35,459 nt of DNA from an uncultured Clostridia bacterium (GTDB taxonomy: Bacteria; Bacillota; Clostridia; Lachnospirales; Anaerotignaceae), in contig CAMBLO010000026.1 of NCBI GenBank assembly GCA_945868505.1, forward strand, positions 1 to 35,459. The letters run 5' to 3'. A model generated the notes under the pieces. It ran no database searches. It worked only from the letters and a program-made list of their open reading frames with translations, and was not told the DNA's origin. The translations under genes and the position numbers were made by a program. Below are positions 1 through 35,459 of the stretch, in pieces; the first letter of the stretch is position 1; every line of letters starts with the position of its first letter.

Positions 1-422
1 GTATTATAGTACATCTGTTTATAAATCGTGTCCACTTATTTAATATAGATCCAATCCAGAGTAAACGTGAACATATACTAGATGATTTACTAAACGATAT
101 TATTGATGAAATTGGATATCAAAAAAAGGATATGGTTTTTGCGGAGGAAGAAAAAAGGTTATTAATGCAATATGAAGAATTAATAAAGGGGGAATGTGAG
201 GTTTCAAACCAAAAAAGCCGTATTGAACTAATTAGGAAAGAAATTGAAGAGATTGTGAAAAAGGATATGATATTTGATTTTTTTGCATGTCATATTTTAA
301 AAATTATTGTATTTGAAGACAAAATACAAATTCACTTTGATATTTTTCCGGTTGTTGAAATGGATGTTATTGGGTCTGGGATAGAACAAGTTATTTCTTT
401 TAAAAATGAAAATGAAATCTAA
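1..422 (+). CDS. Large serine recombinase, C-terminal end only (cut by window start)
   Basis: The reading frame is open from position 3 to the stop at 420-422, so the gene begins outside the window; the ATG at 132 is internal. The visible 139 residues are a charged, probably coiled-coil stretch followed by a C-terminal block (FFACHILKIIVFEDKIQIHF) that matches, in order and spacing, the end of the complete recombinase just downstream (FFSEHVKRILVSNDKIEIEF). This supports a tandem pair of related large serine recombinases. The catalytic N-terminal domain is not in view, so whether the gene is intact cannot be judged. Composition is AT-rich like its neighbour. It ends 49 bp before the next recombinase and is probably cotranscribed with it. 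Confidence 0.75.
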   Translation, partial: IIVHLFINRVHLFNIDPIQSKREHILDDLLNDIIDEIGYQKKDMVFAEEEKRLLMQYEELIKGECEVSNQKSRIELIRKEIEEIVKKDMIFDFFACHILKIIVFEDKIQIHFDIFPVVEMDVIGSGIEQVISFKNENEI

Positions 423-471
423 GAATTAACTGTTATATTTTGATTGATGAATCTGGGAAAAGAGGAATTTT

Positions 472-2055
472 ATGAAAGCTGTTATTTATTGCAGAGTCAG
501 TACTGAAGATGAAGTTCAAGTAAATGCATTGGAGATGCAAATTACTGAAGCAAGGGATGCAGTTCATAAAAATGGTTGGGAATTGGTTGATGAATATATT
601 GATGAAGGAAAATCAGGAACAACTACAAAACGGCGTAAAGAGTACAATAGATTGATTGATGACTTGGAGATAGCAAAATTTGATGTGATTGTTGTTAAGT
701 CTCAGGATAGACTCATGCGTTCGGCAAAGGATTGGTATGTTTTCATTGATAAATTAATAGCCAATAAGAAAAAATTATACTTTTATCTAGAAAAACAATT
801 TTATAGTTTGGATGATACGCTAATTACTGGCATTAAGGCGATTTTGGCTGAAGAATATAGTCGTGACCTTTCTAAAAAGATGAATAACATGCATCGACAC
901 AGACAAGAGAATAAAGGAACAGTACTTTTGACTTCTAATACATGGGGATACGATAAAGTTAACAAAAACGTTGTTATTAATGAAAAGGAAGCGGAGATTG
1001 TTAGAGAAATTTTTAATTTGTATTTAGAAGGATTCGGTATTAGAAGAATTGCGAATAAGTTAAATAAAAAAGGAGTTCGTACGAGAAATGGAAACGAACT
1101 TTCAACATCAACAATTACAGCTATTCTTAAAAACCCATTGTTTAAAGGGACACAGATTATGAATAGATTTCATTACGATTTTAATACGAAACGAAGTGAA
1201 AAAATTCCAGAGTCTGAATGGATATATTATGAAAATGCCGTTCCGGCAATTGTTGATGCTACAATTTGGGATGCCGTGAACGAACGTATGAAACAAAAAC
1301 ATATAGTTAAAACACAAGAGAATAATATAACGGTAACATATGGTAAACATACAGGAAAGCATCCGCTGTCAGGGAAGATTTTTTGTGGAGAATGCGGCTC
1401 GGTTTACTGGTTAAGAAGCAGAGAAAAGAAAAACGGATATTCGCATTATTGGTATTGTTCAAAGTATTTCAAACATGGCAGAAAAACGAAAATAAGGGCA
1501 GATGGTACAGTTGAAAGTAGAGAACATGGGTGTGATAACATCAAACTGAAAACCTCGGAACTTGAAAAAATTATGGTAAATTTAATTCCAGAATCAGAAT
1601 TAGATAAAGAAGGCCTTATGAACGCAGCAATTGAAATAACTCAAACACTCCGTCAAAACCAGATTGATACAATGGTGGCAGAATGGCAAATTTCGTTAAA
1701 TAATATAAAAGAAAAACGTAAAAAATTAAATAAAATGATTGCACAAGGACTTCTAGAAAGCAATGTTGCAAAAAGAAAGGATAATAAACTTTTAGAAGAA
1801 GAGCTGGAGTTGGAAATCAAAATTGAAACTGGTATTTCATCGAATGACATTGCTGAAGTTGATAACAGATTTAATAATATTATCAAAGAGATACGACGAT
1901 ATGTTGAAACTGAACTTCCGGCGAAGTTTTTTTCCGAACATGTAAAACGTATTTTGGTGTCAAATGACAAAATTGAAATTGAATTTGATTATCTTCCCAA
2001 AAAAGAAATTGGGATTAAATATATTAATGACAAAAACTATGAATTCATTTTATAA
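472..2055 (+). CDS. Large serine recombinase (integrase/transposase of a mobile element)
   Basis: A 527-residue protein with the full layout of large serine recombinases that integrate and excise elements. The N-terminal resolvase domain (about 1-150) starts MKAVIYCRVSTEDE, with Ser10 as the expected nucleophile next to Arg8 and an SQDRLMRS segment carrying the usual arginines. A recombinase DNA-binding domain follows (about 155-250, ending in STSTITAILKNPLFKG), then a zinc ribbon with Cys305, Cys308, Cys329 and Cys354, a coiled coil (about 400-470) and a C-terminal block shared with the upstream recombinase tail. No domain is visibly missing. A Shine-Dalgarno AGAGGA precedes the ATG. It is AT-rich compared with genes after 4.3 kb, which fits a transferred element. 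Confidence 0.93.
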   Translation: MKAVIYCRVSTEDEVQVNALEMQITEARDAVHKNGWELVDEYIDEGKSGTTTKRRKEYNRLIDDLEIAKFDVIVVKSQDRLMRSAKDWYVFIDKLIANKKKLYFYLEKQFYSLDDTLITGIKAILAEEYSRDLSKKMNNMHRHRQENKGTVLLTSNTWGYDKVNKNVVINEKEAEIVREIFNLYLEGFGIRRIANKLNKKGVRTRNGNELSTSTITAILKNPLFKGTQIMNRFHYDFNTKRSEKIPESEWIYYENAVPAIVDATIWDAVNERMKQKHIVKTQENNITVTYGKHTGKHPLSGKIFCGECGSVYWLRSREKKNGYSHYWYCSKYFKHGRKTKIRADGTVESREHGCDNIKLKTSELEKIMVNLIPESELDKEGLMNAAIEITQTLRQNQIDTMVAEWQISLNNIKEKRKKLNKMIAQGLLESNVAKRKDNKLLEEELELEIKIETGISSNDIAEVDNRFNNIIKEIRRYVETELPAKFFSEHVKRILVSNDKIEIEFDYLPKKEIGIKYINDKNYEFIL

Positions 2056-2096
2056 CGAAGAATCAAGGTTACATTTGCATATAAGACTGATATGTA

Positions 2097-2124
2097 TTGA
2101 AATTTAAATTAATTTTGGTACAAT
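2097..2124 (+). promoter_or_regulatory. Promoter of the element-borne radical SAM gene
   Basis: TTGAAA (2097-2102), a 16-bp spacer, then TACAAT (2119-2124), 34 bp before the ATG at 2159. It suggests the gene has its own promoter and does not depend on readthrough from the recombinase. Confidence 0.55.
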
Positions 2125-2158
2125 AGTAATGTTATTTAACGAAATGGAAGGTGATTAT

Positions 2159-3313
2159 ATGGAACAAGGTGTATTTCAAATTGGACCAATTCGTCCACCC
2201 AGTGAAGCAAATAGCTTATTACTTCGTGTAACGGAAAACTGTCCATGGAACAAATGTCGTTTTTGTAAATTATACAAAAAGAACGATTTCCATATCCGAC
2301 AAGTCGAAGATGTCAAAAAAGATATTGATACTATGGCAGAACTGCGTGACCGTATCTTAAGGCATTACAAAAACGACGAATGGGATATTGAATCTGTTAA
2401 TAAAGAATATCAAACATTGACTTCGGATGACCAGCGCTGGTGTTACCAGATGGTATTCCGTTGGCTAACGGAAGGTGATAGCAATTCCATCTTCCTTCAG
2501 GATGCGAATACGATGTGTTTGCGTGTTGACTGGCTGACAGAAATTATTCGTTATGTACGTGTGAAGCTTCCGGAAATAAAGCGTGTAACATCTTATGGCA
2601 GAGCAAACACACTGGCGAAAATCAGCACGGAAGATTATAAGCGCCTCAAGGAAGCGGGTCTAGACCGTATACACTCTGGTTATGAATCTGGGTCCGATAA
2701 AGTGCTTGCACTTATTGAGAAAGGCTGTACACAGGAAGAACAGATTATAGGTGGCAGAAAAGTAAGAGATGCTGGCATTGAGTTATCTATTTATTTTATG
2801 CCTGGCGTTGGTGGTAGAGAACTATCTGATGACAATGCTATAGAAACAGCGAAAGTTATCAGTGCCGTTAATCCTAATTTTGTACGTCTGCGTACGTTTG
2901 TGCTGCGAACAGGCTCATTAATGGAAGAAGTTCGTGATTCTGGTCACTGGACAGAAGGTACTGATATCGAGAAGCTTTTGGAAATCCGAAAAATGATTTC
3001 TAGTATTGACTCTTCCAAAGTGAACGGTAAAATCACAAGTGACCATATCATTAATCTGCTTCAAGAAGTTAATGGGGATATGGATACGGATATTCCCTGG
3101 ATGTTGGAGTACATTGACTCATTCTTGGCGTTACCTAAATTAGAACAGCGGAAATATCAGATGGCTCGTCGTATGGGATTCCCTCTGGACTGGAAACAGC
3201 TGTGGCGTATGCGCGAAAGCGACAGACTTATCATAGAGGATTTAGCCAAAAATATTGTTGATGAGCACGAGTGGGAGAAAAAGTTACATGTGTATATGGA
3301 CCACTACATTTAA
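2159..3313 (+). CDS. Radical SAM protein, full-length copy carried by the element
   Basis: A 384-residue radical SAM enzyme of unknown substrate. Cys28, Cys33 and Cys36 (NCPWNKCRFC) form a CX4CX2C cluster; this spacing occurs in a clostridial radical SAM group with the CPWN motif, and should ligate the [4Fe-4S] cluster that cleaves S-adenosylmethionine. Later segments such as GLDRIHSGYESGSDKVL and SIYFMPGVGG fit the radical SAM barrel. The ATG at 2159 follows GGAAGG; the in-frame ATG at 2129 has no ribosome site. Residues 37-384 align without gaps to the truncated copy at 4261-5307, differing at about 44 of 348 positions. Its codons are AT-rich like the recombinases and unlike the second copy, suggesting it arrived with the element. 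Confidence 0.88.
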   Translation: MEQGVFQIGPIRPPSEANSLLLRVTENCPWNKCRFCKLYKKNDFHIRQVEDVKKDIDTMAELRDRILRHYKNDEWDIESVNKEYQTLTSDDQRWCYQMVFRWLTEGDSNSIFLQDANTMCLRVDWLTEIIRYVRVKLPEIKRVTSYGRANTLAKISTEDYKRLKEAGLDRIHSGYESGSDKVLALIEKGCTQEEQIIGGRKVRDAGIELSIYFMPGVGGRELSDDNAIETAKVISAVNPNFVRLRTFVLRTGSLMEEVRDSGHWTEGTDIEKLLEIRKMISSIDSSKVNGKITSDHIINLLQEVNGDMDTDIPWMLEYIDSFLALPKLEQRKYQMARRMGFPLDWKQLWRMRESDRLIIEDLAKNIVDEHEWEKKLHVYMDHYI

Positions 3314-4251
3314 AGAATTACTAAATTACCGTTAGGTTCATTATGACAAAAAAGAGTAATATATATGAAGCTTCAGACTCCTATAATAAATAATAATACT
3401 GGATTATTGCCATGCAGAATAAAAAAATATGATGACATATTATAGATATATGGAAAGAGGCATACATTTATGAATAAATAAATGTCATTAGCCACTGTTA
3501 GAACTTGGCAAAAAATATCCAAGTATGGCTCCCTTGATTCAACTGATTCCAGACCAAAGGTAAAATACATGGTAGTATCGGACAATTACAGCTACATTTC
3601 ATTGGAAGTCTTTGACCAATAATTATAGTTCGATATAGCCAAATCGTTTTTACTATTAATTACTATTTCGCATTGCTGCTTTCCCATTAAAGCGTTGTTT
3701 TAATGACCAAGAGAAATGCGACAGGTAACAGGATATTTTCTACAGAACGTTGAAAAAAATAATGCTTTCATCAGCTCTAATATGTTAATAATTTGGTTAT
3801 TGGCGGTTTCTTCTGACTGGAAATGGCGTTGGACACAATAGGGTTGTTTCTATTGGGTTCTAACACTGATTTATAATCTCAATGTTGAAATCAGTAAAAT
3901 AGCCTGTAAGATGATATTTGCTCTATTTTAAGTTAGTGAGATAAGTTTTGCAGTTAGGGGCTTAGAAAACTCAATTTGAAAGTTAACGATTTGAGGTAGT
4001 ATTAATAATCAGGCTCAAGAACAACTTTTTGAATTTTTTGTAAGAGCCTGTATTTGAATTAATGTGAGTCGAAGCCTTGAATAACAAATTATATGAGATT
4101 AGTAAGTTTTGTATCTAAATTCGTTACATAAACAATTTGTTTTAGGATAATTGTAATATTATTTTTCTGATTATTAAGTAAAGTCATTTACAGCTGTTTA
4201 AAAATATATTATATTATACATAGCCAAAGAGTCGGAATGTAGCGATAGGTA
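3314..4251. other. Gene-free AT-rich end of the putative integrative element
   Basis: About 940 bp with no credible gene. It is strongly AT-rich with many stops in all frames. A 7-bp inverted repeat (CAGGCTC at 4010-4016, GAGCCTG at 4044-4050) is present but too loosely spaced for a clear terminator. The right boundary of the foreign DNA lies near 4251, where similarity to the host radical SAM gene begins. Attachment sequences for a serine recombinase should be at that edge, but I cannot define a core without the left junction. Confidence 0.55.
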
Positions 4252-5307
4252 AAATTTTGCATGCTCTATAAAAAATACGATTTCCATACCCGCCCTGTGG
4301 AAGATGTCAAAAAGGATATCGATACCATGGCAGAACTGCGCGATCGTATCCTGCAGTATAAAAAAGACGGTGAATGGGATATTACTGCCATCAATCAGGA
4401 TTATCAGACCCTGACAACGGATGACCAGCGTTGGTGCTACCAGATGGTGTTCCGTTGGATGACAGAAGGTGACTGCAATTCTATTTTCCTGCAGGATGCC
4501 AATACCATGTGCCTGCGTGCCGACTGGCTGGCGGAAATTATCCGCTATGTGCGCGTAAAGCTGCCTGAAATCAAGCGTATCACATCCTATGGCAGAGCCA
4601 ATACCTTGGCAAAGATCAGCCCTGAGGATTATAAAATGCTGAAGGAAGCAGGCTTAGACCGTATCCATTCCGGCTATGAATCTGGTTCTGATAAGGTGCT
4701 GGCTCTCATCGAAAAGGGCTGTACCCAGGAAGAACAGATCATCGGCGGCAGAAAGGTAAGAGAAGCAGGCATTGAGCTTTCCATCTATTTCATGCCCGGT
4801 GTGGGCGGGAAAGAGCTTTCCGATGATAATGCCATTGAAACAGCGAAGGTCATCAATGCGGTGAACCCCAATTTCGTTCGCCTGCGTACCTTCGTTCTGC
4901 GTACTGGCTCTCTGATGGAAGAAGTGCGGGATGCCGGTGGCTGGACAGAGGATACCGATATGAATAAGCTGCTGGAAATCCGCAAGCTTCTGGCGCATAT
5001 CGACCCCACAAAGGCCAACGGCAGAATCACCAGTGACCATATCATCAACCTGCTGCAGGAGGTCAACGGCGATATGGATACAGACCTGCCCTGGATGCTG
5101 GAATATATCGATTCCTTCTTAGCACTGCCCGAACTGGAGCAGAGAAAATATCAGATGGCTCGCCGCATGGGTTTCCCTCTGGACTGGAAGCAGCTTTGGC
5201 GTATGCGTGAAAGCGACCAGCGCATCATTGAGGATCTGGCGAAAAATATCGTCGATGAAAATGAATGGGAAAAGAAACTTCATACCTATATGGATCACTA
5301 TATTTAA
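4252..5307 (+). pseudogene. Radical SAM gene, host copy truncated at its 5' end
   Basis: From 4261 this frame encodes 348 residues matching residues 37-384 of the copy at 2159-3313 with no gaps (about 87% identical, counted by hand). Similarity extends upstream only to codons AAA TTT TGC (4252-4260), equal to Arg34-Phe35-Cys36 of the full copy, then ends; an in-frame TAG lies at 4246-4248. The first 36 residues, including two of the three cluster cysteines, are lost, so a product made from the ATG at 4261 could not carry the normal [4Fe-4S] cluster. Codon use is GC-richer and like the genes downstream, so this is the likely resident gene. It leads into the small gene at 5321, whose ribosome site overlaps its stop. 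Confidence 0.85.
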
Positions 5308-5320
5308 GGAGGTGTTGTAG

Positions 5321-5524
5321 ATGACAACAGAAACTCTTTTTACTGCGATCATCCCCGCGATACTGATTTTTTTCCTGGTATTCTTCAATATCCGTAAAAT
5401 GCAGAAGCAGGCGAAGATCATGCGTATGGAAAAGGAAGGCAAATGCGGTAGCGGCTGTGCAGGCTGTGCCCATAGTGCCGGTTGCAATTCTCCTCAGAAA
5501 AAGGAAGAAGATTTGAAGAAATAA
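5321..5524 (+). CDS. Small Cys-rich single-pass membrane protein (FeoB-associated-like)
   Basis: A 67-residue protein with one N-terminal membrane segment (about 8-24), a basic stretch (RKMQKQAKIMR) and a cysteine cluster (GKCGSGCAGCAHSAGC) before a charged tail. This layout resembles the FeoB-associated Cys-rich membrane protein family, but no feoB is in the window, so the name is tentative. AAGGAGG lies 8 bp before the ATG and overlaps the stop of the truncated radical SAM gene, so the two were an operon; the insertion at 4.25 kb probably separated this gene from its original promoter. A strong terminator follows at once. Confidence 0.75.
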   Translation: MTTETLFTAIIPAILIFFLVFFNIRKMQKQAKIMRMEKEGKCGSGCAGCAHSAGCNSPQKKEEDLKK

Positions 5525-5528
5525 GAAA

Positions 5529-5575
5529 AACCTCAAACCGTTTGTATCTCGAATTGGTTTGAGGTTATTTTTTTG
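5529..5575. terminator. Bidirectional rho-independent terminator
   Basis: A perfect 11-bp stem (AACCTCAAACC at 5529-5539 with GGTTTGAGGTT at 5556-5566), followed by a T run on the plus strand and by T-rich sequence on the minus strand. It sits between convergent genes ending at 5524 and 5577 and can serve both. Confidence 0.88.
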
Positions 5576-5576
5576 C

Positions 5577-6290
5577 TTATTCTGTTTCTTTCGTTTTTGC
5601 TTCATGTTCGTTCCGATACCGCGTCATTAGCCCGTGGAACAGCTCTTCGGCTGTGGGCGGAGTAAAGCTGATGGCATTGGCACCGGCTTCCACGGTTTTT
5701 CGGATGGTTTCCCGAGAGGGGCCGCCGGTAGCGATAATCGGCACATCGGGATAGCGTTCCCGAATGATACGAACCACTTCCGGTGTGCGGGCTGCGGCGG
5801 AAATATTCAAAATATTGGCACCTGCTTCTAAGCGGGCATCGATATCTGTGTTTTCATCCAATACGGTCACAACAATGGGAATATCTACAACACGAGCAAT
5901 CTGTTCGATTACAGTATTGCTGGTAGGGGCATTCACAACAACTGCCATGGCTCCCAGCGCTTCCGCATCCTTTGCCAGCATAACGACACGGGCACCTGTG
6001 GTCGTACCGCCGCCAACGCCGCAGAATACGGGCAGGCTGGAAGTGGAAACGATGGCATCGGCGATGATCTGCTGGGGTGTAAAGGGGTAAACAGCCAGCA
6101 CTGCATCTGCATTGCAGTTGCGGATGATCGCGATATCTGTGGAGAAGATGAGGGATTTGATGCGCCGTCCCATAATCACAATGCCGCTGGCAGCATAGAT
6201 TTCATCGGGCATCGTTACAATATGGTGGCTTCTCAGCTTTGTTTGGACATGGGGGATTTTCTTCTCTCGCAGGACCTTTTTGTGATTCAT
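5577..6290 (-). CDS. TIM-barrel-like protein of unknown function
   Basis: A 237-residue protein. The ATG at 6290 follows AGGAAG on the minus strand; the open frame further upstream lacks any ribosome site and crosses the promoter, so the start is placed here. Repeated beta-alpha units (for example PIVVTVLDENTDIDARLEAGANILNIS split over two units) and a late glycine-rich ATGGPSRETIRKTVEAGANA segment resemble the phosphate-binding end of TIM barrels such as phosphoribosyl-anthranilate or NanE-like enzymes. A second glycine-rich stretch (FCGVGGGTTTG) may contact a cofactor or phosphate. No family with known reaction is recognised. It is monocistronic, with its own promoter, an operator-like repeat and a terminator. 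Confidence 0.72.
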   Translation of the reverse strand: MNHKKVLREKKIPHVQTKLRSHHIVTMPDEIYAASGIVIMGRRIKSLIFSTDIAIIRNCNADAVLAVYPFTPQQIIADAIVSTSSLPVFCGVGGGTTTGARVVMLAKDAEALGAMAVVVNAPTSNTVIEQIARVVDIPIVVTVLDENTDIDARLEAGANILNISAAARTPEVVRIIRERYPDVPIIATGGPSRETIRKTVEAGANAISFTPPTAEELFHGLMTRYRNEHEAKTKETE

Positions 6291-6335
6291 AGGCAACACT
6301 TCCTTTCTTTTTTTGCAAATGCAGCATTTTTTGAC

Positions 6336-6359
6336 ATTATGTAACCTAATTATGTAACC
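6336..6359. repeat. Tandem 11-bp direct repeat, likely operator
   Basis: ATTATGTAACC occurs twice (6336-6346 and 6349-6359), 13 bp apart start to start. On the minus strand it lies immediately after the -10 box of the gene at 5577-6290, across the expected transcription start, a usual place for a repressor. The regulator is unknown. Confidence 0.6.
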
Positions 6360-6389
6360 ATTATACGTTGTAGGAGAAGCGGTTGTCAA
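6360..6389 (-). promoter_or_regulatory. Sigma-A promoter of the TIM-barrel gene
   Basis: On the minus strand TTGACA (6389-6384), an 18-bp spacer and TATAAT (6365-6360), both perfect consensus, about 70 bp before the start codon at 6290. The 11-bp direct repeats abut the -10 box. Confidence 0.8.
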
Positions 6390-6433
6390 GTAGTTGGAAT
6401 TTATTGGAAAAAATTTACGAGAATTGGTCGGAC

Positions 6434-6462
6434 TTGACAGAAAAAAGGTTTGGATATAAACT
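6434..6462 (+). promoter_or_regulatory. Probable promoter of the CBS-domain/ferritin operon
   Basis: TTGACA at 6434-6439, followed after 15 bp by TATAAA (6455-6460) or after 17 bp by TAAACT (6457-6462). It lies 40-50 bp before the start of the CBS-domain gene, in the gap between divergent genes. Confidence 0.55.
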
Positions 6463-6503
6463 ACAAGAAGGCATATTTGTAATTTATTGTATTTTGGAGG
6501 AGG

Positions 6504-7421
6504 ATGATTTTGGAAGCTTATATAGCTTTGGTGTGTTCTCTTTTGCTGAATGCCATCTTGCTGATACGCATGGGGAATAAGAAGGTGCGGGAACAGGAAA
6601 ACCATGTAACAGAGGAAGAAATCCGTCAGATGGTAGATGCCGGCGGCGACAATGGCTCTATCGATGAAAACGAAAAGAAGATGATTAACAATATCTTCGA
6701 GCTGGGGAATATCTCCGTGGGGAATATCGCTACCCACCGAACAGATATCGTTGCGGTTCCTCTGGATGCGACACTGGAAGAGATCAAAAGTGTCATGGCG
6801 GAGGAAAAATATTCCCGTATCGTTGTTTATGATGATAATATCGATAATATCGTTGGCGTTTGTCATGTAAAGGATATGGTCAAATATATCCTTGCGGATG
6901 TCACCCGTGTGGAAGAAGGTCATTTCCATCTGGAAGATATCCTGATGCTGCCCTATTTCATCCCTTTTTCCAAAAAGGTGGACGAGCTGTTGCAGGAAAT
7001 GCAGCTGGAAAAGGTACACATGGCTATCGTTATCGATGAATATGGCGGTACAGCCGGTATCGTCACCATGGAAGATATCATGGAAGAAATCTTTGGCAAT
7101 ATTTTCGATGAATACGATGTGGAAGAAGAAGAGGATATCACTTTGACGGAGGATGGGGTCTATCGCATCAACGGCACTACCGATCTGCAGGATGTGGAAG
7201 AGCAGTTGGGGATCACCTTCGAGGAAGAGGAAGATTATGATACCCTCGGTGGCTACCTCATTGGTCAGCTGGGGCGTATCCCCGAAGAAGATGAAGCCAT
7301 CGAAATCGAGCTTTGCGGTTGGCTGTTCCAGATTGAGGGCATCGAAGAAAAACGTATTGATAAGGTTTTTGCTACAAAATTACCCGAGGAAACAAAAGAA
7401 GAAGCTTTCCTCGAGGAATGA
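6504..7421 (+). CDS. CBS-domain CorC/HlyC-type protein with a single membrane segment
   Basis: A 305-residue protein related to the C-terminal two thirds of CorC/hemolysin-C (UPF0053) proteins. It has one hydrophobic N-terminal segment (about 5-20), a linker with the family pattern GDNGSIDENEKKMINNIF, two CBS domains (about 65-185, ending DEYGGTAGIVTMEDIMEEIFG) and an acidic CorC_HlyC transporter-associated domain (about 205-290). Full-length relatives carry a multi-pass DUF21 domain that is absent here, so it may act with a partner or as a nucleotide-sensing accessory in ion efflux (inference). GGAGGAGG directly abuts the ATG; the TTG at 6510 is better spaced, so the start is uncertain by two codons. 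Ferritin follows and is probably cotranscribed. Confidence 0.85.
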   Translation: MILEAYIALVCSLLLNAILLIRMGNKKVREQENHVTEEEIRQMVDAGGDNGSIDENEKKMINNIFELGNISVGNIATHRTDIVAVPLDATLEEIKSVMAEEKYSRIVVYDDNIDNIVGVCHVKDMVKYILADVTRVEEGHFHLEDILMLPYFIPFSKKVDELLQEMQLEKVHMAIVIDEYGGTAGIVTMEDIMEEIFGNIFDEYDVEEEEDITLTEDGVYRINGTTDLQDVEEQLGITFEEEEDYDTLGGYLIGQLGRIPEEDEAIEIELCGWLFQIEGIEEKRIDKVFATKLPEETKEEAFLEE

Positions 7422-7444
7422 TTTATAATAAGGAGGAATGTTTT

Positions 7445-7957
7445 ATGTTAAATGAAAAAGTTGTGGAACTGCTGAATGATCAGATCGTAAAGGAATTGTA
7501 TTCCGCTTACCTGTATCTGGATTTCTCCAATTTCTATTCTGAAAAAGGTTTGGACGGCTTTGCCAACTGGTACCGTATTCAGGCGCAGGAAGAAAGAGAC
7601 CATGCACTGCTGTTCTATGATTACCTGCACAACAACAGTGAAAAGGTAACACTGGGTGCCATCGATGCTCCCAGCGTGAAACTGGATGCACTGATGGATC
7701 CTCTGAAAGAAGGTCTGAAGCATGAAGAATATGTAACAGATCTGATCCATACCATCTACGCTGCTGCAAAGGATGTAAACGACTTCCGCACCATGCAGTT
7801 CCTGGATTGGTTTGTAAAAGAACAGGGCGAAGAAGAAAAGAATGCCAACGACCTCATCACAAAGATGGAACTGTTCGGCGGCGATCCTAAGAGCCTGTAT
7901 ATGCTGGATCAGGAACTGGGCGCAAGAGTATACGCAGCACCTTCTCTGGTTCTGTAA
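7445..7957 (+). CDS. ftnA: Ferritin
   Basis: A 170-residue non-haem ferritin that oxidises Fe(II) and stores it as a mineral in a 24-subunit shell. Ferroxidase residues are in place: Glu17, and Glu50 and His53 in QEERDHALLFYDY; the later QGEEEKNA segment provides the fourth-helix ligands. Length and four-helix pattern match bacterial FtnA. AGGAGG stands 8 bp before the ATG at 7445, which fixes the start; an in-frame ATG at 7418 overlaps the previous gene and has no ribosome site. It lies 23 bp after the CBS-domain gene with no promoter between, and ends at a strong terminator. Confidence 0.95.
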   Translation: MLNEKVVELLNDQIVKELYSAYLYLDFSNFYSEKGLDGFANWYRIQAQEERDHALLFYDYLHNNSEKVTLGAIDAPSVKLDALMDPLKEGLKHEEYVTDLIHTIYAAAKDVNDFRTMQFLDWFVKEQGEEEKNANDLITKMELFGGDPKSLYMLDQELGARVYAAPSLVL

Positions 7958-7990
7958 TATTTTGTCAAAATCTGGTTCAATATGCTTTCG

Positions 7991-8020
7991 AAAAGACACG
8001 GTTTTTCCGTGTCTTTTTTT
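7991..8020 (+). terminator. Rho-independent terminator after ferritin
   Basis: An 11-bp perfect stem (AAAAGACACGG at 7991-8001, CCGTGTCTTTT at 8007-8017) with a 5-nt loop and a run of eight T residues. Confidence 0.92.
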
Positions 8021-8080
8021 CACCAAAAAATTTGTCCATTCATACTCTGAAATAGAAAAGAACGAGAGGATGGATTCTTT

Positions 8081-8887
8081 ATGCCCAATAACAATTGGTA
8101 TGAAACAAGTGATGATATGATGATGCCCCTGCCTTTGATGGCAGAGCAGGCGGATGAAGCCGTAGATGAAAGAACCCTGACGGAGGAAATGGTGGATGAT
8201 ACTGCCCGCCGCCGTTTTCCCAGCATCACATTGCCCAATAATACCAATATCACTGTGATTCCCATTATCCCCGGTATCACCCTTTTTGGATATATCCGTT
8301 TTATGAACGCCAGCCCCGCCGAAACGAGGGTAGATATCTATGTCAATGGGCGGAAGGTTGCCTCCAATCTGCTGTACCGCAATTTTACGGAATATATGAA
8401 GGTCTTTCCCGGCTGGTACCGCATCGCTGTCTATGCCGCAGGCACGATCCGTAACCCCCTGACGGTAACGACCTTGCAGATAGAGGCCAACAGTATCACC
8501 ACATTGGCAGTCATTGGTCTTTCCGGGGATATCTCTACTTTAGCCATCAATGACAGCCGCCGTTTCCTGAATCGGAACCGTGCTTATGTCCGCTTTGTGC
8601 AGCTTTCCCCCAATGCACCCACTATGGATGCCTACTGGGATGATTCTCTTGTTGTGTCAGAATTGAATTATCAGGATATCAGCCGCTATATGACCACCAC
8701 CCCCGGCAGCCATAATCTGAAGATGCGGGATAGCCTTAGCGGGGCAAATCTGGTGGAACATCCCAATGTGAGGGTAGAGGGCGGTAAGGCCTATACCATT
8801 TATGTGGTGGGGGATATTACCGACAGAACAGGTCTGCAGGTTTTGATTCCTCTGGAAGGCAATACCTATTTGAATTTTGGAGAGTAA
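8081..8887 (+). CDS. DUF4397-domain protein
   Basis: A 268-residue protein with two beta-rich repeats of DUF4397 type: YIRFMNASPAETRVDIYVNG (from about residue 71) and YVRFVQLSPNAPTMDAYWDD (from about residue 168). Each is followed by the family pattern of a short aromatic segment and a PGWYRI- or PGSHNL-like turn. The first 60 residues are acidic, Met-rich and lack a clear signal peptide. DUF4397 proteins are usually surface or secreted proteins of unknown role; the missing signal makes location uncertain. An AGAGG sequence lies about 12 bp before the ATG, a little far. It stands alone between two transcription units. Confidence 0.82.
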   Translation: MPNNNWYETSDDMMMPLPLMAEQADEAVDERTLTEEMVDDTARRRFPSITLPNNTNITVIPIIPGITLFGYIRFMNASPAETRVDIYVNGRKVASNLLYRNFTEYMKVFPGWYRIAVYAAGTIRNPLTVTTLQIEANSITTLAVIGLSGDISTLAINDSRRFLNRNRAYVRFVQLSPNAPTMDAYWDDSLVVSELNYQDISRYMTTTPGSHNLKMRDSLSGANLVEHPNVRVEGGKAYTIYVVGDITDRTGLQVLIPLEGNTYLNFGE

Positions 8888-8944
8888 GCTTCGATAAATT
8901 CAATGGATTTTTTTCTAAAAAAACTATACGAAAGTTGAAATAAT

Positions 8945-8953
8945 TGATATAAT
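8945..8953 (+). promoter_or_regulatory. Extended -10 promoter of coaBC
   Basis: TGATATAAT at 8945-8953 has a perfect TATAAT with a TGn extension, 67 bp before the start codon. No good -35 box is visible, which is acceptable for an extended -10 promoter. Confidence 0.5.
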
Positions 8954-9020
8954 GTTCACAATGAAATTGAATCTGCTCGAAAAAATTTTTGAGAAGTACG
9001 ATTGAAAAAGGAGAATCATC

Positions 9021-10223
9021 ATGTTAAAAGGAAAAACCGTTGTTTTAGGTATAACAGGCAGTATCGCTGCTTATAAAATGGCAAATGTGGCAAGTATGCT
9101 GGTGAAAATGGGCGCAGATGTTCATGTGATTATGACACAGAATGCCTGCCAGTTCATCACACCTGTTACCTTTGAAACACTGACAGGCAATAAATGTATG
9201 GTAGATACCTTTGACCGCAATTTCCAGTTCCATGTAGCCCATGTTTCCATTGCGAAAAAGGCTGATGTGCTGCTGATTGCTCCTGCTTCTGCAAATGTGA
9301 TTGGCAAACTGGCAAATGGCATTGCGGATGATATGCTGACAACAACAGCTATGGCTTGCACCTGCAAGACCATCATCGCTCCTGCTATGAATACCAATAT
9401 GTACCATAATCCCATTCTGCAGGATAACCTGAGAAAACTGGAAGGCTATGGCTATGAAATCATCGCCCCTGAAAAAGGTCTGCTGGCTTGCAGAGATATC
9501 GGCGATGGCAAAATGCCCTCCGAAGACGTCCTGATTGGTCATATCGTCAGAGAAATCGCTTACGAAAAAGACCTTGCGGGCATGAAAGTGATCGTAACTG
9601 CAGGCCCTACCCAGGAAAGCGTTGACCCTGTTCGCTATATCACAAACCATTCTACAGGCAAAATGGGCTATGAACTGGCGAAGGCAGCTATGCTGCGCGG
9701 TGCGGAGGTCACACTGGTTAGCGGCGTTACAGCACTGGAAAGACCTATGTTCGTGGATTTCGTGCAGGTAAAAAGTGCAGGGGATATGTTCGAAGCTATG
9801 AAGGCTCGCTTCCTGGATAACGATATCATCATCAAAGCTGCGGCTGTTGCCGATTACAAGCCCAAAAATTATAATGATGAAAAAACAAAGAAAAAAGATG
9901 GCGATATGTCCATCGAACTGGACAGAACACAGGATATCCTGAAATATATGGGCGAACATCGCAGAGAAGGGCAGTTCTACTGCGGCTTCTCCATGGAAAC
10001 ACAGAATATGCTGGAAAATTCCCGTGTAAAGCTGGATAAGAAAAACATCGACATGGTGGTTGCAAATAACCTGAAAATTGCCGGCAGCGGCTTTGGTACA
10101 GATACCAACGTGGTAACCATGATTTCCAAGCAGGAAGAAATCGAACTGGAGCTGCTGACAAAAGAAGAAGTAGCCCATAAGATTTTGGATGAAATTTTGA
10201 AGTTGAAAGCCTTGAAAGGCTGA
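9021..10223 (+). CDS. coaBC: Bifunctional phosphopantothenoylcysteine decarboxylase / phosphopantothenate-cysteine ligase
   Basis: A 400-residue CoaBC (Dfp) that makes 4'-phosphopantetheine for coenzyme A: the CoaB half joins cysteine to phosphopantothenate using CTP, and the CoaC half decarboxylates the product. The FMN-dependent CoaC domain (about 1-180) shows GITGSIAAYK, His74 in AHVSIAKKAD, Asn124 in PAMNTNMY and Cys157 in ACRDIGDGKMP, equal to the E. coli catalytic residues. The CoaB domain (about 188-400) begins VIVTAGPTQESVDPVRYITN and holds KAAAVADYKP. Length is normal. AAAGGAG precedes the ATG. It is monocistronic and ends at a hairpin terminator shared with the convergent idh operon. 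Confidence 0.96.
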   Translation: MLKGKTVVLGITGSIAAYKMANVASMLVKMGADVHVIMTQNACQFITPVTFETLTGNKCMVDTFDRNFQFHVAHVSIAKKADVLLIAPASANVIGKLANGIADDMLTTTAMACTCKTIIAPAMNTNMYHNPILQDNLRKLEGYGYEIIAPEKGLLACRDIGDGKMPSEDVLIGHIVREIAYEKDLAGMKVIVTAGPTQESVDPVRYITNHSTGKMGYELAKAAMLRGAEVTLVSGVTALERPMFVDFVQVKSAGDMFEAMKARFLDNDIIIKAAAVADYKPKNYNDEKTKKKDGDMSIELDRTQDILKYMGEHRREGQFYCGFSMETQNMLENSRVKLDKKNIDMVVANNLKIAGSGFGTDTNVVTMISKQEEIELELLTKEEVAHKILDEILKLKALKG

Positions 10224-10250
10224 TATGGAAATAGCATAATAAATAAAATG

Positions 10251-10280
10251 ACCCCCGCGGGATTTCCTGCGGGGGTTTCT
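10251..10280. terminator. Bidirectional terminator between coaBC and the citrate operon
   Basis: A GC-rich stem (ACCCCCGC at 10251-10258, GCGGGGGT at 10269-10276) with a short T run on the plus side and an ATTTTATTT stretch on the minus side. It lies between convergent genes ending at 10223 and 10292. Confidence 0.8.
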
Positions 10281-10291
10281 TGTGTTCTATA

Positions 10292-11290
10292 TTACAGCTT
10301 TGCGATGACTGCGTCAGCAAATGCTTCTGTGGAAGCTGTGCCGCCCATATCCTGTGTCAGTGTTTTCCCTTCGGAAATGACTTCGGATACGGCTTTTTCG
10401 ATGGCTGCCGCTGCTTTTGCTTCGCCCAGATGCGCCAGCATCAGGGAAGCGGAGAGGATGGCTGCTGTGGGGTTGATTTTATGCTGTCCTGCGATATCAG
10501 GGGCGGAACCGTGGATAGGTTCAAAAATGGCGCCGTCTACACCAATATTCGCACTGGGGGTCAGACCTAAGCCGCCTACCAGACCTGCACACAGGTCGGA
10601 AACGATATCACCGTAGAGGTTGGGGCAAACCAGTACATCATAATCTTCGGGATGCATCACCAGTCTCATACACATGGCATCTACGATGCTGTCGTTAAAT
10701 TCAATCTGGGGATATTCCTTGGCAATCTGTCTTGCCACATCCAAAAACAGACCGTCTGTGCATTTCATGATATTTGCCTTATGTACGGCTGTGACTTTCT
10801 TTCTGCCTTCTCGTACAGCATATTCAAAAGCATAACGGCAGATGCGTTCACAGCCTTTTCTTGTGATAAGCTTGATGCTTTCTGCGGCATCTTCGCCTAC
10901 CATGTGTTCGATGCCTGCGTAAAGGTCTTCTGTATTTTCACGGACGATCACCAAGTCGATGTTGTCGTATCTTGTGATAACGCCGGGATAGGTTTTTGCA
11001 GGACGCACGTTGGCATACAGGTCGAAGGTTTTACGCAGAGCAACGTTTACACTGCGAAAGCCTGTGCCAACGGGGGTGGTGATGGGGCCTTTCAAAGCAA
11101 CGCCGTTTTTGCGGATGGATTCGATGACATGGTCGGGCAGGGGAGTGCCGTATTTTTCAATCATGGCTGCGCCTGCTTCCATTTCGTCCCACTGGATATC
11201 CACGCCAGTGGCTTCAACGACTCTTTTTGCTGCAGCAACGACTTCGGGGCCGCTGCCGTCACCGGGGATCAAAGTTACTTTATGTGCCAT
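10292..11290 (-). CDS. icd: Isocitrate dehydrogenase, probably NAD-dependent
   Basis: A 332-residue beta-decarboxylating dehydrogenase that converts isocitrate to 2-oxoglutarate. The segment [20 protein letters not shown] carries the Ser and Asn of isocitrate-specific enzymes, separating it from isopropylmalate dehydrogenases. [11 protein letters not shown] and the metal site around [19 protein letters not shown] are present. The cofactor segment reads [14 protein letters not shown]; Asp-Ile replaces the Lys-Tyr of the NADP enzyme of E. coli, which points to NAD. Of two close start codons, 11290 is better spaced from AGGAAG than 11296. It follows aconitase and citrate synthase on the same strand, which supports the assignment; an array of hairpins lies between it and aconitase. 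Confidence 0.9.
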
Positions 11291-11314
11291 ATTCATTACT
11301 TCCTTTCTTTTTTC

Positions 11315-11452
11315 TTGAGGGTTTCACCCTCAAACTCCCACTTAGGGGGTCACCCCCTAAGAACCCGATACTGCAGAAGCATGTATATGCTTCTGCGAAT
11401 GGGGGTCAAGGGGAATCATTCCCCTTGCAGGGGGTTCGGGGGACGGCGTCCC
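11315..11452. repeat. Array of five tandem hairpins between aconitase and isocitrate dehydrogenase
   Basis: Almost the whole intergenic gap is built of palindromes with 2-5 nt loops. TTGAGGGT/ACCCTCAA lies at 11315-11333, CTTAGGGGG/CCCCCTAAG at 11341-11361, GCAGAAGCAT/ATGCTTCTGC at 11373-11396, CAAGGGGAA/TTCCCCTTG at 11407-11427 and GGGAC/GTCCC at 11440-11452. The first four are perfect stems of 8-10 bp. None is followed by a long T run on the minus strand, so they look less like a terminator than like RNA-stability or REP-like elements. The arms differ in sequence, so it is not a simple duplication. Confidence 0.82.
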
Positions 11453-11456
11453 ACGA

Positions 11457-13391
11457 TTATTTGCTTTCTTTTGTGTAGTTCAGTAAGCCGCCTGCCAGAA
11501 GAATGTCACACTGTCTTGCGGAAATGTTCAGTCTGGTGGGGATTTCTTCGCCTGTACGAACCAGTGTTACCATTACGTTCTGACCATCTACAGCGCCCTT
11601 GATCTGATCTGCTGCATATTTGATGATAAATTCATCCCCCAGCTTGATATTGTCATAATCCCATTCATTTACAAATACCAGAGGCAGGATACCGTTATTG
11701 ATCAGGTTTGCCATGTGGATACGAGCAAAGGATTTAGCGATAACGCCTTTTACGCCCAGCTGCAGAGGAGCCAGTGCCGCATGTTCCCGGCTGCTGCCCT
11801 GACCATAGTTCTGACCTGCGATGATGAAGCCGCCGCCTGCTGCTTTTGCTCTTGCGGGGAATTCGGGGTCGCAGGGTGTCAGGCAGTAATCTGCCAGATA
11901 AGGCACGTTGGAACGGAAGGGCAGGAGCTTTGCGTTGGAGGGCATGATGTGGTCCGTGGTGATATTGTCCTCCACTTTGATGAGGGCTCCGCCTTTGATT
12001 TCCTTGGCAACCTTCGTATTTTTAGGGAAGGGCTGTATATTGGGGCCTCTTACCACTTTTACACATTCCCCTTCGGGAGCGGGAGGAATGATGAGGTTAT
12101 CATTCACCATGAAATGCTCAGGCATGGAAACCAGAGGTGCTTCTCCCAAGGCATGAGGGTCTGTCAGCACGCCTGCCAATGCGCTGGCAACGGCGGTTTC
12201 TGGGCTGACGATATATACCTGTGCGGATTTTGTACCGCTTCTGCCTTCAAAGTTTCTGTTGATGGTACGCAGGGAAACAGCATTTGTGGCGGGAGCCTGA
12301 CCCATACCGATACAAGGGCCGCAACCACATTCCAAAATTCTTGCACCGGCGGAAATGATATCTGCCAATGCGCCATTGGCAGCCAGCATATTCATCACCT
12401 GCTTGGAGCCGGGAGCGATAACAAGGCTGACATCGGGATGAACGGATTTACCTTTCAGCAGGGCAGCAACAGTCATCATATCTGTATAGGAAGAGTTTGT
12501 GCAGGAGCCGATGGCAACCTGATCTACCTTCAAGCCTGCGATATCCTTAACCTGCTTGATATTATCGGGGGAGTGGGGGCATGCCACCAGAGGAGCGATT
12601 TCATCCAGAGCAATAGTCACTTCTTCGTCGTATGTAGCATCTGCATCTGCGCTCAGTTCGATCCAGTCTGCTTCACGGCCCTGAGCTGCCAAAAATGCTT
12701 TTGTCACTTCATCAGAAGGGAATACGGAGGTGGTTGCGCCCAGTTCTGCGCCCATGTTTGTGATGGTGGCTCTCTGGGGAACGCTCAGGGATTTTACGCC
12801 TTCGCCTGCATATTCCATAACCTTGCCCACGCCGCCTTTTACAGACAGTCTGCGCAGGACTTCCAGAATCACGTCTTTTGCTGTTACCCAAGGGGAAAGC
12901 TTACCAGTCAGGTTGATTCTGCAAACCTTGGGCATTGCCAGATAATAAGCACCGCCGCCCATGGCCACAGCAACATCTAGACCGCCTGCGCCGATGGCAA
13001 GCATACCGATGCCGCCGCCTGTGGGAGTATGGCTGTCAGAGCCCAGCAGGGTTTTGCCGGGTTTGCCGAAGCGTTCCAGATGCACCTGATGGCAGATGCC
13101 GTTGCCGGGTTTGGAGAAATAGATGCCGTGTTTGCTGGCAACTGTCTGGATATATTTATGGTCATCTGCATTTTCGAAGCCTGTCTGCAGGGTATTGTGG
13201 TCGATATAAGCTACAGACTTTTCTGTTTTGACACGGGGAATGCCGATGGCTTCAAACTGTAAATATGCCATGGTACCTGTGGAGTCCTGTGTCAGTGTCT
13301 GATCAATCTTGATAGCGATTTCCTTACCAGCTACCATTTCGCCGCTTACCAGATGATTTTTGATGAGTTTTTCAGTAATATTCATTCCCAT
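11457..13391 (-). CDS. acn: Aconitate hydratase
   Basis: A 644-residue aconitase that isomerises citrate to isocitrate through cis-aconitate. The [4Fe-4S] ligands are Cys297 (GSCTNSS) and Cys357 and Cys360 (ECGCGPCIGMG). Substrate motifs SDSHTPTGGG and GQNYGQGSSREHAA are present, the second in the C-terminal swivel domain (about 500-640). The short form of about 640 residues matches the bacterial aconitase type frequent in anaerobes rather than the 890-residue AcnA. AGGAGG lies 8 bp before the ATG at 13391. It is the middle gene of the operon, 45 bp after the citrate synthase gene. Confidence 0.95.
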   Translation of the reverse strand: MGMNITEKLIKNHLVSGEMVAGKEIAIKIDQTLTQDSTGTMAYLQFEAIGIPRVKTEKSVAYIDHNTLQTGFENADDHKYIQTVASKHGIYFSKPGNGICHQVHLERFGKPGKTLLGSDSHTPTGGGIGMLAIGAGGLDVAVAMGGGAYYLAMPKVCRINLTGKLSPWVTAKDVILEVLRRLSVKGGVGKVMEYAGEGVKSLSVPQRATITNMGAELGATTSVFPSDEVTKAFLAAQGREADWIELSADADATYDEEVTIALDEIAPLVACPHSPDNIKQVKDIAGLKVDQVAIGSCTNSSYTDMMTVAALLKGKSVHPDVSLVIAPGSKQVMNMLAANGALADIISAGARILECGCGPCIGMGQAPATNAVSLRTINRNFEGRSGTKSAQVYIVSPETAVASALAGVLTDPHALGEAPLVSMPEHFMVNDNLIIPPAPEGECVKVVRGPNIQPFPKNTKVAKEIKGGALIKVEDNITTDHIMPSNAKLLPFRSNVPYLADYCLTPCDPEFPARAKAAGGGFIIAGQNYGQGSSREHAALAPLQLGVKGVIAKSFARIHMANLINNGILPLVFVNEWDYDNIKLGDEFIIKYAADQIKGAVDGQNVMVTLVRTGEEIPTRLNISARQCDILLAGGLLNYTKESK

Positions 13392-13436
13392 ATTTTTTTC
13401 CTCCTGAGAAAAAATAATTTTTATCTAAAAGTATAA

Positions 13437-14813
13437 TCAAAGTCTTTCTGCCAGTTCGGGGAGCAACTCTTTCAGTGCATCTTCCATTTCTTCTTCACTG
13501 ATGAAGGTCATACGACCATCGCTGTACTGCTTGTCTACCCATTCCTTCAGGATAACAGTACGAGGGTCATTTTTATCCAGCTTTTCATCGCCTGTCAGCT
13601 TCAGTGTCTGGTTCAGCCAGTAAGCAACGCCTGCCAGACCGGAGTTTTTGTTCACTTCAACGCTCAGAGGGCGGTTCAGCAGCTTGCCTGTGTTGAAGAT
13701 GTTATAGATTTCTTCATCCTTGGCAACACCATCGGCGTGGATGCCTGCTCTAGTTACGTTGAAATCTCTGCCTACGAAAGGTGTGCGAGGAGGAATCTTA
13801 TATCCCAGTTCCTTTTCGTAATATTCAGCGATTTCAGTGATGACGGTGGTGTCCATGCCATCCAGTGTGCCTCTCAGGGAAGCATATTCCATAACCATGG
13901 CTTCCAGAGGGGTATTGCCTGTCCTCTCGCCAATGCCCAGCAGAGAGCAGTTGACAGAGGAACAGCCATACAGCCATGCAGTGGAAGCATTTACGACTGC
14001 CTTGTAGAAGTCGTTATGTCCATGCCATTCCAGCAGTTCACTGGGAATCTGGGCGAAGTGGTTGACACCATAGATGATACCGCCTACGGAACGGGGCAGA
14101 GTAGCACCGGGATAAGGCACGCCATAGCCCATGGTATCACAGAAACGGATTTTTACGGGAAGCTGGTATTTATCCATCAGTTTTTTCAGTTCTGTCGCAA
14201 AGGGAACAACGCAGCCGTAGAAGTCGGCTCTGGTGACGTCTTCAAAGTGGCAGCGGGGGGTGATACCCATATCCAACGCTGCTTCCACGATTTCCAGATA
14301 GCCCTCAATTGCTTGTTTTCTGGTTTTATGTAATTTATTGAAGATATGATAGTCGGAGCAGGAAACCAGAATGCCGCATTCAGGCATACCCATTTCCTTT
14401 ACCAGCTTGAAATCTTCCTTTGTGGCTCTGATCCAGCCTGTGATTTCGGGAAATTCAAAGCCCAGTTCACGGCAGGCTTCGATGGCTCTGCGGTCGTTTT
14501 CGCTGTAAAGGAAAAATTCGCATTGTCTGATCTTGCCATTGGGGCCGCCCAGTCTGTGCATCATTTCATACAATGTTTTGATCTGTTTCACAGTATAAGG
14601 CGCGCGGGACTGCTGACCATCGCGGAAGGTGGTATCTGTCAGCCAGATTTCATCAGGTACATTCATGGGAACCTGACGATAGTTGAAGGTTACTTTGGGC
14701 ACTTCATCATAGCTGTAGTTGTCGCGGTAAAGGTTAGGTTCGGGGATATCCTGCAGGCTGTACTTGTATCGTCTCAGTTCCAGCAGGTTGGTTTTGTCGT
14801 TATAAGTGATCAA
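13437..14813 (-). CDS. Re-type citrate synthase (homocitrate synthase/isopropylmalate synthase superfamily)
   Basis: A 458-residue DRE-TIM metallolyase-type enzyme. DTTFRDGQQS carries the superfamily Asp and Arg, CHFEDVTRADFYG and EWHGHNDFYKAVVNA carry metal-binding histidines, and GERTGNTPLEAMVMEY is also typical. The family includes homocitrate synthase and the Re-citrate synthase known from Clostridium kluyveri; the following aconitase and isocitrate dehydrogenase genes, with no lysine genes nearby, argue for citrate. It would join acetyl-CoA to oxaloacetate with Re-face stereochemistry. The start is set at TTG 14813, 8 bp after AAGGAG; the in-frame ATG at 14858 has no ribosome site. No Si-type citrate synthase is in the window. 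Confidence 0.87.
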   Translation of the reverse strand: MITYNDKTNLLELRRYKYSLQDIPEPNLYRDNYSYDEVPKVTFNYRQVPMNVPDEIWLTDTTFRDGQQSRAPYTVKQIKTLYEMMHRLGGPNGKIRQCEFFLYSENDRRAIEACRELGFEFPEITGWIRATKEDFKLVKEMGMPECGILVSCSDYHIFNKLHKTRKQAIEGYLEIVEAALDMGITPRCHFEDVTRADFYGCVVPFATELKKLMDKYQLPVKIRFCDTMGYGVPYPGATLPRSVGGIIYGVNHFAQIPSELLEWHGHNDFYKAVVNASTAWLYGCSSVNCSLLGIGERTGNTPLEAMVMEYASLRGTLDGMDTTVITEIAEYYEKELGYKIPPRTPFVGRDFNVTRAGIHADGVAKDEEIYNIFNTGKLLNRPLSVEVNKNSGLAGVAYWLNQTLKLTGDEKLDKNDPRTVILKEWVDKQYSDGRMTFISEEEMEDALKELLPELAERL

Positions 14814-14888
14814 AGTTATCACTCCTTCTATTGTAATTTGTTTGCTCCATAAGAACAATTGCTTTTGCTTTGCTCTTTATATTTATAG

Positions 14889-14917
14889 AATATATCAATA
14901 AAACGATCTTTTGTCAA
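14889..14917 (-). promoter_or_regulatory. Sigma-A promoter of the citrate synthase-aconitase-isocitrate dehydrogenase operon
   Basis: On the minus strand TTGACA (14917-14912), a 17-bp spacer and TATATT (14894-14889), about 75 bp before the TTG start. Upstream DNA up to 15180 is very AT-rich and includes a 12-bp palindrome (AATAATATTATT, 14942-14953) that could bind a regulator. Confidence 0.75.
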
Positions 14918-15149
14918 TAAAAACAATAAATTTTTTTAATCAATAATATTATTCTGTAAAAATCACTATAAACATTGATTTTTCAGCGTTTTTAATATTT
15001 TAATTAAATGTGGATATGTTTTAAAATCTATTGAATAATAGAATATATTAAAGTTAAATAGGGAAATTGATTCAAATAATTCATAGATAAATTAGAGGTG
15101 AAAAACTCATTTCAAATCATCCTATATTTTCCTTTTTTTGTCTTTATGG

Positions 15150-15155
15150 TATAAT
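15150..15155 (+). promoter_or_regulatory. -10 box of the small gene at 15184
   Basis: A perfect TATAAT 28 bp before the start codon of the 80-residue protein. The -35 region is T-rich with no clear match. The rest of the 370-bp gap 14814-15183 is AT-rich and shows no gene. Confidence 0.45.
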
Positions 15156-15183
15156 CCTTTTAAAAATTGCTTAGGAGGTCATC

Positions 15184-15426
15184 ATGGAACAGAAAGAACT
15201 GAAAAGACTTCTGCAGATTACGCAGGAGATTTATGAGAAGAAAAACGAAGTAGATGCTACAGATATTTATAAAGCCGCAGGTATCACCGCCGCAGAAGCC
15301 AATGCGTTTATCCTGAAAGCAGAGGAAGAAAACCTTGCGGATGTAGTAGAGATCGATATGTGCTGCGGTGCGGATTATGTCATCAAAGGTCTGACAAAAA
15401 AGGGTTTGGCATTGATCGCAAACTAA
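15184..15426 (+). CDS. Small protein, possible winged-helix fold
   Basis: An 80-residue soluble protein with an unusually clear ribosome site (AGGAGG, 6 bp before ATG). The sequence suggests three helices (KRLLQITQEIYEKKNE, ATDIYKAAGITAAEANAFIL, KAEEENLADVVE) followed by a short beta wing (DYVIKGLTKKGLALIAN). That is the outline of a winged-helix domain, but the recognition helix is acidic rather than basic, so DNA binding is doubtful. It has two adjacent cysteines (MCCGAD). No family is recognised with certainty. It is transcribed away from the citrate operon and might share its regulation. Confidence 0.7.
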   Translation: MEQKELKRLLQITQEIYEKKNEVDATDIYKAAGITAAEANAFILKAEEENLADVVEIDMCCGADYVIKGLTKKGLALIAN

Positions 15427-15539
15427 AGAACAAAAGGAAAGATTGTTATTTCCGCCTATGATTGGTCAAGCATGAAATCAAGCAAGGGGCTCCGGGAGTG
15501 ATAGCGTAGGGTTGTTTACTGAAAAGGAGGTTACTGGAG

Positions 15540-17621
15540 ATGAAAAGGCGAAAAACGAATAGGGGATTCCTTGCCAGAGCGGTAATGGTGTTTATTGCCT
15601 GTATGCTGATTTTTTCTGGAACTGCATACCATTTCATGCAACTTGGTATACAGAGGGAAAAGGCTCGGGCGCAATATACGGCAAAAGCTGCTACCAGAAG
15701 AGTGGAAGCGCAGATCAAAAAATATCTTGTAGTATCTGATGTACTGAAAAATTTAGTCAAAAACGGATATGAAATAAGCAGCGAAGACTTTGGAATTATG
15801 TCCGAGCTTATGATGGATAGTGAAGGTGTAATAGAAGCAATTGAATATGCTCGGGATGGGATTATCTCAGATGTATATCCATTGGAAGGAAATGAGGGAG
15901 CTATTGGCCTGAATTTGCTGGAAAATCCGGCAAGAAAAAAAGAAGCTACTCTTGCTATGATAAGCGGGCAATATACCATTGCGGGACCTTTTGAATTGGC
16001 ACAAGGAGGTATGGGGGCTCTTCTGCTCGATCCCATATATATTGCAGAAGAGAACGGAATGGAGAAATTCTGGGGCTTTTCTGTTTTAGTCTTGGACTGG
16101 GATGCTTTCCTCAAAGAAGTTCAGTTAGAAAAAATGGAGAGTTCCGGTTATCACTATCAACTCTGGCATGCAAGCCCTTCTACAGGAGAAAAAGCTATCA
16201 TAGCTCAGTGCAGAGAGTTGAATATGAATCAGGCCCTTCAAGTCGTATGTGAAGTGCCTAATGATACCTGGTATTTTGAAATTATGCCTGAAATAGGATG
16301 GGTTAATGCAAGGCAAAAGATGATAGATATTTTGTGTATTTGTGCATTATCCCTGTTAATATCCTTTGGGTATTGGCAGTATGCTGTCGGGCGATATCAG
16401 GAAAGGATTTATAAAGAGGAACTTGAGAAAGCCGTAGCTGAGGCAAAATCTGCTAATGAAGCAAAGACCTGTTTCCTGTTTAATATGAGTCATGATATCC
16501 GTACGCCAATGAATGCCATTCTTGGTTTTGCTGATATTGCAGAGAATAGCATTTCAGATCAGGAAAAAGTACAGAATAGCCTTGACAAGATAAAGATTGC
16601 GGGCAGAGGATTATTAGACCTTATCAACAGGGTTCTAAATATATCGAAAATAGAAAGCGGCACGATGAAGCCGGTGATGGAAAGCGCAGATTTATATGAT
16701 CTAAGCCGAACCATGGGGCTTCTTTTTGAGCAGTCCATGGCTGCGAAGGGGGTTCATTTTGAAATTGTAACAGAGATCCGGGAATCTCATGTGATATGTG
16801 ACATACAGCATATACGGGAAATTTGCGTAAACCTTTTGTCAAATGCGCAGAAATTTACGCCTGAAGGAGGAAACGTAACTTTTGGCATCAGGCAGAAAGA
16901 AACCGACGGAGAACACTCTTGTGAGTATGAAATACTCATCCGAGATACGGGCATTGGTATGAGTGAAGAATTTCAGAAAGTCCAGTTTGAATTGTTCGAA
17001 CGTGAGGAGTCAAAATGTGTTTCCAAAACGGAAGGCACCGGTCTTGGGCTTTCTATCGTCAAGCGGCTTGTAGATATACTTGACGGCGAGATTACATGTG
17101 CCAGTGAGAAAGGAAAAGGAACTGTATATACACTTACATTCCGGTTAGAAAAAGATGAGCATACGGCATCTTCTGAACAAGAAGCTTCTGTTATATATAA
17201 ATGGTATGCTGATGATTTTGCCGGCAAGCATGTTCTTCTTGTTGAGGATAACGAACTAAATCAGGAGATTGCACTATTTTTTCTTCAAAATATGGGATTT
17301 CGGGTGGATACTGCAGAGGATGGATTGCAGGCCGTAGAGAAAATAAAAGCTTCTGTTGCAGATACCTATGATCTGGTTCTGATGGATGTGCAGATGCCGA
17401 ATATGAACGGATATGAGGCAACGAGAGCAATACGTAATTTGGATAATAGCATACTGGCGGAAATACCAATCGTTGCCATGACTGCAAATGCATTTGAAGA
17501 AGATAAAAAAGATGCTCTGGCGGCTGGTATGAACGGACATATTGCAAAGCCTGTCGAGGTTCCAAAGCTGGTGGAGACATTAGCTGGGATACTAGATAAA
17601 AATTTACACTCTGCAGAGTGA
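15540..17621 (+). CDS. Hybrid sensor histidine kinase with CHASE-like sensor domain and receiver
   Basis: A 693-residue membrane kinase. TM1 is about 11-32; an external domain (about 35-260) contains ARDGIISDVYPLEGNEGAIG and PARKKEATLAMISGQYTIAG, which resemble CHASE ligand-binding domains; TM2 is about 263-283. The HisKA domain has phosphoacceptor His318 (NMSHDIRTPMNA); the ATPase domain shows the N box (NLLSNAQKFTPEGG) and glycine boxes RDTGIGMSEE and GTGLGLSIVKRL. A C-terminal receiver (about 560-685) has Asp616 in LVLMDVQMPNMNG. There is no Hpt domain and no separate response regulator nearby, so the output partner is unknown. GGAGG precedes the ATG. Codon use is more AT-rich than in the neighbouring operons, which may indicate transfer. 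Confidence 0.93.
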   Translation: MKRRKTNRGFLARAVMVFIACMLIFSGTAYHFMQLGIQREKARAQYTAKAATRRVEAQIKKYLVVSDVLKNLVKNGYEISSEDFGIMSELMMDSEGVIEAIEYARDGIISDVYPLEGNEGAIGLNLLENPARKKEATLAMISGQYTIAGPFELAQGGMGALLLDPIYIAEENGMEKFWGFSVLVLDWDAFLKEVQLEKMESSGYHYQLWHASPSTGEKAIIAQCRELNMNQALQVVCEVPNDTWYFEIMPEIGWVNARQKMIDILCICALSLLISFGYWQYAVGRYQERIYKEELEKAVAEAKSANEAKTCFLFNMSHDIRTPMNAILGFADIAENSISDQEKVQNSLDKIKIAGRGLLDLINRVLNISKIESGTMKPVMESADLYDLSRTMGLLFEQSMAAKGVHFEIVTEIRESHVICDIQHIREICVNLLSNAQKFTPEGGNVTFGIRQKETDGEHSCEYEILIRDTGIGMSEEFQKVQFELFEREESKCVSKTEGTGLGLSIVKRLVDILDGEITCASEKGKGTVYTLTFRLEKDEHTASSEQEASVIYKWYADDFAGKHVLLVEDNELNQEIALFFLQNMGFRVDTAEDGLQAVEKIKASVADTYDLVLMDVQMPNMNGYEATRAIRNLDNSILAEIPIVAMTANAFEEDKKDALAAGMNGHIAKPVEVPKLVETLAGILDKNLHSAE

Positions 17622-18130
17622 TTTATAAACAAAAAATAAAGAAAGAATTTATCTGTTGTAATGGGAATTACTATTTGCCATCGAAACAGATTATAGAAAA
17701 GGAAGAAAATCTTGTGGCGGTTTTTTTCGGGCTAAACCACATTACATAAAATGAAATCTGTGAAAAAATCTTTGTAAAACCATAAACTTCAAGGCCTTCT
17801 ATGATAGAATAAAAATATCAGAGAAGGCCTAAAATTATGGCAGTAAGAACAAGTGAATATACCTCCTTATGGTGTATGATTTATTGTAATAACGATTTAT
17901 AAAGTATATCTTTTTTAATATAGATTCAGTTTTGCGGTATATACGAAGTATGTCAAAACGTGTTATAATAAAAAATATTTGACACGCTGAAAGCGCTGTA
18001 TTTTGAAAAAATTTTGCAGAATAGGATAAATCAACGATGTTTATCTGCTTGAGAAAAGAAAATACCGTGACTATTTTTGGCACTCCTTTTTAGGAGAAGC
18101 GGATAAGACGATAAGTACGGGGGAAATACC
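17622..18130. other. Gap with a short open frame, an inverted repeat and the folE promoter
   Basis: About 510 bp without a convincing gene. A 21-residue open frame (17837-17902, starting MAVRTSEYTSLW) follows a 9-bp inverted repeat (AGGCCTTCT at 17792-17800, AGAAGGCCT at 17822-17830). It has no ribosome site and could be the stub of a lost gene. I see no matching riboswitch consensus before folE; a small hairpin (CTCCT/AGGAG near 18086) is the only other structure. Confidence 0.45.
17951..17984 (+). promoter_or_regulatory. Extended -10 promoter of the folate operon inside an inverted repeat
   Basis: TGTTATAAT (17961-17969) is a perfect extended -10 box. It is flanked by a 7-bp inverted repeat, TGTCAAA (17951-17957) and TTTGACA (17978-17984), which would place a dimeric regulator over the promoter. 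The start codon of folE is about 160 bp downstream, leaving a long leader. Confidence 0.45.
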
Positions 18131-18688
18131 ATGGATAAAGAAAAAATCAAAGAAGGCGTAAAAATGATACTGGAAGGAATCGGAGAAGATATCCAGCGGG
18201 AAGGACTTCTGGAAACGCCGGACAGGATCGCAAAAATGTATGAAGAGCTGGCGGCCGGTTATACGGACGATGCAGCCATACATTTGCAAAAAAGGTTTCA
18301 TGTAGATCAAAATGATATGGTCATGGAGAAGGATATTCAGTTTTATTCCTTCTGTGAACATCATATGCTGCCTTTTTACGGAACGGCTGCGGTAGCCTAT
18401 ATTCCCAATGGAGAAGTGGTGGGGCTGAGCAAAATTGCCAGAACCCTTGAAGTTTTTGCCAAGCGTTTTCAGTTGCAGGAACGCCTGACTGCACAGGTGG
18501 CAGATGCTTTCATGGAGGAGCTGAAGCCCCAGGGGGTTATGGTTTTGATCGAAGCGGAACATATGTGTATGACGATGCGCGGGATTAAAAAACCGGGGAC
18601 AAAAACAGTTACTGTGGTCACAAGAGGTGTGTTCGACGGCAATGAAAAATTGCAGAACAGCTTTTACCGTATGTTGGAGCGGAGGTAA
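18131..18688 (+). CDS. folE: GTP cyclohydrolase I
   Basis: A 185-residue FolE that converts GTP to 7,8-dihydroneopterin triphosphate, the first step of folate synthesis. The zinc ligands are in place: Cys75 and His78 ([10 protein letters not shown]) and Cys146 ([11 protein letters not shown]). [20 protein letters not shown] and the C-terminal [19 protein letters not shown] are family signatures. Length is normal for the short bacterial type. The ribosome site is a poor GGGGG, 7-8 bp before the ATG. The stop overlaps the start of the next gene by one base (TAATG), so the operon is tightly coupled. Confidence 0.96.
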
Positions 18689-19179
18689 TGGGGCCGATGG
18701 AGAGAGTGAACCGAATCTGCAGTCATCCCCTTTGGAAGGAAAGTCTGAAAAAAATTCAGGAACTGGAGCAGGAACGCATTTTTTGCCGCCATACCATGGA
18801 GCATTTTTTGGATGTGGCGAGGATTGCCTATATTGAAACTCTGGAAAAAGATCTGCATATTTCAAAAGAGGTCATTTACGGGGCTGCCCTGCTGCATGAT
18901 ATTGGCAGACATCTGGAATATACCCAAGACATTCCCCATGAACAGGGGAGTTTTCAGATCGCAGAAGAAATTTTGAAAGAATGTGGATTTGAAAAAGAGG
19001 AACAGGAAGAAATCCTCTCAGCCATCCAAGGCCACAGAATGCAGGAAACCAGATTTGCCGATGACTTGGCGGGGATTATTTACCGTGCAGACAAGAAATC
19101 GAGAAACTGTGCGTTTTGCGCGGCGGTTCAGGAGTGTAACTGGGATAAAGAAAAGAAAAACCTTGTCATTACTGTTTAA
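18688..19179 (+). CDS. HD-domain phosphohydrolase in the folate operon
   Basis: A 163-residue protein with an HD-type metal site: His35 (CRHTMEHFLDVARIA), LLHDIGRHLEYT with the His-Asp pair at about 69-70, and later His residues in PHEQGS and GHRMQ. Such proteins hydrolyse phosphate esters of nucleotides and related molecules. It sits between folE and folP, where organisms need an enzyme to dephosphorylate dihydroneopterin triphosphate; no Nudix-type enzyme is in the operon, so it is a candidate for that step (inference). A cysteine-rich end (SRNCAFCAAVQECNW) is unusual and may bind metal. ATG 18688 overlaps the folE stop; ATG 18697 is also possible. Confidence 0.85.
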   Translation: MGPMERVNRICSHPLWKESLKKIQELEQERIFCRHTMEHFLDVARIAYIETLEKDLHISKEVIYGAALLHDIGRHLEYTQDIPHEQGSFQIAEEILKECGFEKEEQEEILSAIQGHRMQETRFADDLAGIIYRADKKSRNCAFCAAVQECNWDKEKKNLVITV

Positions 19180-19227
19180 TAATATAGAAGCAGTATGCTG
19201 TTTCGTTTGATTTTGGAGGAGAACAAT

Positions 19228-20049
19228 ATGATGAAAATTGGGAATCGCATGTTTGATGTGGAAAATGACTGTTATATCATGGGGATTTTGAATGTTACGC
19301 CGGATTCTTTTTCCGATGGCGGTCAATGGAATGATTTGGAAAAGGCAAAAAAACATGTGGTGGATATGATAGAAGAAGGGGCTTCTATTATTGACGTAGG
19401 GGGCGAATCGACACGACCTGGGCACCAGCAGATCAGCATACAAGAGGAGATTGAGCGGGTGGTGCCTGTCATTGAAATGATTAAAAAGAATTTCGACATT
19501 CCCGTTTCCATTGACAGCTATAAAAGCCCTGTGGTGGAGGAAGCGTTAAAAGCAGGTGCAGATTTGGTAAATGATATCTGGGGGCTGAAATATGACCGAA
19601 AGGTGGCAGATCTGATTGCCCGCTATCAGGTGCCCTGCTGTCTGATGCATAATCGCGAGGCTGCGGTATATGATGATTTTCTGGAGGATATGTGTCGTGA
19701 TCTGAAAGAATCTGTATCCATCGCAAAACAGGCAGGCGTTGCCGATCATCAGATCATTCTGGACCCGGGTGTCGGCTTTGGCAAGACTTACGAACATAAC
19801 CTGATGGCAATCCATCATCTGGAACGTCTGGTAGATTTGGGCTATCCGGTACTTCTGGCAACTTCAAGAAAATCTGTCATTGGTCTGACCCTTGACCTGC
19901 CTACAGATCAGAGAGTGGAAGGAACGCTGGTAACAACTGTTTTGGGCGTGCAGAAAAAGGCTGCTTTTATCCGTGTGCATGATGTAAAGGAAAATATGAG
20001 AGCCATCCGCATGACTCAGGCGATTTTGAGAGAAGGCAGAAAAGAATGA
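19228..20049 (+). CDS. folP: Dihydropteroate synthase
   Basis: A 273-residue FolP that joins p-aminobenzoate to hydroxymethyl-dihydropterin pyrophosphate; this is the sulfonamide target. Signatures are MGILNVTPDSFSDGG (about 17-31), DVGGESTRPGH, VSIDSYK, NDIWG, DPGVGFGKT and the final SRKSVIG with an RVHDVKE segment. The TIM-barrel length is normal. TTGGAGGAG lies just before ATG 19228; an in-frame ATG at 19195 lacks a ribosome site. It is separated from the HD gene by 48 bp and overlaps folB-folK by 4 bp (ATGA). Confidence 0.96.
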   Translation: MMKIGNRMFDVENDCYIMGILNVTPDSFSDGGQWNDLEKAKKHVVDMIEEGASIIDVGGESTRPGHQQISIQEEIERVVPVIEMIKKNFDIPVSIDSYKSPVVEEALKAGADLVNDIWGLKYDRKVADLIARYQVPCCLMHNREAAVYDDFLEDMCRDLKESVSIAKQAGVADHQIILDPGVGFGKTYEHNLMAIHHLERLVDLGYPVLLATSRKSVIGLTLDLPTDQRVEGTLVTTVLGVQKKAAFIRVHDVKENMRAIRMTQAILREGRKE

Positions 20050-20882
20050 AATCCACATTTTTTGATAAAATACAAATTAAAAATCTGGAGGTTTTTGCAA
20101 ACCATGGAGTATTTCCCGAGGAGACCCGACTGGGACAGAAATTTCTGATTTCCCTTGTCATGTATCTGGATACCAGAAGGGCAGGGAAAGCCGATGATCT
20201 GGAAAAATCAGTGAATTATGGAGAAATCAGCAGTTTTATGACTGCCTATATGAAAGAGCATCCCTGTAAATTGATCGAGGCTGCGGCAGAAAATCTGGCA
20301 GAGGAATTGCTGCTGCGCTATCCCCTTTTGGAGGGCATCACTTTGGAAATCAAGAAGCCATGGGCACCCGTAGGGCTGCCCCTGGAAACAGTTTCCGTAG
20401 AGATCACAAGATTCTGGCACAAGGCTTATCTGGGGCTTGGCTCCAATATGGGCGATAAGAAGGGGTATCTGGATCAGGCGGTAAAAGCTCTGGATGAAGC
20501 CAGAGGGTGCCGGGTGGAAAAGGTGTCTTCTTATCTGGTGACGGAGCCCTATGGCGGCGTGGAGCAGGATGACTTTTTGAATGCCTGCCTGATTTTAAAG
20601 ACATTTCTTCCCCCTCAGGAATTATTGGAGCGGCTGCATGAAATCGAGCAGGCTGCCCATAGAGAACGGGTGATCCGCTGGGGCCCTAGAACGTTGGATC
20701 TGGACATCCTGTTATATGATGATGAAATTTTGGAAACAGAGGATTTGGTGATTCCCCATGTAGAAATGCACCTGCGAGAATTTGTGCTGAAGCCCCTGTC
20801 TGAAATTGCACCCAACAAACGGCACCCCATATATCAAAAGACCATTGCCCAGCTGGCGGCAGAGGTATGTGGGCAGAAATAA
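20046..20882 (+). CDS. folBK: Fused dihydroneopterin aldolase / hydroxymethyl-dihydropterin pyrophosphokinase
   Basis: A 278-residue fusion of two consecutive folate enzymes. The FolB half (about 1-118) has IQIKNLEVFANHGVFPEE and the later VNYGEI and LIEAAAENLAEELL motifs. It cleaves dihydroneopterin to hydroxymethyl-dihydropterin and glycolaldehyde. The FolK half (about 125-278) begins AYLGLGSNMGDKKGYL and carries RWGPRTLDLDILLYDDE, the pyrophosphokinase signature with metal-binding aspartates. Fusion of these two is well known in Firmicutes. The start overlaps the folP stop by 4 bp, suggesting translational coupling, and a terminator follows. Confidence 0.95.
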   Translation: MKSTFFDKIQIKNLEVFANHGVFPEETRLGQKFLISLVMYLDTRRAGKADDLEKSVNYGEISSFMTAYMKEHPCKLIEAAAENLAEELLLRYPLLEGITLEIKKPWAPVGLPLETVSVEITRFWHKAYLGLGSNMGDKKGYLDQAVKALDEARGCRVEKVSSYLVTEPYGGVEQDDFLNACLILKTFLPPQELLERLHEIEQAAHRERVIRWGPRTLDLDILLYDDEILETEDLVIPHVEMHLREFVLKPLSEIAPNKRHPIYQKTIAQLAAEVCGQK

Positions 20883-20897
20883 CGATGTATCAATGAT

Positions 20898-20952
20898 AAA
20901 AGCGTTTTTGTTTGACTGCGTTGAAAAGACGTAAGAACAGGAACGCTTTTTT
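20898..20952 (+). terminator. Probable terminator of the folate operon
   Basis: AAAAGCGTT (20898-20906) pairs perfectly with AACGCTTTT (20942-20950), followed by TT. The loop of about 35 nt is long, with possible weak inner pairing. Confidence 0.5.
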
Positions 20953-20968
20953 GATTGGAAGAGAAATA

Positions 20969-21003
20969 TTGACAGATAAGTGTATTATTGCTATGATACA
21001 CTT
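20969..21003 (+). promoter_or_regulatory. Promoter with overlapping inverted-repeat operator (YtrA-type box)
   Basis: TTGACA (20969-20974), a 17-bp spacer and TATGAT (20992-20997) make a near-consensus sigma-A promoter. An 8-bp perfect inverted repeat, AAGTGTAT (20978-20985) and ATACACTT (20996-21003), covers the spacer and -10 box, and a further half site AAGTGTA lies at 21007-21013. AGTGTA/TACACT half sites with a spacer of this size are known for YtrA-type GntR regulators, so autoregulation by the next gene is likely. Confidence 0.8.
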
Positions 21004-21052
21004 AAGAAGTGTACTGCGATAGTAATACAGTTGGAGGGGAGGGGATGCAAAG

Positions 21053-21439
21053 GTGCTGGATTTTAAGAAATTGGAATTGAACCCATCGGAACCGGTATAT
21101 TTGCAGATCGTTTCCTTTGTGAAGCGGCAAATTTTCATTGGAACTGTAGAACAGGGAGAGTCCCTGCCTTCCCGCAGAGAAATGGCAGCACTTTTGAAGA
21201 TCAATCCCAATACGGTGCAGAAGGCATTTCGCCTGTTGGAAGAAGAAGGGCTTGTGGTGACGCCGCCCAATGCTGTCAGTATCCTCCATTGGGATGAGGA
21301 AATCTACGCAGTCATCCAAAAGGAGTTGACAGCGGGGCTGGTAGTGGATTTTGTGGCACAGGCGAAAGCAAATGGACTGACCTTGGATATGGTGATGGAA
21401 TTACTGAGGAATGAATGGGCAAAGGAGAATGAAAGATGA
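21053..21439 (+). CDS. GntR-family transcriptional regulator, YtrA type
   Basis: A 128-residue regulator. The winged helix-turn-helix occupies about 10-78 (PVYLQIVSFVKRQIFIGTV, SLPSRREMAALLKINPNTV, QKAFRLLEEEGLV), followed by a short all-helical tail of about 45 residues. This short tail, with no ligand-binding domain, defines the YtrA subfamily, whose members control linked ABC exporters. The start is GTG 21053 after a GGAGGGGAGGGG ribosome site. Its promoter overlaps a matching operator. It overlaps by 4 bp (ATGA) a membrane gene of which only the beginning is left, so the regulator seems to have lost its transporter. Confidence 0.92.
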   Translation: MLDFKKLELNPSEPVYLQIVSFVKRQIFIGTVEQGESLPSRREMAALLKINPNTVQKAFRLLEEEGLVVTPPNAVSILHWDEEIYAVIQKELTAGLVVDFVAQAKANGLTLDMVMELLRNEWAKENER

Positions 21440-21774
21440 AGAATGTATTGAAATTAAGCAACTATCTCTTTTCATGGATGATGAAAAAAGGCGGGAAAGG
21501 AATTTTGTGTGGATGCATCGCCTTTGGGGGTATTATATTGTTTTTAAAGGTCAAAACAAATCCTGTAATGTCTGCAAAAACAGTTCTCTGTCCCAACGGT
21601 TTTCTTCGGCAAGCCCTATATAAGGATTTCTGTCTTCCGAAAGGGCATATTCATCCCGTTCTTTTTCCAGCAAAGGGTCGCCCCTGCGAATGGCTCTGCA
21701 GAATCGTTCCAGGCAGGTATTGCGGAGATATTCCGCATCTCCAAAGCAGACCTCCTCGAATTGTTGTGCCATGA
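21436..21774 (+). pseudogene. Remnant of a YtrA-linked membrane gene (5' fragment)
   Basis: The frame starts with an ATGA overlap to the GntR gene, the usual coupling for YtrA operons. The first 45 residues look real: a basic amphipathic start (MKNVLKLSNYLFSWMMKKGG) and one membrane helix (GILCGCIAFGGIILFL), as at the start of an ABC-2 type permease. From about 21551 the frame runs antisense through the DUF6323 gene, where it becomes Cys- and Pro-rich without domain character. I read this as a truncated permease whose remainder, and the expected ATPase gene, were deleted. A complete but novel small membrane protein cannot be excluded. Confidence 0.55.
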
Positions 21775-22108
21775 AAGAAAGCAGTTCGCTGTCCGTCAGC
21801 AGGTCAAAGGATTCATTTTTATATTCGTAAAAGATATCCTGTAATTCTGTCAGTGTCTCTACATAGGTTTCTTGGGTGATGTATGCAGAATCGCAGAAGG
21901 CATCGATGAGGGCGGGTAGGATGCCTTCGCCGAATTCCAGCCGTTCCTGCTGCCGCAGAGCCGTTTTTCTTTCGGAAAGAAGGAGCTTTGCATCGGCTTC
22001 CGTCAGCATCAGCCCGAAGGCAGCAGTTTTGCTGTTGCAGTCCAATAAGCACGCCAGTTGTTTTTTTTCCTGTTCCAATTGTATCAATTCCATGAGATTT
22101 TCTTTCAA
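21551..22108 (-). CDS. DUF6323-family protein
   Basis: A 185-residue soluble protein of unknown function, mostly helical and acidic, with features such as FGLMLTEADAKLLLSERKTAL and GEGILPALIDAFCDSAYI. I recognise it as DUF6323-like mainly from this pattern and from its DUF6179-like neighbour. The start is TTG 22108 behind a GGGGGG ribosome site; an internal ATG (codon 6) is an alternative. It is 14 bp after the DUF6179 gene, an evident operon. Its 3' end overlaps the truncated membrane gene on the other strand and no terminator is visible, so the end of the operon may have been cut by the rearrangement. Confidence 0.75.
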   Translation of the reverse strand: MKENLMELIQLEQEKKQLACLLDCNSKTAAFGLMLTEADAKLLLSERKTALRQQERLEFGEGILPALIDAFCDSAYITQETYVETLTELQDIFYEYKNESFDLLTDSELLSFMAQQFEEVCFGDAEYLRNTCLERFCRAIRRGDPLLEKERDEYALSEDRNPYIGLAEENRWDRELFLQTLQDLF

Positions 22109-22122
22109 ATCGATCCCCCCTT

Positions 22123-22950
22123 TTAGACGATATCAGGCAAACAGTCCTTTTCTAACCCCAGCCAAAGCTCTGCGGCAATATCCCCGACAGCATATCCCAG
22201 ATATGCTTCCATGGCTGTATCCTTCGGGAAATATTGGGAAAGAAACCGCCGCAAAAGGGCGGTAAGCCTTTCTTGCAATGCCGCTTTCGACAGCCCGTTG
22301 AGCTTGGTTCGCAGGTTTTCATAATCCATGGGGTTGAAACGCTCTTTTTCCTCATGGAAATCCAGCAAGAGCAGGCAGAGCAGCTTTTTCAGCACATGAT
22401 AGGGCAGGTTTAAAAACAGTTCTTCCCATTGGGGATGATGCTTGGAAAGGGTAGAACGGACAAATTCTTCGGAAAAACAACGCAAGAATCTCTGCTCTGT
22501 TTCAATACATTCCAGATATGCCGTGATTCGGTCAATGCCGCAAAGCGCTTCCAAAGGACGAAGCAAAGGATAATCCAATGTCAGGATATGCTCCTGCGGG
22601 GCAAACAGAGGGTCATACCAGCGGAAAAAAGCAGGAAAGCCCTGGGCGATGGTTTCCTCATAAGCCTGATTGCCATAGGAAGAGAATCGTTCCATCAGGG
22701 CGTTGTATCGCTCCGCAGTCTGCTTTGTTTTTCTTAGCACTGCTTCATACCCAAGGGCATAGGCATCGGTGGCAGAAAGCACTGATACAGGCAGGTCTGC
22801 AGAAGGATGTTCCGCCTCCTCTATGCAATAAATCACCGCTTCCATCAATTGCTGTGCCGTTTCGTAGGAAATGGAAGTGCTTTCGTTCCGCGTGTATTTT
22901 CTGGAAAGGCTTTCTACCATGGGTAAAAGCTCCGCCAGTGTGTATTCCAT
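22123..22950 (-). CDS. DUF6179-family protein
   Basis: A 275-residue protein of unknown function, helical, without signal peptide or membrane segments. Recognisable blocks are YTLAELLPMVESLSRKYT at the start, SFGNQAYEETIAQGFPAFF-like text near the middle (here SSYGNQAYEETIAQGFPAFF) and PLLRPLEALCGIDRITAYL. DUF6179 and DUF6323 are found side by side in Firmicutes, which supports both names; the roles are not known to me. AAAGGAGGG stands before ATG 22950. It is the first gene of a two-gene operon with its own promoter. Confidence 0.75.
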   Translation of the reverse strand: MEYTLAELLPMVESLSRKYTRNESTSISYETAQQLMEAVIYCIEEAEHPSADLPVSVLSATDAYALGYEAVLRKTKQTAERYNALMERFSSYGNQAYEETIAQGFPAFFRWYDPLFAPQEHILTLDYPLLRPLEALCGIDRITAYLECIETEQRFLRCFSEEFVRSTLSKHHPQWEELFLNLPYHVLKKLLCLLLLDFHEEKERFNPMDYENLRTKLNGLSKAALQERLTALLRRFLSQYFPKDTAMEAYLGYAVGDIAAELWLGLEKDCLPDIV

Positions 22951-22980
22951 AGAATCCCTCCTTTTGCTGTTTGGAAGGTG

Positions 22981-23009
22981 ATTATACTGCGGATGGAAGG
23001 GAAGAACAA
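22981..23009 (-). promoter_or_regulatory. Promoter of the DUF6179/DUF6323 operon
   Basis: On the minus strand TTGTTC (23009-23004), a 17-bp spacer and a perfect TATAAT (22986-22981), 31 bp before the start codon. Confidence 0.55.
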
Positions 23010-23058
23010 GACTTGAAAAAATGACGATTTTGTGGTAATATAAATACAGAAAAAATCA

Positions 23059-23104
23059 AAAAAATCCGAATTTTTCATGTTTCCATGTCAGATTCGGATT
23101 TTTT
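23059..23104. terminator. Terminator-like hairpin between divergent genes
   Basis: A perfect 13-bp stem (AAAAAATCCGAAT at 23059-23071 with ATTCGGATTTTTT at 23092-23104) with an inner CATG/CATG hairpin in the loop. T runs flank it on both strands. It lies between the divergent DUF6179 and esterase genes, so no annotated gene ends here. Confidence 0.75.
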
Positions 23105-23131
23105 CTTTCCTTTTGCAGAAATGGCCTTTCC

Positions 23132-23160
23132 TTGCCATTTGCAGATGCTTGTGCTATATT
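23132..23160 (+). promoter_or_regulatory. Promoter of the esterase/ATP-grasp operon
   Basis: TTGCCA (23132-23137), a 17-bp spacer and TATATT (23155-23160), about 40-50 bp before the start codon. Confidence 0.65.
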
Positions 23161-23213
23161 AGAAAATAAATTCTTTTCTGGAAAAGGGAAAAGAACAGAT
23201 GGGAGAGATCAAA

Positions 23214-23978
23214 ATGACGGAACGTTTTGAAGTGACTGTTCCCGTATCGGGGGGATATGAGGAACGTTATGTTTACATTTGTTTGCCGAAATCTTATTTC
23301 CATCAGGAGGAAAGAAGATTTCCTGTTTTATATATGTTCGATGGGCATAATGTGTTTTTCGATGAGGATGCCACTTATGGCAAATCCTGGGGGATGGAAC
23401 GCTATATGGAACGCTCCCACACCCAGATGATTATTGTTGCGGTGGAATGTAGCCACGATCCTGATAATGGCAGATTGAAGGAATATGCACCTTTTTCCTT
23501 CCGCAATTCGGAAATTGGCGAGATCATTGGTACAGGAAAAATGACCATGGATTGGTTTGCCTATGAATTGAAGCCTTCTATTGATGAAAGCTTTCGTACC
23601 CTGCCCGACAGAGACCATACCTTTATCGCCGGCAGTTCCATGGGCGGGCTGATGAGCCTGTATGCTCTGATGCAGTATAATCATATTTATTCCCGTGCGG
23701 TGGCTCTGTCTCCCTCTTTGTGGACAGACCCCAGAAAAGTAAAAAATATGATTACCCGTGCCAAGCTGGATTCCCATACCATTTTGTATATGGATTATGG
23801 TTCTGAGGAATACAGAAACCACAAGGGGATTCGCCGCTTATACGGTGAAGTTTCTTCTATGCTGATACAGAAGGGCGTTATGCTGAACAGCCGTATCGTG
23901 CCCTATGGTGAGCATTGCGAAGCAAGCTGGGAACGGCAGATTCCATTTTTTATGCATACATTGTTATATCGCGGATAA
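23214..23978 (+). CDS. Alpha/beta-hydrolase, esterase D-like
   Basis: A 254-residue cytosolic hydrolase of the putative-esterase family (PF00756, esterase D/enterochelin-esterase type). The nucleophile elbow GSSMGG has Ser142; FPVLYMFDGHNVFFDE and the acidic DYGSEEYRNH segment are typical, and the catalytic His is probably in YGEHCEASW near the C-terminus. The physiological substrate is unknown. ATG 23214 has GGAGAG at good spacing; ATG 23199 (five residues longer) is the alternative. Transcribed from its own promoter and followed 54 bp later by an ATP-grasp gene, suggesting a linked ligase/hydrolase function. Confidence 0.88.
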   Translation: MTERFEVTVPVSGGYEERYVYICLPKSYFHQEERRFPVLYMFDGHNVFFDEDATYGKSWGMERYMERSHTQMIIVAVECSHDPDNGRLKEYAPFSFRNSEIGEIIGTGKMTMDWFAYELKPSIDESFRTLPDRDHTFIAGSSMGGLMSLYALMQYNHIYSRAVALSPSLWTDPRKVKNMITRAKLDSHTILYMDYGSEEYRNHKGIRRLYGEVSSMLIQKGVMLNSRIVPYGEHCEASWERQIPFFMHTLLYRG

Positions 23979-24032
23979 ATAAACATGATACAGAATACAT
24001 ACAAAAGAAGTGATAAAAGAACGGAGGTACCT

Positions 24033-25226
24033 ATGAAGAATTTTGTATTTATTTCCCCTAATTTTCCTACAAACTACTGGAGATTTTGCCGTGAATTGAA
24101 AAATAACGGTCTGAATGTGTTGGGCATCGGCGACCAGCCCTATGATGAGCTGAGCAATGACCTGAAAAACAGCCTGAACGAATACTATAAGGTAAGCAGT
24201 CTGGAAAATGAGGATGAAGTTTACCGTGCAGTGGCTTTCTTCATTTTCAAATACGGACGCATCGACTGGCTGGAATCCAATAATGAATACTGGCTGGAAA
24301 GAGACGCCAAACTGCGGACAGATTTCAACATCACATCCGGTTTCCAGACCGCCGATATTCCCCGCATCAAGTATAAATCCCAAATGAAGCAATACTATAA
24401 AAAAGCAGGTCTGGCAGTGGCTCGCTATTACTTGGTAAAAGATTTGGAAGGCTGCAAAAAGTTCATCAAGAAAGTGGGCTATCCCGTTGTGGCAAAGCCT
24501 GATAATGGCGTTGGGGCATCCCACAACTTCAAGATTGAAAATGAGGAACAGTTGATTGATTTCTATGGGCAGAGACATGAAGGCGTCACATATATCATGG
24601 AAGAATTCGTAAACGGGCAGGTTTGCTCCTATGATGCCATCGTGGATTCCAAGGGGGACATCATGTTCGAAGCAGGCAATCTGACACCCGGCTCTATCAT
24701 GGATATGGTAAATAAAAATGATGACTGTAAATTCTATATCCTGAAGGAACTGCCTGAAGATACGAAAAAAGCAGGCAGAGCAACGGTAAAACAATTCGGC
24801 GTAAAGAGCCGCTTCGTCCATCTGGAATTTTTCCGCCTGACACAGGATCAGAAGGGCCTGGGCAAGAAGGGCGATATCATGGGTCTGGAAGTCAATATGC
24901 GCCCCAGCGGCGGTTTCTCTCCCGATATGATCAACTTCGCCCACAGCACAGATGTTTACAAGATTTGGGCAGATATGATCGCCTTTGACAAATCCACAAA
25001 ACCCGAAGGCGAACACAATTACTGTGCTTACATTGGTCGCAGGGATGGCAAGGATTATGTGATGGATCACGATGCTGTTATGGCAAAATACGGCGGGAAC
25101 ATCAAAATGGCAGAACGTTTGCCCGATGCCTTGTCTGCCGCCATGGGCAATCAGGTTTACATGGCAAATTTCCGGACAGAAGAAGAAATGAACGAGTATT
25201 TCGAAACAGTAACAGAACTGAAATAA
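24033..25226 (+). CDS. ATP-grasp domain ligase of unknown substrate
   Basis: A 397-residue ATP-grasp protein. The N-terminal pre-ATP-grasp region (about 1-110) starts MKNFVFISPNFPTNYWRFCR; the ATP-binding part shows VGYPVVAKPDNGVGASHNFK and YIMEEFVNGQVCSYDAIVD, and the metal and nucleotide end shows MGLEVNMRPSGGFSPDMIN. The order resembles carbamoyl-phosphate-synthase-like or biotin-carboxylase-like ligases that join an acid to an amine or thiol. No substrate can be named. ACGGAGGT lies just before ATG 24033; an in-frame ATG at 23985 has no ribosome site. It shares an operon with the esterase and ends at a strong terminator. Confidence 0.88.
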   Translation: MKNFVFISPNFPTNYWRFCRELKNNGLNVLGIGDQPYDELSNDLKNSLNEYYKVSSLENEDEVYRAVAFFIFKYGRIDWLESNNEYWLERDAKLRTDFNITSGFQTADIPRIKYKSQMKQYYKKAGLAVARYYLVKDLEGCKKFIKKVGYPVVAKPDNGVGASHNFKIENEEQLIDFYGQRHEGVTYIMEEFVNGQVCSYDAIVDSKGDIMFEAGNLTPGSIMDMVNKNDDCKFYILKELPEDTKKAGRATVKQFGVKSRFVHLEFFRLTQDQKGLGKKGDIMGLEVNMRPSGGFSPDMINFAHSTDVYKIWADMIAFDKSTKPEGEHNYCAYIGRRDGKDYVMDHDAVMAKYGGNIKMAERLPDALSAAMGNQVYMANFRTEEEMNEYFETVTELK

Positions 25227-25234
25227 ATGACATA

Positions 25235-25270
25235 AAAAGAAGGACGGCATTATATTGTCGTCCTTCTTTT
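25235..25270. terminator. Bidirectional rho-independent terminator
   Basis: A perfect 12-bp stem (AAAAGAAGGACG at 25235-25246, CGTCCTTCTTTT at 25259-25270). It serves the ATP-grasp gene and possibly the convergent antiporter gene ending at 25297. Confidence 0.9.
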
Positions 25271-25296
25271 GTACAATTTTTTTCGATGCTGTTTTT

Positions 25297-26523
25297 TTAT
25301 TTTTCTGTGCCGGATAATTCCCCGGCCCATTCGAACCCTTTTTTCGCAACCACTACAGCAATCATTTCGTTCAAAACAGCCGCAGCGGCGATGGTACCCT
25401 GAATGATCGCAGCACATTCAGGAGCAGGCCCCGCCAGAATGGAAACGGTGATCCCGGTAAATACCAGAGATACGCCGGAGTGGGGCAGCAGTGTAAATCC
25501 AAGATATTTCTGGACAGTGGGCTGCATCCCTGTCATCTTTGCACCAAAACGTGCCCCGAAATATTTGCCGCAAGCACGAACCACAATATAAATAAGGGTA
25601 TAAAAACCTGCGCCCAGAATGGCATGATAATCAAGGGGTGCCCCAAGATTCAGGATGACGATAATCATGAAAATGCCCAGCAGCGGGTTGAAATCACGGA
25701 TGATCTGTTCCAAACGTTCTTCAGAGACCATGTTGGAGAAGGTGGCGGAAAACGCCATGCCCATCAGCATGAAATTCAGAAGAGGGGAGGGCATCAGGTA
25801 TGTGTTGCACAAATATCCCACAAAAGCTGTTACAACAACCATCACCATAAGGATGAGCAGTGTCTTACCCTTGGGTGCCTCTTTTTTCAGCAGCTTCCCT
25901 GCGGGAAAGCCTGTTACAAGGCCGATCAGCAAAGGCAGCAGAACCATTACGGGAATCATATACAAAGGCATCCCATCCCCGGAAATATGCCGTGCAACGA
26001 CTGCTACGGTTGTGAAAAAGACTGCTACACCTACCATATCATCCAGTGCAGCCATGGGGATCAATGTTTTTGTCACAGCGCCTTTGGTCTGAAATTCCTG
26101 TACGATGGATAACGCAGGTGCCGGTGCCGTAGCAAGAGCGATACCGCCGAACATGAATGCCAGATAAAGAGGCACACCGGAAAAATAGAAAATGATGGAA
26201 AAAGCTGCAGACACCAGCACAAAAGTCCCAAGGGACTGTGTCAGTGTGGTAACGATCAGTGCTTTCCCGTATGCCTTCAGGCGTTTCCATACCAGTTCTG
26301 TACCGATCATGAAACCTACGGCACATTCCAATACATGAATGATCGTCTGATAATATGACGTGCCGATCAGTTCATTGGGCATCAGCTGAAAAGCATAGGG
26401 CCCCAGCAGCATCCCGGCGATCAGCCAGCCCAAAATAGCGGGCAGTCTCAGTTTGGAAACGAGTTTCCCGATAAAGAATGCGATCACGATCGCAAGCATC
26501 CAACGTAATATGAGTCCAATCAT
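25297..26523 (-). CDS. Cation:proton antiporter, CPA2 (KefB/NapA-like) family
   Basis: A 408-residue membrane protein with about 12 membrane segments and almost no soluble part. LPAILGWLIAGMLLGPYAF near the start, the ATAPAPALSIVQEFQTKG segment and ALDDMVGVAVFF with the double-aspartate ion-binding pair are typical of the CPA2 monovalent cation/proton exchange family. It lacks the C-terminal TrkA-N/KTN domain of KefB/KefC, so it is probably a plain Na+/H+ or K+/H+ exchanger. The start overlaps the stop of the TetR gene by 4 bp (ATGA), so the regulator and transporter are one operon and the TetR protein very likely controls it. Confidence 0.9.
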   Translation of the reverse strand: MIGLILRWMLAIVIAFFIGKLVSKLRLPAILGWLIAGMLLGPYAFQLMPNELIGTSYYQTIIHVLECAVGFMIGTELVWKRLKAYGKALIVTTLTQSLGTFVLVSAAFSIIFYFSGVPLYLAFMFGGIALATAPAPALSIVQEFQTKGAVTKTLIPMAALDDMVGVAVFFTTVAVVARHISGDGMPLYMIPVMVLLPLLIGLVTGFPAGKLLKKEAPKGKTLLILMVMVVVTAFVGYLCNTYLMPSPLLNFMLMGMAFSATFSNMVSEERLEQIIRDFNPLLGIFMIIVILNLGAPLDYHAILGAGFYTLIYIVVRACGKYFGARFGAKMTGMQPTVQKYLGFTLLPHSGVSLVFTGITVSILAGPAPECAAIIQGTIAAAAVLNEMIAVVVAKKGFEWAGELSGTEK

Positions 26524-27128
26524 TGGTTTTTCCTCCTCGCAATGCCATATAGCATGAAATCTAAAATTTTCGGCAGATCTCTTTCATGGATATCCATTTT
26601 ATCTGATAATGATATATTTCGGCAGTTTCGGCTGCTGAATGAGCTGTTGAACATATCCTGCAGCATGGTGAAATAGGACATAGCCTCTTCTTCGGTAATC
26701 CCTTCACGCAGCTCTATGGTATGTAGAACCTGCCGATAGAAGGCTTTGTTCAAAGCATCGAATTCTTTTTTCAAAGCAGAGATTTGGTCATACAATGCTT
26801 CCGGCGGCTGCAAAACTGCATCGAAAAAGATACGGGCTTCCATCTCATGTTCATTGAAAAACGCCATTCGCACCCGCATATATTTTTCCAGATCATTGCC
26901 GATCTCTGCTTCCTTTAAACAGTTTGTCAAAGACTGAAAACATTCTGCAACGCAGGAAAGATATAAAGCATCCTTATTTTTAAAATTATGATATAGCAAT
27001 CCTTTTGGGATGCCTGCTTCACAAATGGCGTTCAGGGATGCCCCACGATATCCTTTTGAGCCAAATTCCTGCATAGCTCGATCCAGTATTTTTTTCTTTG
27101 TCAATTCTGTTTTTTCTGCCTTTTTCAT
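26520..27128 (-). CDS. TetR/AcrR-family transcriptional regulator
   Basis: A 202-residue repressor. The helix-turn-helix lies at about 10-57 (KKKILDRAMQEFGSKGYRGA, then SLNAICEAGIPKGLLYHNFK), followed by a helical ligand domain with an Asp/Glu-rich pocket region and a basic end (GIARRKNQ). TGGAGG precedes ATG 27128. A palindromic operator overlaps its own promoter, so it is probably autoregulated and controls the antiporter gene that follows with a 4-bp overlap. The inducer is unknown. Confidence 0.93.
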   Translation of the reverse strand: MKKAEKTELTKKKILDRAMQEFGSKGYRGASLNAICEAGIPKGLLYHNFKNKDALYLSCVAECFQSLTNCLKEAEIGNDLEKYMRVRMAFFNEHEMEARIFFDAVLQPPEALYDQISALKKEFDALNKAFYRQVLHTIELREGITEEEAMSYFTMLQDMFNSSFSSRNCRNISLSDKMDIHERDLPKILDFMLYGIARRKNQ

Positions 27129-27139
27129 GTTTATCCTCC

Positions 27140-27170
27140 ATTATAGACCGACCAGTCTATTATGATACAA
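27140..27170 (-). promoter_or_regulatory. TetR promoter and operator
   Basis: On the minus strand a perfect TATAAT (27145-27140) follows a weak TTGTAT (27170-27165). Between and over them is the inverted repeat ATAGAC (27143-27148) and GTCTAT (27155-27160), within TAGACCGACCAGTCTA, very like operators of TetR-family repressors. Confidence 0.75.
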
Positions 27171-27232
27171 AGGAAAGGAATAGTCAATCTTATTTTCCCT
27201 TTCTCGAAGATTTTTTGGCAACATTCGTATAA

Positions 27233-27268
27233 AAAAACAGCATCGTCCACAAGCCTGTGAGCGATGCC
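27233..27268 (-). terminator. Rho-independent terminator on the minus strand, no gene upstream
   Basis: GCATCG (27240-27245) pairs with CGATGC (27262-27267), with inner CAC/GTG pairing and a 6-nt loop, then a T run on the minus strand. It lies upstream of the TetR promoter and no coding gene ends here. Confidence 0.7.
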
Positions 27269-27269
27269 A

Positions 27270-27630
27270 TTTCTAGTCGTGTTGCTATTTATTTGTTATT
27301 TGATCCCATTTTATTGTGCTTGTGCATTTTATTTTGGGTCGATTCTCCATAAAATTTTGTCCCGCTTGAACTACACCCGAGGCAAATCCAGAGCCTTCAA
27401 AAGACGTCCTTTCCCTCGCCATCCCCTCACGTCCTCCTCACGCCCATTCGCCCCTGCGGGGGAGCAAAACACCGTGAAAGCTTCTCTGATTTCTCATTCA
27501 AGATTCATTCGAAATCGCCCCGAATCCATTGAAAACACTGGACTTTTTGCAGATAAAAAGCCAGAGGACGTGCGTGTGGGGTGGGGAGAAATTATGATGT
27601 GAATCTGAGAGGTCGAAATCGGAATCAGCT
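27270..27630 (-). ncRNA. Candidate structured RNA or intergenic repeat
   Basis: A 360-bp stretch between the guaA terminator and the minus-strand terminator at 27233-27268. It has no credible gene. CACGTCCTC (27428-27436) pairs perfectly with GAGGACGTG (27564-27572), and flanking CCATCCCC and GGGGTGG can extend the pairing, enclosing about 130 nt. A short CCCC/GGGG hairpin lies inside. The order structure then terminator suggests a minus-strand transcript. I find no strong promoter and match no known RNA class by eye, so a degenerate repeat is equally possible. Confidence 0.35.
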
Positions 27631-27672
27631 CAAAAAAAGAACCCAAGCAGCTCGATGTGAACTACTTGGGTT
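27631..27672 (-). terminator. Rho-independent terminator of guaA
   Basis: AACCCAAG (27640-27647) pairs with CTTGGGTT (27665-27672), followed on the minus strand by a run of seven T residues. It lies 70 bp after the guaA stop. Confidence 0.85.
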
Positions 27673-27743
27673 TTGGTTTTGATGTGAAATTGATGGTCCA
27701 AAATCTTGGGTAAAAAGGCCCAAAATTATTGGAACGAGAACAT

Positions 27744-29282
27744 TTATTCCCACTCGATGGTTGCGGGCGGTTTAGAGGTGATATCGTAAACGATACGGTT
27801 TACGTGTTTCACTTCGTTGACGATACGGGTGGAAACCTTATCCAGCACATCATAGGGGATTCTAGCCCAATCGGCTGTCATAAAGTCTGTTGTTGTCACG
27901 CCGCGCAGAGCGATAGTGTAATCGTATGTTCTGAAATCGCCCATAACACCAACGGAACGAACATCGGTGATGACTGCGAAATACTGGTTGATGTCTCTGT
28001 CCAGACCGGCTTTTGCAATCTCTTCCCGGAAGATGGCATCGGCATCCTGCAAAATAGCAACTTTTTCTTCTGTTACTTCACCAATGACACGCACGCCTAA
28101 GCCGGGACCGGGGAAGGGCTGTCTCCATACCAGATATTCAGGCAGACCCAGTTCCAGACCCATCTGGCGGACTTCATCCTTGAACAGCAGGCGCAGGGGT
28201 TCGATCAGCTCTTCAAAATCAACAACGGAGGGCAGACCGCCTACGTTGTGGTGAGATTTGATGACTGCAGAATCGCCAAGGCCGCTTTCGATGATATCGG
28301 GATAGATGGTACCCTGTACCAGGAAATCTACCTTGCCGATTTTCTTTGCTTCATCTTCGAATACGCGGATAAATTCTTCACCGATCAGCTTTCGTTTCTG
28401 TTCAGGGTCTGTTACGCCTTTCAGCTTGCTCAGGAAACGTTCTTGGGCATTTGCTCTTACAAAATGGGAATCGAAATAGCCGTCGAAGATCTGTTCCACT
28501 TCGTCGCCTTCGTTTTTACGCATCAAGCCATGGTCAACGAATACACAGGTCAGCTGTTTGCCGATGGCCTTGGAAACCAGAGCAGCAACCACACTGGAGT
28601 CTACGCCGCCGGAAAGGGCGCAAAGTGCTTTGCCGTCGCCTACCTGTTCGCGGATGCGTTTGATCTGGTCCTCGATATAGTTTGTCATAGTCCAGTCGCC
28701 CTTGCAGCCGCAGACTTCAAAGAGGAAGTTGCGGATCATTTCAGAGCCTTTTGGTGTATGGTTTACTTCGGGATGGAACTGAACACCATAGAAGCCTTTT
28801 GCTTCACATTCGATGGCAGCCGCAGGGCAGGTGGGGGTTGTACCAATCACACGGAAGCCTTCGGGCAGTTTGGTTACATAGTCTGTGTGGCTCATCCAGC
28901 AGATTTCGTTGGCATCGATACCTTTCAGCAGTTTGCTTGTGGTATCAAATTTTACTTCTGCTTTGCCATATTCGCTCAGCTCCGCAGCATGACCAACCTT
29001 GCCGCCCAGTGTGTATGCCATCAACTGGCAGCCATAGCAGATGCCCAGCACAGGCACGCCCAGTTCAAACAGGGCAGGGTCTACCTTGGGAGAGGCTTCT
29101 TCATAAACGCTGTTGGGGCCGCCCGTGAAGATAATACCCTTTGGATTTTTTGCCTTGATTTCTTCCAAGGATTTTTTCCAGGGCATAATTTCACAGTATA
29201 CATGGTGTTCTCTGACACGGCGTGCGATCAGCTGATTATACTGACCGCCGAAGTCCAGAATGAGGATCATTTCTTGATTCAT
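27744..29282 (-). CDS. guaA: GMP synthase (glutamine-hydrolysing)
   Basis: A 512-residue GuaA that aminates XMP to GMP using ATP and glutamine. The class I glutamine amidotransferase domain (about 1-190) has catalytic Cys82 ([15 protein letters not shown]) and the His-Glu pair in [11 protein letters not shown]. The ATP-pyrophosphatase domain (about 200-395) has the PP-loop [10 protein letters not shown]. The C-terminal dimerisation domain ends in [17 protein letters not shown], the classic GuaA end. Length is normal. GGAGGG precedes ATG 29282. It has its own promoter and a leader hairpin, and faces away from a purine permease gene. Confidence 0.97.
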
Positions 29283-29324
29283 CGTATCCCTCCATTAAAT
29301 ATCTTTTGTTTGAAAAATAGGAAA

Positions 29325-29345
29325 ACCGTCGGTCAGGCCGACGGT
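29325..29345 (-). promoter_or_regulatory. Hairpin in the guaA leader, possible attenuator
   Basis: ACCGTCGG (29325-29332) pairs with CCGACGGT (29338-29345) over a 5-nt loop. On the minus strand it is followed by TTTTCC and T-rich DNA. It lies about 24 bp after the guaA -10 box. It could be a weak terminator or a stabilising 5' hairpin. Confidence 0.5.
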
Positions 29346-29368
29346 CGTCTGTCATCTTTACTTTATTT

Positions 29369-29397
29369 ATTTTATCATAGGCGCAGTGGATTGACAA
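29369..29397 (-). promoter_or_regulatory. Promoter of guaA
   Basis: On the minus strand TTGTCA (29397-29392), a 17-bp spacer and TAAAAT (29374-29369), about 87 bp before the start codon. Confidence 0.65.
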
Positions 29398-29513
29398 GAG
29401 AAAACGGCGGATTCAAGAGTATTTTTCCATGGAAAAGGCTAAAATATTTCAGGAAAAAGTTATATTTTCATTTGTTAAAATAGCTCTTTCGCTTCTGTGA
29501 GGAAAAGGTTTTC

Positions 29514-29542
29514 TTGCGGATTTTTGAAAAAAAAGGTATACT
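29514..29542 (+). promoter_or_regulatory. Promoter of the purine permease gene
   Basis: TTGCGG (29514-29519), a 17-bp spacer and TATACT (29537-29542). Only about 40 bp separate it from the start, so no purine riboswitch fits in the leader. Confidence 0.6.
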
Positions 29543-29582
29543 GTATTTGATTATGTTCTTTGAATTAAAAGGAGGGAATATT

Positions 29583-30920
29583 TTGAGTTTCATCGAAAAA
29601 AGTTTCAAATTAAAGGAAAACAAAACAACCATGAAAACCGAGATTACGGCAGGCATAACTACCTTTATGACCATGGCGTACATTCTGGTAGTAAATCCCA
29701 GCATCTTGTCCATCACAGGTATGGATTATGGTGCATTGCTGACGGCAACTTGTATCGCATCTGCTCTGGGGACGTTCTTTATGGCGTTCTTTGCCAACTA
29801 TCCTTTCGTTCTGGCTCCCGGCATGGGTCTGAACGCATACTTTGCTTATACCATCTGTGCCCAGTATGGGTATGGCTGGGAAGTGGCTTTGGCAGCTGTA
29901 TTTATGGAAGGTATTATCTTTATCATTCTTTCCGCAGTCAATGTTCGTGAAGCCATCTTCAACGCTATCCCTGCAAACATGAAAAAAGCGGTCAGTGTTG
30001 GGATCGGTATGTTTATCGCCTTTATTGGTCTGCAGAATGCAGGTGTTATCGTAAACAATCCAGCTACCTGCGTAAGCCTTGGCAACGTAAGATCTGTATC
30101 TGTTGCGCTGGCGCTGATCGGCACGGTCATCACACTGGTGCTAGTCATCAGAAAGGTGAAAGGGGCACTGTTACTGGGTATCCTGATCACATGGCTGCTG
30201 GGTATCGTTTGCCAGCTGACAGGCATCTATGTCGTAGATATCGAAGCAGGAGCATATTCTTTGATCCCCACAGGCATCGTTTCTGCACCCCCCAGCATCA
30301 TGCCCATCGCAGGCAAACTGAGTTTCTCAGGCATTTCTGTATTTGATTTTATCGTGGTCATCTTTGCGTTCCTGTTCGTTGACCTGTTTGATACACTGGG
30401 CACATTGATCGGTGTATCCACAAAAGCAGGCTTCTTGGATCAGGATGGCAAGCTGCCCAAGATCAAAGGTGCACTGTTTGCCGATGCCTTGGCAACAACC
30501 ATCGGTGCAGTTTTGGGTACATCTACAGTAACTACATTTGTGGAATCTGCTTCCGGTGTTTCCGACGGCGGCAGAACTGGTCTGACTGCTTTGACAGCAG
30601 GTATCCTGTTCTTGGTAGCACTGATGTTCTCTCCCATCCTGACAACCATCCCTTCTTTTGCAACTACTCCTGCTTTGGTGGTCGTTGGTCTGATGATGGC
30701 GGAAAATGTGAGAGATATCAACTTTTCTGATTATACAGAAGGGTTCCCTGCTTTTATGACCATACTGATGATGATCGTATGCTACAGCATTTCTGAAGGT
30801 TTGGTATTCGGTGTACTCTCCTATGTACTGCTGAAAATATTCAGTGGCAGAAAGAGCGAATTGAACCCTGTGATCGTTATTATCGCCTTCCTGTTCTTCC
30901 TGAAGCTGATCCTCTCCTGA
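29583..30920 (+). CDS. NCS2-family purine permease, AzgA type (guanine/hypoxanthine)
   Basis: A 445-residue transporter with about 12-14 membrane segments. The N-terminus TEITAGITTFMTMAYILVVN is the hallmark of AzgA-like nucleobase permeases; later blocks FVDLFDTLGTLIGVSTKAG and GTSTVTTFVESASGVSDGGR form the substrate-binding core. The family imports guanine, hypoxanthine or adenine with protons; guaA on the opposite side suits a purine role. The start is TTG 29583, 5-6 bp after AGGAGGG; the in-frame ATG at 29514 coincides with the promoter and has no ribosome site. Confidence 0.93.
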   Translation: MSFIEKSFKLKENKTTMKTEITAGITTFMTMAYILVVNPSILSITGMDYGALLTATCIASALGTFFMAFFANYPFVLAPGMGLNAYFAYTICAQYGYGWEVALAAVFMEGIIFIILSAVNVREAIFNAIPANMKKAVSVGIGMFIAFIGLQNAGVIVNNPATCVSLGNVRSVSVALALIGTVITLVLVIRKVKGALLLGILITWLLGIVCQLTGIYVVDIEAGAYSLIPTGIVSAPPSIMPIAGKLSFSGISVFDFIVVIFAFLFVDLFDTLGTLIGVSTKAGFLDQDGKLPKIKGALFADALATTIGAVLGTSTVTTFVESASGVSDGGRTGLTALTAGILFLVALMFSPILTTIPSFATTPALVVVGLMMAENVRDINFSDYTEGFPAFMTILMMIVCYSISEGLVFGVLSYVLLKIFSGRKSELNPVIVIIAFLFFLKLILS

Positions 30921-30929
30921 TCTGACTGC

Positions 30930-30957
30930 TTGCATTTGAGGGGGAACGTGTTATAAT
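30930..30957 (+). promoter_or_regulatory. Promoter of the phosphofructokinase gene
   Basis: TTGCAT (30930-30935), a 16-bp spacer and a perfect TATAAT (30952-30957) with a TGn extension. It begins 10 bp after the permease stop. Confidence 0.7.
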
Positions 30958-31008
30958 GAGAGGAAACAAGCGAGGGATATCCCTTTGGGGTAAGAAAGGA
31001 AGTTTACT

Positions 31009-32232
31009 ATGAAAAATCTTTTGGTTGCACAGTCCGGTGGCCCTTCCGCAGCCATCAATGCTACTCTGGTGGGCGTTGTGGAAAAAGGGCTTTCAGATAA
31101 AAATATCGGCAAAATCTATGGCGCAAAAAACGGCATCATGGGGATTTTGACGGATAAACTGATTGAACTGAACGACAAACTGGCAGACCCTGAAACACTG
31201 CAGCTTTTGTGTCAGACACCATCTTCTGCACTGGGTTCCTGCCGCATGAAGCTGTCCCATTGGGAGGAAAGTACTTTTGAATATGATAAGATCATCAAGA
31301 TCTTCCGTAAGTATGATATCGGCTATTTCGTTTATATCGGCGGTAACGATTCCATGGATACCGTTCATAAACTGGCTGGATTCTGTGAACGGATGCATAT
31401 TGATGACATCAAGATTATTGGTGCTCCCAAGACCATTGATAATGATTTGATGGAAACAGACCATTGTCCCGGTTTTGGTTCCGCGGCGAAATATGTGGCG
31501 ACTACCATGTCTGAAATCTCCTGTGACTGTAATGTATACGCACAGCCCTCCATCACTATTGTTGAAATCATGGGCAGAGATGCCGGCTGGCTGACAGCGG
31601 CTTCCGCTTTGGGCAGACTGAATGGCGATACCGCTCCTGATCTGATCTATCTGTGTGAAAGACCCTTCTGCGTGGATCAGTTCCTGGATGATGTCAGAGA
31701 AAAAATGGCGGAAAAACATTCCATTATTATCGCAGTCAGCGAAGGTCTGAAAAACGAAGAGGGTGATTATGTTACAGATAGTTTGTCTGATCGGGCGGCT
31801 GATGCCTTCGGTCACAAGATTTTGGCTGGCGCATCCCGCTATTTGGAAGAAATCCTGCGTTTTGAAATTGGCTGTAAGGTAAGAAGCATCGAACTGAACG
31901 TAATGCAGCGCTGCGCTTCCCATGTTGCTTCCGCATCCGATATTTATGAAGCAAGAATGATTGGTGCTGCTGCTGCCGATTATGCAATTTCCGGCGGCAC
32001 AGGCAAAATGGCCTGCCTGCGCAGAACTTCTACAAAGCCTTATCGCTTTGAAATCGATTTTGTAGAGATTGAAAAAATCGCAAATCAGGTAAAAACCGTA
32101 CCGGATGCATGGATTAACGAAGCAGGCAACGATGTCACACAGGAAATGATCGATTATCTGCTCCCTCTTATTCAGGGGGAACTGCCCTGCACATATAAAA
32201 ACGGTGTTCCTGTTCATCTGAGATTATATTGA
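31009..32232 (+). CDS. pfp: Pyrophosphate-dependent 6-phosphofructokinase
   Basis: A 407-residue phosphofructokinase that makes fructose 1,6-bisphosphate. Two positions tell the phosphate donor. GGNDSMDT has Asp114 where ATP enzymes have Gly, and APKTIDNDL has Lys141 where ATP enzymes have Gly (PGTIDND). Both are the pyrophosphate-type residues, so the enzyme should use PPi, which makes the step reversible and saves ATP, as known in several anaerobes. MGRDAGWLTAASAL is the conserved substrate segment. Length fits the group with about 400 residues. GAAAGGAAG precedes the ATG. It is monocistronic with its own promoter and terminator. Confidence 0.93.
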   Translation: MKNLLVAQSGGPSAAINATLVGVVEKGLSDKNIGKIYGAKNGIMGILTDKLIELNDKLADPETLQLLCQTPSSALGSCRMKLSHWEESTFEYDKIIKIFRKYDIGYFVYIGGNDSMDTVHKLAGFCERMHIDDIKIIGAPKTIDNDLMETDHCPGFGSAAKYVATTMSEISCDCNVYAQPSITIVEIMGRDAGWLTAASALGRLNGDTAPDLIYLCERPFCVDQFLDDVREKMAEKHSIIIAVSEGLKNEEGDYVTDSLSDRAADAFGHKILAGASRYLEEILRFEIGCKVRSIELNVMQRCASHVASASDIYEARMIGAAAADYAISGGTGKMACLRRTSTKPYRFEIDFVEIEKIANQVKTVPDAWINEAGNDVTQEMIDYLLPLIQGELPCTYKNGVPVHLRLY

Positions 32233-32277
32233 TATAGGAAAGAAAAATCCTGCTGACGGAATATATCTGTCCAACAC

Positions 32278-32307
32278 AGCCTTAGGCCTTTGGTCTAAGG
32301 CTTTTTT
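32278..32307 (+). terminator. Rho-independent terminator after pfp
   Basis: AGCCTTAG (32278-32285) pairs with CTAAGGCT (32295-32302), followed by a run of T residues. Confidence 0.88.
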
Positions 32308-32362
32308 ATGGCTGGTATAAAAGTCATTTTTCCTGTCCATACTCTTTCCAAGAGGTGGTACT

Positions 32363-32905
32363 ATGCGAAAAACGATAGCGTTGGCGGCGCTTTCCAGCTT
32401 TTTACTCTGTCTGCTGGCTGGGTATTATATTTCCCTGTGGATAGGGGAGAGGGACAAGCAGATGGCAGCGGGGGAAGAAAGTCTGAATGTTCTGCAAGCC
32501 CCAAAGGAGATCAATGCACAAACAAAGATGATATATCAGTATTTTTATACCAAAGACCGTGTGACAAAGGAGCAGATTGAACTGGCCCCTGATTTTTTGC
32601 AGGGCTTGAATCTGGAACAGCTGCAAAGCGTTTATAATGGCTGGCAGGTGGTTTTATTTTCTCCCGAACGGGTGATTTTACGCTGTAGCATTGATGGGAT
32701 GAGCAGTGAATCCTTTATCCTTGGAGAGGATGAGGGATATCTGGCGGTCTTTTATGAGGATGGAAACAAAGCCATCCACTTGAGAGAGCGGACAGACCTA
32801 CCTCTTTCCGCCTTGCCGGATGGAGAGGCAAAGCAAATACGAGAAGGATTGCGGGTCACTGGGGAGGAGAACCTGGCGAAGCTTTTGGCGGATTATATGA
32901 GCTGA
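32363..32905 (+). CDS. Membrane-anchored protein with BofC C-terminal-like domain
   Basis: A 180-residue protein with an N-terminal signal anchor (about 5-27) and an external part. The end (EGYLAVFYEDGNKA, RERTDLPLSALPDGEAKQIREG) closely follows the BofC C-terminal domain pattern of a short strand, a loop and the TDIPLSSLP-like segment. In Bacillus, BofC acts in forespore-to-mother-cell signalling; in clostridia proteins with only this domain are common and of unknown role, so a sporulation link is likely but not proven. GAGGTGG stands before the ATG. No terminator of its own is visible; the next one is that of the candidate small RNA. Confidence 0.82.
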   Translation: MRKTIALAALSSFLLCLLAGYYISLWIGERDKQMAAGEESLNVLQAPKEINAQTKMIYQYFYTKDRVTKEQIELAPDFLQGLNLEQLQSVYNGWQVVLFSPERVILRCSIDGMSSESFILGEDEGYLAVFYEDGNKAIHLRERTDLPLSALPDGEAKQIREGLRVTGEENLAKLLADYMS

Positions 32906-32972
32906 TTTTTTAGGAGGAATCAATCTAGTTGGTTTTGTATTGCAGTAAATACAATCTGTCATGACTTTTTGC

Positions 32973-33001
32973 TGGACATTTTCCATCCCACGTGCTATAA
33001 T
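32973..33001 (+). promoter_or_regulatory. Promoter of a candidate small RNA
   Basis: TGGACA (32973-32978, five of six consensus bases), a 17-bp spacer and a perfect TATAAT (32996-33001). No gene starts downstream before a terminator at 33090-33120. Confidence 0.7.
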
Positions 33002-33007
33002 AGGCTC

Positions 33008-33120
33008 GTGAAAACTCCCCAATATTTTCACTAACTTTGTGGCACTTTTGCCACGTAAACCCAATAAGAAATACCTTCTCTTTTTGAAGAAGAGCAGCCA
33101 TCGGCAGGCTGCTCTTTTTC
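33008..33120 (+). ncRNA. Candidate small RNA with three hairpins
   Basis: About 113 nt between a promoter and a terminator, with no open frame longer than eight codons. The expected 5' end enters a hairpin at once: GTGAAAA (33008-33014) with TTTTCAC (33025-33031). A second follows: GTGGCA (33039-33044) with TGCCAC (33049-33054). The third is the terminator. The single-stranded link contains GTAAACCCAATAAGAAA. It matches no RNA class that I can name. It could be an independent regulatory RNA or a terminated leader of the alpha-glucan hydrolase gene, which however has its own promoter at 33161. Confidence 0.6.
33090..33120 (+). terminator. Rho-independent terminator of the candidate small RNA
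   Basis: AGAGCAGCC (33091-33099) pairs with GGCTGCTCT (33107-33115) over a 7-nt loop, followed by TTTTC. Confidence 0.9.
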
Positions 33121-33160
33121 GTTCTGCAAAAAATATGATTTTGTTGAAGAAACGAAGAAA

Positions 33161-33190
33161 TTGACATGGTATCCATTCACAGATTATAAT
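33161..33190 (+). promoter_or_regulatory. Promoter of the alpha-glucan hydrolase gene
   Basis: A perfect TTGACA (33161-33166), an 18-bp spacer and a perfect TATAAT (33185-33190), 40 bp before the ATG. No CcpA-like site is evident. Confidence 0.85.
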
Positions 33191-33230
33191 AGAAAAAATC
33201 AATCAATTTTGAAACAAGGTGGTGTAATTT

Positions 33231-35282
33231 ATGCCAGAGCACATTGCATCGGGCTTATCAATGGCTGAGGATGATTTTCGTATTCAGTCCATATATAGTG
33301 ATGAAACAAAACAATTCCGCTCTCCTGCAGAGCCTCTGTCCACCGATGAAGTGGAAATTTCCATTCGTGTGGGCAAGGGGACTTTTTCCGCAGTATTTCT
33401 CTGCACAGCAGAAAGGGAATATTTGATGGAGGAAGTGGAGGAAGACGGCATTTTCGAATATTTCAAAACGACTCTGCCCCCCACAAAAGAGAAAACAACC
33501 TATTATTTTCGCCTGCAAAATGGTGATGAGGTTGGATTCTATACAAAATATGGATATTTTACTGAATTCAAAAACGAAGGGGAATTTCAAATCATCCGCA
33601 ATTACCAGACCCCCGATTGGGCGAAGGGGGCGGTTATGTATCAGATCTATCCCGACCGTTTCTGCAATGGTGACCCTTCCAATGATGTTAAAACCAATGA
33701 ATATGTTTACCTGCAACGAATGGCGGAACAGGTGGAGGATTGGGATACCCTTCCCGCAGCCACTGATGTGAACCATTTTTATGGCGGAGATTTGCAGGGT
33801 GTCATCGACAAACTGGATTATTTGAAGGAACTGGGCATTGAAGTGATTTATTTCAACCCTATCTTTGTTTCCCCCAGCAACCATAAATATGATGCTCAGG
33901 ATTATCACCATATCGACCCCCATTTGGGGAAGATTGCTGTAGATGGCGGCAAGGTGTTGGACAGCAATGCCACAACCAACGTGGGCGCAACCATGTATGC
34001 CACCAGAACCACCAGAGAAGAAAACCTGACTGCTTCGGACAAGCTTTTTGCGGAGCTGGTGGAAAAAGCCCATGAAAGAGGCATCCGTGTGCTTGTGGAT
34101 GGTGTGTTCAATCATTGCGGTGCTTTCCACAAATGGATGGACAGAGACGGTTTTTATAAAGGAACAGAAAAGGGTGCTTATCAGTATCAGGACAGCCCTT
34201 ATCATGATTATTTCTATTGGAACGAGGATGGCACCTATGAAGGCTGGTGGGGTTATGAAAACCATCCGAAGCTCAACGCTGAGGGCTGCGAAGAACTGAA
34301 AAAAGAAATTCTGGAAATTGGAAAAAAATGGGTGTCTGCGCCTTTTCATGTGGATGGGTGGCGGCTGGACGTAGCTGCCGACTTAGGGAAAACACCGGAA
34401 TTCAATCATATATTTTGGGCGGAATTTCGGGATGTTATCAAAGGAGTTTCCCCGGATAAGTTTATCCTTGCAGAGCATTACGGCGAAGCCACAAGCTGGC
34501 TGCAGGGAGACCAATGGGATTCCATTATGAATTATGATGCTTTCATGGAGCCTGTCACATGGTTCCTGACGGGCGTTTCCAAGCACAGCACAGAAAAACG
34601 GGAGGATATGTATAACAATGCGGATGTGTTCTGGGGTACGATGATTTATCAGATGGGCAAGCTGCCCTCTCAGGCCATTGCCACAGCCATGAATGAGCTT
34701 TCCAACCACGACCATTCCCGTTTCCTGACCAGAACCAACCGCCGTATCGGCAGATTGGAAACAGATGGCTCCGCATCAGCCTCCGAAGGTATCGACTTTG
34801 CGGTGCTGCGGGAAGCAGTCCTTTTGCAGATGACTTGGATTGGTGCGCCTACAGTATATTATGGGGATGAAGCAGGCCTTGCAGGCTGGACAGATCCCGA
34901 TAATCGCCGCACCTATCCCTGGGGAAAGGAAAATAAGGAATTGATTGCATTCCATCAAAAGGCAATCCATTTGAGAAAAGAAAATCCTGTTTTGCGCCAT
35001 GGCTCCTTAAAGCAGCTTTATGGGGAATATGGCGTGATCGCCTATGGCCGTTTTGACAGAGAAAATAAATTCTTTGTGGCACTCAATAATACCGATGAGG
35101 GCAAGAGCATTTCCGTTCCCGTTTGGCAAATTGGCATGAAGGCAGAAGGTTCTCTGGAAAATTGCTTGATGACCAGTCGTGATGGGTTTACGGATTTTGG
35201 CTTCCAATGCCCTGTTAAAAATGGCTTTGCAGAGCTGACGCTGCCACCAAAGAGTGCGGTTGTATTAAAGGAAGTGGAATGA
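33231..35282 (+). CDS. GH13 alpha-glucan hydrolase (cyclomaltodextrinase/neopullulanase type)
   Basis: A 683-residue cytosolic enzyme (no signal peptide) that should cleave alpha-1,4 links in maltodextrins, cyclodextrins or pullulan. The first 125 residues look like the beta-sandwich N-domain of neopullulanases, followed by the GH13 barrel starting GAVMYQIYPDRFCNGDPSND. Catalytic residues are Asp380 (HVDGWRLDVAAD, nucleophile), Glu415 (ILAEHYGE, acid/base) and Asp494 (LSNHDHSR). Region I is VDGVFNHCG, and a YYGDEAG segment lies near the end of the barrel. The C-terminal beta domain is complete. AAGGTGGTG precedes the ATG. The pseudouridine synthase gene follows after 1 bp, an odd pairing but clearly cotranscribed. 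Confidence 0.93.
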   Translation: MPEHIASGLSMAEDDFRIQSIYSDETKQFRSPAEPLSTDEVEISIRVGKGTFSAVFLCTAEREYLMEEVEEDGIFEYFKTTLPPTKEKTTYYFRLQNGDEVGFYTKYGYFTEFKNEGEFQIIRNYQTPDWAKGAVMYQIYPDRFCNGDPSNDVKTNEYVYLQRMAEQVEDWDTLPAATDVNHFYGGDLQGVIDKLDYLKELGIEVIYFNPIFVSPSNHKYDAQDYHHIDPHLGKIAVDGGKVLDSNATTNVGATMYATRTTREENLTASDKLFAELVEKAHERGIRVLVDGVFNHCGAFHKWMDRDGFYKGTEKGAYQYQDSPYHDYFYWNEDGTYEGWWGYENHPKLNAEGCEELKKEILEIGKKWVSAPFHVDGWRLDVAADLGKTPEFNHIFWAEFRDVIKGVSPDKFILAEHYGEATSWLQGDQWDSIMNYDAFMEPVTWFLTGVSKHSTEKREDMYNNADVFWGTMIYQMGKLPSQAIATAMNELSNHDHSRFLTRTNRRIGRLETDGSASASEGIDFAVLREAVLLQMTWIGAPTVYYGDEAGLAGWTDPDNRRTYPWGKENKELIAFHQKAIHLRKENPVLRHGSLKQLYGEYGVIAYGRFDRENKFFVALNNTDEGKSISVPVWQIGMKAEGSLENCLMTSRDGFTDFGFQCPVKNGFAELTLPPKSAVVLKEVE

Positions 35283-35283
35283 A

Positions 35284-35459
35284 ATGAACATCCTTTTTGA
35301 AGATAAATATATTTTGGCTGCGGTAAAGCCCCAAGGGATGCCCTCTCAGGCGGATAAAACGGGGGATGCGGATTTGCTTTCTGAATTGGAAGCCTATGCA
35401 AAACAGCCCTTGGGCTTGCTGCACCGCTTGGACAGACCTGTGGGCGGCATCATGCTTTT
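35284..35459 (+). CDS. RluA-type pseudouridine synthase, N-terminal part (cut by window end)
   Basis: The first 58 residues of an RNA pseudouridine synthase. The protein starts MNILFEDKYILAAVKPQGMP, the usual start of RluA members without an S4 domain, and reaches the active-site motif GLLHRLDRPVGGIMLF, whose Asp is the catalytic residue that attacks the uracil ring. The RNA target cannot be told from this part. AAAGGAAG, in the end of the preceding gene, is the ribosome site. The stop is outside the window. Confidence 0.92.
   Translation, partial: MNILFEDKYILAAVKPQGMPSQADKTGDADLLSELEAYAKQPLGLLHRLDRPVGGIML

Follow-up and report, generated by a model that had tools for sequence, protein, structure and literature searches.

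The radical SAM locus and its recombinase genes

The window, meaning the whole stretch of 35,459 nucleotides analysed here, is an entire contig (G000:C26) of a draft genome of 2.53 Mb in 69 contigs, the near relatives of which are Anaerotignum and Lachnospirales-type MAGs. Its left part contains serine recombinase genes, a full radical SAM gene and a 5'-truncated copy of that gene (Table 1). A preliminary description of this DNA had reported two recombinase genes and the two radical SAM copies, and the coordinates of the full gene and the intactness of the second recombinase gene (472-2055) are confirmed, as is the truncation. The ORF at 132-422, which had been counted as the other recombinase gene, has no Pfam, NCBIfam or PHROG family match and belongs to a longer frame that is already open at base 3; it is likely the first of two recombinase genes, cut by the contig end.

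Table 1. Features in the left part of the window
Feature	Position	Strand	Basis
Likely first serine recombinase, C-terminal 139 residues, frame open to contig end	3..422	+	Translation; 37% identity (51 aa) with the C-terminus of the second recombinase
Intact large serine recombinase, 527 aa	472..2055	+	PF00239, PF07508, PF13408; phrog_95 integrase
Promoter-like TTGAAA-16-TACAAT 5' of the full radical SAM copy	2097..2124	+	Consensus match only
Full radical SAM gene, 384 aa, on the putative element	2159..3313	+	PF04055; clade with P0122 and P0123
Codons 34-46 of the full copy with R34, K37 and I46 (K, M and T in hosts)	2258..2296	+	Alignment
AT-rich stretch (30% G+C) without long open frame, reaching the junction	3314..4251	+	
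Junction stretch AAATTTTGCATG, codons 34-37, where host sequence resumes; crossover base known approximately	4252..4263	+	Alignment with host loci
5'-truncated host radical SAM gene	4252..5307	+	
FeoB-associated Cys-rich protein, downstream neighbour in relatives too	5321..5524	+	PF12669; synteny

The G+C content is 32% in the recombinase gene, 41% in the full copy, 30% in the spacer of 938 AT-rich bases between the full copy and the junction, and 48.5% in the truncated copy. The corresponding GC3 values are 26% for the recombinase, 38% for the full copy and 57.5% for the truncated copy, with five host alleles at 53-58.5%. Together with synteny, these values agree with the earlier characterization of the full copy as AT-rich and the truncated copy as host-like. 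Between positions 1 and 5400, 29 promoter-like sites were found, compared with 20.8 in shuffled sequences, and the site upstream of the full copy is identified as such by its consensus alone. Searches for tandem repeats and with Rfam and PADLOC found nothing, and a search for inverted-repeat symmetry at the cut site gave nothing clear.

The product of the intact recombinase gene comprises Resolvase, Recombinase and zinc-ribbon domains and begins with a CRVST motif, the serine of which we take to be catalytic. Relatives of this enzyme at E<=1e-90 were found in five of 391 other genomes sampled from the order, one of them with internal stops. Recombinase relatives adjoin ABC permease genes in L156, L157 and L159, in which the Pfam match ends at profile position 146-154 of 184, and a Crp-like regulator gene in L158. 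As relatives thus lie beside cut permease genes and a regulator gene, fixed sites within conserved genes are the likely targets of this recombinase group, a specificity that the available part of one source describes as frequent among large serine recombinases (PMC10083194). No second ABC permease copy was present in the L156, L157 and L159 stretches, and among the members of the group analysed, only the present element carries a copy of its target.

Within the draft genome, 18 resolvase-domain matches lie mostly in large serine recombinase frames, and the partial resolvase domains on contigs C37 and C60 are close to contig ends. A pair of a full and a truncated gene like the present one was not found in any of 13 other recombinase stretches of this genome (L194-L203, L162, L164 and L166, a set that leaves out C1, C37 and C60); L202 contains two full-length paralogues (70%), and weaker pairs of 23-45% occur in L195, L197, L198, L201 and L203. 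On another contig (L200, G000:C2:1-19999), a 668-aa serine recombinase (8437-10443) has a 115-residue tail, of which a 95.7% identical version forms a 122-aa gene of its own 3 kb away (5103-5471); the arrangement resembles the rumA type.

The truncated copy had been placed at 4261-5307, corresponding to residues 37-384. However, the ATG at 4261 is an internal Met, and homology begins three codons earlier, at codon 34 (base 4252), from which the host sequence AAATTTTGCATG, encoding K-F-C-M (codons 34-37), is the same as in relative L052. The host gene is cut directly past the second cysteine of its CX4CX2C iron-sulfur motif (C-P-W-N-K-C-K-F-C), leaving a frame without its own start and without two of the three motif cysteines. 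This copy is the one at the host locus, with the FeoB-associated gene downstream as in relatives, and its nearest DNA match among them is L034 (90.7%). Given that pS and pN to L034 are 0.347 and 0.021 and that the frame is still open, the cut is likely recent on this scale of divergence. Uninterrupted, near-identical alleles exist, as P0198, which is truncated by a contig edge, has a full N-terminus and equals the truncated copy at 280 of 287 positions. Neither a second copy nor this recombinase was present at any of 80 genome-contig loci (80 kept of 97 relatives) within the flanks fetched.

The internal Met is also the first residue of several 348-aa proteins, namely P0217 (63 members), P0220, P0227, P0229 and P0242. 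These could derive from genes split at the same site elsewhere, an appearance that a contig edge within the first 36 codons mimics, and they are given no weight here. In relative G005, the radical SAM gene is cut by a contig edge, and an extra piece covering residues 331-384 (81%) lies on another contig.

Lineage of the full copy and its codons at the cut site

At the protein level, the full and truncated copies are 87.6% identical (347 aa), and at the DNA level 76.7% (1056 bases). In a tree of 29 rows, the truncated copy joins the host alleles L034, L035, L036 and L052 (support 97/98), and the full copy joins P0122 and P0123 (support 99/94), to which it is identical at 377 and 344 of 384 residues, respectively. 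As P0122 is listed without a source, it may be from the same species, and the clade may then represent just two lineages. Compared with six host-locus copies, the full copy has a pS of 0.82-0.87 in all cases, which is saturated, with a pN of 0.07-0.08 to the truncated copy, L034, L035 and L052, 0.13 to L037 and 0.19 to L043. Judged by these saturated synonymous sites with few amino-acid changes, the full copy is an old lineage maintained by selection and not a recent duplicate.

A full copy followed by a 5'-truncated copy in tandem is also what a single crossover leaves, and tandem duplication or single-crossover integration by homologous recombination within the radical SAM gene was considered as well. 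Such an origin is highly improbable, as identity between the two copies does not switch along the gene, synonymous sites are saturated and the copies fall in different clades. The full copy, an intact frame under purifying selection, is a conserved candidate replacement for the split gene. The earlier reading of it as a diverged replacement allele is upheld by this selection, by its AT-richer composition and by its distribution: radical SAM matches at E<=1e-50 occur in 39 of 58 genomes of the family, and the present genome is the only one with two.

The codons around the cut distinguish the full copy further. An alignment of the three element-type alleles with 124 further rows (119 proteins among the matches listed, the truncated copy and four host loci) has 157 columns that are at least 97% conserved in those rows. 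The only conserved columns at which all three element-type alleles jointly deviate are 34, 37 and 46, so that the carried copy differs from host alleles at the presumed target site. Residue 34 is R in the element-type alleles and K in 114 of 115 other rows; residue 37 is K, where the other rows have M (118/121) or T (3/121); and residue 46 is I, with T in 119 of 121 other rows. All three positions lie within codons 31-46, which hold 11 of the 157 conserved columns, a clustering for which the hypergeometric P of 2.6e-4 is descriptive only, because knowledge of the positions preceded the choice of the stretch. In ten control clades (1 to 11 rows), no joint deviation occurs within codons 31-46, and two deviate elsewhere, at 66 and 26. 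At the junction itself, six of 12 bases differ in the full copy (P 0.04 vs the gene-wide rate), and in 42-base windows the DNA at the cut site is not unusually divergent. Residue 46 sits 27 bases from the junction codon 37, which is at or past the usual reach of such a recombinase site.

Across 80 more varied genome-contig loci, R occupies position 34 in 13, and position 37 holds M in 30, E in 22, Q in 16 and other residues in the rest, but never K. The enzyme family thus tolerates changes at these positions, and the changes in the element copy could be drift. This variation among distant relatives at residue 37 is in keeping with passenger capture, in which the radical SAM gene of an earlier host was taken up from beside the integration site, the copy being incidental and its site changes drift. 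The location of the gene near the element's end and the absence of a known context for P0122 and P0123 fit such a capture as well. However, saturated synonymous sites with few protein changes indicate long maintenance by selection, and the shared deviations cluster at the cut; incidental capture is considered unlikely.

The left flank and other carriers

The preliminary description had expected an orphan 5' end of the host gene at the other edge of the element, but neither pattern searches nor DNA searches with the upstream DNA of relatives found the 5' end of the host gene in the assembly. The patterns RPPSEANS and NCPWNKC matched the element copy, NCPWNKC also having one match on C5 with two mismatches. 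With the upstream DNA of L052, a single match of 30 bases was obtained, on C2; that of L034 matched a deacetylase piece, the element copy and, weakly, C5. The first 150 bases of the window have no 16-mer in common with C46, C63, C39 or C49, which were compared as candidate contigs for the left half of the element.

The radical SAM gene of L034 and L037 has a divergent polysaccharide deacetylase gene as its neighbour. The present genome has a 365-base piece of this deacetylase gene on contig C32 (L193, G000:C32:1-15000), cut at the FDAAWGA codons, where AT-rich, phage-like DNA encoding HU-like and HNH-type proteins begins, and cut again on the other side, apparently at the same place as in L034. 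Deacetylase residues 186-263 are found on contig C63 (L162), directly after another large serine recombinase, and residues 1-70 were not found in the assembly. With the deacetylase gene cut at two motifs, one of them beside another recombinase, at least two elements have hit this gene pair. The host DNA between deacetylase codon 70 and radical SAM codon 33 has either been deleted or is missing from the assembly.

Of the attachment junctions, the right one is seen, the matching left half of the gene was not found and attL was not seen. With a different and itself cut gene on the left flank and no 5' orphan in the assembly, a simple insertion does not account for the left edge, and the earlier claim of an element that splits the gene is thus retained for the right junction and the recombinase genes to its left, but not as a clean insertion flanked by both gene halves. 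Excision that rebuilds the host gene, as in developmentally excised interrupters of the skin or gin type, might no longer be possible, given that the assembly yielded no 5' half.

Alternatively, there may be two or more separate elements: the recombinases of the window would belong to one of them, and another event, such as a deletion that took half of the deacetylase gene with it, would have cut the radical SAM gene. In favour of this, the neighbouring deacetylase gene is cut twice, once beside the C63 recombinase, and searches of the assembly did not find the host DNA between the two edges. An origin by such separate events is nevertheless rather improbable, as the right junction agrees with a precise site in the motif and the full copy differs exactly there.

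In IMG/VR, no relative of the radical SAM protein or of the HNH-type protein was found, and relatives of the recombinase occur at two loci (44% and 39%). Four viral contigs with the element-type motif pattern were rejected, as their match to the enzyme is limited to nine residues around the pattern. Plasmid and phage searches gave only distant matches. One phage record from human faeces (MT835575.1, 230-1123) carries, at its extreme end, a radical SAM gene of 34% identity, possibly in flanking host DNA.

Proposed mechanism and related systems

The best explanation, and on balance a probable one, is that an element integrates in the host gene at its iron-sulfur motif and carries an old, diverged replacement copy that escapes the recombinase. 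The cut within a near-invariant motif and the recombinase genes 2.2 kb away favour this explanation, and the 19 of 58 family genomes without a match at E<=1e-50, some of them incomplete, count against it. From the sequence, we infer integration by the recombinase, rescue of the host function and resistance of the carried copy. The junction and nearby genes suggest that the element's recombinase would first have joined element and chromosome at the CKFC|MLY codons. The host gene is seen in the sequence to have lost its start and two of the three motif cysteines. The element copy, with its promoter-like site, would then supply the enzyme, as its intact frame, few amino-acid changes and saturated synonymous divergence suggest. 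Finally, K34R, M37K and T46I with their surrounding codons may, judging by their position, spare the element copy as a target. The left side in the present assembly would be rearranged or incomplete.

Islands that rebuild the end of the gene they enter usually supply only a gene end at the attachment site, unlike the present element, whose replacement is a complete, independent gene that lies about 0.9 kb away from the junction. According to the accessible part of one source, islands reconstitute the genes they enter in many cases, and target function is kept after integration, as is likewise predicted here (PMC12884075). The closest precedent, as described in the available text, is a 65-kb island in Pseudomonas putida KT2440 that splits tmk and whose last gene, PP_1964, encodes a T4-like kinase supplying the lost activity (PMC10653934). 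Common to both are a split gene, which may be needed here as it is in P. putida, and an element gene as its replacement, a role predicted in the present case. The P. putida island uses a non-homologous kinase and tyrosine recombinases, whereas the present element has serine recombinases and an ortholog altered at the cut, with rescue predicted. Serine-recombinase mobilizable elements, which a review in its available portion describes as disrupting dispensable genes, share with the present element a serine recombinase and insertion inside a conserved coding gene; a replacement copy, which the present element carries, is not named in that portion (PMC5704250). Similarly, the accessible part of PMC9513070 contains nothing on replacement copies. 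Searches of open-licence papers listed no element that carries an ortholog of its target gene with changes at the target site.

Designed home-and-rescue gene drives disrupt a gene by inserting into it and bring along a recoded copy that is resistant. These drives are engineered, nuclease-based and eukaryotic, while the present element is natural and recombinase-based, with resistance predicted. More tentatively, and with less confidence than for the explanation above, the element may be a natural home-and-rescue element, in which the recombinase targets the near-invariant motif, the carried allele is recoded and immune there, and loss of the 5' end has made the element incurable.

If this more tentative reading is true, the near-invariant iron-sulfur motif of a housekeeping-type enzyme would guarantee a landing site throughout the host group, and an element of this kind could settle in the catalytic motifs of genes that are needed. 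If the 5' end of the host gene is lost, the element would be the only source of the enzyme and could not be cured. The host would then be tied to its element, which would be a natural counterpart of designed rescue drives.
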